Of a DNA stretch of 64,000 nucleotides, positions 1-64,000 are shown one piece after another. The notes beneath the pieces are model-generated. The model searched no databases. It saw only the letters and a list, made by a program, of their open reading frames with translations, and was not told the DNA's origin. Origin of the DNA: Candidatus Dormiibacterota bacterium. GTDB taxonomy: Bacteria; Vulcanimicrobiota; Vulcanimicrobiia; Vulcanimicrobiales; Vulcanimicrobiaceae. The position numbers were made by a program, and so were the translations under genes. Within the stretch, counting starts at the first letter, position 1, and each line of letters begins with the position of its first letter. The stretch spans positions 186,001-250,000 of the forward strand of contig DATKRS010000029.1 of NCBI GenBank assembly GCA_035532035.1. Reading direction: 5' to 3'.

Positions 1-185
1 GGGCGCGCGTGTACGCGATGCAGCTTCGCCCCGTGCAGCTGCGCATCGCGGCATGCATCGCGGCGGAAGAACAGGAGAACGCGTCGCGGCCGGCACAGCC
101 GGAGGTCGCATTCGTGCGCGACGCGCATATTACCATCGTGCCGTTCGATCGGCTCGACCGCGAAGTCACGGAGGTGTCAAACTGA
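1..185 (+). CDS. minC: Septum site-determining protein MinC, C-terminal end (partial)
   Basis: The window opens inside this gene; the reading frame begins at base 3 and stops at TGA 183-185. The visible 60 residues match the end of the MinC beta-helical domain: a segment around MQLRPVQLRIA, which MinC proteins share as an N-P-x-Q-L-R-I-A-like stretch, followed by an acidic linker and a final strand ending in ITIVPF. MinC inhibits FtsZ ring assembly and is carried to the membrane by MinD through this domain. The stop overlaps the proposed CTG start of the following minD by four bases, so the genes are translationally coupled. The N-terminal FtsZ-inhibiting domain lies outside the window. Confidence 0.85.
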   Translation, partial: ARVYAMQLRPVQLRIAACIAAEEQENASRPAQPEVAFVRDAHITIVPFDRLDREVTEVSN

Positions 186-982
186 GCGCGCGAAAAATCG
201 TCGTCACGTCCGGCAAAGGCGGCGTCGGGAAGACGACCACGACCGTGAACCTCGGAGCGGCGCTCGCCAAGGCGGGCAAGCGCGTCATTCTCGTCGACGC
301 CGACATCGGCTTGCGAAATCTCGATCTCGTGCTCGGGCTCGAGAAACGCATCGTCTTCGATTTGGTCGAGGTCGCGGAAGGGCGATGCCAACTGCGCCAA
401 GCGCTGATTCGTGACAAGCGCTTTCCCGCGCTCTGGCTGCTGCCCGCGTCGCAGACGCGGGACAAGGACGCGGTCACGGAAGAGCAGTTTGCGGCGCTCG
501 TCGACCAGGCCGCGCGCGCTGCCGACTACGTGCTGATCGATTGTCCAGCCGGCATCGAGGGCGGCTTTCGCAACGCGATCGCGGGCGCGGCCGAGGCGAT
601 CCTCGTGACGACGCCGGAGGTCAGCGCGATCCGCGATGCAGATCGCGTGGTCGGAAAGCTGACCGACCGCGCCCTGCCGATGCGCCTCATCGTCAACCGG
701 CTGCGCCCGGAGATGGTGCACAGCGGCGATATGCTCTGCGTCGACGACGTATGCGAGGTGCTCGCGGTGGAGCTGCTGGGGATCGTTCCCGACGACGAGG
801 AGGTCATCGATACCACGAATCGCGGCGAGCCGCTCGTGCTCGACGAGACCAATCGCCTTGCAGCCGTCTATCAGAAAATTGCGCGGCGTCTCGAAGGCGA
901 GATCGTTCCGTTCACGACGTTCAATAACGGTGCGCGGCAGGGGCTCTTCGGCCGCCTGTTCGCAGGCCTGAAAGCAGGATAG
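182..982 (+). CDS. minD: Septum site-determining ATPase MinD (first copy)
   Basis: ParA/MinD-family ATPase of 266 residues. It dimerises on the membrane with ATP, recruits MinC and is released by MinE. The deviant Walker A motif KGGVGKTT with its signature lysine lies near residue 11, the VDADIGLRNLD motif near 38, and a DCPAG switch-like motif near 120. The C-terminus GLFGRLFAGLKAG fits the amphipathic membrane-targeting helix. No ATG, GTG or TTG suits the start: CTG at 182 is preceded by the strong ribosome site GGAGGTG (170-176) at 5-base spacing and overlaps the minC stop, so CTG is proposed. A longer frame from 53 would run through minC and is unlikely. A second, divergent minD follows directly. 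Confidence 0.9.
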   Translation: MSARKIVVTSGKGGVGKTTTTVNLGAALAKAGKRVILVDADIGLRNLDLVLGLEKRIVFDLVEVAEGRCQLRQALIRDKRFPALWLLPASQTRDKDAVTEEQFAALVDQAARAADYVLIDCPAGIEGGFRNAIAGAAEAILVTTPEVSAIRDADRVVGKLTDRALPMRLIVNRLRPEMVHSGDMLCVDDVCEVLAVELLGIVPDDEEVIDTTNRGEPLVLDETNRLAAVYQKIARRLEGEIVPFTTFNNGARQGLFGRLFAGLKAG

Positions 983-983
983 T

Positions 984-1850
984 GTGATGCATCTCCTCTC
1001 CCAGAACGGCGATCCCGCCGAGGGGAACGAGCGGCGCGCGACGACCGGCGAGATCACCAAACTCGGTCGCGCGATCGTCGTTACGTCGGGAAAAGGCGGC
1101 GTCGGCAAGACGACGACGACCGCGAATCTGGGAACGGCGCTCGCACGGCGTGGCGCGCGCGTCGCGCTCGTCGATGCGGATATCGGTCTTCGGAATCTCG
1201 ACATTCTCTTGGGGCTCGAAAATCGCGTGACGCATCATCTTCTCGACGTGCTCGAGGAGAGTGCGACGCTCGACGACGCGCTCATCCCCGACAAGCACAG
1301 CGAGAACCTCTATCTTCTGGCAGCGGCGCAATCGCGGGAGAAGGAGGACGTGGACACGGAAAAGATGTGCGCGCTCGTCGCGTCGCTGCGCGAGCGTTTC
1401 GATTACGTGCTCATCGATTCGCCGGCCGGCATCGAACGGGGTTTCAGGAATGCCGTTGCCGGCGCGCAGGAAGCGATCGTGGTCTGCACGCCGGAAGTCT
1501 CGGCCGTGCGCGACGTGGATCGCGTCGTCGGTCTGCTCGGAAATCGCTTCCGGCCACAGCTGATCATCAACCGGCTGCGACCGCAGCTCGTGCAAAAGGG
1601 CAAGATGCTCTCCGTCGAGGACGTCGACGCGATCTTGCGGCTGCCGCTGCTCGGGGTCATCGCCGACGAGCCGCAGATCATCGTCACGACAAATCGAGGC
1701 GAACCGCTCGCGCTGCGGCGCGACGGGGCGACCGCGAACGCCTATCATGCGATCGCGGCCCGCGTCGCGGGAGAGAATGTAGCGATGCCGACGGTCGAGC
1801 TAAAAAAGCAGAGCTTCCTCGAGCGGCTCCTGCGAGGAGGCCGCGCATGA
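984..1850 (+). CDS. minD: Septum site-determining ATPase MinD (second, divergent copy)
   Basis: A second MinD-type ATPase (288 residues from GTG 984, 287 from ATG 987), separated from the first by one base. It keeps KGGVGKTTTT, VDADIGLRNLDILLG, a DSPAG motif and a C-terminal amphipathic stretch (FLERLLRG), so both copies look functional. It has an extra ~28-residue polar N-terminal extension ahead of the P-loop domain. The two copies differ at many positions, so this is an old duplication, not an assembly repeat. They could form mixed dimers or divide the MinC-recruiting and membrane-cycling jobs (inference). Its last bases overlap the minE start (ATGA, 1847-1850). Confidence 0.9.
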   Translation: MMHLLSQNGDPAEGNERRATTGEITKLGRAIVVTSGKGGVGKTTTTANLGTALARRGARVALVDADIGLRNLDILLGLENRVTHHLLDVLEESATLDDALIPDKHSENLYLLAAAQSREKEDVDTEKMCALVASLRERFDYVLIDSPAGIERGFRNAVAGAQEAIVVCTPEVSAVRDVDRVVGLLGNRFRPQLIINRLRPQLVQKGKMLSVEDVDAILRLPLLGVIADEPQIIVTTNRGEPLALRRDGATANAYHAIAARVAGENVAMPTVELKKQSFLERLLRGGRA

Positions 1851-2209
1851 TCGAGTTCTTACGCCGGTTCTTCAGCGCCGCACCGCCGAGCGCGTCGGCG
1901 GCGAAAGAGCGCCTGCGGTTCGTGCTCATGACCGATCATCTCGCACTGAGCCCCGAGATCGTCGAGGCGATGAAGCGCGATCTGGTCGACGTCATCTCGC
2001 GGCACGTCGAGGTCGATCGGGAGAAGATCGAGGTGACGTTCGAGCGCCAAGACCGCGCGGTCGCGCTGCTCGCCAACATTCCGATCCTCTCCGTCCGGCG
2101 GCCGCAGCCGCCCGAGCCTCCCGCGGCTCCGCCGACGCGTCCACGCCGCAAGCGCACCCGCCGCCGCGCGAGCGGCACCTCGCCCACGGAGCCCGCCGCC
2201 GCGACGTAG
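1847..2209 (+). CDS. minE: Cell division topological specificity factor MinE
   Basis: A 120-residue protein, longer than the usual 80-90. Residues 1-10 (MIEFLRRFFS) resemble the MinE amphipathic membrane helix. Then follow the MinD-interacting and dimer regions: RLRFVLMTDH, LSPEIVEAMKRDLVDVISR, and the final strands IEVTFERQDRAVALLANIPI. After residue ~82 comes a Pro/Arg-rich tail (PPEPPAAPPTRPRRKR) that is not part of the standard fold. MinE displaces MinC and stimulates MinD ATPase to set up oscillation. ATG overlaps the second minD stop, so minC-minD-minD-minE reads as one operon. Confidence 0.85.
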   Translation: MIEFLRRFFSAAPPSASAAKERLRFVLMTDHLALSPEIVEAMKRDLVDVISRHVEVDREKIEVTFERQDRAVALLANIPILSVRRPQPPEPPAAPPTRPRRKRTRRRASGTSPTEPAAAT

Positions 2210-2249
2210 AAACAATAATTCGTGACCCTGTCCGGCGAACGAGGCTAAG

Positions 2250-3389
2250 GTGGCCTCGCTGGTATTGCGTGGCGATAGCGCGTTGCGGCGGTATCTGCGC
2301 AACTTCAACTGGACGCTCGCCCTTCCGTGTGCGGCGATCGCGCTGCTCGGCGTACTGTGCGTGCAGTCCGCAGGACTGCACGACCCAGGCGCGGCGGGAG
2401 AGTACCGGCGCCAGATTCTCTACATCGCACTCGGCGTGCCGTTGATGATCGGGCTCTCGCTCGTCGATTATCGAGCGTGGGCGCGGTGGGCGCCGATGCT
2501 GTACGTCGCCAACTTGCTGCTGCTCGGATTCATCCTGCGCGGCGGTCATGCGGCGCTCGGTGCGCAGCGCTGGGTATCGCTGGGCCCGCTCGGCACCTTC
2601 GAACCATCGGAGCCCGCCAAGCTCGTGCTGGCGATCTCGCTCGCGGCCGTGCTCTGCCGCGGACGCTACGAGCGCCTCGTCGATTTGTGGAAGCCGCTTG
2701 CGACGGTCGCGCTGCCGGCATTGCTCATCCTTAAGCAGCCCGATTTGGGAACTACGCTCGTTTTGCTCGCGATCGTCAGCGCACAGCTCTTCTTCGGCCT
2801 GCCGAAGATCGGCGACTTCGTGATCTACGCGATGGGCGTGTTGCTGGCAGCGGCGATCGCCGTTGGGACCAACGTCCTGCTCAAACCCTTCCAAAAGGCG
2901 CGACTCTTCAGCTTTCTCAACCCTAACGCCGATCCGCAAGGCGCGGGCTACAACCTCGACCAAGCGAAGATCGCGGTCGGCAACGGCGATTGGTTCGGGC
3001 GCGGCCTCTATCACGGCACTCAGACGCAGCTGAACTTCGTTCCCGAGCACTCGCGCGATTTCGTCTTCACGGTGCTGGGCGAGGAGATGGGGTTCGCCGG
3101 CGGGGTGCTCCTCTTGGCCCTCTACGGCACGATGCTCTACGGCGGCATTCGGACGCTCTTCGCGGCGCGAGACCGCTTCGGCTATCTGCTCGCTGCGGGG
3201 TTGACCGCGATGCTCTTCTTCCACGTGCTGGTCAACGTTGGGATGACGGTGGGAATCATGCCGATCACCGGGATCCCGTTGCCCTTCATGTCCTACGGGG
3301 GCTCTGCTCTCCTCACCGACTTCGCCGCGGTGGGAATGCTCCTGAACATCTACGGCCAACGCGACCGGGACGTGCTCGGCAACGCGTGA
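2250..3389 (+). CDS. rodA: Rod shape-determining SEDS glycosyltransferase RodA
   Basis: SEDS-family peptidoglycan glycosyltransferase (379 residues, about ten membrane segments) that polymerises lipid II for side-wall growth with a class B PBP. Family signatures are present: VQSAGLHDP near residue 34, QRWVSLGPLGTFEPSEPAKL near 110-130, LKQPDLGTTL near 163 and GIPLPFMSYGGS near 340. Start is GTG 2250. It lies 40 bases after minE. A second SEDS protein at 59686-60849 is the FtsW candidate, so this copy next to min genes is called RodA from context and sequence. No cognate PBP2 lies beside it. Confidence 0.88.
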   Translation: MASLVLRGDSALRRYLRNFNWTLALPCAAIALLGVLCVQSAGLHDPGAAGEYRRQILYIALGVPLMIGLSLVDYRAWARWAPMLYVANLLLLGFILRGGHAALGAQRWVSLGPLGTFEPSEPAKLVLAISLAAVLCRGRYERLVDLWKPLATVALPALLILKQPDLGTTLVLLAIVSAQLFFGLPKIGDFVIYAMGVLLAAAIAVGTNVLLKPFQKARLFSFLNPNADPQGAGYNLDQAKIAVGNGDWFGRGLYHGTQTQLNFVPEHSRDFVFTVLGEEMGFAGGVLLLALYGTMLYGGIRTLFAARDRFGYLLAAGLTAMLFFHVLVNVGMTVGIMPITGIPLPFMSYGGSALLTDFAAVGMLLNIYGQRDRDVLGNA

Positions 3390-3576
3390 TCCCTAGACAG
3401 GTTCCTAGCAACTGCTAGAAGGGCAAACTGACGCAGGCTCGAAAGCCCGGCGCAAAGATTTATTCCGGGATGTTGCGGCGGTGCCGCGCGATGACGACGG
3501 CCATATGGTCGCTCGAACGCTCGATGGCTTCCCCAGACTCCCGATCCGGATCTTCGGATCCACCAGAGGACGATAG
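3390..3576 (+). promoter_or_regulatory. Structured 187-base leader upstream of the RNase E/G gene
   Basis: The non-coding stretch between rodA and the RNase gene contains a hairpin GGCT-CGAA-AGCC (3436-3447) and a second stem GCGGC-GGT-GCCGC (3475-3487), separated by an AU-rich unpaired stretch (GATTTATTCC). The E. coli rne mRNA has a long 5' leader through which RNase E controls its own message, so a similar autoregulatory role is possible here. That is inference; I have not folded the RNA. The motif AGGTTCCTAG at 3399-3408 recurs elsewhere in the window. Confidence 0.3.
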
Positions 3577-5991
3577 TTGACAACCGAGATTCTCATCTCG
3601 AGCGACCCATGGGAGAACCGGGTCGCCATACTGGAGGGCGGCACGCTCTCCGAGCTCTACATCGAACGCGAAGAACGCGTCATCGGCTCGATCTACAAGG
3701 GAAAGGTTCAGAACGTGCTGCCCGGCATGGGTGCGGCGTTCGTGGACATCGGCTTGGGCCGCAACGCCTTTCTGTACGTCGACGACATCAACAAGCAACC
3801 GCTGAACATCGGCGACGTCGAGATCACGCACGGTCATAGTGGATTTACCATCGGCGAAAAGGTGAAGCGCGGCGACGAGGTGCTCGTGCAGATCGTCAAG
3901 GAGCCGCGAGGACTCAAAGGCGCGCGCATCTCGACGAACATCTCATTGCCCGGCCGATATCTGATCCTCATGCCGACGGGCCGGTTCTCCGGCGTTTCGC
4001 GCAAGATCGAGTCGGCCGAGGAACGCAACCGTCTGAAGGGCGTGATGAAGCGCATTCGCCCTGAGGGGATGGCGACGGTCGTGCGGACGGCGGCGGCAGG
4101 CGTGAGCGAGGCCGAGCTGATCGCGGACCTCGGCGTCCTGATCCGCATGTGGCACGGCATTCTGGAAACCTACAAGCGCGCGCCCGCTCCGGCGCTGTTG
4201 CACAAGGACATGAATCTCGTCTACAAGGCGGCGCGGGACTTCGTCACCGCGGACGTCGAGCGCGTGCTGATCGACGATGAAACCGAGTATCGCCGCGTCC
4301 GCGAGTTCTTGCAGCTGCTGGGGCCGCAGTATCTCGATCGCGTCCAGCTGCACGAGCGCGGGCACGACCTCTTCAAGGACTTCAACGTCGACGAGGAGCT
4401 GCAGCGCCTGCTGCGACCCAAGATCAATCTTCCCGCTGGGGGATCGATCGTCATCGAAACGACGGAGGCGCTGACCGTCATCGACGTCAACTCGGGAAAG
4501 TTCACCGGCGGCAAGAATCTCGAAGACACGATCGTGAAGACGAACGTCGAGGCGGCGGCGGAGATTGCGCGGCAGGTTCGCTTGCGGGACATCGGCGGCA
4601 TCATCGTGGTCGACTTCATCGACATGTCCAGCGAAACGTCGCGCAACCGCGTGGTCAAGACCCTCGAGGACGGCTTGCGCCGCGATCGCACTCGCTCGAC
4701 GATCCAGTCATTTTCGAACCTCGGCCTCCTCGAGTTCACGCGCAAGCGAATCGGCAAGGATCTCGGCGCGCAGCTCCAAGGGGCGTGCCCGTCGTGTGAC
4801 GGCCTCGGCGCGGTGATGTCTCCGGAATCGGTGGCCATCGAGGCGTTTCGAGCGATTCGCGATCGCGGCCGTAGCGGCGCCGGTGATTTCGTCGTCTACG
4901 TCGCCCCCACGGTCGCGGTGCAGATGGAGTTCTGGTACCGGGACGAGTGCCGCGCGCTCGCGCAGAGTCTCGGTCAGGATATCTATGTACGCGTCGATCC
5001 GATGCTCCACCCAGAGCGCTGGCGCATCGAGCGCGTCGCTGCGGTGAAGGACGAAGGAGCGGTTCGCGTCGGCGACGAGCACGACGTAGAGCTGCTCGCC
5101 GGCCGGCTTCCGACGGTGACGTCGGCGGCTGCGGTCGTGAACGGGCGCGTCGTCGAGGTGGAGAATGCCGCGAACAACTCCGGCGGCTCCGCGCGCATTC
5201 GCATCATCGACGTCGACGACGAGAACGACGCGGTTATCGCCGAGATGATGACGGCAGGGGTTGCGAAGAAGGCGCGCAGGCGCAAGCGCACGGCCGCACC
5301 GAGTGCGGCGGAACAGACCAAAGCGCTACGCGAGCTTGCCGAAGAGGCCGCAAAGCAGGCGCAAGGACGGCCGCCGATCGGCATTACGACGGTTACCGAA
5401 GAGGAAGAGGCAGAGGACAAGGCGCTTGCAGCCGAAGCGAAGGCACAGCAGCGGCCGGACGCCATCGTGATTGGCGAGGGCACCTCCGGCGAGGAGGCGC
5501 ACCGCAAGCGGCGCCGGCGCCGCGGACGCAGAGGGCGCGGGCGAGGTCGCGCCACGCTCGAAGCCGCGTCTGCAGTCGGAATCCCCGCTCAGAGCGCAGA
5601 GGCGCAGCTCGACGGCCAGCCGGCCGCGCAGCCCGCGCAGCCCGCGCATTCTGAAGAGCAGCATCCGGGCGGACGTAAGCGGCGGCGGCGCCGCGGACGC
5701 CGAGGACGGGGTGGATCCATCCTTGCGGTCGCGCCTGCTGCCGCTCCGGCAGTAGAGGCGCCACCGCCGAGCATCAGGCTTCCCGCTGAGGAGCCGCAGG
5801 TTGCGAAGCCGACGCGAAGGCGTCGAACGCGCGCGGCGGCGCCCGTGGAGGCGAAGGAAGTTCCAGCGGCCGAACAGCCTGCGCTTCCGCCGGCGGCGAC
5901 GAAGCGCGCACGTAAGAAAGCGACCGCAAAGAAGTCGAGCGTGGGCGCCTCGACGCGACGCCCGCGCAAGAAGAGGGACGGGGTCTCTTAG
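3577..5991 (+). CDS. rng: Ribonuclease E/G family endoribonuclease
   Basis: An 804-residue RNase E/G. The catalytic half (~1-500) carries an S1 RNA-binding domain (~36-120, from GSIYKGKVQNVLPGMGAAFV), an RNase H-like region, and DNase I-like metal residues in VIDVNSGKFTGG (near 300) and VVDFIDM (near 345), equivalent to E. coli D303 and D346. The zinc-link CPSC is near 405. The C-terminal third is low complexity: two Arg-rich clusters (RKRRRRRGRRGRGRGR-like) and Lys/Ala tracts, probably RNA-binding or scaffold segments as in RNase E. Length fits RNase E more than RNase G. TTG start at 3577 follows AGAGGA. It makes 5'-end-dependent cuts in mRNA and rRNA precursors. The gene ends four bases from the convergent protease gene. 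Confidence 0.88.
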   Translation: MTTEILISSDPWENRVAILEGGTLSELYIEREERVIGSIYKGKVQNVLPGMGAAFVDIGLGRNAFLYVDDINKQPLNIGDVEITHGHSGFTIGEKVKRGDEVLVQIVKEPRGLKGARISTNISLPGRYLILMPTGRFSGVSRKIESAEERNRLKGVMKRIRPEGMATVVRTAAAGVSEAELIADLGVLIRMWHGILETYKRAPAPALLHKDMNLVYKAARDFVTADVERVLIDDETEYRRVREFLQLLGPQYLDRVQLHERGHDLFKDFNVDEELQRLLRPKINLPAGGSIVIETTEALTVIDVNSGKFTGGKNLEDTIVKTNVEAAAEIARQVRLRDIGGIIVVDFIDMSSETSRNRVVKTLEDGLRRDRTRSTIQSFSNLGLLEFTRKRIGKDLGAQLQGACPSCDGLGAVMSPESVAIEAFRAIRDRGRSGAGDFVVYVAPTVAVQMEFWYRDECRALAQSLGQDIYVRVDPMLHPERWRIERVAAVKDEGAVRVGDEHDVELLAGRLPTVTSAAAVVNGRVVEVENAANNSGGSARIRIIDVDDENDAVIAEMMTAGVAKKARRRKRTAAPSAAEQTKALRELAEEAAKQAQGRPPIGITTVTEEEEAEDKALAAEAKAQQRPDAIVIGEGTSGEEAHRKRRRRRGRRGRGRGRATLEAASAVGIPAQSAEAQLDGQPAAQPAQPAHSEEQHPGGRKRRRRRGRRGRGGSILAVAPAAAPAVEAPPPSIRLPAEEPQVAKPTRRRRTRAAAPVEAKEVPAAEQPALPPAATKRARKKATAKKSSVGASTRRPRKKRDGVS

Positions 5992-5995
5992 CCGG

Positions 5996-7351
5996 TTAGG
6001 AGTTTTCCGCGTTCAACTGCGCAAGTCGGTTCTGGAGAAACTCGAGCGCGCGCTGCAGCTGCACGTCGTGCGGCGGGTCACCGTAGCGGGGATGCTGGTT
6101 CTCCGACACCGTGATATCCGGTGAGATCCCGAGATGGTTGATGTCGCGGTTGTGCGGCGTCAGGTATCGCGCGGTCGTGATCTTGATCGCGGAGCCGTCG
6201 CCGAGAGGATAGATCGTCTGCACGACGCCCTTACCGAACGTGCGCGTGCCGATGATCGTGCCGACGCCGCTGTCCTGGATCGCGCCCGACGTGATCTCCG
6301 AAGCGGATGCAGTGTGCCCATTGACGAGCACCGCGAGCGGAAGCGGTGAGATGGCCGTGTTGTCGGCCTCCCACGTCGTCACATCGGCGTGACGTTCCTC
6401 GACCGAGACGATGGGGCCGCTGGAAATGAACTTGGAACTGACCGCGATGGCCGCGTCGAGATAGCCGCCGCCGTTGTCGCGCAGATCGAGCACGATCGCG
6501 CGTACGCCCTCCTGCTCCAAGCGATTCAGCGCATCCGCAAGCTCGCTGCCCGTGTCCAGTCCGAACACCGTCAACTCGACGTACCCGATCTTGTTCGGAA
6601 GCATCTTCTCGAAGACGCTGACGTCGTGGATTTTCGCCCGCGTGATCACGATCGGCTGCGCAAGCACCTTCCCGTCGCGTTGGATCGTGAGCGAGACGTG
6701 CGTTCCCTCGCGGCCGCGCAGATGGCTGCTGGCCTGTTGCGGCGTCATCGATTTGGTCTGCGCACCGTCGATCGAGACGATGAGATCGTCCTGTTCGATC
6801 CCAGCCTTGTCGGCGGGGCCGTTGGGGATGACGTTCTCGACGGCGATGTAGTGCGTGCGATCGTCCTGCTGGATGACGATTCCGATGCCGCCGAAGTTCC
6901 CTCCGTCGAGTCCTTGGTTCAGCTCCGCGAACTCCTTGGGCGTCAAGAAGACGGTGTAGCGATCGTGCACCGACCGCATCATGCCGTCGATCGCCGCATA
7001 GGCGAGCTGATGCACCGGGACGCGGTGCGCGCCGGCGCGTGCGGCGGCTGCGATCTCCGACTCGATCGCGTGGACGTTGCTGCCTTCGAGCCCGTTGGCG
7101 CGCAGCACGGGAAGCGTTGCGTGCTTTAAGCCGGCCGACCGAAGCGTGGAGATCAGGTCGCCGCGAACGCTGTCGAGCACCGATTGCGGCGAGACCTTCT
7201 GGTAGAAGTCCGTCGTCAGGTGCGTGTAGCTGACCGCAATTTCGCTGCGGTCCGTGGCCGAGAGCACGGACGTGGGAGCTGCGTGAACCGCGGACTCGCC
7301 CAAGAGGGCGGCGACGAGGGCGAGTGCGAGGAGAAGCGGGTGGCGATTCAT
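5996..7351 (-). CDS. S41 family C-terminal processing protease with PDZ domain (Ctp 1)
   Basis: A 451-residue exported protease. A signal peptide is obvious at the ATG (MNRHPLLLALALVAALLGES...HA), so the upstream in-frame extension is rejected. A PDZ domain follows (GGNFGGIGIVIQQDD, then AGIEQDDLIVSIDGAQTKSM). The catalytic core has a TASASEITSGA serine motif (about residue 350) and TFGKGVVQ lysine (about 375), the Ser-Lys dyad of CtpA/Prc enzymes. It is the last gene of the minus-strand ftsEX operon, 28 bases after a paralogue. Ctp proteases elsewhere trim PG hydrolases or their adaptors, so control of the neighbouring M23 hydrolase is a reasonable inference. Confidence 0.85.
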   Translation of the reverse strand: MNRHPLLLALALVAALLGESAVHAAPTSVLSATDRSEIAVSYTHLTTDFYQKVSPQSVLDSVRGDLISTLRSAGLKHATLPVLRANGLEGSNVHAIESEIAAAARAGAHRVPVHQLAYAAIDGMMRSVHDRYTVFLTPKEFAELNQGLDGGNFGGIGIVIQQDDRTHYIAVENVIPNGPADKAGIEQDDLIVSIDGAQTKSMTPQQASSHLRGREGTHVSLTIQRDGKVLAQPIVITRAKIHDVSVFEKMLPNKIGYVELTVFGLDTGSELADALNRLEQEGVRAIVLDLRDNGGGYLDAAIAVSSKFISSGPIVSVEERHADVTTWEADNTAISPLPLAVLVNGHTASASEITSGAIQDSGVGTIIGTRTFGKGVVQTIYPLGDGSAIKITTARYLTPHNRDINHLGISPDITVSENQHPRYGDPPHDVQLQRALEFLQNRLAQLNAENS

Positions 7352-7379
7352 TGGGTCTTTCTTGTTAGGGAGAGCGGCG

Positions 7380-8780
7380 TTAGGGATTCGCGAGTTGCCG
7401 GAGACGGGCCTTGGCGGCGGCGAGCTGCTTATCTGCCGGGGTGTCGATGAGGCGCGGATCGGGGCTCTGATTGACGATGATATCCGGGCGGATGCCGCGA
7501 TGCTCGATGTCACGGCCGCTCGGCGTGACGTAGCGCGCGATCGTGATCTTGAGTGCGCCCTGGTTGCCTGGCATGACGTAGATGCTCTGCACGACGCCCT
7601 TTCCAAAGGTCTGCGTCCCGACGAGCGTCGCCAAGTGGTAATCTTGCAGCGCGCCCGCGGTGATCTCCGAGGCACTCGCGGTGTACTTGTTGACCAAAAT
7701 CACGAGCGGATGCAGCCCGGCGATCGTTGCGCCGTCGGCGTACTGAGGCGCGACGCGCCCGGCGCGATCCACCTCGGAGACGACGGTGGCTCCTCGCGCA
7801 ACGAAATAGCTGACGATCGCGACGGCGCTGTCGACCAGGCCGCCGCCGTTGTCCCGCAGATCGAGGATGTAGCCCTTCGCGCCGCGAGCGCGACCGTCGA
7901 GCAATGCGGCATGGATCTCGCTAGCGGACGTCTCGCCGAACTCGGAGAGACGAATGTAATCGAAGCCGTTCTCCATTTTGGCGTGCACGGTCGGAACGTG
8001 AATGATCTCGCGAACGATGCGAAAGGTGCGTACGCTCTTGGGTGCCTGGATCGGATGGGCTTGGATCGTGACGGTCGTGCCGGCGCGTCCGCGAATCAGC
8101 GCCTGAACGCCGTCGGAGGAGAGCCCGCCGGCGCGCGTGCCGTTCACCCTGTCGAGGATCAGCGGAACCTTCATTCCAGCGCGTTCTGCCGGTAGCCCTT
8201 CGATGGGCTGGAGCAATATCTCGCGGTTGCGCAGCGGGAAAATGTAGACGCCGATGCCGCCGAAATTGCCGCCGTTCAGCGTCTCGGTCAACTGTTGAAT
8301 CTCTCGCGGCGACAGATACACCGTGTACGGATCGTCGACCGAGCTCATCATGCCCGTGAGCGCTTGCTCGAGGATCTGATCTCGGCCCGCGGCCGCACCG
8401 TAGTGCGATTGCGCGTACGCGACCTCGGTCTCCAGGCGCGACGCATCCACGGCCGGATTCCCGGTTGCCCGTTCGGCCGGAAGCTTCGCCACGATGTGCC
8501 TGGTGTGCAGGTATGAGACGAGCGCGCTCGTGACGCCGCGGAACGGCGTCTGGGGATCGATCGGCTTGTAGTACGCGCGTTCCAGCTGCATGAGGGCGAT
8601 GCCGACGAGTTGATCGTCGGACGGTCCTCCGAAGAGATCGCCGATGCTGCCGCTCGCCGCGATGCGAAGCGGCAGGCCGTTCTGCGTGCCGAAGGCACCG
8701 CTGCGGTTGCCGACGTACAACGCGCCGGCGGCAACGAGGACGGCGACGAGAAGCGCGATGATTGTGGTGCGGACGTTCAA
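7380..8780 (-). CDS. S41 family C-terminal processing protease with PDZ domain (Ctp 2)
   Basis: A 466-residue paralogue of the next gene, with an N-terminal membrane anchor or signal (MNVRTTIIALLVAVLVAAGALYVG), an unusual ~100-residue region with a predicted helical character before the PDZ domain, then GGNFGGIGVYIFP, a PDZ carboxylate-binding region, and the catalytic NKYTASASEITAGAL serine (about residue 368) and TFGKGVVQ lysine (about 393). The start overlaps the stop of the upstream M23 gene (ATGA, 8777-8780). Two adjacent Ctp proteases suggest either distinct substrates or a heteromer (inference). Confidence 0.85.
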   Translation of the reverse strand: MNVRTTIIALLVAVLVAAGALYVGNRSGAFGTQNGLPLRIAASGSIGDLFGGPSDDQLVGIALMQLERAYYKPIDPQTPFRGVTSALVSYLHTRHIVAKLPAERATGNPAVDASRLETEVAYAQSHYGAAAGRDQILEQALTGMMSSVDDPYTVYLSPREIQQLTETLNGGNFGGIGVYIFPLRNREILLQPIEGLPAERAGMKVPLILDRVNGTRAGGLSSDGVQALIRGRAGTTVTIQAHPIQAPKSVRTFRIVREIIHVPTVHAKMENGFDYIRLSEFGETSASEIHAALLDGRARGAKGYILDLRDNGGGLVDSAVAIVSYFVARGATVVSEVDRAGRVAPQYADGATIAGLHPLVILVNKYTASASEITAGALQDYHLATLVGTQTFGKGVVQSIYVMPGNQGALKITIARYVTPSGRDIEHRGIRPDIIVNQSPDPRLIDTPADKQLAAAKARLRQLANP

Positions 8781-10006
8781 TGGCTGAGCCTCGGAGCGGG
8801 GTCGATCGGCTTTCCGTTGTAGCGGATCTCGAAGTGGACGTGGGGACCGGTCGAATACCCCGTGTTCCCCGAGGCGGCGATGGCCTGCCCGCGCTGGACG
8901 ACCTGTCCTGCCGAGACGTAGAACGCGGAGAGATGCCCGTAGCCGGTCGAGTAGTGATTACCGTTGTCGATCAAAATGTAGTTTCCGTATCCACCATACC
9001 ATTGTGCCATGATAACCGTCCCTGCCGCCGCGGCGGTTACGGTGGTTCCCACCGGAACCGCGATGTCGAGCCCTGGGTGAAAATCCGGTCCGCCGCCAAA
9101 AGGATTCGATCGCCAGCCGAACGGCGAGGTGATGGGGCCGGTAACCGGCCACGAGAAGCGTCCGTTGGAGCGGATGGGCGCGCCGGCGATCCCGGCTGCG
9201 CGCCGGCCCGATGCTTGCTCCGCTTCGATCTCCCGCGTGCGCAGCTGGATCAGCGCTTCGAGCTGCGCTTCTTGGGCCGCAGAGAGATCTTCCATGTTCG
9301 CAACTTGCGTCGCGATGTGTCGCCGGTCGCTATCGGCGAGAGAGACGAGGTTGACGCGCTCGGCGGCAAGCGACCCCAGTTGCGAGCGCGCCTGCGCTTG
9401 CTGCTGCTCCTCGTCCTGAAGCGCGACTTGGTTCGCTTCGAGCGCGCGCTCGGTGGAGAGAACGCGCTTGGCCGCTGCCTGCCGCTGGCGCACGACGCGC
9501 TGGTTCGCGGCGATCAGCAGGCGCAGGTCGTCCCACGACTCGACGAAGTCGCTAAACGATCTTGCCGCCAGCAGCACGCTCAGGTAGTTTGGCGAGCCGT
9601 ATTCGTAGATGTCGACGAGCCTGTGGCGAAGCAGGGAGTCTTGGAGCTGCAGCGAGCGTTGCGCGGCCACGAGCTGCAGCGCGTACCAATGTAAGCGCCG
9701 CTCCGTCTCGTGCTGCTCGGCGCCGAGATGCGAGAGCGTGGCGTCGACCGTCGAGATCGCGGCGTTGGTCTGATCGAGCTGCGACTGGAGATCGTTCACC
9801 CGCGCAGCCGCGGCGTGGAGCTGCACGCGTTTGACGTGCAGGCGCCGATGCAGTTCCTCGGTGCGCAATCGCTGCGCTCTGATGCGCTGCTCGAGCGTCC
9901 TCATGTGCTGCACGTGCTCTTCGTGCAGGCGTACGCTCGCGCGGGACGCCGCCGCCGCACCGGCGGGCATTGCCACGAGCAGCAGGCAGGCGAGCAGCCG
10001 TCGCAT
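8777..10006 (-). CDS. Coiled-coil M23 (LytM) peptidase, EnvC/NlpD-like
   Basis: A 409-residue exported protein: signal peptide (MRRLLACLLLVAMPAGAAAA), a long Arg/Gln/Leu-rich coiled coil (~25-255), and a C-terminal M23 domain (GPITSPFGWRSNPFG, FHPGLDIAVP, GPHVHFEIR). The zinc ligands HxxxD and HxH are all visible, so unlike E. coli EnvC, whose LytM domain is degenerate and only activates amidases, this one should itself cut peptide cross-links (known family rule applied to the seen residues). Its ATG (10006-10004) shares a base with the ftsX stop in a TGATG junction, which argues against the upstream 11-residue extension. In other bacteria FtsEX controls such proteins through the FtsX periplasmic loop. 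Confidence 0.87.
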   Translation of the reverse strand: MRRLLACLLLVAMPAGAAAASRASVRLHEEHVQHMRTLEQRIRAQRLRTEELHRRLHVKRVQLHAAAARVNDLQSQLDQTNAAISTVDATLSHLGAEQHETERRLHWYALQLVAAQRSLQLQDSLLRHRLVDIYEYGSPNYLSVLLAARSFSDFVESWDDLRLLIAANQRVVRQRQAAAKRVLSTERALEANQVALQDEEQQQAQARSQLGSLAAERVNLVSLADSDRRHIATQVANMEDLSAAQEAQLEALIQLRTREIEAEQASGRRAAGIAGAPIRSNGRFSWPVTGPITSPFGWRSNPFGGGPDFHPGLDIAVPVGTTVTAAAAGTVIMAQWYGGYGNYILIDNGNHYSTGYGHLSAFYVSAGQVVQRGQAIAASGNTGYSTGPHVHFEIRYNGKPIDPAPRLSH

Positions 10007-10887
10007 CACGTCTGAAGATGGCGTCCGACGGCGAACCACGCAGCACTCGCGCCGATGATACCGCCGACGAGGAAGAGCTGCAGTATGAGGCTCGGGACGT
10101 CGACGGAGGCCACGTTGAACTGCACGAAGGGCAGCGCTTCGAGCATTCGCGGCCAGAGCGTTTCGCGCGCGGCGACGAGGAGCACGACCGCCGCTGCGGA
10201 TCCGAGCATTCCGACGACGAGCCCTTCGCAGATGAAGGGCATGCGAATGTACATGTTGGTTGCGCCGACCAGCTGCATGATGCCGATCTCGCGCCGGCGC
10301 GCGTAGACGGCGATGCGCGTGGTGTTCGAGATGATGATCCCCGCGACGACGAGGAAGAGGGCGATCAGCGCCATGCCGACTCGCCGGAGAACCTCGCCCA
10401 GGCGCAGGAGACGTTGCACGACTTGTTGTCCGTAGACGACGTTGCCGACCCCGGTGAGGCGGCGAAGGTCCGCTGCGACGGCGGGGACGAGCGCCGGGTC
10501 GTGCACGCGGACGCGGAACTTGTCGGGAAGCGGGTTCTCCGTGAGCAACGAGGTATCGATCACGCCGCGCGTCCGGTCTCGAAGCTCCTTCAGACCTTCG
10601 CTCTTCGGGATGAACGCGACCGACGCGATGCGCGGATCCGCGCGAAACGATGCGCGCAGCGCGGCGATCTCGTGCGGCGTCGCGTTCGGGTCCACGTAGA
10701 CGGAAATCTCGATCTGCTGCAGCATGCCGTTGCCGAGATCGGCGAGCGTCGTGCGAATGAAGAGAAACGCGCCGAGCAACATCAACGTCACCGCGACCGT
10801 GCCGATCGCGGTGAGCTGCATGAGTGAGTTGCGGGAGAAGCTCCGCGCAACCTCACCCAGAAAGAACTTGACCCTGCCCCAGTCCAA
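10006..10887 (-). CDS. ftsX: Cell division protein FtsX
   Basis: A 293-residue ABC-type integral membrane protein: one N-terminal membrane segment (~22-46), a periplasmic domain (~50-170, beginning ISVYVDPNATPHEI), then three membrane segments (~175-200, ~220-245, ~262-285) in the FtsX permease-like domain. The RRREIGIMQLVGATNMYIRMPF motif before the third segment is diagnostic of FtsX. It pairs with FtsE to transmit ATP hydrolysis to extracytoplasmic wall hydrolases. Its first 35 bases overlap the 3' end of ftsE. Confidence 0.93.
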   Translation of the reverse strand: MDWGRVKFFLGEVARSFSRNSLMQLTAIGTVAVTLMLLGAFLFIRTTLADLGNGMLQQIEISVYVDPNATPHEIAALRASFRADPRIASVAFIPKSEGLKELRDRTRGVIDTSLLTENPLPDKFRVRVHDPALVPAVAADLRRLTGVGNVVYGQQVVQRLLRLGEVLRRVGMALIALFLVVAGIIISNTTRIAVYARRREIGIMQLVGATNMYIRMPFICEGLVVGMLGSAAAVVLLVAARETLWPRMLEALPFVQFNVASVDVPSLILQLFLVGGIIGASAAWFAVGRHLQT

Positions 10888-11563
10888 GATAATAGTAACC
10901 CCGTTCCTTGTCGGTGGCGATCTTGCCGTTCTCCAGACGCACGACGCGCCGCCGCATGCGATCGACGACGGCTTGGTTATGCGTTGCCACGACGACGGTC
11001 GTTCCTTTGAGATTGATGCGCAACAGAAGGTCCACGATCTCGGTCGTATTCGCGGGATCGAGATTGCCGGTCGGCTCGTCGCAGAGCAGGATCTTCGGGT
11101 TGTTCACCAGTGCGCGCGCGATTGCCGTGCGCTGCTGCTCTCCGCCCGAGAGCTCGTCTGGATACATACGGCTGCGATGCGAGAGCCCCACGAGGTCGAG
11201 CGCGCGAGGTACCTGGCGCATGATCTCTTTCGTCGGTGCCCCCGTGACTTGCATGGCGAACGCGACATTCTCCCAGACCGTCTTGTCCGGCAAGAGCTTG
11301 AAGTCTTGAAAGACGACGCCCAGATGACGGCGCAGCGCGGGCACGCGCCGGGCGGGGAGCCGGTCGACGCGAATGCCGTCGACGGTGATTTCACCCGTCG
11401 TCGGCGGCGCTTCGCGATAGAGCAACCGGAGCAAGCTCGACTTTCCCGTGCCCGAGTGGCCGACCAGAAAGACGAACTCACCCTTCGCGATCTCTAGACT
11501 CACCTGGTCCAGAGCGCGAACGCCGTTGGGATAGAGTAGCGAGACGCCACGCAGAGAGATCAT
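10853..11563 (-). CDS. ftsE: Cell division ATP-binding protein FtsE
   Basis: ABC ATPase of 236 residues: Walker A GHSGTGKSS (~36-44), Q-loop VFQDFKLLPDKTVWENV, signature LSGGEQQR (~140) and Walker B ILLCDEPTGNLD (~160). The VFQDFKLL segment and length are typical of FtsE. A ~14-residue extension beyond the usual FtsE end (YYYLGLGQGQVLSG) lies where the frame runs over the ftsX start. First gene of the operon ftsE-ftsX-M23-ctp-ctp. Only 48 bases separate its start from the divergent acyl-CoA dehydrogenase, so promoters must sit in this gap or overlap the genes. Confidence 0.93.
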   Translation of the reverse strand: MISLRGVSLLYPNGVRALDQVSLEIAKGEFVFLVGHSGTGKSSLLRLLYREAPPTTGEITVDGIRVDRLPARRVPALRRHLGVVFQDFKLLPDKTVWENVAFAMQVTGAPTKEIMRQVPRALDLVGLSHRSRMYPDELSGGEQQRTAIARALVNNPKILLCDEPTGNLDPANTTEIVDLLLRINLKGTTVVVATHNQAVVDRMRRRVVRLENGKIATDKERGYYYLGLGQGQVLSG

Positions 11564-11587
11564 CGTGGAAGGGAGGGTTTTGCGCAG

Positions 11588-11611
11588 GGCCCGGACCTAT
11601 ACCTTCGGGCC
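11588..11611 (+). promoter_or_regulatory. Inverted repeat abutting the acyl-CoA dehydrogenase start
   Basis: GGCCCG (11588-11593) and CGGGCC (11606-11611) form a 6-bp stem with a 12-base loop (GACCTATACCTT); the last base lies directly before the ATG at 11612. No Shine-Dalgarno site is visible between them. It may be a transcription-factor operator in the short divergent region or a hairpin affecting translation. The role is unknown. Confidence 0.3.
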
Positions 11612-12760
11612 ATGGACTTCGACCTAACGCCGGATCAGCTCGCAATTCAACGTCTCGCGCGAGAGTTCGCGCAAAACGAGGTCCGTCCGCGGGCCGAGGA
11701 GATGGACCGCGAGGAGCGCTTCCCCTACGATTTGGTGGCGAAAATGGGTGCGCTGGGATTCTTCGGTCTTCCGTTTCCCGAGGAATTCGGCGGGGTCGGC
11801 GCCGACACGATGAGTTATGCGCTCGCCGTCATGGAGATCGCGCGAGCGGATGCGTCGACTGCGATTACTCTGGCCGCCGCGGTCTCGCTCGGCGCGATGC
11901 CCTTTCACCTTTTCGGAACGAAGGCGCAGAAAGAGCGCTACCTCGTTCCGCTGGCACAAGGCAAGCAGCTTTGGGGATTCGGATTGACCGAGCCCGAGGC
12001 GGGAAGCGACGCGGCGAACTGCAAGACGCGCGCCGTGCTCGAGAACGGCGCGTGGAGAATCAACGGGACCAAGGCGTTCATCACCAACTCCGGCACCGAC
12101 GTTACGGGCGGCACGACGATCACGGCCGTCACCGGAGTTCGCGACGACGGCAAGTCCGAGATATCGAACATCGTCGTGCCGCAGGAGACCCCCGGCTTCA
12201 CGCGGAGCCGCAAGTATCGCAAGATGGGCTGGCGCGCTTCTGACACGCGCGAGCTGTCGTTCGCCGACGCTGCCGTACCCGAAGATCATCTCCTGGGCCG
12301 GCGCGGTGAAGGCTTTCGTCAGTTTCTCACGATCCTCGACGGCGGCCGCATCTCGGTCGCCGCGCTCTCCGTGGGTCTCGCGATGGGCGCGTACGACGAG
12401 GCCATGAACTATGCGAAAGAGCGACACGCATTCGGCCAAGCGATTGCCTCCTTTCAAGCGATCCAGTTCAAGCTCGTCGACATGATCGTGCAGATCGAGC
12501 ATGCCAAGCTCATGATGCTCAAGGCAGCGTGGGAGAAAGATCACGGACGCGATTACGTTTACAGCGCGAGCCTCGCCAAGCTCTATGCCGGCGAGGTGTC
12601 GCATCGCGTCGTCAACGATGCCGTTCAGATTCACGGCGGCTACGGCTTCATCGATGAATATCCCGTGTCGCGCATGTATCGCGATCAAAAGATCAACGAG
12701 ATCGGCGAGGGAACGAACGAAGTCCAGCGGATGATTCTCGCGAAGCTCATCGGAGTCTGA
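11612..12760 (+). CDS. Acyl-CoA dehydrogenase
   Basis: FAD enzyme of 382 residues, full family length. It oxidises acyl-CoA to trans-2-enoyl-CoA, passing electrons to ETF. Visible motifs: N-terminal helix bundle starting MDFDLTPDQLAIQRLAREFA, FGLTEPEAGSDA (FAD/substrate binding, ~127), WRINGTKAFITNSG, GRRGEGFRQFLTILDGGRI, RHAFGQAIASFQAIQF, QIHGGYGFIDEYPVSRMYRD and GEGTNEVQR, whose Glu is the catalytic base of short-chain and medium-chain enzymes. Closest in feel to short/branched-chain (butyryl-CoA-like) members; substrate cannot be fixed from sequence. It is a lone gene, with no ETF or thiolase nearby. Lysine degradation through kdd/kamA ends in butyryl-type intermediates, so a link is possible but speculative. 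Confidence 0.92.
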   Translation: MDFDLTPDQLAIQRLAREFAQNEVRPRAEEMDREERFPYDLVAKMGALGFFGLPFPEEFGGVGADTMSYALAVMEIARADASTAITLAAAVSLGAMPFHLFGTKAQKERYLVPLAQGKQLWGFGLTEPEAGSDAANCKTRAVLENGAWRINGTKAFITNSGTDVTGGTTITAVTGVRDDGKSEISNIVVPQETPGFTRSRKYRKMGWRASDTRELSFADAAVPEDHLLGRRGEGFRQFLTILDGGRISVAALSVGLAMGAYDEAMNYAKERHAFGQAIASFQAIQFKLVDMIVQIEHAKLMMLKAAWEKDHGRDYVYSASLAKLYAGEVSHRVVNDAVQIHGGYGFIDEYPVSRMYRDQKINEIGEGTNEVQRMILAKLIGV

Positions 12761-12820
12761 CGGGGCTCCGGCCGCGGCTGCTCGAAGTTATCGCTTGCGC
12801 TGCAGGCGCAGGAGGGTTCC

Positions 12821-13372
12821 ATGTTCGCACGACTCATCGTAGCCACGACGCTTGCGGCGGTGGCAGCGACCGCGGCCGCTTCGGCCTCTCTCGGCCTGGG
12901 AACCAAGGCTCCCGATTTCACGGCGCAGGCCTCCCTGGGCGGCACCGTCTATACGTTCAATCTCGCCGACGCGCTCAAGAAGGGTCCGGTCGTCCTCTAC
13001 TTCTATCCGGCGGCCTTCACGCCCGGATGTACGATCGAGGCGCACGACTTCGCCGCGGCAATCGATCAATACAAGGCGCTCGGCGCGACGGTCATAGGCG
13101 TCTCGCACGACACGATCGCCACCCTCAATCGTTTTTCAGTAAGCGAGTGCCGCAGCAAGTTTCCCGTCGCGGCCGATCCGCAGCTAACCGTGGCGAAGGC
13201 TTACGACGCCGTTCTTCCGCAAAATACGGCCTATGCGAACCGCACCTCGTACGTGATCGTGCCTGATGGAACGATCATCTACACGTATACGAACCTGGAT
13301 CCGTCGCAGCACGTCGCGAACACGCTCGCCGCGCTGCGAGGCTGGGAGCGGGCGCACCCCTCGCCGCATTGA
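12821..13372 (+). CDS. Exported peroxiredoxin, AhpC/TSA (PrxQ/BCP-like)
   Basis: A 183-residue protein with a signal peptide (MFARLIVATTLAAVAATAAASA) and a thioredoxin-like peroxiredoxin fold. The peroxidatic cysteine is in FTPGCTIEAHDF (about residue 68), matching the PGCT motif of PrxQ/BCP. The helical second cysteine five residues later, common in BCP, is absent; a distal cysteine in SECRSKFP could be the resolving one. Reduces peroxides in the periplasm. ATG 12821 follows GCAGGAGGGTTCC, a good ribosome site. The gene lies 60 bases after the acyl-CoA dehydrogenase. Confidence 0.85.
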   Translation: MFARLIVATTLAAVAATAAASASLGLGTKAPDFTAQASLGGTVYTFNLADALKKGPVVLYFYPAAFTPGCTIEAHDFAAAIDQYKALGATVIGVSHDTIATLNRFSVSECRSKFPVAADPQLTVAKAYDAVLPQNTAYANRTSYVIVPDGTIIYTYTNLDPSQHVANTLAALRGWERAHPSPH

Positions 13373-13430
13373 GGCAACACCCACGCGCGCAGGTGCCCTG
13401 ACCTGGCCCGTCGCGATATGATGTACGGAC

Positions 13431-13440
13431 ATACATGTAT
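13431..13440. promoter_or_regulatory. Palindrome ATACATGTAT, possible toxin-antitoxin operator
   Basis: A perfect 10-bp AT-rich palindrome in a GC-rich context, 22 bases upstream of the ATG of the antitoxin-like remnant. VapB/MazE antitoxins bind palindromes just upstream of their own genes, so this could be the relic operator. Too short to stand alone as evidence. Confidence 0.25.
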
Positions 13441-13462
13441 ATCTTCGAAAGTGCGTACGGCC

Positions 13463-13586
13463 ATGCTCGTTGCTAAATGGGGGAATAGCCTCGATCTCGT
13501 AGAGCGACCGGCTCTCCCTCTGCGACGCTTTCATCGTTGCGGCAGCGGAATCGATTGCGCTCGTAGTCAATACGGTGCGTTTAGGC
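13463..13586 (+). pseudogene. Decayed VapBC-type toxin-antitoxin remnant
   Basis: ATG 13463 opens with MLVAKWGNSL, the near-universal start of AbrB/MazE-type VapB antitoxins, but the similarity stops after ten residues. In another frame, from about 13506, the sequence reads DRLSLCDAFIVAAAES, very like the C-terminal LSxxDAxIVAAA helix of VapC PIN-domain toxins. So an antitoxin start and a toxin end appear to be joined by a deletion of the middle, with the remains running up to the transposon's target duplication. Both matches are short and judged by eye; a chance match of one is possible, of both in the right order less so. Confidence 0.4.
13578..13586. repeat. Left 9-bp target-site duplication of the transposon
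   Basis: CGTTTAGGC lies immediately outside the left terminal inverted repeat and is repeated exactly at 17341-17349 immediately outside the right one. A 9-bp duplication is typical of IS1-family insertion. Confidence 0.9.
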
Positions 13587-13605
13587 GGTAGTGGTCCCTT
13601 TTGAA
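13587..13605 (+). repeat. Left terminal inverted repeat
   Basis: GGTAGTGGTCCCTTTTGAA, an exact reverse complement of the right end (17322-17340). Identity ends abruptly after 19 bp on the inner side. Confidence 0.93.
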
Positions 13606-13652
13606 TCCGCTGTGAGGTAGGATTCGGTGCGGGCTTGTGCTACGCTTGGGGT

Positions 13653-13892
13653 ATGCCTAAGCGGTCTCGCAAGCCCCCATCCGATCCGAACCTAGCGGCT
13701 CGGTCCATACTCGATCAAGTCACAGGCGAATCGGAGAAGGTTCAGCCGCTGGAGAAGAACGCGGCGGCAGTCGAGCTAGGACGCAGAGGCGGCCTACGCG
13801 GCGGACCAGCGCGAGCGAAGAAACTAACCGCCGTGCAGCGTAAAGCGAGCGCCAAGAAAGCGGCGATCGCCCGGTGGGGGAAAAAGCGCTAA
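13653..13892 (+). CDS. Small basic Gly-rich cargo protein (unknown function)
   Basis: A 79-residue protein, strongly basic. Its second half reads ELGRRGGLRGGPARAKKLT followed by an Ala/Lys-rich helix ending ARWGKKR; a G-x-R-G-G-x-x-G-G-x-A-R-A-x-x-L-T pattern that I recall from many small hypothetical proteins around mobile elements. The pattern suggests nucleic-acid binding, but no function is established. ATG 13653 is preferred over an in-frame upstream ATG at 13635. It lies just inside the left end and its stop overlaps by four bases the stop of the convergent ATPase gene. Confidence 0.7.
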   Translation: MPKRSRKPPSDPNLAARSILDQVTGESEKVQPLEKNAAAVELGRRGGLRGGPARAKKLTAVQRKASAKKAAIARWGKKR

Positions 13893-15331
13893 GCTCCCAG
13901 GGCGTCCTTAATAGGTAATGCAATGGAATCCAAGATGGCGGACTTCGTACAGTGTGTTGTCCATGCACCGCACATAGCTTGCCAAAGGACCTCCGTGCCC
14001 ACAACCAAGGAATCGGCAGCGCTCCGTACCCATTCGTGATGATCCGCTATCGTGATGCTCTTGTTTAGCGCGTCGATGGTTTCCGACGCGCTTCTACCGA
14101 TCTTATCATGTACTCCTATCCAAGCGATTTGCTTTAGGGCTCCGAACACGACACGCTCCGGCGCGTCCTCACCGGGTAGTAGGTTACAACCAACCGATTT
14201 GTCCTGATCCCCGTCGAGAAACACAACTGTGGGTCTGCCAAATCGTTTTCCCGAAACCATTTGACCGAGGGCATGCCCAACCGAAGCGCTCCCATAGGGG
14301 AGAACCTTTATCCGACTCAAGACCTCCCGTTCGTTTGCGGCGACTAAAGCCTCGGTCACAAAAATGACCGACATTTTATCCTCGACGTAAACGTCGCATT
14401 CCGGATGCGGTTCGTCATCCATGCGCGTCATCGCGAAATCCGGACTGACGCCCGTGATGATCGTCTTACCAGAAGCGCCATCCATGATATAAACGCGACC
14501 TTCAGGCGGCAGCTCGTCAAGCACGTACGGAGAGTGCGTGCTCAGGATAATCTGAACTTCCTTCGTGCGTGCAAGGTGGGCTAAATCGTTGAGCAGTTTT
14601 CGCTGCGCTCTTGGATGCAATGAAGTCTCGACTTCGTCAATTAAGACAAGAGAATACGGGGGCTGGTCTTTCGCGAGCAATTCAGCCGCAGCAAGCTCCC
14701 CGGCACCGGTATGGAAACCTGAGTATCTGCTTCCGCCCGCCTTGAGGACAGGGATAAATCTCTTGTTATCAGCCGTGGTCGTCGATAGACCGGCGCCTGC
14801 GTACTCGCGTCCCATGACGGCGGACAATCGCGCCAATTTATCGGCGTCAAAAGCCTTGTGAGTGCCCTCAGACGCTCCAGGTGTCAACAACTTCGAGTAG
14901 CCGACCCGTGCTCCCACCGGCTGGATTCGACGAAGGTCGATGTTCTCAACGTCCCGCCGCGGGCGACCAGGGTTACCGCGCCAGCGGGGTCCCGGCTTGC
15001 GGATCGAGGCTTCTTGTGACTTGCCGCCTTGTTTGAAAGAGTATCGAATGGACGCTTTGCTTACTTTCTCAAACGGTGTGTCCGGAAAGAAATCGGATGC
15101 GTACCGTTCGTGCCCGGACGTAACGGCGTACGCGGCCGCGGCAGCTTGGAGTATCGTGCTCTTGCCGGACCCGTTCTCGCCGACCAGGGCGACGATGGGA
15201 AAGGCGAAGGTCACCCGTTGCCCCGTCCAGCCCCTTATCCCGTCGATCTCGACCCAATCGAGACGTTGGGGCCAGGACGTTCCCGTTAGCCATTTGGCTT
15301 GTAGACGGCGCATTTCGTTCGACAGCGGCAT
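13889..15331 (-). CDS. OLD-like AAA ATPase with C-terminal TOPRIM-like domain (cargo)
   Basis: 480 residues from ATG 15331 (upstream in-frame ATG at 15406 is less likely; GAGAGGTG sits before 15331). Walker A is GENGSGKST (51-59) and Walker B LVLIDEVETSLHP, with a following ILSTHSPYVLDELP segment, as in AAA_15/AAA_21 and OLD-family ATPases of the SMC/ABC type. Beyond ~305 come VYVEDKMSVIF and VVFLDGDQD, which fit the Glu and DxD of a TOPRIM nuclease. OLD-like ATPase-nucleases act in phage defence (OLD of P2, GajA of Gabija, the split pair in PARIS), so defence is plausible but not shown. No Gabija GajB helicase or other partner lies beside it. It is transcribed against the transposase. Confidence 0.75.
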   Translation of the reverse strand: MPLSNEMRRLQAKWLTGTSWPQRLDWVEIDGIRGWTGQRVTFAFPIVALVGENGSGKSTILQAAAAAYAVTSGHERYASDFFPDTPFEKVSKASIRYSFKQGGKSQEASIRKPGPRWRGNPGRPRRDVENIDLRRIQPVGARVGYSKLLTPGASEGTHKAFDADKLARLSAVMGREYAGAGLSTTTADNKRFIPVLKAGGSRYSGFHTGAGELAAAELLAKDQPPYSLVLIDEVETSLHPRAQRKLLNDLAHLARTKEVQIILSTHSPYVLDELPPEGRVYIMDGASGKTIITGVSPDFAMTRMDDEPHPECDVYVEDKMSVIFVTEALVAANEREVLSRIKVLPYGSASVGHALGQMVSGKRFGRPTVVFLDGDQDKSVGCNLLPGEDAPERVVFGALKQIAWIGVHDKIGRSASETIDALNKSITIADHHEWVRSAADSLVVGTEVLWQAMCGAWTTHCTKSAILDSIALPIKDALGA

Positions 15332-15466
15332 GGAGCACCTCTCAGCGGCGGGTTCTAGCGGCACTATAGCTAGAACAGCGCCGCGGTACAACCACAATAA
15401 GGCCATGATTCATCCAACTATTTCCGGATACCTGCAGCGCTATACCGAATCGGCGCCCCTTTACGC

Positions 15467-15496
15467 TTGACAAATCCGAGACCGGTCACGCATAAT
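15467..15496 (+). promoter_or_regulatory. tnpA: Promoter of the transposase gene (TTGACA-N18-CATAAT)
   Basis: A consensus -35 TTGACA (15467-15472) and -10 CATAAT (15491-15496) with an 18-base spacer. The transcription start would fall at about 15503, next to the ATG at 15504, so the mRNA may be leaderless. The match is closer to the housekeeping consensus than anything seen in front of the host genes. Confidence 0.55.
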
Positions 15497-15503
15497 GGGG
15501 AGT

Positions 15504-16358
15504 ATGAACCGTCTCCCGCTGGCCCTCCGCGTTCAGGCCCTCTCGGCGCTCGTCGAGGGGAACTCCATCCGTGGGACCTGCCGTATGGTCGGGATCGACA
15601 AGAAAACCATCCTTCGGCTCCTGGCCGACGTGGGCGATGCCTGCGAAGCCTACCTCGACGAAACGCTGCGCGGTCTCAAGTGCAAGCGGCTCCAGCTCGA
15701 TGAAATCTGGAGCTACTGCCACGCGAAGGAACGGAATCTCAAGCCGCACCTGCGCGGAGCCGATGGCGTCGGCGACCTTTGGACTTGGGTCGCCATCGAC
15801 GCGGACACCAAGTTAATCGCGTCATGGTATCTCGGGAAGCGGCTCAAAGAGGACGCGGACGCCTTCGTTCGCGACCTCGCTTCGCGCGTCGATTCACCGG
15901 AGGTACAGATCACGACGGACGGCCTCGGTTCCTACGCAGAAGCGATCCGTCGCCACTTCGCACGCGCTGACTACGGCACGGAGGTTAAGGATTACGGGCT
16001 TCTCGACGATGAATCGCCTGAGCGCAAGTATAGCCCGATGGTCGTGAAGAGCGTTCAGCGCACGAAAGCTTGGGGCGTTCCCGATCTCGACCATATTTCG
16101 ACCGCCTACGTTGAGCGACAGAACCTCACGATGCGTGTGTCGATGCGTCGGTTCACGCGGCTAACGAATGGCTTCTCGAAGAAGGCCGAGAACCTACAGC
16201 GAGCAATCGCCTTGAACTTCGCCTACTACAATTTCTGCCGCAAGCACTCGACGATCAAGACGACGCCAGCAATCGCAGCAGGGCTCACGGATCGCCTCTG
16301 GACACTCCACGATCTCGCAAACTTGCCTGATCTCATGCGCGGTGGGCTAGCGGCATGA
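15504..16358 (+). CDS. IS1-family DDE transposase
   Basis: A 284-residue single-frame transposase. N-terminal helix-turn-helix (EGNSIRGTCRMVGIDKKTILR) followed by the DDE core: CKRLQLDEIWSY (first Asp), QITTDGLGSYAEA (second Asp) and YVERQNLTMRVSMRRFTRLT (Glu). YVERQN and YYNFCRKHSTIKTTPA are characteristic of the single-ORF IS1-like group. Cuts and joins the 19-bp ends. ATG 15504 (MNRLPLALR) is the usual start of this group; ATG 15495 overlaps the -10 element and would not be transcribed. Full length, no frameshift, so the element may still be active. Confidence 0.93.
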   Translation: MNRLPLALRVQALSALVEGNSIRGTCRMVGIDKKTILRLLADVGDACEAYLDETLRGLKCKRLQLDEIWSYCHAKERNLKPHLRGADGVGDLWTWVAIDADTKLIASWYLGKRLKEDADAFVRDLASRVDSPEVQITTDGLGSYAEAIRRHFARADYGTEVKDYGLLDDESPERKYSPMVVKSVQRTKAWGVPDLDHISTAYVERQNLTMRVSMRRFTRLTNGFSKKAENLQRAIALNFAYYNFCRKHSTIKTTPAIAAGLTDRLWTLHDLANLPDLMRGGLAA

Positions 16359-16468
16359 AACTGCTAGGATGAACATTTGTGCGAAGCGGTTGCCGCATCA
16401 AATAGCTACGGTTGGCGACTTTCTCGCTTCGGTGTGCGGACCTGCGTTGAAAGAACAGCACGGGCAAA

Positions 16469-17209
16469 ATGGATAAGCGCAGCATAACCAGAGACTCCAT
16501 TGTCGCAGAAATACAGCGCGTCGCTGCTAGTATCGGGCGAGCGCCAGGGAGAGATGAGTTCCTCGCAAACAGCGGAGTTAAAGAGTCCGATTGGTTAGGA
16601 AGATACTGGGCTAGATGGGGTGACGCGCTTCGCGAGGCGGGATACGAGCCTAACGAATTTCAAGCAGCGCATACCGACGAACATATGATAGAGAGCCTTG
16701 TTGAGCTCATTCGCGCACTTGGAACGTTTCCCACGAGACCCGAGATGGACCTACGGCGTCGGACTGATCGTTCATTCCCTTCCCCTAAGACGTTCGAGCG
16801 CTTTGGCAATCGAGGCGCACTTGCTGCCCGCGTAAGGCAGTACTGTGAAAGTCGCGAAGGCTACGGCGACGTCATCGACGCGTGTACTACGGTAACGGCA
16901 AGTATGCCGCAAGGTAGTAGCGCAAGGGCCACCAAGGAACCCGTCGAGGAGGCCTTTGGCTTTGTCTACCTCATCAAGTCCGGGCGCCACTACAAAATCG
17001 GACGCACCAACGCTGTGGGACGCCGGGAACGCGAGCTGGCAATTCAACTTCCCGACAAGGTTAAGACCGTTCACATGATTCGTACGGATGACCCCGTCGG
17101 CATCGAAGGCTACTGGCATCAGCGGTTTCAGGAAAGGCGCAAGAATGGTGAATGGTTTGAACTGGACGCGAGTGACGTCAAGGCCTTCATGCGTCGAAAG
17201 TTCATGTGA
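16469..17209 (+). CDS. GIY-YIG (MUG113/T5orf172-like) domain protein with N-terminal repeats (cargo)
   Basis: A 246-residue protein. Residues ~165-246 contain FGFVYLIKSGRHYKIGRTN, a GIY-YIG core variant, then an Arg and HQRFQERRKNGEWFEL with the conserved late Glu, as in the MUG113/T5orf172 branch of GIY-YIG nucleases. Residues ~5-130 hold two copies of a repeat (IVAEIQRVAASIGRAPGRDEF...YWARWGDALREAGY and a weaker second) resembling the homing-endonuclease-associated repeat that binds DNA. So it probably binds and perhaps cuts DNA. It lies downstream of the transposase in the same direction, near the right end. Nuclease activity is inferred; some relatives have incomplete active sites. Confidence 0.75.
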   Translation: MDKRSITRDSIVAEIQRVAASIGRAPGRDEFLANSGVKESDWLGRYWARWGDALREAGYEPNEFQAAHTDEHMIESLVELIRALGTFPTRPEMDLRRRTDRSFPSPKTFERFGNRGALAARVRQYCESREGYGDVIDACTTVTASMPQGSSARATKEPVEEAFGFVYLIKSGRHYKIGRTNAVGRRERELAIQLPDKVKTVHMIRTDDPVGIEGYWHQRFQERRKNGEWFELDASDVKAFMRRKFM

Positions 17210-17321
17210 GGCAAGGCTTCAAGTTAAACCCATCCCGTGTTTCTAAGTTAATAACACCCCACTTGGGGCACGGCTAGGCCGCTACGGGCACGGGCAGGGT
17301 ACCGGCCGAGGCGCGCGTTTT

Positions 17322-17340
17322 TTCAAAAGGGACCACTACC
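17322..17340 (-). repeat. Right terminal inverted repeat
   Basis: TTCAAAAGGGACCACTACC, exact reverse complement of the left end at 13587-13605, preceded on the inner side by a T-run (17318-17323). Confidence 0.93.
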
Positions 17341-17349
17341 CGTTTAGGC
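17341..17349. repeat. Right 9-bp target-site duplication of the transposon
   Basis: CGTTTAGGC, identical to 13578-13586. It contains the rmuC stop codon (TAA on the minus strand, 17346-17344). Confidence 0.9.
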
Positions 17350-18525
17350 GGGTGGGAAGAGTTCTTGTTTGCGCGGGATGCGAGTAGGTTCCGGCGCGGC
17401 ATCGAGCGCCGTAATCGGCCGAACCGCGTTGTCGATCGCGGCGATCTCGGGAAGGTCGTCACCCGGCAGCGCGGCTTCGTCTTTCAGCTTGCGCCCTTGC
17501 GGCAGCAGGCGCGTTTCGTACGACCCGACCGCGGTGTTGAAGGCGTCGACCGTGCTTTCGAGCCCTCGGCGTAGTTTGAGCAGATGCTCCGCGAAGCGCT
17601 GCGCTCGCTCGTACAACTCCTTGCCGATCGCCGCGATGCGCTTCGCGTTCTCTTCCTGGCGCACGGCCTGCCAGCCTGTAGCAAACATGCGCAGAATACT
17701 GATCAGTTGTATCGGCCCGGTGACGATGACGCCTTTGTCGAGTGCGCGCTCGGTGAGCATCGGGTCCTCGTTGCAGGCAGCGCTCAAAAACGACTCGCCC
17801 GGTACGAACAGGATCACGAAGTCCACCGAGCCTTTGGCCGTCTGATATCCACGGCGCGCGAGCGCGTCGACGTGGTCTTGCAATGCCTTGACGTGCTTGT
17901 GCGCGAGCTCTTGACGCAACGCGTCGTCGGGAGCCTCCAGCGACGCCTGCATCGAGTCGAGGGGAGCCTTCGCATCGACGAAGACGCATCGTCCGCCGGG
18001 AAGGTGCACGGTCAAATCGGGTCGCACGCGCACGCCTTCGATGGCAACCGTCTGCTGCTCCGAAAAATCGCAGTGCTCGAGCATGCCCGCGCGCTCGACG
18101 ACGTTGCGCAGTTGCATCTCGCCCCACTTGCCGCGCGTGGTTGGATTGCGAAGCGCGCTGACGAGCGACGAGGTTTGCGACGAGAGCGTCGTTGCAGCGG
18201 ATTCGAGGCGCTCGGTGCGTGCCAAGAGGCCGCCGACGAGTGCGTTGAACTGGTTCAGCTGCTCGTTCATCGGCCTGACGAGATCTCCGACCCGCTCGCC
18301 CGCGCGCGCGGCGGTAGCGTCCCGTACTTCATTTTTGGCGCGCTCGAGCAGCGCGCTCAGTGCCTGTTCTTGCGTGCCCGAGCTGGCCGCTAGATGCGCG
18401 CGGCTCGCCGCGAGGTCGCGCTCGGCGGCTTCGGCGCGTGCGCGCAGGCGCTCCGTGCGCCGTTCGGAGGCGATCCACGCGGCGGCCCCACCGCAGAGAA
18501 GCCCCACGACGAGGACCAAGAGCAT
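17344..18525 (-). CDS. rmuC: DNA recombination protein RmuC
   Basis: A 393-residue RmuC homologue: N-terminal membrane helix (MLLVLVVGLLCGGAAAWIA), a coiled coil rich in Glu/Arg/Ala (~20-110), and the RmuC domain with GKWGEMQLRNVVERAGM, RPDLTVHLPGG, VFVDAKAPLDSM, VDFVILFVPGESFLSAA and LISILRMFATGW. RmuC limits inversions at short repeats and is built on a restriction-endonuclease-like fold. ATG 18525 is chosen because the membrane helix begins there; a GTG a few codons upstream is possible. The stop codon lies inside the transposon's target duplication, so the protein is intact. Confidence 0.9.
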   Translation of the reverse strand: MLLVLVVGLLCGGAAAWIASERRTERLRARAEAAERDLAASRAHLAASSGTQEQALSALLERAKNEVRDATAARAGERVGDLVRPMNEQLNQFNALVGGLLARTERLESAATTLSSQTSSLVSALRNPTTRGKWGEMQLRNVVERAGMLEHCDFSEQQTVAIEGVRVRPDLTVHLPGGRCVFVDAKAPLDSMQASLEAPDDALRQELAHKHVKALQDHVDALARRGYQTAKGSVDFVILFVPGESFLSAACNEDPMLTERALDKGVIVTGPIQLISILRMFATGWQAVRQEENAKRIAAIGKELYERAQRFAEHLLKLRRGLESTVDAFNTAVGSYETRLLPQGRKLKDEAALPGDDLPEIAAIDNAVRPITALDAAPEPTRIPRKQELFPPA

Positions 18526-18618
18526 CGTCAGTACCGCGGGCACGCAGCAAGACGTTTGACCTTCGTCGCACCGCTCCCTAGTGGTGGGAAGCCGCACCGT
18601 AGCGGAGAATCGAGTCGC

Positions 18619-19326
18619 ATGAACCGCAGCATGTTTCTCATGTCGTCGAGCGCGCTTGCCGTTGGAGCGAGCACCGCGACGGCTAACGCCGCCGTGCCCG
18701 GCGGCACCGCCTTGGTGGAGCGGCGCACGAGCTTCGACGAGGCAGCCTTTGCGCGCGTCGTCGGCCGCCCCGCGAGGATCCGTCAAGTCGTCGAGTCGAT
18801 CGCGTTCAACCCAACGACGCTCAACAACATTAAGAACACGTTCAACGGTCTGCAGTTCGGCTACGGCTACGCGCCGGGCGCGATCGCGGTCGCGATGGCG
18901 AATCACGGCCCGTCCACGGCATACGTGCTCTCCGACGCGATGTGGCGTAAGTACCGTCTCGCGGAGTTCTACAAGATCGCCGCGACGAACGGCACGCCGC
19001 TGACCTCGGACGTTCACTATCCGGCGAAGAGCAGATACGATCCGCAGGCGAGCCCGGACGACGAGCACGGCATGTACCAGGACACGTCCCTCGAGATGCT
19101 GCAGCGACGCGGGCTGATCGTCCTGGCGTGTCACACGGCGATCGAAGAGCAGTCGCGCAATCTCGTCGCGCAAGGCTTTGCCCCGTCGGGGGCGACGCCG
19201 AAGGACGTTGCCGACGATCTGCTCACCCACCTGATTCGCGGCGCACTCGTCGTGCCGTCGATGGTCGCGACGGTCGCCGTCCTCCAGGCCGAGTACCGCT
19301 ATACGTACCTTACGCTCGCGTTTTAG
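18619..19326 (+). CDS. Exported DsrE/DsrF-like protein
   Basis: A 235-residue protein with a signal peptide (MNRSMFLMSSSALAVGASTATANA). The body resembles DsrE-family sulfur proteins: a segment FGYGYAPGAIAVAMANHGP, a middle segment around SDAMWRKYRLAEFYKI, and a late cysteine in IVLACHTAIEE. DsrE-type proteins transfer sulfur through conserved cysteines; here the pairing with a thiosulfate dehydrogenase-like cytochrome four bases downstream supports a periplasmic sulfur role (inference). The assignment by eye is only moderate and it could be called a conserved hypothetical protein. Confidence 0.6.
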   Translation: MNRSMFLMSSSALAVGASTATANAAVPGGTALVERRTSFDEAAFARVVGRPARIRQVVESIAFNPTTLNNIKNTFNGLQFGYGYAPGAIAVAMANHGPSTAYVLSDAMWRKYRLAEFYKIAATNGTPLTSDVHYPAKSRYDPQASPDDEHGMYQDTSLEMLQRRGLIVLACHTAIEEQSRNLVAQGFAPSGATPKDVADDLLTHLIRGALVVPSMVATVAVLQAEYRYTYLTLAF

Positions 19327-19330
19327 GCCG

Positions 19331-20110
19331 ATGCGTCTGGTCGCCGTCTGCGCGCTTGCGCTTGCGGTCGCCGCGTGCGCGCATGCGGCGCCGCAGGCAG
19401 CGGCGTACGACTCCGCGGCGCTGCCGAGCGGAGCGCTCGGCAGAGAGATCGCGTACGGCCGTAAGATCATCATGCAGACGCGGCGGGTTCTGCCGCGCGA
19501 CGTTCGCGCGAACATGGACTGCGCCGCATGCCACATCGGCGGTGGCACGCAAGCGCGGGGCGGCAGCTTCGTCGGCACGTTCGCGGCGTTTCCGCAATGG
19601 AATGGACGCGCGCGGCGCGTCATCACGCTTCAGGATCGCCTCGCCGAGTGCTTTCTCTACAGCATGAACGGCCGTCCCCCCGCGTACACGAGTCGCGAGA
19701 TGACCGCGCTCGTCGCATATATCGCGTGGCTTTCACGCGGGACGCCGACCGGCAGAGGCGTGCCGAGCTCGCAGCGATTTGCGATCGCGCTGCCGAACGG
19801 TCGGCCCGATCGCAGCCGAGGGAAGGTGCTCTACGCGCAGAGCTGCGCCGCGTGCCACGGAGCGAACGGTGCGGGCGGAGGGGCGTTTCCGCCGTTATGG
19901 GGATCGGCGTCGTTCAACAACGGTGCTGGGATGGCGCACGTCGATCGCATGACGGGGTTCGTCTACTACAACATGCCGAAGAACGCGCCCGGGTCGCTCT
20001 CTCTTCAGGACGCCTACGACATCGCCGGTTTCGTGCTGTCACACGAGCGACCGGCCTTTCGCCGGAACGCGATCGTGAGCTTCCCCGCCCTTCCGGCGCG
20101 CTATTTTTAG
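19331..20110 (+). CDS. tsdA: Diheme cytochrome c, thiosulfate dehydrogenase (TsdA)-like
   Basis: A 259-residue exported protein (signal MRLVAVCALALAVAACAHA; a cysteine there could also make it a lipoprotein). Two CAACH heme sites (~61-65 and ~176-180). Around them are TsdA-like features: a loop LAECFLYSMNGRPP between the hemes, with a cysteine that could be the distal ligand (TsdA uses a His/Cys heme), FPPLWGSASFNNGAGM and a terminal YYNMPKNAPG helix. TsdA couples two thiosulfates to tetrathionate. Four bases after the DsrE-like gene. Without biochemistry another small diheme cytochrome is possible. Confidence 0.75.
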   Translation: MRLVAVCALALAVAACAHAAPQAAAYDSAALPSGALGREIAYGRKIIMQTRRVLPRDVRANMDCAACHIGGGTQARGGSFVGTFAAFPQWNGRARRVITLQDRLAECFLYSMNGRPPAYTSREMTALVAYIAWLSRGTPTGRGVPSSQRFAIALPNGRPDRSRGKVLYAQSCAACHGANGAGGGAFPPLWGSASFNNGAGMAHVDRMTGFVYYNMPKNAPGSLSLQDAYDIAGFVLSHERPAFRRNAIVSFPALPARYF

Positions 20111-20164
20111 GCTCCTAGGAGCTAGGTTGGCGATAGAATCTCCGAGAAGCGTGAACGAACCAGC

Positions 20165-23100
20165 GTGATGCAAACATCGGTCAAGGTGACGCTGCCCGAG
20201 ATGGGTGAGTCCGTCACCGAAGGTTCCATCGTCGAATGGCGCAGGAAGATCGGCGATTTCGTCGCCGAGGGCGATCCTCTCGTCGACGTGACGACCGACA
20301 AGGTTGACGTCGAGGTGCCGGCGACGGCCTCGGGCGTGATCACGCGCATCTTTGCCGATGAGGGCGCCACCGTCAAAGTCGGCTCCGATCTCGTCGAGAT
20401 CGACACCACGAAGGCATTGGGTAACGGTGCCGCGGCAAGGGCGAAGCCGAAAGCGCAGGTGGCGACGCCCGCGCCGCCGGCTCCGCCGCCCGCGGCGCCT
20501 ACCGGAGCGCGCACCGCAGAAGCCGTCGCGACTCCCCAAGCCCAGCGTATCGCGCAACGCCGCGATCTCGAGATCGCCCGCGTCCGCGGCTCGGGTCCCA
20601 ACGGGCTGATCCTTCGTCAAGACGTGCTCGATCAGGTCGAAAGCGCGAAGCGCGCCGCTGCGCCGCCTCAGCCGCCCCTTCCATCGCACGCTCAGGTTAC
20701 GCCGCTCAAGGGGCCCGCCGCAGCGCTTGCCGGATACATGGAGCAGAGCCTTTCGGTTCCGACGGCAACCAGTTTCCGCACCGTATCGGTCGATGCGCTC
20801 GACGCGCGTCGCCGAGAGATCAACGCGTCACTGCGTGCCGCAGGCCGAAGCGAGAAGGTTTCGTTCACGCACGTGATCGCGTTCGCGCTCGTGCGTGCCG
20901 CGCACGAGCTGCCGTTCATGACACATTCCTTCCGGCGCGACGAGCAAGGAAGACCGCAGCGCGTCGAAGCGGGCATTCATCTCGGGCTCGCCGTCGACAC
21001 GGAGCGCAAGGACGGTACGCGCTTTCTCATCGTTCCGGTCATCAAGAATGCGGACGCGCTCGATTTCGTGCGCTTTCATGCCGCGTACGACGACCTCGTC
21101 GCCCGCGCGCGCGAAAACAAGCTCGCCGCCGACGACGTGGCCGGCGCGACCTTTACGCTGACCAATCCGGGCGGCATCGGAACCGTCGCCTCGGTGCCGC
21201 GGCTGATGGCAGGTCAGGGCTCGATCATCGCGACGGGCGCAATCGGATTTCCGGCCGGCCTCGCCGGCGCGAGCGAACAGTCGCTGCGCTCGCTCGGCGT
21301 CGCCAAAGTGATGCAGATGACCTCGACCTACGACCATCGCGTCATCGCGGGCGCCCAATCCGGTGAGTACCTTCGCCGCGTCGACGAGCTGCTGCAAGGT
21401 CGCGCAGAGTTCTACGAGTCGATCTTCTCGGCATTGGCGCTGGCGCCGCCGATTCCGCGCGAAGCGCAGACGGTCGCGCTCGAGCCCTCGCGCGAGAAAG
21501 GCCCCTCCGAGGAGATGTTGCGCGCGGTGGCTGCCGGAATGGCCATCGTCGCCGCGTATCGCACGCACGGACATCTCGCCGCGCACTTGGATCCGCTCGG
21601 AAGCGAGCCTTCCGGTGACCCGTCGCTCGACCCGAAGACGTACGGCTTGACCCCCGCGTTGCAGAGCGCCGTGCCCGCCGCCGTGCTCGAAGTCAAGGTT
21701 CCCGGCAACACGCTTGCCGAGGTGATTCCGGAGTTGCGTGCGACGTACAGCTCGACCATCGCATTCGAAATCGAGCACATCTCGAGCACCGAGCAGCGGC
21801 GCTGGCTGCGCGACTACGTCGAGTCTGGCAAGCACCGGATCGCGTTCTCCCCCGAGCGGCGGCGCGAGATCCTTCGCCGTCTTACGCGCGTCGAATCGTT
21901 CGAACGCTATCTGCGCAAGACGTTCCTCGGCCAGAAGACCTTCTCGCTCGAGGGGCTCGACGCGCTCGTCCCGATGCTCGAAGAGACGCTGGAGTTGCTC
22001 GCCGCCGACGGCGTCGAGCATGCGGTCATCGGCATGGCGCACCGCGGACGGCTCAACACGATCGCGCACATTCTCAATCTTCCGTACGACGAGATCCTTG
22101 CCGAGTTCGAAGCCGCGAACGAGCGCAGCGGCGTCGGCGACGCAGACGTGACGGGCGACGTGAAGTACCACCACGGAGAGCACGGCACCTACCGCACCTC
22201 CGGCGCCGCGATCGAGGTGACGCTCGCAAACAACCCGAGCCATCTCGAGGCTGTGGACGCGGTGGTCGAGGGCGCGAGCCGCGCGCTGCAGACCGATCGC
22301 TCCGTGCCCCTGGCGAGCCACGATCTCCGCAAGGCGGTACCGATCCTCATTCACGGCGACGCCGCATTTACCGGGCAAGGCGTCGTCTCCGAGGTGCTCA
22401 ACCTACAGGCGCTCCCGGGATACGCGACCGGCGGTACGCTGCACGTCATCGCAAACAATCAGGTCGGTTTCACCACCGAGACGCAGGACGGGCGCTCGAC
22501 GCGTTACGCGTCCGATCTCGCGAAGGGCTTCGACCTGCCGATCGTGCACGTCAACGCCGACGATCTCGACGCATGCATTGCCGCCGTCCACCTCGCGGTC
22601 GCCTTCCGCCGCACGTTCGAGCGCGACGTCCTCATCGATCTCATCGGGTACCGCCGCGTCGGGCACAACGAGACCGACGAGCCGGCGTACACGCAGCCGC
22701 GCATGTACGAGGCGATCAAATCTCATCCGACGGCGCGCGAGCTCTACGCGAACAAGCTTGCCGCGCAGTCGATTCTCACCGCTGAGGAGGCAAACGAGCT
22801 CGCTACCGAGGCGACGGCGGCGCTGCAGGAGGCGCACCGGCGCGTCAAGAGCACCGGTGCGAGCCTCGCAGGCATTCTCGCCGAGCTCGCCGGCGCTTCG
22901 CCGCCGGCGGCGCCGGCGCTGCGGGCGCCGGATACGGCACAACTGCTTGCGTGGAACGACGCGCTCGTCGCAGTTCCCACCGGCTTCGCGCTCAACAAGA
23001 AACTGCAGACGCAGTTCGAGCGCCGTCGCGGCGTCGTGCGCGAGCGCCGGCTCGTCGACTGGGGAACGGCCGAAGCGTTGGCATTCGCGTCGCTCGTCTG

Positions 23101-24082
23101 CGCGGGGATTCCGGTACGCCTCACCGGCCAGGATACCGAGCGCGGCACGTTCAGCCACCGTCACGCCGTCTGGCACGACGTCGCGACCGGCGCGCGGTAC
23201 GTTCCGCTGCACCATCTCGACGGCGCGCGCGCCTCGTTCGAAATCCACAACAGCCCGCTCTCGGAGTACGCCTGCATGGGCTTCGAGTACGGCTACAGCG
23301 CGGTCGCGCAAGACGCGCTCGTGCTCTGGGAAGCGCAGTACGGCGACTTCTTCAACGGCGCGCAGATCGTCGTCGATCAGTTCATCTCGGCCGGTCAGGC
23401 CAAATGGGGGCAGCAATCGCGGCTCACGCTGCTGTTACCGCATGGCTACGAGGGCGGCGGTCCCGAGCACTCGAGCGCGAGGCTCGAACGCTTCCTGCAG
23501 TTGAGCGCGGAGAACAACCTGCGCGTCGCATATCCGTCGACGACGGAGAACTACTTCCATGTCCTTCGGCTGCAGGCAAGCGACGGTGCCCCCGCGCCGC
23601 TCGTGCTGATGACGCCGAAATCGCTGCTGCGGCACGAGGCCTCGTACGGTACGATCGATGAGCTCGCGCGCGGCGCATTTCGCTCGGTCATCGACGACCC
23701 GGCCGTCAAGGACAAGAAGAAGATCGAGCGGCTGATCCTGTGCACCGGCAAGATCTACTACGATCTCACCGAGAGCGAGCAGTACAAGAAGACGCGCAAG
23801 ACCGCGATCGTGCGCGTCGAAATGCTCGCACCGCTGCCGCACGAGGAACTCCGCGCCGTCATCGACTCGTACTCCGGCGTGAAGACGCTGCTGTGGGTGC
23901 AGGAGGAGCCGAAGAACATGGGCGCGCGAGCGCACGTGCGGCGGCGCTTGCTCGAGCGGCTCGACAAGTCGCTCGACATCGCGTACGTCGGGCGCCCCTA
24001 TCGCGCGAGCCCGTCGGAGGGATACGCCGGCCAGCACGCGGTCGAGCAGGAACGCATCATCGCAGCGGCACTAACCGAGTAG
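20165..24082 (+). CDS. kgd: Multidomain 2-oxoglutarate dehydrogenase: lipoyl + E3-binding + E2 + E1 (Kgd-like)
   Basis: A 1,305-residue fusion. Residues ~4-80: lipoyl domain with the modified lysine in TTDKVDVEVPA (about 46). ~122-160: peripheral E3-binding domain (QRIAQRRDLEIARVRGSGPNG). ~180-425: acyltransferase domain, with TSTYDHRVIAGAQSGEYL (His about 391; the usual DG after it is AG, as seen in mycobacterial-type Kgd). ~445-1305: thiamine-diphosphate E1, with HRGRLNTIAHIL, GDAAFTGQGVVSE (~730), NNQVGFTTE and GHNETDEP. Catalyses oxidative decarboxylation of 2-oxoglutarate in the TCA cycle. Mycobacterial Kgd and corynebacterial OdhA fuse E2 and E1 but lack the lipoyl domain. E3 (Lpd) is not in the window. 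Start is GTG 20165 or ATG 20168. Confidence 0.92.
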   Translation: MMQTSVKVTLPEMGESVTEGSIVEWRRKIGDFVAEGDPLVDVTTDKVDVEVPATASGVITRIFADEGATVKVGSDLVEIDTTKALGNGAAARAKPKAQVATPAPPAPPPAAPTGARTAEAVATPQAQRIAQRRDLEIARVRGSGPNGLILRQDVLDQVESAKRAAAPPQPPLPSHAQVTPLKGPAAALAGYMEQSLSVPTATSFRTVSVDALDARRREINASLRAAGRSEKVSFTHVIAFALVRAAHELPFMTHSFRRDEQGRPQRVEAGIHLGLAVDTERKDGTRFLIVPVIKNADALDFVRFHAAYDDLVARARENKLAADDVAGATFTLTNPGGIGTVASVPRLMAGQGSIIATGAIGFPAGLAGASEQSLRSLGVAKVMQMTSTYDHRVIAGAQSGEYLRRVDELLQGRAEFYESIFSALALAPPIPREAQTVALEPSREKGPSEEMLRAVAAGMAIVAAYRTHGHLAAHLDPLGSEPSGDPSLDPKTYGLTPALQSAVPAAVLEVKVPGNTLAEVIPELRATYSSTIAFEIEHISSTEQRRWLRDYVESGKHRIAFSPERRREILRRLTRVESFERYLRKTFLGQKTFSLEGLDALVPMLEETLELLAADGVEHAVIGMAHRGRLNTIAHILNLPYDEILAEFEAANERSGVGDADVTGDVKYHHGEHGTYRTSGAAIEVTLANNPSHLEAVDAVVEGASRALQTDRSVPLASHDLRKAVPILIHGDAAFTGQGVVSEVLNLQALPGYATGGTLHVIANNQVGFTTETQDGRSTRYASDLAKGFDLPIVHVNADDLDACIAAVHLAVAFRRTFERDVLIDLIGYRRVGHNETDEPAYTQPRMYEAIKSHPTARELYANKLAAQSILTAEEANELATEATAALQEAHRRVKSTGASLAGILAELAGASPPAAPALRAPDTAQLLAWNDALVAVPTGFALNKKLQTQFERRRGVVRERRLVDWGTAEALAFASLVCAGIPVRLTGQDTERGTFSHRHAVWHDVATGARYVPLHHLDGARASFEIHNSPLSEYACMGFEYGYSAVAQDALVLWEAQYGDFFNGAQIVVDQFISAGQAKWGQQSRLTLLLPHGYEGGGPEHSSARLERFLQLSAENNLRVAYPSTTENYFHVLRLQASDGAPAPLVLMTPKSLLRHEASYGTIDELARGAFRSVIDDPAVKDKKKIERLILCTGKIYYDLTESEQYKKTRKTAIVRVEMLAPLPHEELRAVIDSYSGVKTLLWVQEEPKNMGARAHVRRRLLERLDKSLDIAYVGRPYRASPSEGYAGQHAVEQERIIAAALTE

Positions 24083-24146
24083 TCGCCCTTTAGGGAATTC
24101 GTCGCGCCTGTAGGCCTCCGCTAAGCGGCTGTTAGCTCCCTAGCGT

Positions 24147-24722
24147 TTAAATGTGGATGAAGCCGGCGGTGAAGTAGCCCAAGCCGACGACGGTCAGGCC
24201 GAGACCGAGCCAGAGTAACGCCTTCGAGCCGCGCGTGAGCGCGGTGATCGAAACGAGCACGATCGAGACGTCGAAGAGCGTCGCCGATACCTCGTACCGT
24301 TCGTAGGACCCGAGCGAGCGTTCGGCATCGGCGAGCTGAACGTGCGCCGAAGCTTCGTCGTTGTGCGCGACGCGCAGCGTTCCGCCGGATTTGCGTTCTT
24401 CTTTCGCGATGCGCGCGTGCATCGTGTGCAGCGCGGTGGGGTTCGTCACGAGGTGCGATTCGCTTAGCGCTTGGTTCACCTCGATCTTGATGCGGCTCGA
24501 CTCGTAATAGCCGTACTGATCGGCAGCGCGCGTCTGCATGATGCCCGCAAGGGTACGTCTCTCGAGGCCGGCAACGGAACTGTGGTTGGAGAAGAGCGTT
24601 GCGATCGCCGCCAGCACCGCGATGACGGCGGCGCACACCGGGACGAGCTTGGAGCCGGACTCCAACTGTTCCGCCCGTTCGCCCGCCTCGTGCAACGCGT
24701 CGGCGGCGCTGTGTTCAGCCAT
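24147..24722 (-). CDS. DUF4337-like membrane protein
   Basis: A 191-residue protein with one N-terminal membrane segment (LVPVCAAVIAVLAAIATLFS, ~28-48), a polar helical region (~50-135) containing RAADQYGYYESSRIK, and two C-terminal segments (~140-160 and ~165-190). This layout and the W/Y-QYGYYE-type stretch recall DUF4337, whose function is unknown. ATG 24722 is chosen; it overlaps the end of the LOG-family gene by eight bases, so the pair are coupled. Confidence 0.65.
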   Translation of the reverse strand: MAEHSAADALHEAGERAEQLESGSKLVPVCAAVIAVLAAIATLFSNHSSVAGLERRTLAGIMQTRAADQYGYYESSRIKIEVNQALSESHLVTNPTALHTMHARIAKEERKSGGTLRVAHNDEASAHVQLADAERSLGSYERYEVSATLFDVSIVLVSITALTRGSKALLWLGLGLTVVGLGYFTAGFIHI

Positions 24723-25272
24723 GCGCGCTTCTACGGTTCGCGGCGAAGAGCTCCTCCAGCAGCGCTTCGATCGCATTGCCGGTGACGATCGAGGAGCGCG
24801 TCGATGCCGGAAGCAGGCCTTCTTCGAACATGCGGTCGAGCAGCGAGAACAACGGGTCGTAGTAGCCGGCTGCGTTCAGGATGCCGACCGGCTTGTCGTG
24901 GATCCCGAGCTGATGCCAGGTGAGCGCTTCGAAGAGCTCGTCCATCGTCCCGATGCCGCCCGGTAGCGCGACGAACGCGTCGCTCAACGCGGTGAGCAGC
25001 GCCTTGCGAGCGTGCATCGAATCGACGACGTGCAGCGTGGTGATGCCTTGATGCGCGATCTCGGCGCTGGCGAGAGCCTCCGGGATCACGCCGATAACCT
25101 CGCCGCCCGCTTCCAATGCCGCGTCGGCGAGTGCGCCCATCATCCCGACGCGCCCGCCGCCGTAGACGACGGAATCTCCGCGCGCGACGATCGCGCGCGC
25201 CACGTCTCGCGCGATCGCGCGGTAGATGTCACCGCGCCCGGACCGAGCGCCGCAGAAGATGCAGACGCGCAC
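24715..25272 (-). CDS. LOG family protein (cytokinin riboside 5'-monophosphate phosphoribohydrolase-like)
   Basis: A 185-residue Rossmann-type protein with the two family motifs: YGGGRVGMMGALAD (~38) and PGGIGTMDELFE (~104). LOG enzymes remove ribose phosphate from nucleotide monophosphates such as cytokinin ribotides or AMP; the bacterial substrate is unsettled. It starts at GTG 25272, directly following the kamA stop, and so belongs to the lysine operon by position. Confidence 0.88.
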   Translation of the reverse strand: MRVCIFCGARSGRGDIYRAIARDVARAIVARGDSVVYGGGRVGMMGALADAALEAGGEVIGVIPEALASAEIAHQGITTLHVVDSMHARKALLTALSDAFVALPGGIGTMDELFEALTWHQLGIHDKPVGILNAAGYYDPLFSLLDRMFEEGLLPASTRSSIVTGNAIEALLEELFAANRRSAHG

Positions 25273-26646
25273 TTATGCGACGACGAAGGAGTCGTCGCCG
25301 GCGCCGGCGCGTCGCAAGGCCTCGTGGACCATCTCCTGCGCGACGGTTTCGTCCCGCCAGCGCTTGCGTGCGGCGGGCTCGAGCCGATCGATCGGATCGA
25401 AGTAGATGAAGGCTCGGCCCGGCTTTACCGACGGCGCTGCGTAGACGGCAATGCCGTTTTCACGGTCATAGTGTTCGTACGAGTGCACGTCGCGCTTCCC
25501 ACCGCCGCCCGGTGCGTCGCAAACGAACGTCGGCGTATTGAAGCCGGCCGTGCTCCCGCGCACGAACTTCTCGACGTCGACCGCCGTTTGAACGGTCGTG
25601 CGCAAGTCTTCGACGCCCTTGACCATGTCGTGCATGTAGACGTAGTAGGGATGGACGTTCACGTAGCCGAGCCGCTTGACGAGCCGCTGCATGCGCTCGG
25701 GCTCATCGTTGACTCCGCGAATCAGGACCGATTGATTGCGAACGAAGATCCCGCGCTCGAAGAGCACGCGCATCGCTCGCTGGGTGATCTCCGTGATCTC
25801 CTCCGGGGCGTTGAAGTGCGTGTGCAGGACGACGTCCTTCCCCATGCTGCGGCCGCGCTCGACGATGCGCGTCAGAGCGTCGACCCATGCATGGTCGGTG
25901 AGCAGCTTCATCGGCATGATCGCCGGGCCTTTCGTTGCGAAGCGCATGCGCCGCACGTGGTCGATGTCGAGCAACGCGTCACCGATGAGCTCGAGGTTCT
26001 TCGGCGGAAGCTGGTATGCGTCGCCACCGGAGATGACGACGTCCTCGAGCTCTGGGCGGCTCGCAATGTACGCGAAGACGTCTTGCCACTGTTTGGGTGA
26101 CTTCGCGAGCTCGACCTTCCCGACGTTCTCCGTGTCCGGCCCGATCGCGTAGCTGCGCGTGCAGAACCGGCAATAGACCGGACAGACGTTCAGCGGCAGG
26201 AAGAGCGCCTTGTCGACGTAGCGATGCACGAGTCCCGGAACCGGGGAATCGGCTTGCTCGTGCAGCGAGTCCAACGTCAAGGCAGGGTGGTCGGGCAATA
26301 ACGCGGAGGCAACCGGTATGAACTGCCGGCGGATCGGATCGCGGTACGGGTCGCTCCAGTCGACGAGCGCGATGGCGTACGGTGAAACGCGCACCGCCAT
26401 CGGCGCGCGGTGAAAGCCGAGCTCCGCGTCGGCAATGAACTCTGGGGAGGCGAGGTCCCGCACGGTCGCGAGCAGTTCTTCGGGGGTCTTGACGGAGTGG
26501 CGTTGCTGCCAAATATGGTCGAGGAACTCCGTTTCGTCCACGTTTGCATACGCGGGCACGTGGCGCCAGAACTCACCGCCGAGCAGATCGCGATACGCGA
26601 AGACATCGTGCGGGGCGGGTGGCTTGAATGGGTAGAGCTCGATCAT
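25273..26646 (-). CDS. kamA: L-lysine 2,3-aminomutase (radical SAM, PLP)
   Basis: A 457-residue radical SAM enzyme. The cluster motif CX3CX2C is C155-C159-C162. DAPGGGGK near residue 375-382 carries the PLP lysine, and the two substrate-anchoring aspartates of lysine 2,3-aminomutase are present in YMHDMVKG and CDAPGG. This fits true lysine 2,3-aminomutase, not the shorter EF-P modifying EpmB. It converts L-lysine to L-beta-lysine, the first step of anaerobic lysine degradation. Its ATG (26646) overlaps the kdd stop (ATGA), so the two are coupled. The N-terminal ~110-residue region precedes the barrel as in clostridial enzymes. Confidence 0.92.
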   Translation of the reverse strand: MIELYPFKPPAPHDVFAYRDLLGGEFWRHVPAYANVDETEFLDHIWQQRHSVKTPEELLATVRDLASPEFIADAELGFHRAPMAVRVSPYAIALVDWSDPYRDPIRRQFIPVASALLPDHPALTLDSLHEQADSPVPGLVHRYVDKALFLPLNVCPVYCRFCTRSYAIGPDTENVGKVELAKSPKQWQDVFAYIASRPELEDVVISGGDAYQLPPKNLELIGDALLDIDHVRRMRFATKGPAIMPMKLLTDHAWVDALTRIVERGRSMGKDVVLHTHFNAPEEITEITQRAMRVLFERGIFVRNQSVLIRGVNDEPERMQRLVKRLGYVNVHPYYVYMHDMVKGVEDLRTTVQTAVDVEKFVRGSTAGFNTPTFVCDAPGGGGKRDVHSYEHYDRENGIAVYAAPSVKPGRAFIYFDPIDRLEPAARKRWRDETVAQEMVHEALRRAGAGDDSFVVA

Positions 26647-27704
26647 GATTTCCGTCCATACGTAGTAGTGAAGTGGGCGAGCACGGCCGGATGCGATCGC
26701 AGCGTTTCGAGCGCAATCTCGGCGTGATTCGGGGCGAAACCGCTGCCGACGATCATGGTCACATCCTTGCCGAGACCCTCGGCGCCGAGCGCGGCTGCGG
26801 TGAACGACGTTGCCATCGAGAAGAAATAGATGCTGCCGCCGTCTTTGGCACAGAGGATCGTGCCCGCCTCCGTTCCGGCAACGTTGACGCAGTTGACCAC
26901 GAGGTCGGCGCCGCCGGGCGCGGCTGCTCCGACGCGCTGCGAAATCTGCAACGCGTCGCGTGCGTCGGCTTCGATCGCGACGTCGACGAAGCCGTGGTCG
27001 CGGACGAGCCGGGCGCCCGGGGAAGCGGCGTTGGGCACGACGCCGATGACCCTGCCGCTCGACCCCGTTGCCCGCTTGGCCTCGACGCATGAAAGGATGC
27101 CGCTCTTGCCATCGGCGCCGATCACGACGACGGTATCGCCCTGGCGGCAGAGACGGCGCATCTGCGCCGGCGCGCCGGCAACGTCGAAGACCGCGAGTGC
27201 GACGCGATCGTCGAGGTCCGTCGGAAGCGTAGCCCAAGAGCCGCTTTCGAAGAGCACTGCGGTACCGCGCACCTGCACGTGACCTGTCGCCAGATCGACG
27301 CCGAGGACGCGCTCGAGCAGCAACGGCGTGAGCGTGAGCGAGACGAGCGACGCGATGCGGTCGCCGGCCTGCAGCGCTACGCTATCGCGCAGCGCCGTTC
27401 CGACCTCGCGAACGCGGCCGACGAACATGCCGCCGGATCCCGTGACGGGATTGTGCTGCTTGCCGCGTTCGCGAACGGTTGCGAGGATGCGCTCGCCGAT
27501 CGCGTGCACGTCGTCGCCGCATTCCGCCCGAAGCTGCGCGAATGACGCCGAGTCGATGTTCAGTGCATCCACGTCGCAGAGGATCTCGTTCTCGTACGCA
27601 ACGGGCGTTGCGTCGAGGCGCCACGCGGCTTGCGCGAGCGCGCCCGGCGGATCGAGGACGCGGTGGGAGCCGAAGCGGCAGGCGCGCGTGCTGCGAACGA
27701 TCAC
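26643..27704 (-). CDS. kdd: L-erythro-3,5-diaminohexanoate dehydrogenase
   Basis: A 353-residue protein matching Kdd of lysine fermenters: FGSHRVLDPPGALAQAAWRL at the start, ENEILCDVDALNIDSASF, ERGKQHNPVTGSGGMFVGRV, GDRIASLVSLTLTPL and a Rossmann region (TVVVIGADGKSGILSC). It oxidatively deaminates 3,5-diaminohexanoate with NAD(P)+. The start is GTG 27704, overlapping the lrp stop as GTGA; an upstream extension in the same frame is rejected. The aminomutase KamDE and cleavage enzyme Kce needed for the full pathway are not in this window. Confidence 0.92.
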   Translation of the reverse strand: MIVRSTRACRFGSHRVLDPPGALAQAAWRLDATPVAYENEILCDVDALNIDSASFAQLRAECGDDVHAIGERILATVRERGKQHNPVTGSGGMFVGRVREVGTALRDSVALQAGDRIASLVSLTLTPLLLERVLGVDLATGHVQVRGTAVLFESGSWATLPTDLDDRVALAVFDVAGAPAQMRRLCRQGDTVVVIGADGKSGILSCVEAKRATGSSGRVIGVVPNAASPGARLVRDHGFVDVAIEADARDALQISQRVGAAAPGGADLVVNCVNVAGTEAGTILCAKDGGSIYFFSMATSFTAAALGAEGLGKDVTMIVGSGFAPNHAEIALETLRSHPAVLAHFTTTYGRKS

Positions 27705-28183
27705 GAGAATGCGATCCCGTCGCGCTCGAAAGGCGTCGAGAGCACGATCGTCGTGCGCGTGCGCGCCATTCCGGGCATGGCCTTGAGCCGCGCGAGCAGA
27801 TCGTCGAGGTGCTGTGTCGAGCGCGTGACGACCTTGCACATGTAGCTCTCCTCGCCCGCGACCGAGTGCACCTCGCACACCTCCGGAATCGCGCCGAGCC
27901 GCTGCATGAACGCGTCGTAGTCGCAATCCGGGGAGGTGTAGCAGCTGACGAACGCCGTCAACGCATAGCCGAGGCGCCGGGCGTCGACACGTGCGCCGTA
28001 GCTGCGGATGTGCCCGCGTTGCTCGAGCCGCTTCACGCGTTCGTGCACGGCCGGCGCGCGCAGGCCGACGACGGCGCCCAACTCGGCAAAGGTCGCTCGA
28101 GCATTGCGTTGAAGGGCTTCGAGGAGGCGAAGATCCAGGTCGTCAAGCTCGGTTGAGAGCGCAATCATATTCGTTAAAATCAT
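27701..28183 (-). CDS. Lrp/AsnC family transcriptional regulator
   Basis: 160 residues from ATG 28183 (155 from ATG 28168). Winged helix-turn-helix DLDLRLLEALQRNARATFAELG...GLRAPAVHERVKRLEQRGHI, then the RAM ligand-binding domain (LTAFVSCY, EVCEVHSVAGEESYMCKV). It heads the run lrp-kdd-kamA-LOG and overlaps kdd by GTGA, so it probably regulates lysine degradation with lysine or a related amino acid as ligand (inference), and perhaps the divergent solute-binding protein as well. Confidence 0.9.
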   Translation of the reverse strand: MILTNMIALSTELDDLDLRLLEALQRNARATFAELGAVVGLRAPAVHERVKRLEQRGHIRSYGARVDARRLGYALTAFVSCYTSPDCDYDAFMQRLGAIPEVCEVHSVAGEESYMCKVVTRSTQHLDDLLARLKAMPGMARTRTTIVLSTPFERDGIAFS

Positions 28184-28206
28184 GTTAGGGCGGCGAAATA
28201 TTTGGC
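28184..28206. promoter_or_regulatory. Short divergent control region between lrp and the solute-binding protein
   Basis: Only 23-38 bases separate the divergent starts, AT-rich against the background. An imperfect inverted repeat ATATTCG...CGAAATAT spans it (28169-28203), fitting an Lrp-type operator. Promoters for both genes must overlap here. Confidence 0.35.
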
Positions 28207-29844
28207 ATGGATAGCCTAGCACAGTTCATTCGTTTGGCACAAGTTCCGGCGCTGCTGGCCCTGCTTGCCGCTTGCGCGGGTGCGCCCCGGATACCGGCGG
28301 GGACCGTTCGCTTCAATCTCGCCGAGGACCCTACGAGCCTCAACCCGCTCTTCATCCATCCCGATGCCGCCTCGGTCGAACAGCAGGTCGACCGGCTGCT
28401 CTTCGAACCCTTCGTCGATCTCGACGGCAGGGGCCGTATGATCCCCGAGCTGCTCGCGCAGATTCCGACGACCGGCAACGGCGGTATCTCACGCGACGGC
28501 CGGACGATCACCTATCACCTCCGGCGCAACGTGGTGTGGAGCGACGGCGTGCCCCTGACGAGCGCGGACGTCCTCTTTACCCTCCGCGCGGTCTTGGATC
28601 CGAACAATCCGGTGCAATCGCACGAAGGATACGATCTCATCGAGCGCGCGTGGGCGCCGAACGCGCATACCGTGATCTTTCGCCTTCGCCACGCGTGGGC
28701 GCCGGCCGTGACGACGTACTTCTCCTACGGAACGTCGCCGCAGTCCGTTCTTCCCGCCCACGTGCTTCGCAACCAAACGCCGCTCGCGCGAGCTGCGTTC
28801 AATGCGGCGCCGTCCGTCGTCGACGGGCCCTTTCGCTTCGTCTCCTGGCGGCGCGGCGACGCGCTGAGGTTGGTACGGAACCCGCGCTACTGGCGCGGAA
28901 AACCCCGCGTCGAACAGCTCGATCTGCGGATCGTGCCGGATCCGCAAACGAACCTGGTGCTGCTGGAGTCGGGTCAGGTCGACTGGAATCTCGTCGCGCC
29001 CGTGCAGTGGTCGCTCTTGCGTGGAAAGGCGGGCATTGCCTTCGTTCGCGTTCCGACCGCGGTTGTCGCCGGCATCGCGATCAACGTTTCGCATCCGCCG
29101 CTCGACGACGTCCGCGTCCGCCGCGCGATCGCCATGTCGATCGACCGCTCGGGCATCACCCGGCGCATCACGCTGGGAAACTACGTCGTCACGAACATGC
29201 TGCAGCCGCAGTTCTCGTGGGCGTTCGACCCGAGCGTGCACGAGCCGGCGTTCGATCCGGGCCAGGCCGACGAGCTTCTCGACCGTGCGGGCTGGACGCG
29301 CGGCCGGGACGGGATGCGGCGCAAGGACGGCAAGCCGCTCCAGCTCGTGTATGTCGCGTTCCCTGAGACGGCGAGCGGCGTTCGCATTGCGACCGAGGTT
29401 CAAGCTGAGTTGAAGTCGCGCGGCATCGCAGTAGAGATCAAGAGCATCAGTAATGCCCAGCTCTTCTTGCCGGTCACCGGGACGCTAGCGGCCGGCAAAT
29501 TCGACCTCGCGTACGTTCCGTGGACGATGGGCGCCGATCCGGACGATTCGAGCGTGCTCGCGTGCGGCGCACCGTCGAACTACATGCGCTGGTGCAATGC
29601 AACGGTCGATGCGCTCGAGCGCCGTGCGCTCGCCGCGACGTCGCGCGGCGCGCGCAAGGTCCTCTACTCGCGGATCGCCCGTATCGTGGCCCGGGACGTT
29701 CCCATCATCTACCTCTTCAACGCCGACTACATCTACGCGTATCGCCGCCGCTTACACGGCTTTTTACCGAACGCGTTCCTCCCGACGTGGAATGCCTACG
29801 ATTGGACCATCGCCGGCATCAGAGCTCCTTCACGGCGGCGGTGA
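28207..29844 (+). CDS. ABC transporter solute-binding lipoprotein, family 5 (peptide/OppA-like)
   Basis: A 545-residue SBP_bac_5 protein with a lipoprotein signal (LLALLAAC, Cys23). Typical features: FNLAEDPTSLNPLF, LLFEPFVDLDGRG, the YHLRRNVVWSDGVPLTSADV signature near 100 and RRAIAMSIDRSGI near 310. Binds oligopeptides or similar solutes and delivers them to an ABC permease; no permease or ATPase gene is nearby, so it relies on distant partners or is an orphan. It is divergent from the lrp/kdd/kamA operon, so it may supply amino acids for that pathway (inference). The 3' end overlaps the convergent pntB by 26 bases. Confidence 0.88.
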   Translation: MDSLAQFIRLAQVPALLALLAACAGAPRIPAGTVRFNLAEDPTSLNPLFIHPDAASVEQQVDRLLFEPFVDLDGRGRMIPELLAQIPTTGNGGISRDGRTITYHLRRNVVWSDGVPLTSADVLFTLRAVLDPNNPVQSHEGYDLIERAWAPNAHTVIFRLRHAWAPAVTTYFSYGTSPQSVLPAHVLRNQTPLARAAFNAAPSVVDGPFRFVSWRRGDALRLVRNPRYWRGKPRVEQLDLRIVPDPQTNLVLLESGQVDWNLVAPVQWSLLRGKAGIAFVRVPTAVVAGIAINVSHPPLDDVRVRRAIAMSIDRSGITRRITLGNYVVTNMLQPQFSWAFDPSVHEPAFDPGQADELLDRAGWTRGRDGMRRKDGKPLQLVYVAFPETASGVRIATEVQAELKSRGIAVEIKSISNAQLFLPVTGTLAAGKFDLAYVPWTMGADPDDSSVLACGAPSNYMRWCNATVDALERRALAATSRGARKVLYSRIARIVARDVPIIYLFNADYIYAYRRRLHGFLPNAFLPTWNAYDWTIAGIRAPSRRR

Positions 29845-31219
29845 GCGCGTCAACCGAGGCTTTCGCATCGCCGAAGAGCATCGAGCAGTTCGCAAGCTCG
29901 TACAATGGATTCTCGATTCCAGCGAAGCCCGAACGCATCGAGCGTTTTAACACGACGACGTTTGCCGCCTTGTCGACGTCGAGAATCGGCATGCCGTAGA
30001 TCGGCGAGCTCTTGACGGTACGTGCGGCGGGATTCGTCACGTCGTTCGCGCCGATGACGAGCGCGACGTCGGTCGTCGGGAACTCCGCGTTTGCAGCGTC
30101 GAGGTCCAGCAGCGCTTCGTACGGCACGTTCGCTTCGGCCAGCAGGACGTTCATGTGCCCGGGCATCCGCCCTGCAACCGGGTGGATCGCATAGAGCACC
30201 TTGACGTCGCGTTTCTCGAGCTGGTCGGCGAGCGCTTTGACGCTGTGCTGCGCCTGCGCGACTGCCATGCCGTAGCCGGGAACGATCATCACCTTCGATG
30301 CGTAGGCGAGCATCGCAGCGACGTCGTCGACGCTGACGCTGCGGATGTTCTGCTGTTTGCCGGCGGCAGCCGGCTCGGTGCCGCCGGCCGCGCCGAACGC
30401 GCCGAAGAGCACGTTCGTGAGCGGGCGGTTCATCGCACGGCTCATCGCAACGGTGAGAATGGTGCCGCTCGCGCCGACGAGGGCGCCTCCGGTGATCAGC
30501 AACGGGCTCGACAACTCGAAGCCGGTGACGGCGACTGCAACGCCGGTGGCCGAGTTCAATAACGAGATGACGACCGGCATGTCGGCGCCGCCGATCGGCA
30601 GCACGAAGAGCACGCCGAAGAGCAGTGCCGCAGCGACGAGCCCTGGATAGACCCAGGGCGCGGCGTCGCCAAGGCGCGCGATGAAGAGCGCGAGGAGGAG
30701 CGCGATCGCTAGGGCGACGATTGCGTTGACGATCTGCTGACCGCGATACGTCACGGGTCTTCCGGTCATCAGCTCTTGCAACTTTGCGAAGGCAACGAGC
30801 GAGCCGGCGAAGCTGATTGCACCGATGGTCGCCGAGAGAACGAGAGAAACGGCCACGACGGGATCCAACGAGGCGCCGTGTGCGCGCGCGACCGCGAGCT
30901 CGACCGTCGAGACGAGCGCGGCGGCGCCGCCGCCGGCGCCATTGTAGAGCGCCACCATCTGCGGCATCGCCGTCATCTTGACTTTTACGGCGGCGACGAT
31001 TCCGATTGCCGCGCCGATGACGATGCCGGTCGCGACCGCCCACCAACCGATGCCTAGCGTTCCGACCAGGACGACGACGAGGGCGATGAGCATGCCGACC
31101 ATCGCCAGCCGGTTGCCGAAGCGCGCCGTCGGCGGCGCGTTGAGATAGTGCAGCCCGATGATGAAGAGCGAGATGGCCAGGAGGTCGAGCAGCGCGAAAA
31201 CCGTCTGTGTCGCGGTCAT
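29819..31219 (-). CDS. pntB: NAD(P) transhydrogenase subunit beta
   Basis: A 466-residue subunit with about nine membrane segments (~1-260) and a C-terminal NADP(H)-binding domain (dIII): VMIVPGYGMAVAQAQHSVK, YAIHPVAGRMPGHMNVLLAEA, VALVIGANDVTNPAAR and GIENPLY near the end. Couples proton influx to hydride transfer from NADH to NADP+. ATG 31219 overlaps pntA2 by ATGA. Last gene of the run. Confidence 0.93.
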   Translation of the reverse strand: MTATQTVFALLDLLAISLFIIGLHYLNAPPTARFGNRLAMVGMLIALVVVLVGTLGIGWWAVATGIVIGAAIGIVAAVKVKMTAMPQMVALYNGAGGGAAALVSTVELAVARAHGASLDPVVAVSLVLSATIGAISFAGSLVAFAKLQELMTGRPVTYRGQQIVNAIVALAIALLLALFIARLGDAAPWVYPGLVAAALLFGVLFVLPIGGADMPVVISLLNSATGVAVAVTGFELSSPLLITGGALVGASGTILTVAMSRAMNRPLTNVLFGAFGAAGGTEPAAAGKQQNIRSVSVDDVAAMLAYASKVMIVPGYGMAVAQAQHSVKALADQLEKRDVKVLYAIHPVAGRMPGHMNVLLAEANVPYEALLDLDAANAEFPTTDVALVIGANDVTNPAARTVKSSPIYGMPILDVDKAANVVVLKRSMRSGFAGIENPLYELANCSMLFGDAKASVDALTAAVKEL

Positions 31220-31533
31220 TTGCGCGGGCCCTCTTTGCGGCGGAACATTTGCAGCATGCGCTCCGTGACGGCGAAGCCGCCGAAGACGTTGATGGCGCCG
31301 AGAGCTACGGCCACGATCGCGATCGCGGTCATCCACGCGCCGTGCACCGGAGCGCCGAAGAGTGCCGCAACGACGGCGATCGCTCCGACGAGCACGATGC
31401 CGTGAATGGCGTTCGTCGCAGACATCAACGGCGTGTGCAGCGTCGTCGGAACCTTCGAGATCACCTCGAATCCGACGAAGACCGCTAGAACGAGCACCGT
31501 CACGAGCTGCAGCAAATGCGAAACGTCGGTCAC
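31216..31533 (-). CDS. pntAB: NAD(P) transhydrogenase subunit alpha part 2 (membrane)
   Basis: A 105-residue protein with three to four membrane segments (LVTVLVLAVFVGFEVI; GIVLVGAIAVVAALFG; WMTAIAIVAVALGAINVFGGFAVTERML). The final NVFGGFAVTxRML motif is diagnostic. The split three-gene arrangement (alpha-1, alpha-2, beta) is like that of Rhodospirillum. Overlaps both neighbours by four bases. Confidence 0.93.
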   Translation of the reverse strand: MTDVSHLLQLVTVLVLAVFVGFEVISKVPTTLHTPLMSATNAIHGIVLVGAIAVVAALFGAPVHGAWMTAIAIVAVALGAINVFGGFAVTERMLQMFRRKEGPRK

Positions 31534-32642
31534 GTCGAGCTCCCTCCCACGACGCCGTCACGCACGACGCACGCACCCTTGACGATCTCGTCGTTCGGAT
31601 CGAGTGCGAACGATCCGTCCTTCACGAACGGCGAAAGAAGCGCGAAGAGATTGCGCGAATACAATCGGCTCGCGTCGTACGGCATCGTCGCGGCCAGGTT
31701 CGTCGTGCCGACGATCGTGACGCCGTTCTCGGTCACGATCGTTTCGTCGCGTTTGGTGAGCGCGCAGTTGCCCCCGGTTTCAGCCGCGAGATCGACGATG
31801 ACCGATCCCGGCTGCATCGCGGCAACCGCCCGCTCCGTGACGATGACCGGCGCCGGTCTGCCGGGCACGGCCGCGGTGGTGATGACGACGTCGTTCTTTG
31901 CGATCGTCTCCGCCATCGCACGCTGCTGTGCTTCGAGCTGCTCGCCGGTCAGCTCGCGCGCGTAGCCTCCGCTGCCCTCGGCGTTTCCGACGTCAAACTC
32001 GACGAACGTCGCGCCGAGCGATTGCACCTGTTCTTTCACGACGGCACGCGCGTCGTAGCCGCTGACCACGGCACCGAGGCGCCGCGCCGTTGCAATGGCC
32101 TGCAGTCCGGCGACGCCGGCGCCGATGACGAAGACCTTCGCGGGCGGGATCGTCCCTGCGGCCGTCGTGAGCATCGGAAAGAATCGTGGCAGCGCCGCGG
32201 CTGCCAGCAAGACGCCCTTGTATCCTGCGATGTTGCTCTGCGAGGATAGTGCGTCCATGGACTGAGCGCGCGTGATGCGCGGTATCGCCTCAACGGCCAG
32301 CACCGTCAAACCGCGCCCCGCGAGTCGCTGCAGGTACGCCGGGTCGCCGAGCGGGTTGAAGAAGCCGACGATCGTCGTACCCTTGCGCAGCAGCGCGAGC
32401 AGCTCGTCGCTGGGCCGAGCGACGCAGGTGAGAAGGTCGGCGTCACGCGCTAGCGTCGTCGCGTCCTCGACGATCGTCGCGCCGGCTCTTTCGTAGAGCT
32501 CGTCCGGGAACGACGCACGCGTTCCCGCATCCTTTTGGACGTGCACCGTGGTGCCGAGTTTGACGAAGCGAGCGACGCTCTCGGGCACGAGCGCTACCCG
32601 TCGCTCGCGAGGAGCGGCTTCGCGTGGAACGGCGACGATCAT
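31530..32642 (-). CDS. pntAA: NAD(P) transhydrogenase subunit alpha part 1
   Basis: A 370-residue NAD(H)-binding subunit (dI) of the alanine dehydrogenase/PNT family: IVAVPREAAPRERRVALVPE at the N-terminus, SSQSNIAGYKGVLLAA, Rossmann VFVIGAGVAGLQAIATARRLGA, and the mobile-loop Asp-Tyr region (GYDARAVVKEQVQSLGA). ATG 32642 overlaps the FAH gene stop; the in-frame extension upstream is a shadow of that gene. Confidence 0.93.
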   Translation of the reverse strand: MIVAVPREAAPRERRVALVPESVARFVKLGTTVHVQKDAGTRASFPDELYERAGATIVEDATTLARDADLLTCVARPSDELLALLRKGTTIVGFFNPLGDPAYLQRLAGRGLTVLAVEAIPRITRAQSMDALSSQSNIAGYKGVLLAAAALPRFFPMLTTAAGTIPPAKVFVIGAGVAGLQAIATARRLGAVVSGYDARAVVKEQVQSLGATFVEFDVGNAEGSGGYARELTGEQLEAQQRAMAETIAKNDVVITTAAVPGRPAPVIVTERAVAAMQPGSVIVDLAAETGGNCALTKRDETIVTENGVTIVGTTNLAATMPYDASRLYSRNLFALLSPFVKDGSFALDPNDEIVKGACVVRDGVVGGSST

Positions 32643-33484
32643 GAGATGTGGATATGGTTGCGCAGGCTTCCGATTCCTTCGATCTCGACGATCATCTCGT
32701 CGCCGTCGTGCAAGAACTCCGGCGGCTGCCGCGCAAAGCCGACGCCCTCGGGCGTTCCCGTCGCGATCACGTCGCCGGGCTCGAGCGTCATGCCGCGGCT
32801 CAGCTCGGCGATCAGGCGCGCGATGGGGAAGAGCATGCGTCCCGTATTGCTGTGCTGTTTCTCGATGCCGTTGCGCCGAAATGCGATCTCCAGCCGCTGG
32901 GGATCCGCGATCTCGTCGGAGGAGACGATCCAAGGTCCGAGCGGGCACGCGTCATCGAGGCTTTTGCCTTTGAACCACTGGCCGTGCGCGCGCTGGAGAT
33001 CGCGCGCTGTGACGTCGTTCAGGCACGTGTATCCGAACACGACTTCGCGCCACGCCGTCTCTGCGACGTCTTTGCAGCGCTTCCCGACGACGACTGCCAG
33101 CTCGGCCTCGTAATCGTACTCATTCGAAACTGACGCCTCGAAGTGCAGCGTCGCATCCGGGGCGGCGATCGCCGTCGTAGCCTTCGTGAAGAACGTCGGA
33201 ACCTCGGGCAGCTTCGCCTCGCGGCCGAAGACCAGCGCTCCTTCCTTGAGGTGCTCGAGATAGTTGCGGCCGACGCAGAAGACGTTACGCGCGGGTCTCA
33301 CCGGCGCATCCAGATGCACGTGTGCCAGCGCGACGCGCTCGTCGGTTATGCGTGTAGCGCGCTGCGCCGGAGGAAGCGCGATGAACTCGCGCATCGTCGC
33401 GGATGCGATCGCACGAACGGAGTCGCCGTCGATCACTCCCGGGCGCACGCCGGCGTCGGGAGAGGCGAAGCTCACGTAGCGCAA
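32639..33484 (-). CDS. Fumarylacetoacetate hydrolase (FAH) family protein
   Basis: A 281-residue FAH-fold enzyme: FCVGRNYLEHLKE (~68), PTFFTKATTAIAAPDATL, the metal-binding glutamates in EYDYEAELAVVVGK and aspartate in CLNDVTARDLQ, then KSLDDACPLGPWIV and GDVIATGTPEGVG. Members are hydrolases or decarboxylases of 2-oxo/2,4-dioxo acids such as acylpyruvates. The substrate cannot be read off. ATGA overlap with pntAA puts it in the transhydrogenase operon. Confidence 0.88.
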   Translation of the reverse strand: MRYVSFASPDAGVRPGVIDGDSVRAIASATMREFIALPPAQRATRITDERVALAHVHLDAPVRPARNVFCVGRNYLEHLKEGALVFGREAKLPEVPTFFTKATTAIAAPDATLHFEASVSNEYDYEAELAVVVGKRCKDVAETAWREVVFGYTCLNDVTARDLQRAHGQWFKGKSLDDACPLGPWIVSSDEIADPQRLEIAFRRNGIEKQHSNTGRMLFPIARLIAELSRGMTLEPGDVIATGTPEGVGFARQPPEFLHDGDEMIVEIEGIGSLRNHIHIS

Positions 33485-33492
33485 CGCGGCTT

Positions 33493-34014
33493 TTAGTGGG
33501 GGTGCGGCGTCGGCGTACTGCCGATGATGTTCTGCAGCGGGGGGAGGTTTCTGCCCGACGCAGATTCGGCTTCACGACGCGCCGTGTCGAGCATGTCGTT
33601 CGCCGCACCCTGCGCGTTTGCCCAAGTGCCGCCTCGCCGAATCAGCGCGACGCGGCGGGTGACGCGGCGGGCGCGCGGATCGTAATCATACGTGACGCGA
33701 TAAAGGCCGGCGTCGGCCGTTCCGTTCGGGTGACGGATCCACATTTGTAAGACGTTTCCGTACGTCTGCGCGTTGAAGGTCGGGTTTGGACATCCGCGGG
33801 CGCTCTTCACGCGCACGACCTGTCCCTTGCGGTTGACCTCGACGACGAACTCCGTATGAAGTCGAACGAGCGGCTCGTGAACCATCGGGACGTGTGGAAC
33901 GGGTGCGTGCGCGGACGGACGCGGCGCGGGCGTGCGATGTGCGCTGGGGCTCGTGGCAGCGAGAAGCGGCGCTGCACCGAGCAGCATTAAAAGTGCTAGT
34001 CTAAGGAACCTCAG
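33493..34014 (-). CDS. Exported protein of unknown function
   Basis: About 173 residues. After a signal peptide (LRFLRLALLMLLGAAPLLAA) and a Pro/His-rich linker comes a beta-rich domain: EFVVEVNRKGQVVRVKSARG, QMWIRHPNGTADAGLYRVTYDY and RRVALIRRGG. The EVNRKGQV stretch and layout are loosely like TonB C-terminal domains, but I do not recognise the family. The start is uncertain: CTG 34014 gives a full signal peptide behind GAGGAG; ATG 33987 gives a short one. It lies eight bases upstream of the FAH gene on the same strand. Confidence 0.6.
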   Translation of the reverse strand: MRFLRLALLMLLGAAPLLAATSPSAHRTPAPRPSAHAPVPHVPMVHEPLVRLHTEFVVEVNRKGQVVRVKSARGCPNPTFNAQTYGNVLQMWIRHPNGTADAGLYRVTYDYDPRARRVTRRVALIRRGGTWANAQGAANDMLDTARREAESASGRNLPPLQNIIGSTPTPHPH

Positions 34015-34021
34015 CGGCTCC

Positions 34022-34186
34022 TCAATTGCGTGAAAGAGCCGTGAAAGCGTGCCCGCAAGATCCGCAAGCAACGACGACTTGGATGTGCGCTTTCTCGCGC
34101 ATCTCTTTGGCGAACTCGTCACCGTCGTCGGAACCGCAAAAGCGGCAACGCGTCGACGTCGAACCTTCGGCGCCATGTTCATCCAC
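34022..34186 (-). CDS. Small double-CxxC zinc-ribbon protein
   Basis: A 54-residue protein from GTG 34186. CRFC and CGSC are 24 residues apart, the layout of a zinc ribbon, with KEMREKAHIQVVVACGSCGH between and around them. It ends seven bases before the exported-protein gene on the same strand. No clear ribosome site is seen, so it could begin elsewhere, but two CxxC pairs by chance in an open frame are unlikely. Function unknown; such ribbons often bind nucleic acid or other proteins. Confidence 0.5.
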   Translation of the reverse strand: MDEHGAEGSTSTRCRFCGSDDGDEFAKEMREKAHIQVVVACGSCGHAFTALSRN

Positions 34187-34267
34187 TGGGCGAACGTTAC
34201 GCGCAGCCGCCTCGCGGCCCTGCCCCGCAGGCCCGTAATCGCCCCGCCGTCGAAGGGCAAACCATTG

Positions 34268-36619
34268 ATGCCGGCTGCTCGAACCCTTGCCGCGGTGCTG
34301 CTTGCGTCGCTCTTCGTCGCTCCCGCTTCCGCGGCCAGACCCATCGTCGATTTGCATAAGCTCGACGCTTACTTTGCCCTGTTCGCTGCGGACTCAAACG
34401 CTTCGTGGAAAGCGACGACCGTGCGCCTCGACACGTATTCGAGCGCGCCCGTAGATTTCTCCGTCTATCGCGTCGATCCGGCGGACGTGCTCACGGCTGG
34501 ATCGAACGCGCGCCCGCGTGCAATCGATACGCGGCGCTTGCGCCCACTGATGCGCTTTCGATTCACGCCGCCGGGGGGATATCAGTTTCAACCGAATGCG
34601 GTTGACGTCCCGCTCGGTACGCGCGAAGGGTTCTTCGTCATCGAAGCGCGACGCGGCGCGGTCGGCGAACAAGTATGGATCAATCGCTCACGCATCGGCT
34701 TGATCGCAAAACAGACGCCGGAGCAGCTTTTCCTGTACGGCACGGATCTCGGGTCCGGTGCCGCGCTCGCGAGAATGCGCGTGCAGCTTCTCGTCGGCGA
34801 TCGCTTCGTCACGCGCTACACCGACCGCGACGGTACCATTGCCTGGCGCTCCTCCAATCGCCCGATCTTCGCGCTGGCACAGTGGGGTGCGAGCTTCGCG
34901 TTCTTGAGTCTCTTGCCGCAGGCGCCGCTTCCCTCGAGCGTGATCGGCGTGCGCACCGCATCGGCCGTCGTGCATGCCGGCGGTAGCGTGCGCGTCGTCG
35001 GATTCGCGCGCGTGCGGCGCGGCAGCGTACTGGTTCCCGCGACCGGAGACGTGACGATTTCGCTGCGCGATGGTGCGAGGCTGCTCGCAGAGCAGCGAGT
35101 TGCGGTCGACCGGGCGGGAGCGTTTACGGCCGATCTCGACGTCCCCGCGAACGCCGCGGCCGGAGACGATGCGATTCTCGCGCAGGCGGCGGGCGGAGTC
35201 GGAGGCGCGAGCGTGCACGTCGATGCCGATGCAGGCGGCCTGATCCTCGACGTCGCGTCCGCGTGCGGCGACGAATGCAACCCGTCGGCCGACGTCCCGG
35301 TCGTCATTCACTCGTCACGGCCCGACACGCCCGTTCACGTTACCGTCATTCGCTCTCCGCACGTCTACGTCGACTACGCATCGCGCTCGACGCCATGGGG
35401 AACGACGGCGTGGTTGGACGAGCGAATAACGACCGACGGTTCCGGCCGCGCCGAGATTCGAATCGCGCATCCCACGGATGCCCTCGGGTCGACCTATGGC
35501 GTGCGCGTTGAATCGGGGGGCGCGACCGCCGATACGCGCATCATCGTTGCGACGGCACCGACCGCTTTGCGCCTCCAGCTCGATCGTGACCAAGAGACGC
35601 TCGGCACGCCGATCGGCTTTGATGTGTACGCGACGGATGTACGCAGCGGCAGACCGGCCGGCGGAGGCCGCGTCGTCGTTACGCTCGCGCATGGCGGGTC
35701 GGTGCAGGAGCAGACGTTGTCTCTCGATGCCGCGGGGCGAGCGAGCGGCGCATTCACGTCGGCGGACCTCGGCACGAACCTCGTCACAGCGACGCTCGAC
35801 CGCGGCGGCGCGCGAGCCGAAGATGCGACGCAAGTCGAAGTCGACGCTCAGGCGGTGCTCGGCGCGGCGCAGAGCGACAGCGCCGACGTTTCGCTTACGC
35901 TCGACCGTGACCGCTACACGCCCGGCACGGCCGTTCGCGTGGAGGCCGTCGCGCCGGGCGCGCGAGGGGATGCGCTGTTCTCGCTGGATGGCGCGTTCGG
36001 CGTGCAGGCCGTGGTTGCAAACGTTCGCGACGGACGGGCGTCGGCGGTGCTGCACGCAGTCGACGCAGCCGGCGCGCTGCAGGTCTCCGTGTCGTTCGTT
36101 CGCGATGGCGCGATCGAATCGAGCGCGTCGCCGCTCGACGTCGACGGGCAAGGCAGAGCGGGCACCGCCGCACTGAACATCGATCCGGCACCGCAGCCTG
36201 GCTCCGAAGTCGCCGTGTCGTTGCTGGGCGTGCGCCCGTTTGCCGGAACGGTCGTGGTTCGCGTGAGCAGCGGCGACCCCACTGGAAGCGCGCTCTTTAC
36301 CTCCGCGCCGGACGCGCTCGCGTTCGACGTGAGCACCACGCAGACGAGCGCGCCGCAGAGTACGACGTGGCATCCGTGGGTCGATTCGACCGGCACGCAT
36401 CCGCTCGTACTGGAGTTCGTGCGCCACACGGAGCCGCCGCCGGATTTGATGCTCGCGCAGGCGGACACGCGGCCGGTCTCGTGGAGCGTCGAGCACAGCG
36501 TCGGAGGCCTCGCTCGCGTGCAGCTCCCGTCGATGGCCGGTCGTTACACGCTTTCCGTTCTTGCCATCACCGACGACGGGCGCGTCATCGCGGCGTCGTC
36601 GACGATCGACATCCGCTGA
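34268..36619 (+). CDS. Secreted macroglobulin/Ig-like beta-domain protein
   Basis: 783 residues from ATG 34268, where a clear signal peptide begins (MPAARTLAAVLLASLFVAPASA). The rest is a chain of beta-sandwich modules resembling macroglobulin (MG) or bacterial Ig-like domains: FVTRYTDRDGTIAW, GFARVRRGSVLVPATGDVTI, LQLDRDQETLGTPIGFDVYA, TLDRDRYTPGTAVRVEAVAPG. The repeated D-R-x-x-Y-x-P-G-x-x-V pattern is typical of alpha-2-macroglobulin-type MG domains, but no CxEQ thioester motif is present. One Cys pair (ACGDEC) could form a disulfide. Function unknown; an envelope or surface role is likely. It ends 11 bases before polA. Confidence 0.65.
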   Translation: MPAARTLAAVLLASLFVAPASAARPIVDLHKLDAYFALFAADSNASWKATTVRLDTYSSAPVDFSVYRVDPADVLTAGSNARPRAIDTRRLRPLMRFRFTPPGGYQFQPNAVDVPLGTREGFFVIEARRGAVGEQVWINRSRIGLIAKQTPEQLFLYGTDLGSGAALARMRVQLLVGDRFVTRYTDRDGTIAWRSSNRPIFALAQWGASFAFLSLLPQAPLPSSVIGVRTASAVVHAGGSVRVVGFARVRRGSVLVPATGDVTISLRDGARLLAEQRVAVDRAGAFTADLDVPANAAAGDDAILAQAAGGVGGASVHVDADAGGLILDVASACGDECNPSADVPVVIHSSRPDTPVHVTVIRSPHVYVDYASRSTPWGTTAWLDERITTDGSGRAEIRIAHPTDALGSTYGVRVESGGATADTRIIVATAPTALRLQLDRDQETLGTPIGFDVYATDVRSGRPAGGGRVVVTLAHGGSVQEQTLSLDAAGRASGAFTSADLGTNLVTATLDRGGARAEDATQVEVDAQAVLGAAQSDSADVSLTLDRDRYTPGTAVRVEAVAPGARGDALFSLDGAFGVQAVVANVRDGRASAVLHAVDAAGALQVSVSFVRDGAIESSASPLDVDGQGRAGTAALNIDPAPQPGSEVAVSLLGVRPFAGTVVVRVSSGDPTGSALFTSAPDALAFDVSTTQTSAPQSTTWHPWVDSTGTHPLVLEFVRHTEPPPDLMLAQADTRPVSWSVEHSVGGLARVQLPSMAGRYTLSVLAITDDGRVIAASSTIDIR

Positions 36620-36630
36620 CGGCGGACCGC

Positions 36631-39249
36631 ATGGCACACGAACGCGACACGGTGATGCTGATCGACACGTACGGGTTGGTATATCGAGCGTTTTTCGCGC
36701 TTCCGCCGCTCTCGACCGCCAAAGGAATGCCGATCAACGCCGTCTACGGCTTCACGATGATGCTGAACAAGGTCGTCGCCGAAGAGAAACCGACGCACGT
36801 GATCGCAGCGTTCGACAAAGGCATGCCCGCGCATCGCGTTGCGCTCTACGCGGACTACAAGGCACAGCGCCAAGCCATGCCCGAGGATCTGCGCGGGCAG
36901 TTCGCGCTCGTGCGACGCGTACTCAATGCGTACGGCGTTCCCATCGCCGAGATTGAAGGGCAGGAGGCCGACGACGTGATCGCGACCCTCGCCGCGCAGG
37001 CGGAGGCGCACGGCGCGCGCAGCCTGATCCTTACGGGCGACTTGGACTTGTTGCAGCTCGTCGACGACAAGACGACCGTTCTCGCGACGCGGCGCGGCAT
37101 CACCGATCTCGCACGCTACGACGTTGCCGCCGTGCACGAGCGCTTCGGTCTCGCTCCGGCGCAGCTGCCCGATTATCGGGGGCTCAAAGGCGATCCCTCC
37201 GATAACCTTCCCGGGATCCCCGGGGTCGGCGAGAAGACCGCCTCGAAGCTGTTACAGTCCGCCGGATCGCTCGACGCGCTCGTCGCGAATCCGTCGCTCG
37301 CGGGATCCCCCAAGCTCGAGCGTCTCGTCGCGGAGTACGCAGGGCAAGCGCAGCTCTGCCGGGACGTCTCCGTTGCCGATCGCGAGTTGCCGATCGATCT
37401 CGATTGGACGCGCAGCCGCTACGAGAAGCCCTCCGATGCGACGCTCTATCCGCTCTTCGCGGAGCTCGAGTTCAAGACGCTTCTCGCGCGCATGAAGCCT
37501 CCCGAGGATCTGCCGCTCGCGCCGGGAGCCGAGCAGATCGCCGGCTCGTACCGCAGCTACGTCGCCTCGGTCGATCCGCCGGAGTTCGCACGTCTGGCCG
37601 AAGAGCTCGAGCGCATGGGCGGCGGGGCGCGCGCCGCGATCGCGTTTCACGACGGAGCGGTCGGTGCCAGCGTGCGGGCGGGTGAAGGCATTGCATTCGC
37701 GCTCGACGCGCTCGTGCACGCGCGCGTGCGCGCGGCGTTTTCTACGTTGCTCGCCGGTGCTGGGCGGCGCGTCGTCCACGACGCAAAACGCGCCGGTCAC
37801 GCGTTGCACGCGCACGGCATCGAGGTGCAATTCGACGACGACACGATGCTCGGCGCGCATCTGCTCAACCCAGGGCGCGCGTTTTCGTCGGTCGGCGATG
37901 CGGTCGCCGAGGTGCTCTCTGCGAGCGTCGCCGCGGAGGCCGCAGCCCATGCCGACGCGACGCTGCAGCTCGTCGATCCGATTCGCACGGCGCTCGCACA
38001 GCGCGGCCAGCTTCGTCTGTACGACGAGGTCGAAGTGCCGCTCGCCCCCATCCTTGCCGGGATGGAGCGCGCGGGGGTCGCCGTCGAGCCGAGCGAGTTG
38101 CAGCGCATCGGCACGGAGATCGATCGTGCGGTCGAGCAGCTTCAGCGCCGCATCTACGATTTCGCGGGCGAAACGTTCAACATCGGGTCGCCGCAGCAGC
38201 TCGGCGCGATCCTGTTCGGAAAGCTGCAAATACCGGGCGGCAAGAAGATCAAGACGGGGTGGGCGACGGGCGTCGACGTGTTGTTTACGCTGGCGCGCGA
38301 ATATCCCATCTGCGCGCTCGTGCTCGACTGGCGCGAGGTCACGAAGCTCAAGAACACGTACATCGACGTCATCCCCCAGTTGATCGATCCTCGCGACGGC
38401 CGGCTGCACACCGTTTTCAATCAAACGGCGACCGCAACGGGGCGCCTGTCGTCGACGAGCCCGAACCTCCAGAACGTTCCCGTTCGAGGCGAGCTCGGAC
38501 GGCGCATTCGCCGCGCGTTCGTGGCGAAGTCTAGCGGCTACGTCTTGCTCGCAGCGGATTACAGTCAGATCGAGCTTCGGTTGATGGCGCATCTCTCCGG
38601 CGATGAAGCGATGCGTCGCGCCTTCGAGGAAGGACAGGACATCCACGACTTCACCGCCCGCCGCCTCTTTGCGATACCCGAAGGAGAGCGCGTCGATCCA
38701 AATCAACGGCGCATGGCCAAGAGCGTCAACTTCGGTCTGCTGTACGGAATGTCCGAGTTCGGTCTCGCGCAGCGTCTCGAAATTCCGCGCGCGCAGGCCA
38801 AGGAGATCACGGCCGCCTATTTTGCGCGGTTTCCGTCGGTGCGAGCGTTCATCGAAAAGAGCCTGGAGCAGGGGCGTCGTGACGGCTATGTGAGCACGAT
38901 TCTCGGCCGCCGGCGGTATATGCCGGGGCTCGCTTCGTCGAACTTCGCGATTCGCAGCGCTGCGGAACGCGAGGCGACGAACGCACCGTTACAAGGGAGC
39001 GCGGCCGACCTCATGAAGCTCGCGATGGTGCGCGTGGACCGCGGACTGCGCGACGCGGGACTCGATGCGACGATGCTGCTGCAAATACACGACGAGCTCA
39101 TCTTCGACGTGCGGGAAGCGCATCTGCACGAAGCGGCGCACCTCGTTCGAGATCTCATGGAGGGCGCGATGGCGTTGAGCGTTCCTCTCGAGACGACGCT
39201 CAAAGCGGGTCCCAACTGGTACGACGTCAAGGTATTGACCGGTGTTTAG
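36631..39249 (+). CDS. polA: DNA polymerase I
   Basis: An 872-residue Pol I. 5' nuclease domain (~1-290): VMLIDTYGLVYRAFF, QEADDVIATLA, LTGDLDLLQLV and GDPSDNLPGIPGVGEKTA. Middle 3'-5' exonuclease-like domain (~310-460) appears inactive: the first metal-binding DxE segment is replaced by RAAIAFHDGAV and other acidic positions are missing. Polymerase motifs: A (ADYSQIELR, ~643), B (RRMAKSVNFGLLYG, ~693) and C (QIHDEL, ~818). It fills gaps and removes primers. ATG 36631; the long upstream frame is a shadow of the previous gene. Confidence 0.96.
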   Translation: MAHERDTVMLIDTYGLVYRAFFALPPLSTAKGMPINAVYGFTMMLNKVVAEEKPTHVIAAFDKGMPAHRVALYADYKAQRQAMPEDLRGQFALVRRVLNAYGVPIAEIEGQEADDVIATLAAQAEAHGARSLILTGDLDLLQLVDDKTTVLATRRGITDLARYDVAAVHERFGLAPAQLPDYRGLKGDPSDNLPGIPGVGEKTASKLLQSAGSLDALVANPSLAGSPKLERLVAEYAGQAQLCRDVSVADRELPIDLDWTRSRYEKPSDATLYPLFAELEFKTLLARMKPPEDLPLAPGAEQIAGSYRSYVASVDPPEFARLAEELERMGGGARAAIAFHDGAVGASVRAGEGIAFALDALVHARVRAAFSTLLAGAGRRVVHDAKRAGHALHAHGIEVQFDDDTMLGAHLLNPGRAFSSVGDAVAEVLSASVAAEAAAHADATLQLVDPIRTALAQRGQLRLYDEVEVPLAPILAGMERAGVAVEPSELQRIGTEIDRAVEQLQRRIYDFAGETFNIGSPQQLGAILFGKLQIPGGKKIKTGWATGVDVLFTLAREYPICALVLDWREVTKLKNTYIDVIPQLIDPRDGRLHTVFNQTATATGRLSSTSPNLQNVPVRGELGRRIRRAFVAKSSGYVLLAADYSQIELRLMAHLSGDEAMRRAFEEGQDIHDFTARRLFAIPEGERVDPNQRRMAKSVNFGLLYGMSEFGLAQRLEIPRAQAKEITAAYFARFPSVRAFIEKSLEQGRRDGYVSTILGRRRYMPGLASSNFAIRSAAEREATNAPLQGSAADLMKLAMVRVDRGLRDAGLDATMLLQIHDELIFDVREAHLHEAAHLVRDLMEGAMALSVPLETTLKAGPNWYDVKVLTGV

Positions 39250-39679
39250 CGCGATCGCGATCGCCGCAGCGCTTGCACTTGCGTCGCCGAATCCGACGCT
39301 GCCTTCGATACGCGTCGTCGCGCCGCGTGCCGATCTCACGCTCGAAACTGCAAACACGCCCGCGCAGCGCGAGCGTGGCCTGATGAGCCGTACGCGTCTC
39401 GCGGCGCACACCGGCATGCTCTTCGTTTTCGATTCTGACGGGCCCGTGTCGTTCTGGATGAAGGATACGCTGATACCGCTCGACATGATCTTCGTCGCGA
39501 CGGACGGCACGGTGCGCGAGATCTTCTCGGATGTCCGGCCGGTTGCGCCGGGGACTCCCGACGCCGCGATTCCGCTGGAGTCTGCCAACGCCCGCTATGT
39601 CATCGAGCTTGCGGCGGGCGAAGCCGCGCGCGATGGCATCGCTCGCGGCGTTCGACTGTGCTTTGCCCGAGCTCCCTGA
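39242..39679 (+). CDS. DUF192 family exported protein
   Basis: A 145-residue protein starting at GTG 39242, overlapping the polA stop by eight bases. Signal peptide MFSAIAIAAALALASP, then the DUF192 core: LETANTPAQRERGLMSR, GMLFVFDSDGPVSFWMKDTLIPLDMIFV. The WMKxTxIPLD motif is diagnostic. Function unknown. It overlaps the following mutM by 17 bases, so polA-DUF192-mutM are coupled. Confidence 0.88.
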   Translation: MFSAIAIAAALALASPNPTLPSIRVVAPRADLTLETANTPAQRERGLMSRTRLAAHTGMLFVFDSDGPVSFWMKDTLIPLDMIFVATDGTVREIFSDVRPVAPGTPDAAIPLESANARYVIELAAGEAARDGIARGVRLCFARAP

Positions 39680-40475
39680 AGCAGAGACGATCGCTCGCGG
39701 GCTCGACCGCGCGATCGCCGGGGCGACGATCCTTTCGGTCGAGGTACGCTCGCGCAAGAACGCGGTCGCACCTCCGGGGGTCGACTTTGCATCGGCTCTG
39801 CGCGGCGAGCGAATCGAACGCGCGGGGCGGCGAGGGAAGTACGTCCTGCTCGAGTTGCAATCCGGACGGCGGCTGGTTGTGGGCTTGCGAATGACGGGGC
39901 GGCTTCTCGCCGGATCTCCGGGCGGGCGTGCGGTGCCGGGATCGCACGTCGTGCTGCGACTCTCGGGCGATCGGCTCCTCACCTTCGCCGACGTGCGCAC
40001 GTTCGGGAGGATGACGCTTGTCGAACGGGACCGGGTCTGGGACCACGCGCTCGGCGTCGAGCCCCTGGGTTCGGGCTTTACACCTGAGGCCTTTACCGGT
40101 ATGCTGGCGGGGCGGAAAATACCGGTCAAGGTCCTCCTGCTCGATCAGCACCGCATCGCCGGCATCGGAAACATCTACGCCTGCGAAGCGTTATGGGAAG
40201 CGGGGATTCGTCCGAGTCGCCCTTCGAAATCGTTGACCAGGGCGGCTGCGAGCCGGCTGCACGACGCCGTCGTCGGCGTTCTCTCGCGGGCCATCGCGCT
40301 GCGCGGATCCAGCATCGACGACTACGTGGACGCAGCGGGAGCGCGGGGCAGTTTTCAGGACGTTCTCTCGGTTTACGGGCGGCACGGAGCGCCGTGTCCG
40401 CGTTGCGGCAAGTCGATCGTACGGACGGTGCTTGGCCAGCGTGGAACGTGGTGGTGCCGGGGTTGCCAGCATTGA
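39663..40475 (+). CDS. mutM: Formamidopyrimidine-DNA glycosylase (Fpg/MutM)
   Basis: A 270-residue base-excision enzyme for 8-oxoguanine and FapyG. The start is TTG 39663, because the family begins (M)PELPEAE, with Pro as catalytic nucleophile and Glu after it. Other motifs: GKYVLLEL (catalytic Lys), GLRMTGRLL, QHRIAGIGNIYACEALW (H2TH), and a C-terminal zinc finger CPRC-x16-CRGC. Complete length. It sits with polA, which fits a shared repair role. Confidence 0.94.
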   Translation: MPELPEAETIARGLDRAIAGATILSVEVRSRKNAVAPPGVDFASALRGERIERAGRRGKYVLLELQSGRRLVVGLRMTGRLLAGSPGGRAVPGSHVVLRLSGDRLLTFADVRTFGRMTLVERDRVWDHALGVEPLGSGFTPEAFTGMLAGRKIPVKVLLLDQHRIAGIGNIYACEALWEAGIRPSRPSKSLTRAAASRLHDAVVGVLSRAIALRGSSIDDYVDAAGARGSFQDVLSVYGRHGAPCPRCGKSIVRTVLGQRGTWWCRGCQH

Positions 40476-40627
40476 ATATAAAATTAGTGAAGAAAGAAAG
40501 GGGATCCGCGCGGCAACGTCCGCACGGGGCGCGAAAGCGAAGCTTCCGGCGCGAAAATGCCGGATGCGAAGCGTAGCGCCAGGTGAAGCGTGAAAGTGCT
40601 TCGCCTTTCATAAGGTAGGCAGACACC
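40476..40627 (+). ncRNA. Structured mRNA leader of rpsA
   Basis: Two hairpins precede the gene: TCCGGC (40545-40550) with GCCGGA (40559-40564), and a stronger 9-bp stem AGGTGAAGC (40581-40589) with GCTTCGCCT (40598-40606), 8-base loop GTGAAAGT, one G-U pair. An AAGGTAGG ribosome-site-like element follows (40612-40619). Ribosomal protein S1 regulates its own translation through leader structure in gammaproteobacteria, so this may be an autoregulatory leader (inference by analogy). The fold is predicted by eye. Confidence 0.4.
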
Positions 40628-41752
40628 ATCACAACTACGCAAATTGCTCCCGCGCCGGCCGAGGAGGATCAACTCGCACTGGAGCAGCGCCTCTACGAAG
40701 AGTCGCTGAAGGTACTCGACGAAGGTCAGGTGCTCACCGGCACCATCGTCCAGAAAGACAAAGACGAACTCCTGGTCGACGTCGGCGGCAAATCCGAGGG
40801 CGTGCTTCCTTTCAAGGAGCTCTCGCTCGCCGTCGATGCGAAGACGCTTCGCGTCGGGGATACGCTCGAGGTCATGGTCCACCGGATCGACGAGCTCGAC
40901 GGGACCCTCTTCCTCTCAGAACGGCGCGCGCGCGCGCTCAAGACCTGGGAACAAGTCATCGAAGCGCACGAGCGCGACCAAGTGATCGAAGCGACCGTCA
41001 CACACGTCGTGAAGGGCGGCGTCCTCGTCGACCTCGGCATGCGCGGCTTCGTTCCGGCCTCGCAGATTCGGCGCCAGCCGGTCGGCGATCTCGACGAGCT
41101 GCTCGGACAGCGTCTTCGCCTCAAGGTGATCGATCTCGATCACAAGCGCCATCGGGTCGTGCTCTCGCAACGGCAGGTGCTCGAAGAGGAGCTGCAAGCC
41201 AAGAAGCAAGAGCTGCTCGGAACCCTCGAAGTCGGTCAGATCCGCGAAGGCGTCGTCGTACGGCTTGCCGATTTCGGCGCGTTCGTCGATCTCGGCGGCG
41301 TCGACGGGTTGATTCACAACAGCGAGCTCTCGTACGCGCGCATCAAGCACCCGTCGGAGGTCGTGAAGATCGGCGACGTCGTGCAAGTCGAGATCATGAA
41401 GTTCGACCCCGAGGCCAAGAAAGTTAGCCTCTCGCTCAAACATACGCTACCCGATCCATGGGACGAGCATGCTGACAAGCTCTACGAGACGAATCGCCTG
41501 ACGGCGCAAGTCGTCAAGGTCACCCCGAACTACCTGCTCGTGGAACTCGTGCCCGGCATCCTCGCAATGGTGCCGAGCGGCGAGTTCGATACCGGCGCGC
41601 AGTACGCCGCCGGGCAAGAGGCCGACGTGACGCTGTTGACGCTCAATCACGCCACGCGGCGCATCACCGCGTCGATTCAGCACATTGCCGACGTGCCCGA
41701 GGAACAGATCGAGGCGCTCGTGGCGAAGGACGAGGGCGCGGCGCAAGCCTAA
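40628..41752 (+). CDS. rpsA: 30S ribosomal protein S1
   Basis: Four S1 domains: LTGTIVQKDKDELLVDVGG (~36), IEATVTHVVKGGVLVDLGMRG (~120), REGVVVRLADFGAFVDLGGVDGL (~205) and TAQVVKVTPNYLLVELVPGIL (~292). Four domains fit the short S1 of non-proteobacterial lineages. It binds mRNA and aids initiation. The start is odd: an in-frame TAG at 40616 limits it, and no ATG, GTG or TTG lies between there and GTG 40730, which would cut the first domain. The candidates are a rare ATC at 40628 behind AAGGTAG, giving TTTQIAPAPAEED, or CTG at 40679 behind GAGGAGG. The stated start is provisional. Confidence 0.85.
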   Translation: MTTTQIAPAPAEEDQLALEQRLYEESLKVLDEGQVLTGTIVQKDKDELLVDVGGKSEGVLPFKELSLAVDAKTLRVGDTLEVMVHRIDELDGTLFLSERRARALKTWEQVIEAHERDQVIEATVTHVVKGGVLVDLGMRGFVPASQIRRQPVGDLDELLGQRLRLKVIDLDHKRHRVVLSQRQVLEEELQAKKQELLGTLEVGQIREGVVVRLADFGAFVDLGGVDGLIHNSELSYARIKHPSEVVKIGDVVQVEIMKFDPEAKKVSLSLKHTLPDPWDEHADKLYETNRLTAQVVKVTPNYLLVELVPGILAMVPSGEFDTGAQYAAGQEADVTLLTLNHATRRITASIQHIADVPEEQIEALVAKDEGAAQA

Positions 41753-41781
41753 CCCGACAGGCTCCTAGGGAACCTTCCAGC

Positions 41782-42369
41782 GTGCGTGTAGGCTTGACGG
41801 GCGGCATCGGCAGCGGCAAGAGCGAGGTAGCTCGAATCTTCGAAGAGCTCGGCGCATTCATCATCGACACGGACGCTCTCGCGCGTGAGGCCGTCGCTCC
41901 ATATAGCGACGGTCTCATGCAGATTGCACGCGTCTGGCCGAGCGTCATCCGAAACGATGCGCTCGACCGCGCGGCGCTCGCCGAGATCGTTTTCAGCGAT
42001 GCCGACGCGCGCGCGCGATTGAATGCGATCGTCCATCCGCACGTACGGCGCCTCGCACGCGAGCGCGCGCGCTTCGCGCAACCCGGGCAGATGATCCTCG
42101 AGGTCGTTCCCCTGCTCTTCGAAACGGACTACGCGCGCGACGTCGATAAGGCCGTGGTCGTCGTCGCACCGGAGGAACAACGGATAGCACGCATCGCGGC
42201 CCGCGATCATATGGACGAAACGCACGTACGTGCCAGGATGGCGGCGCAGATCGCGCCCGAGGAGGCGATGCGGCGCGCCGACGCAGTGATCGAGAACGAC
42301 GGAGATCTCGCACTGCTGCACCGCCGCGTGACGGACGTCTTTGAGAAACTTCTGAGCGCGGCGGGCTAA
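41782..42369 (+). CDS. coaE: Dephospho-CoA kinase
   Basis: A 195-residue P-loop kinase catalysing the last step of CoA synthesis, phosphorylating the 3'-OH of dephospho-CoA. GLTGGIGSGKSEVARIF (Walker A), IDTDALAREAV, IVHPHVRRL and VVPLLFET are family motifs. GTG start at 41782. It follows rpsA by 29 bases, with the recurring AGGCTCCTAG motif in between (41759-41768). Confidence 0.94.
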   Translation: MRVGLTGGIGSGKSEVARIFEELGAFIIDTDALAREAVAPYSDGLMQIARVWPSVIRNDALDRAALAEIVFSDADARARLNAIVHPHVRRLARERARFAQPGQMILEVVPLLFETDYARDVDKAVVVVAPEEQRIARIAARDHMDETHVRARMAAQIAPEEAMRRADAVIENDGDLALLHRRVTDVFEKLLSAAG

Positions 42370-42459
42370 GAGCGCCCAATTCAGGGCACCATGCGAGTCC
42401 CCGAGCCTCAGCTTTTCTCCAGACTGCACGCGTAGGATGAATCGAAGCCCCTTACCTTG

Positions 42460-42484
42460 GTTTAGCGAGCGCTCGTATGGGTAA
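42460..42484 (+). promoter_or_regulatory. Sigma-B-like general stress promoter (GTTTAG-N13-GGGTAA)
   Basis: GTTTAG (42460-42465), a 13-base spacer and GGGTAA (42479-42484) match the Bacillus sigma-B consensus GTTTAA-N12-15-GGGTAA at 11 of 12 positions. The start of transcription would be near 42491, giving a ~37-base leader with a GAGGTGAAG ribosome site before the KGG gene at 42528. The spacer holds the palindrome CGAGCGCTCG (42466-42475). B. subtilis GsiB, a KGG-repeat protein, is a classic sigma-B target, so gene and promoter type agree. Confidence 0.6.
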
Positions 42485-42527
42485 ACGAGGCTGAGTACCC
42501 CCTTTCTTTCGAGGTGAAGTAGTCCAG

Positions 42528-42734
42528 ATGCAAAACGAAATTCACGTCGGCGGCATGAGTGTCCGCGAAGCCGGTCGCCGCGGTGGCGAGCGTGTCAAGG
42601 CGAAGTACGGCACCGAGTTCTACGAAGAGATCGGCCGCAAAGGCGGCGAGGCCACAAAGAGCAAGTACGGCCCGTCGTTTTACGAAGTCATCGGACAAAA
42701 AGGCGGTCAGAAGCCGAAGCGCAAGACCGCGTAA
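42528..42734 (+). CDS. KGG-repeat stress-induced protein, two repeats
   Basis: A 68-residue, hydrophilic, basic Gly-rich protein. After an N-terminal VREAGRRGGERV half-repeat come ~20-residue repeats of the type KYGTEFYEEIGRKGGEATKS and KYGPSFYEVIGQKGG. This is the KGG motif of B. subtilis GsiB, E. coli YciG and plant group 1 LEA (Em) proteins, linked to desiccation and general stress. Mechanism not established. A strong ribosome site (GAGGTGAAG) precedes the ATG. First of a tandem pair behind the sigma-B-like promoter. Confidence 0.88.
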   Translation: MQNEIHVGGMSVREAGRRGGERVKAKYGTEFYEEIGRKGGEATKSKYGPSFYEVIGQKGGQKPKRKTA

Positions 42735-42763
42735 CGCAAGGCTGCACGGCTAAAGAAACGGTC

Positions 42764-43090
42764 ATGGCGTCGAAGAGACCTACCGGCAACGCGGACCGAG
42801 AGATGTCGGTTCGCGAAGCCGGGAAAAAGGGCGGCGACACCGTGCGCGACCGGTATGGGTCCGGTTTCTACGAAGAGATCGGGCGCAAAGGCGGGAAGGC
42901 GACGCGCGATCGTCATGGCGTAGAGTTCTACGAGTCGATCGGCCAAAAAGGCGGCAAGATCGTCAAGGAAAAATATGGCGCAGACTTTTACGAAGAAATC
43001 GGGCACAAGGGCGGGCAGAAGGTGAAAAAACTGATCGCCGAGGCGAAGAGGCGCATCGCCGAAGACGCCAGCCGCGAGCCGAAAAAGTAG
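42764..43090 (+). CDS. KGG-repeat stress-induced protein, three repeats
   Basis: A 108-residue paralogue of the preceding gene with an extra repeat: RYGSGFYEEIGRKGGKATRD, RHGVEFYESIGQKGGKIVKE, KYGADFYEEIGHKGGQKVKK, then a charged helical tail (IAEAKRRIAEDASREPKK). Thirty bases after the first KGG gene, so co-transcribed. Repeat number differs between the two copies, as expected for repeat expansion. Disordered, water-binding or chaperone-like role proposed for the family. Confidence 0.88.
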   Translation: MASKRPTGNADREMSVREAGKKGGDTVRDRYGSGFYEEIGRKGGKATRDRHGVEFYESIGQKGGKIVKEKYGADFYEEIGHKGGQKVKKLIAEAKRRIAEDASREPKK

Positions 43091-43105
43091 CGCCGGCGCG
43101 ACGAG

Positions 43106-43672
43106 TCAGCGCCTAGGAATGCCGACGGAGCCGTCGAGCGCTCCGAGGTGCACTTCGTTCTTCCCGAAGTCGATCGTGATGGTTCGGATGCGCAGCGTCT
43201 GGCCGCCGACGTGCAAGAAGCTCGGATGCTCCATCGACAGAAGCTTCGCGTCGTTCGTCCAGGTGACGTAGTCCGTGTCGAACGAGCGGCGGTACGGGTC
43301 CTCGAGCATGCGGATGTGCACGCGGCCGATCGCGGTGAAGTCGAGAGTCTGCGTGTTGAGTGCGACGTGCCGCGCGTCGATCGCGATATAGGGCTTCCCT
43401 TTGCGGTACACGATTCCGTCGTGCACGCCGTCGAGCGTACCCGTGATGCCGTCAGACGAAAACTCACCGCGGTCGTAGGAGAGGCTCCAGGAGTGCGTTG
43501 CAACGGTATGGCTGCCGCCGCGAACCTCACCGCCGCGCAGGACGATGGGAGCGTTTGCCGGGGGAGTGGGCGAGGGGCCGCGGCCGGCGAGAACGATCTC
43601 GACGATCACGTAGGCAAGGAACGCGCAGCCTGCCGCGATCAGTGCCCAGCGCAGTCGCTTCTTGCGCGTCAC
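43106..43672 (-). CDS. lptC: LptC-like LPS export protein
   Basis: A 188-residue protein with an N-terminal membrane anchor (RLRWALIAAGCAFLAYVIVEIVLA) and a beta-jellyroll-like periplasmic region (WSLSYDRGEFSSDGITGTLDGVHDGIVYRKGKPYIAIDA...HVALNTQTLDFTAIGRVHI, ending IDFGKNEVHLG). The anchor plus OstA/LptC-like pattern, and the neighbours lnt, lptD and lptF, support LptC, which passes LPS from LptBFG to LptA. GTG 43672 overlaps the lnt stop as GTGA. LptA itself is not seen. Confidence 0.7.
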   Translation of the reverse strand: MTRKKRLRWALIAAGCAFLAYVIVEIVLAGRGPSPTPPANAPIVLRGGEVRGGSHTVATHSWSLSYDRGEFSSDGITGTLDGVHDGIVYRKGKPYIAIDARHVALNTQTLDFTAIGRVHIRMLEDPYRRSFDTDYVTWTNDAKLLSMEHPSFLHVGGQTLRIRTITIDFGKNEVHLGALDGSVGIPRR

Positions 43673-45174
43673 GCGGTGGGCTCGGACGGTCTGCGCTTGC
43701 GCGTGACGAGCACGAGATAGAGCAACGCGAATGCGCCGATCACCGGTGCCGGGCCGATGCGCGCGAAGAGCGATCCCGACGGAGGGCCGATCTTGCCCGT
43801 CACCGCCGTTTGCACGTCCATAGGTGCGCGCTGCGTCCACCGGCCGTCGGGAGCGATGATGCCGCTGACGCCGGTAGCAGCGGCGCGCACGACCCACATG
43901 CCGTTTTCGACCGCGCGCAGCTGCGATATCTGTGCGTGCTGGTACGGGCCGGACGTCCGGCCGAACCATGCGTCGTCCGTGCTGACGATGAGAAATTGCG
44001 CTCCGTTCGCAACCTGAGCGTACACGCGATCCGCAAAAGCGGACTCCCAGCAGATGAGCGGCGCGGCGAGCAATCCCGTCCTCGTCGCGTAGACGCCATC
44101 GACGTTTCCGGCTGCGAATCCGCCGTTCAGGGTTCCGACGTACGGCAGCCACGAGAGAAACCTCGACGCGGGAAAATCTTCGGCGAACGGCACGAGCTGG
44201 CGCTTGTCGTAGATGGCGGTGCGCGTTCCGCCCGTATAGAAAAAGAGTGCGTTGTAGTAGTCGCCCTCATGCTGGTCGATCGATCCGACGACGAGCGTCG
44301 TCCCGAGCCGTTTCGCAAGCGACGCGAACCTGCTTTCGAGCGCCGGATCGGCATTCAAGCCGGTACCGCGAATCGCGATGACGGTCTCCGGCCAGACGAC
44401 CAGCCTGGGATGCAACCACGCAATGCTGCGCGTCATCGCGCTGTAGCGATGCACGGCTAGCGCGAGGGAGCCGGGCTGCCACTTCAGCGTCTGCACGATG
44501 TTGCCCTGAATCGCCGCGACCGGAATCGTCGGCGGTACGGCGCGGCGCGCCGGCCACGCAAGCCAACATCCCGTCCATGCGAGCGCGATTGCCGCCGCCG
44601 CGATGAGGAGCGGGCGCGCCGTCCGGCGGCGCATGGCGTACGCCGCGTACGCGCCGATCGCGCACAGGACGAACGTCACGAAGTACGTGCCGCCGTACGC
44701 CGCGAAGATCCGCAGCGGCGTATCGGCTTGCGTGTACCCGAGCTGCGCGAACGGAATGCCGACGGGCCCGATCGATCGCACGAACTCCAGCGCGGCGAAC
44801 GCCGCCGCACCCGCGAGCGGGGCCAGGTAGGCTGCCGCGCGCTTCTGGGCGACCGCGTAGAGCGCGGCGCTTGCTCCCCAGGCGAGCGCGTCGTACGCGG
44901 CGCAGACGAAGACCGCGGCGCCGGCCCAGAACGGGCCCACGTCGTGCCCGATCGTGTAGGTCCACCACGCGTAGTTGATGCAAAAAAAGACGGTCCCGGC
45001 AAGCCAACCGAGGAAGAACGCACGTTTCCAGGAGGTCGCGGAGAGCGCCCAGAACAGCGCCGCGGTCCCAACGGGAACGAGCCACGCAGCGCCCAGTTTG
45101 GGAAAACCGGCGCTGAGCAGCAATGCGGCAGCGATCGCGACGATCGGTTCGCGAACCCTCAGCGAGGAGAGCAT
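43669..45174 (-). CDS. lnt: Apolipoprotein N-acyltransferase
   Basis: About 501 residues: six to seven N-terminal membrane segments, then a nitrilase-type domain with the Glu-Lys-Cys triad in VVWPETVIAI, YDKRQLVPFAEDFP and APLICWESAF, and a final membrane segment. It adds the third acyl chain to lipoproteins at the inner membrane, a diderm function. Start uncertain: ATG 45174, which places the first membrane segment near the N-terminus, or ATG 45216, which would overlap the divergent lipoprotein gene by 44 bases. With 45174 the two divergent ATG codons share two bases. Confidence 0.92.
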   Translation of the reverse strand: MLSSLRVREPIVAIAAALLLSAGFPKLGAAWLVPVGTAALFWALSATSWKRAFFLGWLAGTVFFCINYAWWTYTIGHDVGPFWAGAAVFVCAAYDALAWGASAALYAVAQKRAAAYLAPLAGAAAFAALEFVRSIGPVGIPFAQLGYTQADTPLRIFAAYGGTYFVTFVLCAIGAYAAYAMRRRTARPLLIAAAAIALAWTGCWLAWPARRAVPPTIPVAAIQGNIVQTLKWQPGSLALAVHRYSAMTRSIAWLHPRLVVWPETVIAIRGTGLNADPALESRFASLAKRLGTTLVVGSIDQHEGDYYNALFFYTGGTRTAIYDKRQLVPFAEDFPASRFLSWLPYVGTLNGGFAAGNVDGVYATRTGLLAAPLICWESAFADRVYAQVANGAQFLIVSTDDAWFGRTSGPYQHAQISQLRAVENGMWVVRAAATGVSGIIAPDGRWTQRAPMDVQTAVTGKIGPPSGSLFARIGPAPVIGAFALLYLVLVTRKRRPSEPTA

Positions 45175-45955
45175 GATACGCAGAGTCGGCCTAGCGGTCT
45201 TGGTGGTGGCGCTCATGATAGTGGGCTGCGGCCGTCAGGTGACGTTTCCAAAGTACGCACAAAACGGCGGGCTCTCGAGCGGTTTCATGTCGGTGAGATT
45301 CACGGTCGCCGCCCCATTCGCTTTCAGCACGTACGATTACATCGTCGTTTTCAATACCACGGGCAACGGCATCACGCCGCTGCCGAACGGCGGGGCCCAG
45401 TCGAACTATGCAGCGTTCAGCGATGCGATCGTCGTCTCTGGCAACACGTCGGGCGCCGTCGAAGCCGTTCCGGTACAGTTCGTTTCCAACGGTACGTCGC
45501 TGCCGCCGACCGTCTATCCGCTGACCGTTCCAGGGCAGGACCTGCAACTGACGAGTAACTCCAACGGGCTGAACACGCAGTTCCAACTGCGATTCCTGCG
45601 GGCGATCTTCAGCAGCCTCGTCACCTCGCCGTCCCCGAGTCCGACGCCGACGCCCGTCGGAGCTACGCCGAGCCCGGTACCGTCGGTAACGCCGACGCCC
45701 GTCGTTTCCACCACCTGGAAGTTCAATTGCTTCGTGACCTCGCCGGGAACGACAGGCGGAGCTTTCGGCGGTGGCGGCAACACGAACTACGCTCCGGTCG
45801 ATTCGCTCGGCGTGGGCGGCGGTACCGACACGTCCTTCTCGTCGCCGAACCTCGTCACCACGACGGCGTTCGACATCACTGCCAACGCGCTCGCGCAGAC
45901 CGCACCGTCTCCGAGCGCGGTGATCCAAACTTGCGAGTTTCAGAATACCCCTTAG
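45173..45955 (+). CDS. Lipoprotein of unknown function with Pro/Thr-rich linker
   Basis: A 260-residue lipoprotein: signal MIRRVGLAVLVVALMIVGC with the acylated Cys19. Two beta-rich, Gly/Ser/Asn-rich domains (~25-140 and ~175-260) are joined by a linker SPSPSPTPTPVGATPSPVP. A good ribosome site (GAGGAG) precedes ATG 45173. The same kind of PSPTPTP linker occurs in the LptD-like protein that converges on it. I do not recognise the domains. The gene ends exactly at the MITE-like element, whose TTAG duplication contains its TAG stop. Confidence 0.8.
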   Translation: MIRRVGLAVLVVALMIVGCGRQVTFPKYAQNGGLSSGFMSVRFTVAAPFAFSTYDYIVVFNTTGNGITPLPNGGAQSNYAAFSDAIVVSGNTSGAVEAVPVQFVSNGTSLPPTVYPLTVPGQDLQLTSNSNGLNTQFQLRFLRAIFSSLVTSPSPSPTPTPVGATPSPVPSVTPTPVVSTTWKFNCFVTSPGTTGGAFGGGGNTNYAPVDSLGVGGGTDTSFSSPNLVTTTAFDITANALAQTAPSPSAVIQTCEFQNTP

Positions 45956-46067
45956 CAGGCTGCGGAAAAATCCCCGGCGCCGTCTCGAATCCGCGTGTTC
46001 CGCCGAAAACCGCGCCGTTCTTCGGTCAAAACGCTACGGCGTTGCTCCCTCATCGCTCCGCAACCTG
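45956..46067. repeat. 112-bp MITE-like element
   Basis: Imperfect terminal inverted repeats, CAGGCTGCGGA (45956-45966) and TCCGCAACCTG (46057-46067), ten of eleven paired, flanked on both sides by TTAG (45952-45955 and 46068-46071). No open frame inside. The size, ends and 4-bp direct repeat fit a miniature inverted-repeat transposable element. It occupies the whole gap between two convergent genes, and both stop codons lie in the TTAG copies. It could also serve as a bidirectional terminator. Confidence 0.6.
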
Positions 46068-48533
46068 TTAGAAGTTGAAGTTGCTCGGGATGATCGCGCC
46101 GCCCTGGCCGAGCCCGAAGCCCGCCGCGTGTGACGGAAATGCGAGCAGGTTCAACGAGACGTTCACGAGCTTGGAATCCTGGTTGTAGAGCACCTGGAGC
46201 TGATAGCATTGCCCGATGGTCTTGGTGAGGTAGACGATCTTGTCGCTGATGCGCCGATGGAAATCCCAGTTCACGTTGCCCGCGAACTCGAGCTGCGTGT
46301 CGCGGCCGAACGGGGTCGAAAACTGCACGTTGGTCTGCTGGAAGCCCAGCCCGGGTCCGGGAATGAACGCGCCGCCCAGCAAGAGCACGGAGCTCGAGGT
46401 CGGGCTGAGTTGGAACTGGTAGCTCACCGGCTGCGCCCTCGCGTCGAAGAGGGTCGAGAAGCCGAGTGAGAGATTGTAAACAGAGCCGTTGAAGAACCGC
46501 AGCAGATCCTGCGCGCCCTTCGTGTTCATCGTCGGCAGCTGATCGAGGTATTGAAAAGGCACGGCGGGTGGCCCATTGTAGTTCGACTCATTGTAGGTAA
46601 TCATGTTGACGACGTGATTCGAGATCGGGGTCGTGAGCGACATCAGCTGCGTGATCGACGCCTTCAGGTCGCCCGTGCCATAGGCGTACTGATTGACGTC
46701 GAGCGTCGCCTGGAAATCGCTGCCGAAGACCCGGTAGATCGCCGGCCCGAGAACGAACGCCAGGTCGGCGCGCTGAGAGTGAAATGCGTTCGACGGCTCG
46801 CTGTACTGGCCGATCGTGAACTGCGCCGAGACCGGAAAGATGAAGTGCGGGAAGAACGCGTACGGCCGTATCTGGAGCTGCGGAATCTCGTTGTCGCCGT
46901 AGGGAATGCGTGAGTACGACCGGTCCCAGGTGAGTTGATAGTCCGCGCCCTTCGTACTCCAGTGCAGCACCGAATCGAGCGTGGCGGAGGCGTTCGAGGA
47001 AGAGAAGCCGCCGTAGTTCGACGAGCTGTTGGTCAAGCTGAAGTTGAGCGCCTCGCTCAACGTCGGCGAGAATTGGATTGTGTCCGCGAAGCTCACGTCG
47101 TTGGACTGGGACTGCGTGCCGACCGCCGTGTGCGTGAACGTATAGTTCTGCGAATCTTTCTGCGTTTGATGGGCGAAGTTGAACGTCAGGGCGGTATTGG
47201 CCGGAAGGTTCGTCAATGGCCCGTAGTTCGACTGGTACGAATAGCTGAGATTCGAGTGCAGCGTCCGCGAATAGTTCTCCGTCTCCTGCGCCTGGACGTT
47301 CAACTGCGTCTGGTTGACGCGCCGATCGTGAATGCGATAAATGTGCACGCTGCCGGTGCGGCGGCCGTTACGCCGCGCAAAGAACGCGACGTATCCGAGC
47401 CCGAGCCCGACCTTCGTGTAGTAGTTCACCTCGTAGTATCCGTAATAGTAGCTGTCGCGACCGAAGCCGATTTTCGTCTGAACCCAATACCCTTCGTACG
47501 CGTCGTATCCGACGTTGGGAAAGTACTGTGGGCGCACGCGCTGATCTTCGACTTGGCGCAGCGGAATGACGACTTTGGGCAGGAAGAAGACCGCGGCGGC
47601 TCCGAGCCACAAGATCGCGCTGTAGATCACGATGCGGTCGCCGGGAATCACGTCCATCGTGCGGCCGGTGATGTGATAGCCGCTGCGCGCGTTCTCGCAA
47701 GTCGTGACGAAGGGGCGCTGCCCGTGCCCGACGCCGTTGGCGTCGGTGTGCAGATCCCGGGCACGGTAGTGGACGAGCCCCCGCTCGACGCCCTGGGAGC
47801 TCTCGCCGTTGCCGTGCACGAGCCGCGCGGTTTGGTTGATCGTGTCGAAGGATATCTGGTCCGCATTCAAGATCGAATCGTGCGTCTGGTCGATGATGAA
47901 CGGATGTCCCGTGATCGTGACCGTGCGGTCGCCGTCGTAGTGCGCGCGCTGGCCGACGATTTCGTCCTGCCCGTAGTAGATGTGCACGTTGCCTACGGCG
48001 TCACCGGGCTGGCCGGGCCGCGTGTTCCCCGTGACGCGGTCGGCGATGATGGCCACGTATCCGGGCGCGAGCGTTGGGACGCCCGTCGGCTCCGGCGTTG
48101 GTCCCGGGCGGCCCTGCCCGGCAGGCGCGATCGGCGGCGGCGTGACCCCGCCCCGCTGGAGGAATACTGGTCCGGCAGCTGGGGTCGGCGTAGCGCCGCC
48201 GGGCAGCGGAGGCGGTGAGGCGCGCGGCGATCCGTTCGGCCGGGGCGTTTGGAAGAACTGGAGCGTGCCGTTGGTCGAGTGCGGCAAGTACGGCGCTTGG
48301 ACCGGGGTAGGCGTCGGTGACGGCGTTACTGTCGGCTCCGCTTGTGCGACCTCGGCGCGCCCGATACGCCTCGCATCGGCCGCGCACGGCGTCGCGTTGA
48401 GCAGAGAGATTGCGCGCTGATCTTCGAGCGTGGAACTATGCGCCGCGGCTACGGCGGCGGCAAGGTTCCCGCTGAGGATCGCATACAGGCATGCGGCTGC
48501 AGCGAGTGCTGGACGGTTGCGCAGTGCACGCAC
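46068..48533 (-). CDS. lptD: LptD-like LPS-assembly outer membrane protein
   Basis: About 821 residues. Signal peptide (MRALRNRPALAAAACLYAILSG), a low-complexity Pro/Thr-rich region (~60-160), then an OstA/LptA-like jellyroll (VAIIADRVTGNTRPG...VGNVHIYYGQDEIVGQRAHYDGD) and a long region of alternating beta strands (~270-821) fitting a barrel, ending in the aromatic residues NFNF. LptD inserts LPS in the outer leaflet. Overall layout is LptD but divergent; the disulfide cysteines of E. coli LptD are not evident. GTG 48533 is preferred because lptF ends at 48541; ATG 48572 would overlap it. Confidence 0.75.
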   Translation of the reverse strand: MRALRNRPALAAAACLYAILSGNLAAAVAAAHSSTLEDQRAISLLNATPCAADARRIGRAEVAQAEPTVTPSPTPTPVQAPYLPHSTNGTLQFFQTPRPNGSPRASPPPLPGGATPTPAAGPVFLQRGGVTPPPIAPAGQGRPGPTPEPTGVPTLAPGYVAIIADRVTGNTRPGQPGDAVGNVHIYYGQDEIVGQRAHYDGDRTVTITGHPFIIDQTHDSILNADQISFDTINQTARLVHGNGESSQGVERGLVHYRARDLHTDANGVGHGQRPFVTTCENARSGYHITGRTMDVIPGDRIVIYSAILWLGAAAVFFLPKVVIPLRQVEDQRVRPQYFPNVGYDAYEGYWVQTKIGFGRDSYYYGYYEVNYYTKVGLGLGYVAFFARRNGRRTGSVHIYRIHDRRVNQTQLNVQAQETENYSRTLHSNLSYSYQSNYGPLTNLPANTALTFNFAHQTQKDSQNYTFTHTAVGTQSQSNDVSFADTIQFSPTLSEALNFSLTNSSSNYGGFSSSNASATLDSVLHWSTKGADYQLTWDRSYSRIPYGDNEIPQLQIRPYAFFPHFIFPVSAQFTIGQYSEPSNAFHSQRADLAFVLGPAIYRVFGSDFQATLDVNQYAYGTGDLKASITQLMSLTTPISNHVVNMITYNESNYNGPPAVPFQYLDQLPTMNTKGAQDLLRFFNGSVYNLSLGFSTLFDARAQPVSYQFQLSPTSSSVLLLGGAFIPGPGLGFQQTNVQFSTPFGRDTQLEFAGNVNWDFHRRISDKIVYLTKTIGQCYQLQVLYNQDSKLVNVSLNLLAFPSHAAGFGLGQGGAIIPSNFNF

Positions 48534-48540
48534 GTGGCGG

Positions 48541-49695
48541 CTAACGTTCTTCGAGCCAGAGCAATGCCCCACCCGCGAGTCCCATGACGACGTTCGGCAG
48601 CCACGCGGCGAGGTACGGGTTCACCGCACCGTTCCGGCCGAATGCCGATGCGGTAGACGTCAAGACGAAGTAGAAGAAGAACGCGATGATCGAGAGGGCG
48701 ATGCCGAGCATTCTGCCGCGCCGGCCGAACCGAATCGCGAGCGGAAGCGAGACGAGCACGGCGATGAAGCACGCGAAGGGCCAGGCGAGTTTGTTCGCAA
48801 GCGTGATTTGCAAAGTCCCGAGCGCCGTGCCGCCGATGCCCTGCTCCTGCAAAGAACGCACTTGCAGCGCGAGGCGTTTGCTGCTCATCGTCCACGGATC
48901 GGTGCCGGCGGAGCTCAAGAACTGCGCGGCCGTCTCTTGCAGCGGAAGGCCGATCGCGACCGAACGCACGTGCTGCTGCCCGGCGACGTACCCCTGTGCG
49001 TTAAAGCGCGTGTCGATGACGTCCTTGAGCACGAGCGTGCTCCCATTGACGACGGCGCTGCGGGCTTGCAGCGTCTCGTTCCACGGCCCGTCGCGCGCCG
49101 GCTTGAATATCTGCACGCCGTACATCGTCTTTCCGTCCGGCGCGACCTGCGTCACGAAGAACGTGTTCCCGCTATCCGCGTCCCTGCGGAAGAACTGCGT
49201 TTCGAACGGGAGCGCGTCCGTATGGTAGACCATCTGGTAGAACGTGCGCGTCGAGAGATCGACCGACGCCGGCGCGATCCACTCGTTCATGCCGTACGCG
49301 AGCAAGAACATGGCGAATCCGAACGCGAGCGGCGTTGCCGCGATGCGCAGGATGTGGATGCCGGACGTACGCATGGCGGTGATCTCGTTGTCACCCATTA
49401 AACGTCCGACGGCGAGCAACGACGCAACGAGCGCCGCAAACGGGAACGCCATTGGAATCGACTGCGGAACGCGCAGCAAGACGAAACGCAGCACGAGAAA
49501 GAACGGCGCGTGCTCGTTGACGATGTAATCGGCCGAGAGAATGAAGATGTTGAGAGCCCAAAAGATGAAAAACGCGAAAAATCCGCCGAGAAACGGCCAT
49601 ACCATCTCGCGCAACAGGTACGCGTCGAGAATGGGAAGGACGTGCGCGCGAGAATGCGCGTAGGGCAAGAACCGGCGCAACGTCAGCGTCGCCAT
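48541..49695 (-). CDS. lptF: LPS export permease of the LptF/LptG family
   Basis: A 384-residue YjgP/YjgQ-type permease: three N-terminal membrane segments (~30-125, with ILDAYLLREMVWPFLGGFFAFF and ALVASLLAVGRLMGDNEITAMRTSGI, the diagnostic coupling region), a periplasmic beta domain (~135-265), and three C-terminal segments (~285-384). With LptB and a partner permease it extracts LPS for LptC-A-D. Only one such permease gene is present here. It lies just upstream of lptD. Confidence 0.88.
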   Translation of the reverse strand: MATLTLRRFLPYAHSRAHVLPILDAYLLREMVWPFLGGFFAFFIFWALNIFILSADYIVNEHAPFFLVLRFVLLRVPQSIPMAFPFAALVASLLAVGRLMGDNEITAMRTSGIHILRIAATPLAFGFAMFLLAYGMNEWIAPASVDLSTRTFYQMVYHTDALPFETQFFRRDADSGNTFFVTQVAPDGKTMYGVQIFKPARDGPWNETLQARSAVVNGSTLVLKDVIDTRFNAQGYVAGQQHVRSVAIGLPLQETAAQFLSSAGTDPWTMSSKRLALQVRSLQEQGIGGTALGTLQITLANKLAWPFACFIAVLVSLPLAIRFGRRGRMLGIALSIIAFFFYFVLTSTASAFGRNGAVNPYLAAWLPNVVMGLAGGALLWLEER

Positions 49696-49720
49696 GTGGA
49701 ACGCGAGCCCCTCGGGCTCG

Positions 49721-50197
49721 CTAGTAACTCCGGTAGGTCGAGAGAACGCGCTCCACGTACGCGCGCGTCTCCGCGTACGGCGGAACGCCATGATACGCGT
49801 CGACCGCCCCGGGCCCGGCGTTGTACGCGGCAACCGCGAGGGTGACGTTCCCGTGGTAGCGACGCAAGAGCGATTTCAAATACGCGCTGCCGCATGCGAC
49901 GTTGGAGACGGGCTCGAAGGGATCGATTCCGCAGCTCGAGGCCGTCGCGGGCATGAGCTGCATCAGCCCCTCGGCGCCGGCGACCGAGATCGCCGACGGA
50001 TCCCCACCCGACTCGGCCATCAGCACGGCAGTGAGCAAACCAGGCGGAAGAGCATGCTCGGCAGAGGCTTGTGCGACGAGCGAGTGGATCTCGAGCGAGC
50101 TCAGGGCGTGGGGCGCGTACGGCATATACCCCCCGCCGCCGCAGCCGTAGAGCAGACATAAGGTAGACGCAATCGAGGCGAGCCGCGTCATCGGCAT
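49721..50197 (-). CDS. Lytic transglycosylase lipoprotein (SLT domain)
   Basis: A ~158-residue lipoprotein: signal ending CLLYGC (lipobox Cys near 19), then a soluble lytic transglycosylase domain (~35-158). Catalytic Glu is in AVLMAESGGDP; further motifs AEGLMQLMPATA and AVAAYNAGPGAVDAYHGVPPYAET are typical of the MltE/MltC/Slt family. Cleaves peptidoglycan glycan strands, forming 1,6-anhydro ends, from the outer membrane or periplasm. Starts at ATG 50197 or 50191. Divergent from mraZ across 124 bases and 25 bases upstream of lptF. Confidence 0.9.
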   Translation of the reverse strand: MPMTRLASIASTLCLLYGCGGGGYMPYAPHALSSLEIHSLVAQASAEHALPPGLLTAVLMAESGGDPSAISVAGAEGLMQLMPATASSCGIDPFEPVSNVACGSAYLKSLLRRYHGNVTLAVAAYNAGPGAVDAYHGVPPYAETRAYVERVLSTYRSY

Positions 50198-50253
50198 CGT
50201 CCCTTCGTTTTCCCCGTGAAGGCCGCCTTGTACGGCCCCACGCTCGCCCGGCC

Positions 50254-50300
50254 TTGCGGACGGCGACCCTCCTGCGTATAGTGGGTGGAAGTGGCGCCTC
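50254..50300 (+). promoter_or_regulatory. dcw cluster promoter with GTGG repeats (putative MraZ sites)
   Basis: TTGCGG (50254-50259), 17-base spacer and TATAGT (50277-50282) form a housekeeping-type promoter. Overlapping and following the -10 is GTGGGTGGAAGTGG (50281-50294), with another GTGG at 50301. MraZ proteins bind short direct repeats (TGGG or GTG-type) in their own promoter and repress the dcw operon, so these are candidate autoregulatory sites. Confidence 0.55.
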
Positions 50301-50321
50301 GTGGAGGCAAAGGGAGGATCG

Positions 50322-50762
50322 TTGCCGGAGTCACCGCGCCTGTCGGGCTTGGTGGAGCACGCTCTCGATGAGAAGGGCCGGCTCGTCGTGCCCGCGCGGT
50401 TTCGGGAGCGCCTCGGTGCCGGCTTCGTCCTGACGATCGCCCGTCCCGACCCCTGCCTCGCCCTGTACCCGAGCAACGTTTGGGCGGAGTTCTGCGCTCG
50501 GCTCGAGGCCGCGCCCCGCAAAGACGACGCCTTCCGCCGCATGGTTCGCTCGATCTTCGCCCACAGCGAGGACGTCGGCTGCGACGCCCAGGGCAGAATC
50601 CTGATTCCAGCTTCGCTGCGCGTGTACGCGGGGATCGATCGCGAGGTCGTCTCCGTCGGCGCGCTGACGCGCGTCGAGATCTGGGCGAAAGAGCATTTTA
50701 GCGAGCACGCGGAGCCGCAGGGTGGGAGCCTTGACCTCTTCGGCGAGCTGGGGTTGTCGTGA
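50322..50762 (+). CDS. mraZ: Transcriptional regulator MraZ
   Basis: A 146-residue protein with two AbrB-like halves: HALDEKGRLVVPARFRERLG (~12) and CDAQGRILIPASLRVYAGI (~88). This double D-x-(K/Q)-G-R-(L/I)-x-(I/V)-P pattern defines MraZ, a dodecameric DNA-binding repressor of its own dcw operon. The start is taken as TTG 50322 behind AGGGAGG (50311-50317); GTG 50301 lacks a ribosome site and would overlap the putative binding repeats. First gene of the cluster. Confidence 0.93.
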   Translation: MPESPRLSGLVEHALDEKGRLVVPARFRERLGAGFVLTIARPDPCLALYPSNVWAEFCARLEAAPRKDDAFRRMVRSIFAHSEDVGCDAQGRILIPASLRVYAGIDREVVSVGALTRVEIWAKEHFSEHAEPQGGSLDLFGELGLS

Positions 50763-50765
50763 TGC

Positions 50766-51650
50766 GTGGACGAGCCGTTGCGTCACGTTCCCGTGCTCAC
50801 CGCATCGGTGCTCGCCTATCTCGACATTCGGCCGGAGGGAACGTACGTGGATGCGACCTTCGGCGGCGGCGGTCACAGTCGCTCGATTCTCGAGCGCTTG
50901 CGCGGCGGTACGCTCGTTGCGCTCGATGCGGACCCGCAGGCACGGGAGTGCGCGCAAACGATCGCCGATCCGGCGTTCCATTTCGCGCGCGCGAACTTTC
51001 GCAACCTCGCATCCATACTCGCTCAGTACGGCATCGCCCGGGTGGACGGCGTGCTCTTCGACTTGGGAGTCTCTTCCATGCAGCTTGACGACGCGCACCG
51101 CGGCTTTTCCATGGTGAAGGACGCTCCGCTCGACATGCGGATGAATCAGTACGCCGGCCGAAGTGCGTACGACGTGCTCGCGCACGCGAGCGAGCGCGAG
51201 CTGGCCGACATCTTCTTCAGTTACGGTGAGGAACGAGCCGCGCGACGCGTCGCGCGCGCGATCGTCGCGCGCCGGCGCCAGGGAACGCTGCCGAGGACGA
51301 CAACGGACTTCGCGCGCTTCGTCGCAGGCGTCGTGCAGAAGCCGGGCCGGCGCGAGCGCATCCATCCGGCGACGCGATTCTTCCAAGCACTGCGCATCGC
51401 CGTCAACGAGGAACTCGATGCGCTGCACGAAGGCGTGAGCGCGGCGATCGATTCGCTTCGCGTGGGGGGGCGCGTCGTCGCGATCAGCTTCCATTCGCTC
51501 GAAGATCGCATCGTCAAACGCGCCTTGCGCGCCGACGAGCGTATAGAGGTGCTCACGAAAAAGCCCGTGACGCCGTCGCAAGAAGAGGTCGCAGCGAATC
51601 CGCGCGCTCGCAGCGCGAAGCTGCGCGCCGGGGAGCGTAAAGCGCTATGA
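50766..51650 (+). CDS. rsmH: 16S rRNA (cytosine1402-N4)-methyltransferase RsmH
   Basis: A 294-residue SAM methyltransferase: RHVPVLTASVLAYL at the start, SAM-binding VDATFGGGGHS (~28), FDLGVSSMQLDDAHRGFSM (~98), and the C-terminal FFQALRIAVNEEL, SFHSLEDRIVKR and final ANPRARSAKLRAGER. Methylates C1402 in the P-site region of 16S rRNA. GTG start at 50766, three bases after the mraZ stop. Formerly mraW. Confidence 0.95.
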   Translation: MDEPLRHVPVLTASVLAYLDIRPEGTYVDATFGGGGHSRSILERLRGGTLVALDADPQARECAQTIADPAFHFARANFRNLASILAQYGIARVDGVLFDLGVSSMQLDDAHRGFSMVKDAPLDMRMNQYAGRSAYDVLAHASERELADIFFSYGEERAARRVARAIVARRRQGTLPRTTTDFARFVAGVVQKPGRRERIHPATRFFQALRIAVNEELDALHEGVSAAIDSLRVGGRVVAISFHSLEDRIVKRALRADERIEVLTKKPVTPSQEEVAANPRARSAKLRAGERKAL

Positions 51651-52051
51651 CGGCACTGCGACTCGAAGCTCCGGCGCGCATTCGCAACCCGCGCACCGCG
51701 CGCTCGGCAACGCAGCGCCGGATCGTGAGAAATCAACGCAGCCGGTACGCGGCGGTGACGTGGATCACGTTCGGCGTCGCGGTGGCCTTGGCCATCCTCC
51801 TCACGTACGTGCGGCTGACGTCGAGCATCACGGCGCTCTCGTACGCCGTGGACCGGGCGCACGGACAGCGCGCCGACATGCAAATGCAGGACGCCCGCCT
51901 CGACGACGAGATCGCATCGTTGACGTCGGATGATCGTCTCGCTTCCGTCGCCGCACGCCTGGGCATGGTGCAGCCGACGCAGTTTGTGCGCATCAGCCTC
52001 CTTCCTGCGCCGGCCTCGCAAAGCCACCCGCTGGCATTTCTCTCGCGGTAA
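51647..52051 (+). CDS. ftsL: FtsL-like septum formation protein
   Basis: A 134-residue bitopic protein: basic cytoplasmic N-terminus (~1-36), one membrane segment (AAVTWITFGVAVALAILLTYV, ~35-55), then a helical region with heptad-like Ala/Leu spacing (ALSYAVDRAHGQRADMQMQ). ATGA overlap with rsmH and position before ftsI identify it as FtsL/DivIC-type, a poorly conserved family. It would form the FtsQLB complex that activates FtsWI; FtsB and FtsQ are not in the window. Confidence 0.75.
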   Translation: MTALRLEAPARIRNPRTARSATQRRIVRNQRSRYAAVTWITFGVAVALAILLTYVRLTSSITALSYAVDRAHGQRADMQMQDARLDDEIASLTSDDRLASVAARLGMVQPTQFVRISLLPAPASQSHPLAFLSR

Positions 52052-52069
52052 GCGCAGAAGCGGCGCGCG

Positions 52070-53809
52070 ATGCACAAGAGAGCGTTTTCCCGCGTCGCAC
52101 CGCTGCGTGCAAAGCTCTTCTTCTATTTTTGCTTCGTCGTCGGCCTCTATCTCGTCTGGAGGCTCTACGACGTGCAAGTCCTGCGCGGCCCGGTCTACGC
52201 GCGGGATGCGCTCAACCAGCGCACGCGATTGATCACGATCGCCGGTCATCGCGGCTCGATTTTGGATCGCGACGGGAGCGAGCTCGTACGCTCGTTGCCG
52301 TCGGAGTCGATTTACGTCGATCCACACGACGTGACAGACGTCGGGGAGACCGTCGCGCGCCTGGATGCCGTCGTCGGGCCGCTCGGTGCGCAGACGCTCG
52401 CACTCCTGCACGATCCGCGCGCGCAGTTCGTCTATATCGCGCGTAAAGTGCCGCACGAAACCGCGGTACGGGTGGCGGCGCTCAACCTTCCAGGCGTCGG
52501 CATCGAGCAGGAGGTCACCGGGAGGCGCATCGACACGGTCGGACGGCTTGCTTCGACGATCGTCGGGTACGTCGGCACCGACGAGAACGGACTCGCGGGC
52601 GTCGAGTACTCGTACGACGACGTTCTGCGTGGCATCTTCGGCAAGGTGCTCGTGCAGGAGGACGATTTGGGCCGGCCGATTCCTGTGGCGCGCGAGGACG
52701 TCGTGAAGCCGCCGAAGGATGGGCTCTCGGTCGAGCTGACGCTCGACTCGTATCTACAGTTCGTCGCGCAGGAAGCGCTGGCGCAGCAAGTGCGGCGCTT
52801 TCACGCCACCGACGCGACGGCGATCGTCATGAACCCGTGGACCGGCGAGGTGCTGGCGATGGCCAACGTGCCGGACTACGACCCCAACCATTGGGAACGC
52901 TTTCCCACACGCGATCAGCGAGACCGCGCGGTGATGGACGCGTACGAGCCCGGCTCGACGTACAAGCTCGTGACCGCTGCCGCGGCGCTCTCGTCGGGCA
53001 AGGTGACGCTGCAGTCGCACTTTCCCGCCCACGACGAGATCACGGTAGGTGGCTGGACGATTCACAACGCCGAGGACGGCTTCATGCCCAATCAGGGCGG
53101 AAGCGAGACGCTCGAGCAGATCGTAGAGTACTCGCACAACGTCGGCGCAGCCGAGGTGGGGATGCGCATCGGCGCAGGTACGTTCTACGCGATGGAACGG
53201 CGTGCGGGCTTCGGAGAGCCGACCGGGGTTGGCTTGGCGGGTGAGAACCCCGGCATCGTTCCGCCGCCGGCACAGTGGAGCGCGCCGTCGCTGGCGACGA
53301 TGAGCTTCGGGCAGGGCGTGGCGGTGACGCCGCTGGCGCTGACGCGCTACTACTGCGCGATCGCTAACGGCGGGGAGCTGATGCGGCCGCTTTTGGTGCG
53401 GGCGTACGTGAACGGGTCGGGGACGGTGGTGCGGCGGTTCGAGCCGCAGGTGGTGCGGCGGGTCTTTTCGCCGGAGGTCGCAGCGGAGCTGCGGACGTTC
53501 TTGCGGCAAGTGGTGCTGCACGGGACGGGTGACCCGACGGCGCAGATTCCCGGCTACGCGACCGCCGGCAAGACCGGAACCGCGCAGATCGTCGAGAATG
53601 GCACGTACGAGCCGGGAGCGTACTCGGCCTCGTTCATGGGCATGATTCCGTACGACCATCCGCGGTACGTTATCTTCGTGAAGATCGATCGCCCCGAGGG
53701 CTCCTATTACGGCAGCGTCGTGGCGGCGCCGGTCTTCGTGCGGATCGCGCGCGCAGCCATGCTGCGCGACGGGATCGCGCCGGCGCCTTCAACGCTCGCG
53801 CGACCGTGA
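52070..53809 (+). CDS. ftsI: Class B penicillin-binding protein, divisome transpeptidase FtsI (PBP3)
   Basis: A 579-residue protein: N-terminal anchor (LFFYFCFVVGLYLVWRLYDVQVL), pedestal domain (RGSILDRDGSELVRS, ~60), and transpeptidase domain with STYK (in YEPGSTYKLV, ~298), SHN (~353) and KTG (AGKTGTAQ, ~505). It cross-links septal peptidoglycan with FtsW. Between about 53310 and 53540 the codons become strikingly G-ending compared with flanks. Overlaps murE by GTGA. No PASTA domain. Confidence 0.94.
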   Translation: MHKRAFSRVAPLRAKLFFYFCFVVGLYLVWRLYDVQVLRGPVYARDALNQRTRLITIAGHRGSILDRDGSELVRSLPSESIYVDPHDVTDVGETVARLDAVVGPLGAQTLALLHDPRAQFVYIARKVPHETAVRVAALNLPGVGIEQEVTGRRIDTVGRLASTIVGYVGTDENGLAGVEYSYDDVLRGIFGKVLVQEDDLGRPIPVAREDVVKPPKDGLSVELTLDSYLQFVAQEALAQQVRRFHATDATAIVMNPWTGEVLAMANVPDYDPNHWERFPTRDQRDRAVMDAYEPGSTYKLVTAAAALSSGKVTLQSHFPAHDEITVGGWTIHNAEDGFMPNQGGSETLEQIVEYSHNVGAAEVGMRIGAGTFYAMERRAGFGEPTGVGLAGENPGIVPPPAQWSAPSLATMSFGQGVAVTPLALTRYYCAIANGGELMRPLLVRAYVNGSGTVVRRFEPQVVRRVFSPEVAAELRTFLRQVVLHGTGDPTAQIPGYATAGKTGTAQIVENGTYEPGAYSASFMGMIPYDHPRYVIFVKIDRPEGSYYGSVVAAPVFVRIARAAMLRDGIAPAPSTLARP

Positions 53810-55260
53810 GCACGCCCGGCAGGAGCGTCGCACTCGCGGCGTTGCTGCAGCGCCTTCCGGGAGCGACGCTGGCCGGCGATGCGCGGACGCGCATCGATGC
53901 CATCGCCGCCGATTCACGCGACGTCCGTCCGGGCTCGCTCTTCGTCGCGCTGCGCGGCGAGCACGCCGACGGTCACGACTTCATTACGCAAGCGATTGAC
54001 GCGGGCGCCGCCGCTGTTGTCGTGGAGCGCGAGCTCGCCGCGTCGCCGACCGCAGCGGTTCGCGTCGAGAGCACGCGCCGCGCGCTCTCGGCGATGGCGG
54101 CCGCGTTCTACGGCGATCCGTCGCAGAAGCTCGCGGTCGTGGGGGTTACGGGAACCAACGGAAAGACGACGACGACGCGCATGCTCGCGGCGATCGCGAA
54201 CGCCGCGGGCATGCCGTGCGGCGTCATCGGAACCATCGGCGCCGAGTTCGCCGAGCGCTCTTGGAAGCTCGCGCATACGACCCCGTTTCCGCAGGAGCTG
54301 CACGCGCTGCTTGCCGAGATGGCGGATGCCGGTGCGCGTGCGATCGCCATGGAGGTCAGCAGCCACGCGCTCGCGCTCGAGCGCGTGCACGACGTGCGGT
54401 TCGCGTGCGGCGTGCTCACCAACGTGACGCGCGACCATCTCGACTTTCACGGAACGCAGGAAGCGTACGCGCAGGCGAAGCGCCGCCTCTTCGCGCTGGC
54501 GCGCACCGCAGCGCTCAACGCCGACGACGCCTTCGGCGCGCGTTGGTCCTCCGAACTGCGCGGCTCGGTTCCGCTGCTCACGTACTCGCTTCGCGGCGAG
54601 GCGGATCTGGTTGCGCGCGACGTCGAGGTGCGCGCCGACGGCAGCAGCTTCATGCTCGACGGCGTGCAGATCTCGCTGGCGCTGCCGGCGCGCTTCAACG
54701 TCGCAAACGCGCTTGCCGCAATCGCCGCGGCGCGGTTGCTCGGCATCGATGACGTAACGAGCGCTGCGGCGCTGCGAACGCTCGTGCGCGTTCCGGGACG
54801 GATGGAACGCGTCGGAGCAGGCGACGTCGAGGTGGTCGTCGATTACGCGCACACCCCGGACGCTCTCGAGCAAGCGCTCTGCGCTCTGCGGGAGATCGCG
54901 CGCGGGCGTCTAGCGGTTGTCTTCGGTTGCGGCGGAGATCGCGATCGTGGGAAGCGACCGGAGATGGGTGCGATTGCGGCGCGCTACGCCGATCGCATCT
55001 ACGTGACGAGCGACAACCCGCGAAGCGAGGATCCGGCGGCGATTGCGCGCGACATCGCTGCGGGCGTCGGGGAGCATCCATACGTGCTGGAGCTGGACCG
55101 GCGCGCTGCGATCGAGCGTGCCGTGCTCGAAGCGCAACCCCGCGATACCGTGCTCGTCGCGGGCAAAGGGCACGAGGCTTATCAGATCGCCGGCGATCGC
55201 GTCGTACCCTTCGACGATGTCGCAGTTGCGCGCGAAGCGCTCGCGAAGCGAGCCCCGTGA
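53806..55260 (+). CDS. murE: UDP-N-acetylmuramoyl-L-alanyl-D-glutamate-2,6-diaminopimelate ligase MurE
   Basis: A 484-residue Mur ligase adding the third stem residue. N-terminal UDP-binding domain with DSRDVRPGSLFVAL (~36), ATP site GVTGTNGKTTTTRM (~108), EVSSHALAL, TNVTRDHLDFHGT, and C-terminal TSDNPRSEDP, whose DNPR motif marks specificity for meso-diaminopimelate over lysine. GTG start overlaps the ftsI stop (GTGA). It indicates a meso-DAP peptidoglycan. Confidence 0.96.
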   Translation: MSTPGRSVALAALLQRLPGATLAGDARTRIDAIAADSRDVRPGSLFVALRGEHADGHDFITQAIDAGAAAVVVERELAASPTAAVRVESTRRALSAMAAAFYGDPSQKLAVVGVTGTNGKTTTTRMLAAIANAAGMPCGVIGTIGAEFAERSWKLAHTTPFPQELHALLAEMADAGARAIAMEVSSHALALERVHDVRFACGVLTNVTRDHLDFHGTQEAYAQAKRRLFALARTAALNADDAFGARWSSELRGSVPLLTYSLRGEADLVARDVEVRADGSSFMLDGVQISLALPARFNVANALAAIAAARLLGIDDVTSAAALRTLVRVPGRMERVGAGDVEVVVDYAHTPDALEQALCALREIARGRLAVVFGCGGDRDRGKRPEMGAIAARYADRIYVTSDNPRSEDPAAIARDIAAGVGEHPYVLELDRRAAIERAVLEAQPRDTVLVAGKGHEAYQIAGDRVVPFDDVAVAREALAKRAP

Positions 55261-56636
55261 AGCTCTCCTTCGACGTCGTCGTGCGCGCGACCGGAGCCCG
55301 CGTCTTCGATGCGGAACGTGCGCCGCGGGAGGTACGCATCTCGACCGACACGCGCGCGTTGAATCCGGGAGATATCTTTCTCGCGTTGCGCGGTGAGCGT
55401 TTCGACGGGCACGCGTATACGGCGCAAGCCGTTGCAGGCGGGGCGGCGGCGCTCGTCGTCGATCGCGAGAGCGCGCGCGTTCCCGGCGTGACGACGCTGC
55501 TCGTCGGAGAGACGCTCGCCGCGTACATGGCGCTCGGAGCGGCAGCACGCGAGCGCTTCTCTGGGCGCGTCATCGCGATCACGGGGAGCACGGGGAAGAC
55601 GACGACGAAAGTGCTGCTCGCGCAGCTGCTCGAAAATCGCTATCCAACTCGCGTGCTCGCAGCACCGGCGAACGAGAACAACGAGATCGGCGTTGCGAAA
55701 CTGCTCCTCGAGGCGTCGAACGAGGCGCACGACGTGCTCGTCGTCGAGATGGGCGCGCGCAAATACGGCGACGTGGCGACGCTGGTAACGATGGCCCGGC
55801 CACACGTGGGCCTATTGACCAACGTCGGCGACGCTCATCTCGAGATCATGGGTTCGCGCGAACGGCTCGAAGAGACGAAATGGGGACTCTTTTCCGGCGG
55901 CGCGAACGCCGTGCTCAATCTCTCCGACGAAGCGTCCCGGCGGCGCGCTCCGTCGCTAGCGGGTCCGGCGCGCTGGTTCTTCGCCGGCGAAAGTGCGCCT
56001 GAACGTCCGGCTGGGGCGCTCTGCGCGGTTCTCGGACGCGACCGCTTGCTGGTCGCGGATGCGGGCAGCGAGCCCGCGACGCGCGCAGTCGACGTGCGAG
56101 TTCCGGGCGCGCACAACCGCGCGAACGTGGCGGCAGCGATCGCCGGCGCCCTCGAGCTCGGCGTCGCGCTCGACGCGATCGTGGCCGCAGTACCGAGCCT
56201 CACCCTCCCCGCGGGGCGTTTCGAACGCATCGCGCTCGCCCGCGGTCCGCAGCTCGTGTACGACGCCTACAACGCCAGTGCCGCCGGGACGATCGCCGCG
56301 CTCGATGCCTTGGCCGACGAGTCCGCGGCGTGCCGCATTGCCGTGCTCGGAGGAATGGCCGAGCTCGGCGACGAGGCCGTGGCGCTGCACGAGCGCGTCG
56401 GCGCCCACGCCGCAGGCATCGTCGATTGGCTGTTGGCAGGAGGAGAGCTCGCGAGCGCGCTGGCAAACGGCGCCGAAGCGGCCGGCTTGCCCCGGCAGCG
56501 CATCGTACGGTACGCGACGAATCACGACGCGGCGGTGTGGCTGCGAGAGCACGCGCGGCGCGACGACCTCGTGCTGCTCAAGGGCTCCCGCAGATATCAA
56601 TTGGAAGAGATCGTCGAGGAGCTTCGCAACTCGTGA
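55257..56636 (+). CDS. murF: UDP-N-acetylmuramoyl-tripeptide-D-alanyl-D-alanine ligase MurF
   Basis: A 459-residue Mur ligase that adds D-Ala-D-Ala to form the pentapeptide precursor. STDTRALNPGDIFLAL (~30), P-loop AITGSTGKTTTK (~105), NEIGVAKLLLEA (~140), NVGDAHLEIMGSRE and YDAYNASAAGT (~338) fit MurF. The GTG start overlaps the murE stop (GTGA), which rejects a much longer upstream frame. Unusually, a CofE-like gene comes next, before mraY. Confidence 0.95.
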   Translation: MKLSFDVVVRATGARVFDAERAPREVRISTDTRALNPGDIFLALRGERFDGHAYTAQAVAGGAAALVVDRESARVPGVTTLLVGETLAAYMALGAAARERFSGRVIAITGSTGKTTTKVLLAQLLENRYPTRVLAAPANENNEIGVAKLLLEASNEAHDVLVVEMGARKYGDVATLVTMARPHVGLLTNVGDAHLEIMGSRERLEETKWGLFSGGANAVLNLSDEASRRRAPSLAGPARWFFAGESAPERPAGALCAVLGRDRLLVADAGSEPATRAVDVRVPGAHNRANVAAAIAGALELGVALDAIVAAVPSLTLPAGRFERIALARGPQLVYDAYNASAAGTIAALDALADESAACRIAVLGGMAELGDEAVALHERVGAHAAGIVDWLLAGGELASALANGAEAAGLPRQRIVRYATNHDAAVWLREHARRDDLVLLKGSRRYQLEEIVEELRNS

Positions 56637-57337
56637 TACGACCGCTCGCCGTTACGCGGCCCGAGCTTCCGGCCGGAATCGTCGCGATTCCGGTCCGAAC
56701 CGCGCTCGTCCGGCCCGGCGACGATTTGACGGCCATCGTCGCGCAGGCCGTGCGCGGCATTGCGCGCGCCGGCGACGTCCTGACGGTCTCGGAGACGGCG
56801 GTCGCCATCGCGCAAGGAGAGCTCGTTGCGGCCGAGCACGTGCGCCCGTCGCGCATCGCCTACGCGCTCTCGCGTCGCGCGGGCGCGTTGGCAACCGTGA
56901 ATCAGCCGGAGTCGCTGCAGCTGGTCATCGATCGCGTCGGCACGCGCAAGGTACTCTACGCGGCGGCGATGCACGTCATCGGGCGCCTGCGCGGCAGGCG
57001 CGGCGTCTTCTACGAGATCATGGGCGAGGCGATCACCGCAATCGACGGCTATACCGGAACGCTTCCGCCGTACGAGCGCGCGATCGTGCTCGCGCCGCGC
57101 GAGCCGGATCGCGTCTGCGAGGAGATCGCGCGACGTACCGGCATCGCCTGCGCCGTTGTCGATGCGAACGACTTAGAGAAGGCGAAGGTGCTCGGCGCGA
57201 GCGCAGGGGTCGAGCGCGGGATCGTGGAGCGCGCGCTGCTCGGTAATCCGCACGGGAACGGTGACGAGCAGACGCCGATCGCTGTGCTCAAATGGCGTGG
57301 CGCGGGTGCCAACCCGTTGCTCGTGGCGGCATCATGA
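56633..57337 (+). CDS. CofE-like (F420-0:gamma-glutamyl ligase family) protein within the dcw cluster
   Basis: A 234-residue protein resembling the CofE/F420 gamma-glutamyl ligase fold: IVAIPVRTALVRPGDDLTAIV near the start (family I-P-V-x-T-x-x-x-x-x-G-D-D), RAGDVLTVSETAVAIAQGEL (~48) and VDANDLEKAKVLGASAGVE late in the protein. Genuine CofE adds glutamates to F420 with GTP. No other F420 gene is visible in the window. Overlap with murF (GTGA) and mraY (ATGA) binds it into the peptidoglycan operon, so its substrate may be a wall precursor (inference). An alternative is a housekeeping F420 gene caught in the operon. Confidence 0.8.
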   Translation: MIRPLAVTRPELPAGIVAIPVRTALVRPGDDLTAIVAQAVRGIARAGDVLTVSETAVAIAQGELVAAEHVRPSRIAYALSRRAGALATVNQPESLQLVIDRVGTRKVLYAAAMHVIGRLRGRRGVFYEIMGEAITAIDGYTGTLPPYERAIVLAPREPDRVCEEIARRTGIACAVVDANDLEKAKVLGASAGVERGIVERALLGNPHGNGDEQTPIAVLKWRGAGANPLLVAAS

Positions 57338-58296
57338 ACGCGGCTGCGTTCTCCGAGCTTGCCTGGGAGTGCGTGGCCGGCTTCTTGGCTGCGCTCGTCG
57401 TCGGCTGGCTGCTCTTACGGCTGCTGCCGAGATTCTCGTTGCGACAGACCGCCTATGAAGATGCGCCGGAGAGCCATCGCGACAAGACGGGGACGCCGAC
57501 GATGGGAGGCTTGGCGATTCTCGCGGCGATCGCGGTCTCGGCGCTTTTTGCTCACGACACGTTCGCTCGGGCGCTCCTCATGCTCGTCTTCGCCTGCGCG
57601 CTGGTCGGCTTCGTCGACGATCTCATCGGCATTCGCAGCGGGTCGAACGCAGGACTTCGAGCGCGAACGAAGTTCCTCGCGACCGCACTCGTCGCGGCGA
57701 TCTTCATGCGCATGGTGCCTGCGAACGATACCCTCTTCCACGCCGGCTCCGCCCTGCTCGTCGTGCCGTACTGGCTCTGGTTCGTTCTAGGCATTCTCGC
57801 AATCACGGGCTGCGTGCACGCGGTGAATCTCACCGACGGCCTCGACGGACTCGCAGCGGGCGCAATCGCGCCGCCGCTCTACGTCTTCTGGGCGCTTGCG
57901 ATCGTCGGGGGAGCGGGTCCACGCGACTGGCCCGTCGTTCTTGGTTTTGCAATCGGCGGCGCCCTCGGCTTTCTCGTCTACAATCGCCATCCGGCGCGCA
58001 TGTTCATGGGTGACACGGGCTCGCTTGCGCTCGGTGCGCTGCTCGCCGGCGCGGCGATACTGGACGGCGAGATGCTCTTGCTCGCGATCGTCGGCGGACT
58101 CTTCGTTGCGGAAGCGCTCTCCGTGATGCTGCAAGTCGCATACTTCAAGATCAGCGGCGGGCGTCGCATCTTTCTCATGAGCCCGCTGCACCATCACTTC
58201 GAGCTTGCGGGATGGCCCGAGCGTACCGTAACGCTCTCCTTCTGGCTCGCCTCAACCGTCTGTTCCGTGGTAGGATGGGTTATCGGAAGCCTGTGA
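57334..58296 (+). CDS. mraY: Phospho-N-acetylmuramoyl-pentapeptide transferase MraY
   Basis: A 320-residue membrane enzyme of about ten segments that makes lipid I. HRDKTGTPTMGGLAIL (~50), FVDDLIGI with the catalytic aspartates (~97), NLTDGLDGLAAGA (~165), FMGDTGSLALGA (~227) and SPLHHHFELAGWPE (~285, HHH motif) are all present. ATG 57334 overlaps the CofE-like stop (ATGA). Confidence 0.96.
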   Translation: MNAAAFSELAWECVAGFLAALVVGWLLLRLLPRFSLRQTAYEDAPESHRDKTGTPTMGGLAILAAIAVSALFAHDTFARALLMLVFACALVGFVDDLIGIRSGSNAGLRARTKFLATALVAAIFMRMVPANDTLFHAGSALLVVPYWLWFVLGILAITGCVHAVNLTDGLDGLAAGAIAPPLYVFWALAIVGGAGPRDWPVVLGFAIGGALGFLVYNRHPARMFMGDTGSLALGALLAGAAILDGEMLLLAIVGGLFVAEALSVMLQVAYFKISGGRRIFLMSPLHHHFELAGWPERTVTLSFWLASTVCSVVGWVIGSL

Positions 58297-58304
58297 AGGA
58301 GTCG

Positions 58305-59693
58305 ATGCTGGAATATTCCGAGCGCACCAACGCGCTCGTCATCGGACTTGGCAGGAGCGGTCTCGCAAGCACGGCAGCGCTGCGCGAACGCGGCGCAGCC
58401 GTCGTCGTCGTCGACGAAAAGTCTCCCGACGCGTTGCGCGACGCGATTACGGCTATCGAGGATCGCGGCGCGCGATTCGTCACGCCGGACGAGCTGCCGG
58501 CCCTGCTGCCAGGTATCACGCTCGCCATCCTCTCGCCGGGAGTTCCTCCGACGTCGCGCGTCGTTCGGCTCGTTCGCGAGGCGGGCATCCCGGCGATCGG
58601 CGAGATCGAGCTCGCCGCGCGGCTGTGCGCGGCACCGATCATCGCGATCACGGGAACGAAAGGCAAATCGACGACGACCGCGCTCATCGCCCACCTGCTG
58701 CGGACGTGCGGGGTCGACGCCGTCGCTGGGGGGAACATCGGCGAGCCGCTCGTCGCTGCGGTCGCTCGCGCGACGTCGCGGTCATGGGTCGTGGCTGAGC
58801 TCTCCTCGTTTCAACTCGAGGGCATCGCGACGCTACGGCCGCGGATCTCCGTGCTGCTCAACATTGCGCCGGACCACCTCGACCGCCATGCGTCGATCGA
58901 GGAATACGCCGAGGCGAAGTTTCGCATCGTCATGAACCAGAGTGAGGGCGACACAATCGTCCTCGACCGCGACGATCCGCGCTTGCGCGCGTTGGAAGGG
59001 CGCTTCGAGAGCCGCGGGTGCGCGGCGCGCCGGCTATGGTATACGCTCGAGCACGACGGTCCCGCGGCGGATATGTCGCTGCGCGGCGAACAGATCGTTA
59101 CCACCGCTGCGGGCGGTGCGGCCGTTGCCGTTGCGGATTGGAGCGACGTTCCATTGCCGGGCGAGCATAATCTGCGCAATGCGATGGCGGCGCTTCTCGC
59201 GGCGATCGCCGCAGGGTGCCCGCCGGCATCGCTGCGCGCCGGGCTGCGCACGTTCGTAGCGCTCGCGCATCGCCTGCAGCCGATTGCTGAAATCGACGGC
59301 GTGCTGTATGTGGACGACTCAAAGGCAACCAATCCCACGGCGACGGTCGCGGCGCTGCGCGCGTACGATCGGCCCGTCGTGCTCGTGGCCGGCGGGCGCG
59401 AAAAGGGGACCGACTTCGCGGAGCTCGGAGGCGTCATGCGCGCGCGCGTCAGGGCGCTGGTCGCCCTCGGCGAGGCGGCGGGGATGCTTGCGCGGGTCGC
59501 GGACGGCCTCCCGGTTACTTTTGCGTCCTCGATGGAGGAGGCGGTCGAGCAGGCGCGGCGCGCGGCTGTGACGGGCGACGTCGTGCTGCTCTCGCCGGCG
59601 TGCGCGTCCTTCGACATGTTCGCGTCCGCAGAGGATCGGGGCGATCGCTTCGCGCGCGCGGTGCGGCTGATCCCGCGAGGCGCGCATGCGTAG
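58305..59693 (+). CDS. murD: UDP-N-acetylmuramoyl-L-alanine-D-glutamate ligase MurD
   Basis: About 462 residues: N-terminal Rossmann (ALVIGLGRSGLASTAAL), ILSPGVPP, ATP site AITGTKGKSTTTALI (~115), ELSSFQLEGI, NIAPDHLDRH and YVDDSKATNPTATVAAL (~325), the typical MurD set. ATG 58305 follows AAGGAG closely; GTG 58293, which would give GTGA overlap with mraY, is the alternative. It overlaps ftsW by eight bases. Confidence 0.95.
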   Translation: MLEYSERTNALVIGLGRSGLASTAALRERGAAVVVVDEKSPDALRDAITAIEDRGARFVTPDELPALLPGITLAILSPGVPPTSRVVRLVREAGIPAIGEIELAARLCAAPIIAITGTKGKSTTTALIAHLLRTCGVDAVAGGNIGEPLVAAVARATSRSWVVAELSSFQLEGIATLRPRISVLLNIAPDHLDRHASIEEYAEAKFRIVMNQSEGDTIVLDRDDPRLRALEGRFESRGCAARRLWYTLEHDGPAADMSLRGEQIVTTAAGGAAVAVADWSDVPLPGEHNLRNAMAALLAAIAAGCPPASLRAGLRTFVALAHRLQPIAEIDGVLYVDDSKATNPTATVAALRAYDRPVVLVAGGREKGTDFAELGGVMRARVRALVALGEAAGMLARVADGLPVTFASSMEEAVEQARRAAVTGDVVLLSPACASFDMFASAEDRGDRFARAVRLIPRGAHA

Positions 59694-60849
59694 TTCCGCG
59701 TCGTTACGGCGACCATCGAGCGAGATCGCAGTGCGGCGCTCGTATGCCGCGGCGCCGCCGGACCCGTGGCTCTTCGGCGCGGTCGCGCTGCTCGTTGCGG
59801 TCGGCTTGGTGATGGTGTATTCCGCCTCGAGCGTTACCGCGTACGCCGAACACCTGGACACCGCATACTACGTGAAGCGTCAGTTTCTCTGGCTTCTCGT
59901 CGGCGGTGCGCTCGCCTACGGCGCGTATCGCATGGATTACCTGCAGTTGCGCCGGTTTGCGCCGTACGTGCTGCTCGCGGCGACGATCGGACTGCTCCTC
60001 GTGTTCGTCCCACACGTCGGCGTGCGCGTCAACGGCGTGCATCGGTGGATCGGCATCGGGTCGATGACGCTGCAACCCTCAGAGTTTGCGAAGCTCGGCA
60101 TCGTGATCTTCCTGGCGGCCTGGCTGTCGGGGCGCGAGCCGCGCATCGACATCACGAAGTTCACGTCGGGACTCTTTCTCGCGTGTACGCCGGTGTTGCT
60201 GATGACCGCCCTCGTGCTCAAGGAGCCGGATCTCGGGACTGCCAGCATCATCGTGATGACGGCGTTCGTGCTGCTTTTCGCCGGCGGCGCGCGCATCGCG
60301 CATCTCTTGGCAGTCTGCTTCGCGCTCGTCCCGGCTGTCGTGGTCGAGTTTGTCCACAACGTCATGTGGCGCGCGCGCCTCTTCGCGTTTCTCGACCCGT
60401 GGCGGGACCCGCAGAACACGGGCTTTCACATCATTCAATCGCTTTACGCCTTGGGCACGGGCGGCTTGAGAGGCGTCGGTCTCGGCGCTTCGCGCGAGAA
60501 GTTCTTCTATCTCCCGGAGCAGTACACCGATTTCATCTTCTCCGTGCTCGGCGAGGAAGCCGGGTTGATCGGCGCGCTCGTCGTCGTCGCGCTCTTCCTG
60601 CTGCTGGCCTTTCGTGCCGTGCGCATCGCGCTCTCGGCGCGCGAGCCGTTCGGCTTTTTACTGACGATCGGCTGTGCGGCGATGATCGTGCTGCAGGCAT
60701 TCGTCAACATCGGCGTCGTCACGTCGTCGTGGCCCATCACCGGGGTGCCGCTGCCGTTCATCTCCTTCGGCGGCAGCGCGCTCGCCGTCGACTTGATCGC
60801 GGTCGCGCTGATTCTCAACGTCGGCCGCCACCGCCGAATCCGCGGCTGA
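59686..60849 (+). CDS. ftsW: Divisome SEDS peptidoglycan glycosyltransferase FtsW
   Basis: A 387-residue, ten-segment SEDS protein. VMVYSASSVTAY (~44), NGVHRWIGIGSMTLQPSEFAKL (~110-130), LKEPDLGTASI (~180), RLFAFLDPWRDPQNTGFH, and GVPLPFISFGGSALAVDL (~350). The dcw position and YSASS/DPQNTGFH motifs identify FtsW against the RodA at 2250-3389. It polymerises septal glycan with FtsI. Confidence 0.95.
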   Translation: MRSSASLRRPSSEIAVRRSYAAAPPDPWLFGAVALLVAVGLVMVYSASSVTAYAEHLDTAYYVKRQFLWLLVGGALAYGAYRMDYLQLRRFAPYVLLAATIGLLLVFVPHVGVRVNGVHRWIGIGSMTLQPSEFAKLGIVIFLAAWLSGREPRIDITKFTSGLFLACTPVLLMTALVLKEPDLGTASIIVMTAFVLLFAGGARIAHLLAVCFALVPAVVVEFVHNVMWRARLFAFLDPWRDPQNTGFHIIQSLYALGTGGLRGVGLGASREKFFYLPEQYTDFIFSVLGEEAGLIGALVVVALFLLLAFRAVRIALSAREPFGFLLTIGCAAMIVLQAFVNIGVVTSSWPITGVPLPFISFGGSALAVDLIAVALILNVGRHRRIRG

Positions 60850-60852
60850 CGC

Positions 60853-61902
60853 GTGACGGTGCTCTTTGCCGCCGGCGGGACGGGCGGCCATCTCTATCCG
60901 GCCTTCGCGATCGCCGATGCGCTGCGAGCGCGCGGAGACGACGCGCTCTTCGTCGGGACGCGCGATCGCCTCGAGGCGCGCTTGGTCCCCGCTGCGGGAT
61001 ACCGATTCGAGACGATTGCGGCGCACCCGCTGCGACGACGGCTTTCCGTCGATCTCGTAAAGACCGTCGCAGCGAACGCCGCCGGTTTCTTTCAGGCCTT
61101 GCGCGTGCTCGAGCGCGCGCGTCCGAGTCTCGTCGTTGCAACGGGCGGCTACGTCTGCGTACCCTTGGTTCTTGCCGCGCGTGCCGATCGCACGCTTCGG
61201 CGCCGGCGAATGCCGGTTGCGCTGCTCGAGCCCAATGTGGTTGCCGGCATTGCGAACCGCATCCTCGCACCCTTCGTCGACGAAACGTGGGACGCGGCGA
61301 CGACCGGCGTCCCCGTTCGTGCCTCACTGCTCCATCTGCAGCAGCGCGGCGATGCCGCCGCCGCGCTCGGGCTCGATCCCGAGCGCAAGACCGTTCTCGC
61401 GTTCGGCGGCAGCCTCGGGGCGCGCTCGATCAACGATGCCGTCGCGGCGCTCGTGCTCGGTGGTGGGGTTCCGTCGGGCTGGCAAGTCCTTCTCGTCACG
61501 GGTGCGGACGATTACGAGCGCGTGCGCGCCGCAATCGGGAGCGTTGCGATCGTTCGTTCCTACCTCGACGACCCGGCCCAAGCGTACGCCGCCGCCGATC
61601 TCGTCATCGCGCGTGCCGGTGCATCGACGCTCGCGGAACTGCGGGCGCTGCGCCTCCCTGCGGTTCTCGTGCCGTACCCGCACGCCGCGGAGGCGCATCA
61701 GCGCGCCAACGCCGTGGCGGCTGCGGCCACCGGCGCCGCGGTCGTCGTCGACGATGCGGCGCTGGCCGGCGGTCTGCGGAGCTTGCTCGCGCGAATCGCG
61801 AACCCGGAGCGCCTCGCAGCGATGCGTGTGGCAGCGGGTCCAGCCGGCGATCCGGTCGCGGCGATTCTCGCGCGGATTGACGCCCTGACGTCACGAACGT
61901 AG
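60853..61902 (+). CDS. murG: UDP-GlcNAc:lipid I N-acetylglucosaminyltransferase MurG
   Basis: A 349-residue GT-B glycosyltransferase that forms lipid II. FAAGGTGGHLYPAFAIADAL at the N-terminus, VVATGGYVCVPLVLAA (~95), LLEPNVVAGIANRIL, FGGSLGARSIND (~180), AAADLVIARAGASTLAEL (~248) and AHQRANA (~280) are family motifs. GTG start, three bases after ftsW. Confidence 0.95.
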   Translation: MTVLFAAGGTGGHLYPAFAIADALRARGDDALFVGTRDRLEARLVPAAGYRFETIAAHPLRRRLSVDLVKTVAANAAGFFQALRVLERARPSLVVATGGYVCVPLVLAARADRTLRRRRMPVALLEPNVVAGIANRILAPFVDETWDAATTGVPVRASLLHLQQRGDAAAALGLDPERKTVLAFGGSLGARSINDAVAALVLGGGVPSGWQVLLVTGADDYERVRAAIGSVAIVRSYLDDPAQAYAAADLVIARAGASTLAELRALRLPAVLVPYPHAAEAHQRANAVAAAATGAAVVVDDAALAGGLRSLLARIANPERLAAMRVAAGPAGDPVAAILARIDALTSRT

Positions 61903-61913
61903 GCGTCACCCCC

Positions 61914-63290
61914 ATGACAAAGCAGCTCTATCACTTCATCGGTATCGGCGGTATCGGTATGAGCGCGCTCGCGCGCTTGCTGCTTGCGCGCGGCGAGAAC
62001 GTGCGTGGCTCGGACCTGAACCAGAGCCTGCTACTCGAGCGCTTGCGCGAGGAAGGCGCGGAGGTACGAATCGGTCATTCCGCCGAGAACGTCAAAGGCG
62101 CGCAGCGCGTCGTTTTCAGCTCCGCGATCGGGTCGCTCAACCCCGAGCTGCTCGAAGCGCGCCGCCTTGGGCTGCCGCTGCTGCACCGAGGGGAGCTGCT
62201 TGCCGAGATCGCGCGCGAGGCTCGCGGCATCGCCATCTGCGGCACGCACGGAAAGACGACGACCACGGCGATGGTTCATGCGGTCTTACGAGGAGCGGGA
62301 ATCGACGCGAGCTTGGCGCTCGGCGGAATCGACGCCGCGCTCGACACGAACGCGCATCTCGGCAGCGATCCGTGGTTCGTGACCGAGGCCGACGAATCGG
62401 ACGGCTCCTTCGCGTTCCTCGATCCATCGGTCGCGATCGTGACGAACGTCGAAAATGACCACCTGGCAAGCGACGACGATCTCCCCCATCTCGTCGATGC
62501 ATTTGCCGAGTTTCTCGGCGATCTGCCGCCGGACGGGCTCGCCGTCGTCGGCGCGGACGACGCGCGCGCGGCATCGTTGCTCTCGCGCGACCTGCGTGCC
62601 AGGGCGATCGGGGTGGGGCTCTGCGAGACGGCATCACTTCGCGGGGTCAACCTGCAGCCGCGCGGACTCACGACCGCGTTCGACGTCATCGCGGGTGACG
62701 CGTTCCTCGGCACGGTCGAGCTCGGCGTTCCAGGCGCGATGAACGTACGTAACGCACTCGCGGCAATTGCCGTAGCCCGACATCTCGACGTCTCCTTCGC
62801 CCGGATCGCGGACGCGCTGCGCGCATTTCGCGGCGTGCGCCGCCGATTCGACGTCCTTTGCGCAAACCGCCGCATGATCGTCGTCGACGATTACGGCCAT
62901 CATCCGACGGCTATTCGCGAGACGATCGCGACCGCGCGCGCGTATCACCGCGGGCCGGTGATCGCAGCGTTCCAGCCGCACAGGTATTCGCGCACGGCCC
63001 TGCTCGCGCACGAGTTCGCGCAGGCACTCTCCGCTGCCGACCGGGTCTATCTCGCTCCCGTCTACGCTGCCTCCGAGGCTCCCATGCCCGGCGTCAGCTC
63101 TGCCTCGATCGGCGAGCCGCTTGCGAAGATGGGCACCGACGTGACCTGCGTCGCCACCGTCGAAGATTTGGAAACGCGCATCTCGTCCGACGCACCGAGC
63201 GGCGCGCTCGTGCTCATGCTCGGTGCCGGCGACATTACCGAGGTTGCGGCACGTCTCGCTCGGCGCGTCGAGCTGCAGACGTCGGCATGA
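61914..63290 (+). CDS. murC: UDP-N-acetylmuramate-L-alanine ligase MurC
   Basis: A 458-residue Mur ligase that adds L-Ala to UDP-MurNAc. HFIGIGGIGMSALARLLL, FSSAIG, ATP site ICGTHGKTTTTAMVH (~108), TEADESDGSF, NVENDHLASDDD, VVDDYGHHPTAIRETI (~323) and FQPHRYSRTA (~352) are diagnostic. ATG 61914 is 11 bases after murG. Overlaps murB by ATGA. Confidence 0.96.
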   Translation: MTKQLYHFIGIGGIGMSALARLLLARGENVRGSDLNQSLLLERLREEGAEVRIGHSAENVKGAQRVVFSSAIGSLNPELLEARRLGLPLLHRGELLAEIAREARGIAICGTHGKTTTTAMVHAVLRGAGIDASLALGGIDAALDTNAHLGSDPWFVTEADESDGSFAFLDPSVAIVTNVENDHLASDDDLPHLVDAFAEFLGDLPPDGLAVVGADDARAASLLSRDLRARAIGVGLCETASLRGVNLQPRGLTTAFDVIAGDAFLGTVELGVPGAMNVRNALAAIAVARHLDVSFARIADALRAFRGVRRRFDVLCANRRMIVVDDYGHHPTAIRETIATARAYHRGPVIAAFQPHRYSRTALLAHEFAQALSAADRVYLAPVYAASEAPMPGVSSASIGEPLAKMGTDVTCVATVEDLETRISSDAPSGALVLMLGAGDITEVAARLARRVELQTSA

Positions 63291-64000
63291 GCCTCACGAC
63301 GGCACAAGGGTTACGCACGCTGCTCGACGAGCGCGATCGCGCAGCGCTCGAACACGTCGCCGGCGAGCGGGCACGATTCGACGAGCCCCTGGCGCCGCAC
63401 ACGTCGTGGCGCATCGGCGGCCCCGCGGATGCGCTCGTCGCGGTCGAGAGCGAAGAGGAGCTCGCGCAGCTCATGCGGTGGTGTTTCAAGCGCCGCCTGC
63501 CGTGGTTCGTTCTCGGCAGCGGAAGCAACGTGCTCGTCGGCGACGGCGGCATCCGCGGGATCGTGTTGCGGCTCGCCGGCGCGTTCACCGAGATTGCCGT
63601 TCGCACCGAGGAGGCTCGCGTCATTGCGGAGGCCGGGGCGTCGGCCGCGATGGCGGCGTTGACGGCGAAGGCCGCCTCGGCGGGGGCGCGCTCGATCGGT
63701 TCGCTCGCGGGCATTCCCGGGACCGTCGGTGGCTCGCTGCGGATGAATGCCGGCACCGACCGCGAGATCGGAGACTTCGTGCGCGAGGTGTGGGTGCAGT
63801 CGCCGAGCAAGCCCGGCCCGCATGCGGTGACGCTGCAGTACTACTATCGCCACACGACGCTTGCGAGCGACGCTGTCGTGTCGCGCGTGACCCTGGTCTT
63901 CGAGCGGGGCGAGCCGGCCACCGTCCGCGCGGAAATGCAAGAGCGCTTGGTGCGGCGCAAACGAACTCAGCCGATCGCGCTGCCCAATGCGGGCTCTTGC
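63287..64000 (+). CDS. murB: UDP-N-acetylenolpyruvoylglucosamine reductase MurB (3' end beyond window)
   Basis: 238 residues are visible; the frame is open at the window end. FAD-binding features: PHTSWRIGGPADALV (~38), WFVLGSGSNVLVGDGGIRG (~73) and GSLAGIPGTVGGSLRMNAG (~140). A later YYYRHTTL segment carries the Tyr/Arg of type I MurB. The visible end (PNAGSC) is entering the P-x-A-G-S-x-F-K-N-P motif, where the Ser is the proton donor. Reduces enolpyruvyl-UDP-GlcNAc with NADPH. ATG overlaps murC (ATGA). Confidence 0.94.
   Translation, partial: MSLTTAQGLRTLLDERDRAALEHVAGERARFDEPLAPHTSWRIGGPADALVAVESEEELAQLMRWCFKRRLPWFVLGSGSNVLVGDGGIRGIVLRLAGAFTEIAVRTEEARVIAEAGASAAMAALTAKAASAGARSIGSLAGIPGTVGGSLRMNAGTDREIGDFVREVWVQSPSKPGPHAVTLQYYYRHTTLASDAVVSRVTLVFERGEPATVRAEMQERLVRRKRTQPIALPNAGSC

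Follow-up and report, generated by a model that had tools for sequence, protein, structure and literature searches.

Defence genes move fast between genomes, and plasmids, prophages, large integrative elements and Tn7-like transposons are mostly regarded as their vehicles. Two described systems are among the closest to the locus analysed here. The first is IbfA of plasmid pUA1135, a protein with ATPase and TOPRIM domains that is linked by PADLOC to HEC-04 (Hma-embedded candidate 4); IbfA aborts infection by the P22-like phage UAB_Phi20, and HEC-04 is cited as active against T4 and T5 (PMC12111858). The second is the Tn3 transposons, to which toxin-antitoxin genes are reported to be integral (PMC7157771).

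Results

A complete IS1-like transposon

The window, by which is meant the whole stretch of 64,000 nucleotides that was analysed, holds a complete transposon of 3754 bp (13587-17340) with four ORFs inside the element, one of them an intact DDE transposase. Its perfect 19-bp ends (13587-13605 and 17322-17340) are 100% complementary. The features are:

13578-13586, no strand: left copy of the 9-bp target duplication, CGTTTAGGC
13587-13605, + strand: left terminal inverted repeat, GGTAGTGGTCCCTTTTGAA
13653-13892, + strand: bas, a small basic protein of 79 aa, core gene
13889-15406 (likely start 15331), - strand: predicted ATPase-TOPRIM protein of the HEC-04/IbfA family, cargo of slot A
15352-15376, no strand: 8-bp inverted repeat GTTCTAGC-9-GCTAGAAC directly upstream of the ATPase start, candidate operator
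15467-15496, + strand: sigma-70-like promoter of the transposase, TTGACA-18-CATAAT
15495-16358 (start probably 15504), + strand: IS1-type DDE transposase
16469-17209, + strand: GIY-YIG (MUG113/T5orf172) protein with two N-terminal homing-endonuclease-associated repeats, cargo of slot B
17322-17340, - strand: right terminal inverted repeat
17341-17349, no strand: right copy of the 9-bp target duplication, CGTTTAGGC

An earlier note on this DNA had described a precise transposon unit, and both its coordinates and its anatomy were right; the 19-bp ends, the CGTTTAGGC duplication and the intact transposase were all confirmed. The host genome (2.25 Mb in 38 contigs) contains one copy of the element. 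An empty insertion site was looked for in eight genomes of the host genus and was not found; the right flank is conserved in these genomes and the left flank is not, and therefore it is the target duplication that provides the evidence for insertion. Terminators within the element were not above chance. Public records list phylum-mates of the host as Candidatus Eremiobacterota (L057-L060).

The transposase is a single ORF of 287 aa in which D66, D139 and E204 (numbered from the M at 15504) are invariant in an alignment of 11 sequences. It matches the Pfam IS1 DDE domain at 1.8e-6 (28.7 bits, above the cut-off of 24.1) and the NCBIfam IS1 model NF033558 at 2.6e-15 (56.9 bits, below the cut-off of 100); relatives on plasmids, 46-48% identical, carry the annotation 'IS1 family transposase'. 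The GGTAGTG ends and the CGTTTAGGC duplication agree with the GGnnnTG ends and 8-9-bp duplications of the IS1 family, as do those of the relatives. In these respects, and in its DDE transposase, the IS1-like identity claimed earlier for the transposon is borne out. A classical IS1, however, is about 1 kb long (roughly 0.7-1.2 kb) and has overlapping insA and insB' ORFs with a programmed frameshift, whereas the window element is 3.75 kb long, lacks this arrangement and has a conserved extra gene, bas, together with two cargo slots; because of the single 287-aa ORF and the length of 3754 bp, it is called IS1-like here rather than classical IS1. Its nearest counterparts within the IS1 family are presumably the long single-ORF members of the ISMhu11 type and the 'transporter IS' with passenger genes (ISfinder). 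A literature search of limited coverage found no paper naming ISMhu11, and none describing the present transposon family.

Relatives and their shared chassis

Matches were found in 23 of 149 genomes of the phylum, nearly all of them from the host's own family. A scan of 84,980 species genomes gave at least 556 confirmed relatives, the best 80 of which include members from Planctomycetota, Nitrospirota, Acidobacteriota, Verrucomicrobiota, Chloroflexota, Actinomycetota, Pseudomonadota, Thermodesulfobacteriota, Omnitrophota, Zixibacteria and Patescibacteria; the transposon family is present in at least ten phyla, and there are 219 relatives in viral contigs. Complete elements were called automatically from matching ends with an exact 8-9-bp duplication, giving 103 (99 distinct) after the removal of six implausible ones whose ends lack the family pattern (L054, L095, L137 and L151-L153). 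All 99 combine 14-20 of 20 end matches with an exact duplication; since 14 of 20 end matches were reached by only 2 of 435 decoy placements, the calls are not due to chance. Both ends start with GGTAGTG in 81 of the 99, and the median length is 3.1 kb (98 elements).

DNA homology between the window element and its siblings is limited to element positions 1-300 (the left end and bas), positions ~1880-2772 (from the -35 box of the transposase to its stop) and the right-end repeat. Between these conserved blocks the DNA is replaced among sister elements, and homology resumes at the transposase promoter (15467-15496). The family is thus a modular chassis, made up of the left end with bas and the promoter with the transposase, into which two cargo slots are set: slot A, which extends from bas to the transposase promoter, and slot B, from the transposase stop to the right end. 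Elements that lack slot B have 9 bp between this stop and the end. The ATPase stop of the window element overlaps the bas stop by 4 nt (CTAA), and an overlap of exactly 4 nt occurs in 22 of 50 cases of a convergent slot A gene; it is seen for ATPase, P63C, NYN and XRE-peptidase genes, and shared ancestry may account for some of the cases.

The bas protein carries the motif GRRGG..GG.ARA..LT...R...A.KAA.ARW. Its profile matches 93 of 99 elements, some of these matches being P63C proteins or fragments, and residues 7-38 weakly match phrog_2384, the family to which the P63C proteins belong. A stand-alone bas that precedes the transposase in the canonical place, shares its strand and usually starts ~65 bp from the left end is present in 84 of 98 complete elements. 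Three non-transposition genes had previously been counted as cargo; for the ATPase and the GIY-YIG protein this stands, but the small basic protein is refuted as cargo and is instead a conserved core gene. Apart from the transposase no other protein is conserved, and we propose that bas is a candidate DNA-binding regulator of transposition.

The transposase promoter, TTGACA-18-CATAAT, scores 11/12, and chance alone would give one such site in the region; relatives have it at a conserved position upstream of the transposase, with a spacer that often contains TGCTTGA-N4-TCAAGCA. With up to three mismatches allowed, TGCTTGA-N(3-5)-TCAAGCA precedes the transposase in 47 of 97 cases, compared to 3 of 97 when shuffled, and lies close to the left end in 33 of 97. 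In some elements a half-site overlaps the -35 box, and the -35 box itself accounts for part of the half-site signal. The palindrome is nearly perfect in L062 and L114, and the window element's own copy is degenerate. Many bas and transposase promoters share the palindrome, and bas is the obvious candidate for a regulator acting through it.

The ATPase of slot A

For the ATPase the ATG at 15331 is the probable start, and not 15406, because homologues begin at the former. Its best match in PADLOC is HEC-04 (PDLC04149, 2.1e-47; protein residues 43-487 to profile positions 21-475 of 494); an IncI plasmid homologue matches the same profile more weakly (3.9e-32). The likeness to HEC-04/IbfA lies in the full-length profile match, in the combination of ATPase and TOPRIM domains in a single protein and in its being borne by a mobile element. 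It differs in being carried by an IS1-like transposon rather than by a plasmid or defence island, and in its low identity of 25-30% to the plasmid-borne relatives sampled, so that function is here transferred across some distance.

The sequence contains a Walker A motif (GENGSGKS) and ABC-type motifs. In the full model (mean pLDDT 81.5) the predicted head most resembles SMC heads, retron/Septu PtuA, GajA and OLD. When folded alone, the C-terminal domain has a pLDDT of 88.7; Foldseek matched it best to OLD C-terminal regions (E 9e-4), and VIA-align to PARIS AriB and OLD (Z 8.7-9.7; AriB 9.7, OLD 9.4) with an rmsd of 4.5-4.6 over 158-165 residues. The models therefore support a predicted TOPRIM domain of the OLD/AriB type. 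The OLD-like ATPase with TOPRIM features that had been suggested earlier agrees with both sequence and predicted fold; its C-terminus, where a fold other than TOPRIM would have spoken against that suggestion, does model as TOPRIM. E317, D373 and D375 are invariant in 13 homologues. The TOPRIM motif EGxxD is altered, however: VED stands in the place of VEG, and the position four residues past E317 holds Ser or Ala and no acidic residue. Nuclease activity is uncertain, since the acidic residue at the end of the motif is missing. The protein is, at ~480 aa, more compact than OLD and GajA, and profile searches of the other three genes of the element showed no GajB, AriA or PtuB partner. By analogy with its family, we infer that the ATPase would be a phage-defence protein of the HEC-04/IbfA type.

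Relatives of the ATPase, 53-54% identical, are found at the corresponding position in L064 (Deltaproteobacteria) and L127 (Terriglobia), and a third is in a complete element of L231 (ends 4077 and 7914, duplication GGGAAAAC). Homologues with 51-63% identity were also found in 14 phage/prophage contigs, with neither transposase nor bas within the stretch of contig examined; the gene directly upstream is a CI-like repressor (phrog_4) in all five cases checked, a position that is usual for lysogen-expressed genes. In the ATPase tree the window protein joins the phage/prophage proteins (100/100), apart from the ATPases borne by other transposons; transposon-borne ATPases are not one clade, and at least two label changes are forced on the tree.

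Cargo families and their exchange

Cargo ORFs were compared all against all and clustered by single linkage, and families were assigned from cluster representatives. The recurrent clusters are P63C (18-19 elements), an XRE-ImmA/IrrE protein (14) with a 160-aa partner (12), and a second XRE-ImmA/IrrE protein (8). Whether related elements swap in known defence genes had been put forward as a check, and their cargo often matches such genes: PADLOC matched a member of the 14-member cluster to PD-Lambda-2 (PD-Lambda-2_B-like, 3e-39), a member of the 8-member cluster to RmrA of RosmerTA (2.6e-122, with RmrT adjoining) and a Fic cargo protein to SoFic (1e-47), while L174 carries PD-Lambda-5 A and B (1.5e-123 and 3.4e-110), L084 carries HEC-06/GmrSD (8e-158) and HEC-04 is cargo in four elements. 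An NYN cargo protein matched HEC-09 in PADLOC (1e-12), and the cargo of L208 and L214 includes DNA methylases. When representatives are extended to their clusters, a defence-profile match is present in at least about 31 of 105 sampled elements. Among the flanking genes of the same loci (n=130) no defence family has more than two members, and the matches listed are mostly to methylase models.

When the four main cargo labels are placed on a tree built from 101 transposases, 19 changes are required; the shuffled mean is 20.5, and 49 of 200 shuffles are as low as 19. RmrA takes 8 changes for 8 rows and HEC-04 takes 3 for 3. The window transposase falls in a supported group of Eremiobacterota elements which carry P63C or other cargo, none of it HEC-04. 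Since the scatter of cargo on the tree is no better than random, cargo has been exchanged among transposase lineages.

Such cargo might consist mainly of addiction or stabilisation modules that act against loss of the transposon, with the ATPase as one such gene and phage defence as a side effect. We consider this unlikely, although many cargo genes are toxin-antitoxin-like (XRE-ImmA/IrrE, SocA/Panacea, PemK/MazF), a reading of the sequence of L041 gives a RelE-like pair, and the Panacea, PemK and ImmA/IrrE genes could serve addiction instead of defence. The Tn3 transposons, as portrayed in the source cited above, likewise form a family that repeatedly bears conflict genes; in comparison, the present family has another transposase family, another core gene and much wider cargo. 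PD-Lambda-5, HEC-06/GmrSD, SoFic, HEC-04 and the DNA methylases, however, are not classical addiction pairs, and in the four elements that carry it the HEC-04 ATPase comes as a single gene with no visible antitoxin, while in the phage/prophage contigs it adjoins phage repressors.

Neutral pick-up of random host genes is very unlikely to be the explanation. Cargo does differ between elements whose transposases are ~80% identical, and many cargo genes have no family assignment; but a few families turn up repeatedly across phyla, and defence-family matches are commoner in cargo than among the neighbouring genes of the same loci. The earlier note had held that random, unrelated cargo would count against a defence role: the cargo does change from element to element, but it is not random.

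The GIY-YIG protein of slot B

The GIY-YIG protein matches PF13455 (4.1e-17) and PF10544 (2.3e-8) in Pfam, both above cut-off, and has two PF18780 repeats and a MUG113/T5orf172 domain. No homologue was found in the 149 phylum genomes, in the viral contigs, in phage records or in any sampled related element; there are partial matches in four plasmids.

The two cargo genes lie in one intact element, and PtuA, a structural relative of the ATPase, is among related ATPases that pair with a nuclease subunit; the two proteins might then form a single defence module, in which the ATPase would sense and the GIY-YIG protein would cut DNA. This is highly improbable, since the genes are in different slots on opposite strands, the ATPase has a TOPRIM domain of its own, and the ATPases of L064, L127, L231 and the 14 phage/prophage contigs are in every case without a GIY-YIG homologue. 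The two genes therefore do not always travel together, and of the anti-phage module suggested earlier what survives is an ATPase whose family has demonstrated phage defence, and not the ATPase and GIY-YIG protein as one system. We read the GIY-YIG protein as a separate second cargo, independent of the ATPase. It is scarcely credible that it instead belongs to the transposition machinery, a role also raised before, or that it is a nuclease of the homing type directed at the element, although its PF18780 repeats and MUG113/T5orf172 domain might suggest either, as the sampled relatives lack it and yet have clean ends and duplications, and the conserved accessory gene is bas.

Discussion

The window element is probably one member of a cross-phylum IS1-type chassis with exchangeable cargo, in which slot A holds a HEC-04/IbfA defence protein and slot B an independent GIY-YIG protein. 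The core consists of the terminal repeats, bas by the left end and the DDE transposase with its own promoter. The ATPase of slot A would act after infection, most likely abortively by analogy with IbfA; its head would respond to a cue of infection and its TOPRIM domain would act on nucleic acid. The GIY-YIG protein, putatively both DNA-binding and DNA-cutting, would be a second and independent passenger. The element would spread by transposition into phages, plasmids and chromosomes, and would benefit by protecting its host, while bas may regulate transposition by binding the palindrome common to many bas and transposase promoters.

A bolder proposal, which we think rather improbable, is that the family is dedicated to shuttling defence genes, by a mechanism that would exchange cargo at two sites, the bas stop codon and the promoter of the transposase, with bas as regulator or capture factor. 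What suggests it is the 4-nt overlap with the bas stop, seen repeatedly at the stops of cargo genes from unrelated families. If that were true, IS1-type transposons would serve anti-phage genes somewhat as integrons do, across bacterial phyla.

It is the pattern at the level of the family, modular transposons repeatedly bearing defence genes, that is of interest. A compact IS1-type transposon that occurs in at least ten phyla and combines two core genes with a changing set of defence systems would offer such genes a simple vehicle of general use. The unassigned cargo of slots A and B would give a ranked list of candidate defence genes, so that the family could serve as a tool for discovery, and the conserved bas and promoter palindrome make the regulation of transposition directly testable.

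Apparently rearranged and shortened elements

In the element L037 (L037:6318-10223) there are right ends at 6888 and at 10223, each of which is then followed by GAAAGCGG, identical to the left flank; this looks like the full element and a 571-bp solo unit with one target in common, and the double right end appears as if left by a nested or one-ended event. At L032:2988-3034 a right end is followed by a single 9-bp sequence (CAATGCTTG) and then by another left end, which, as read from the sequence, is a tandem pair of elements with the target duplication in common. The 5.6-kb element at L080:4115-9712 carries bas, a 474-aa cargo gene and a 316-aa cargo gene twice each, an apparent tandem duplication within a single element. 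Three further loci hold short forms that resemble non-autonomous (MITE-like) elements of the same transposon family.

Short derivatives, each retaining ends and the remnant of a decayed transposase
L055:227-938
L044:5618-6937
L056:7876-8214

The palindrome TGCTTGA-N4-TCAAGCA is conserved in many elements, inside the transposase promoter and a second time near the left end; it is operator-like and a candidate operator. In the left flank of the window element (window 13462-13591) an AbrB/MazE-like antitoxin-like reading frame begins (MLVAKWGNSLDLV...), and this frame looks broken.

Relatives of the element proteins

The P63C cargo proteins (L032, L037, L040, L091 and about 15 other elements) open with the motif GG.AR..L....R..IA..AA.ARW, which they share with bas; bas resembles a stand-alone version of it. 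The P63C protein of L091 is a member of the phage family phrog_2384.

The sole other full-length ATPase relative in the window host's phylum (L233:1483-2931) is 38% identical; matches to the transposase and bas were sought within a 4.4-kb stretch around it and none was found. In each of the five phage or prophage contigs examined (L219, L220, L225, L229, L230) a CI-like repressor lies directly upstream of the HEC-04-like ATPase gene, which there is likely an immunity gene of lysogens.
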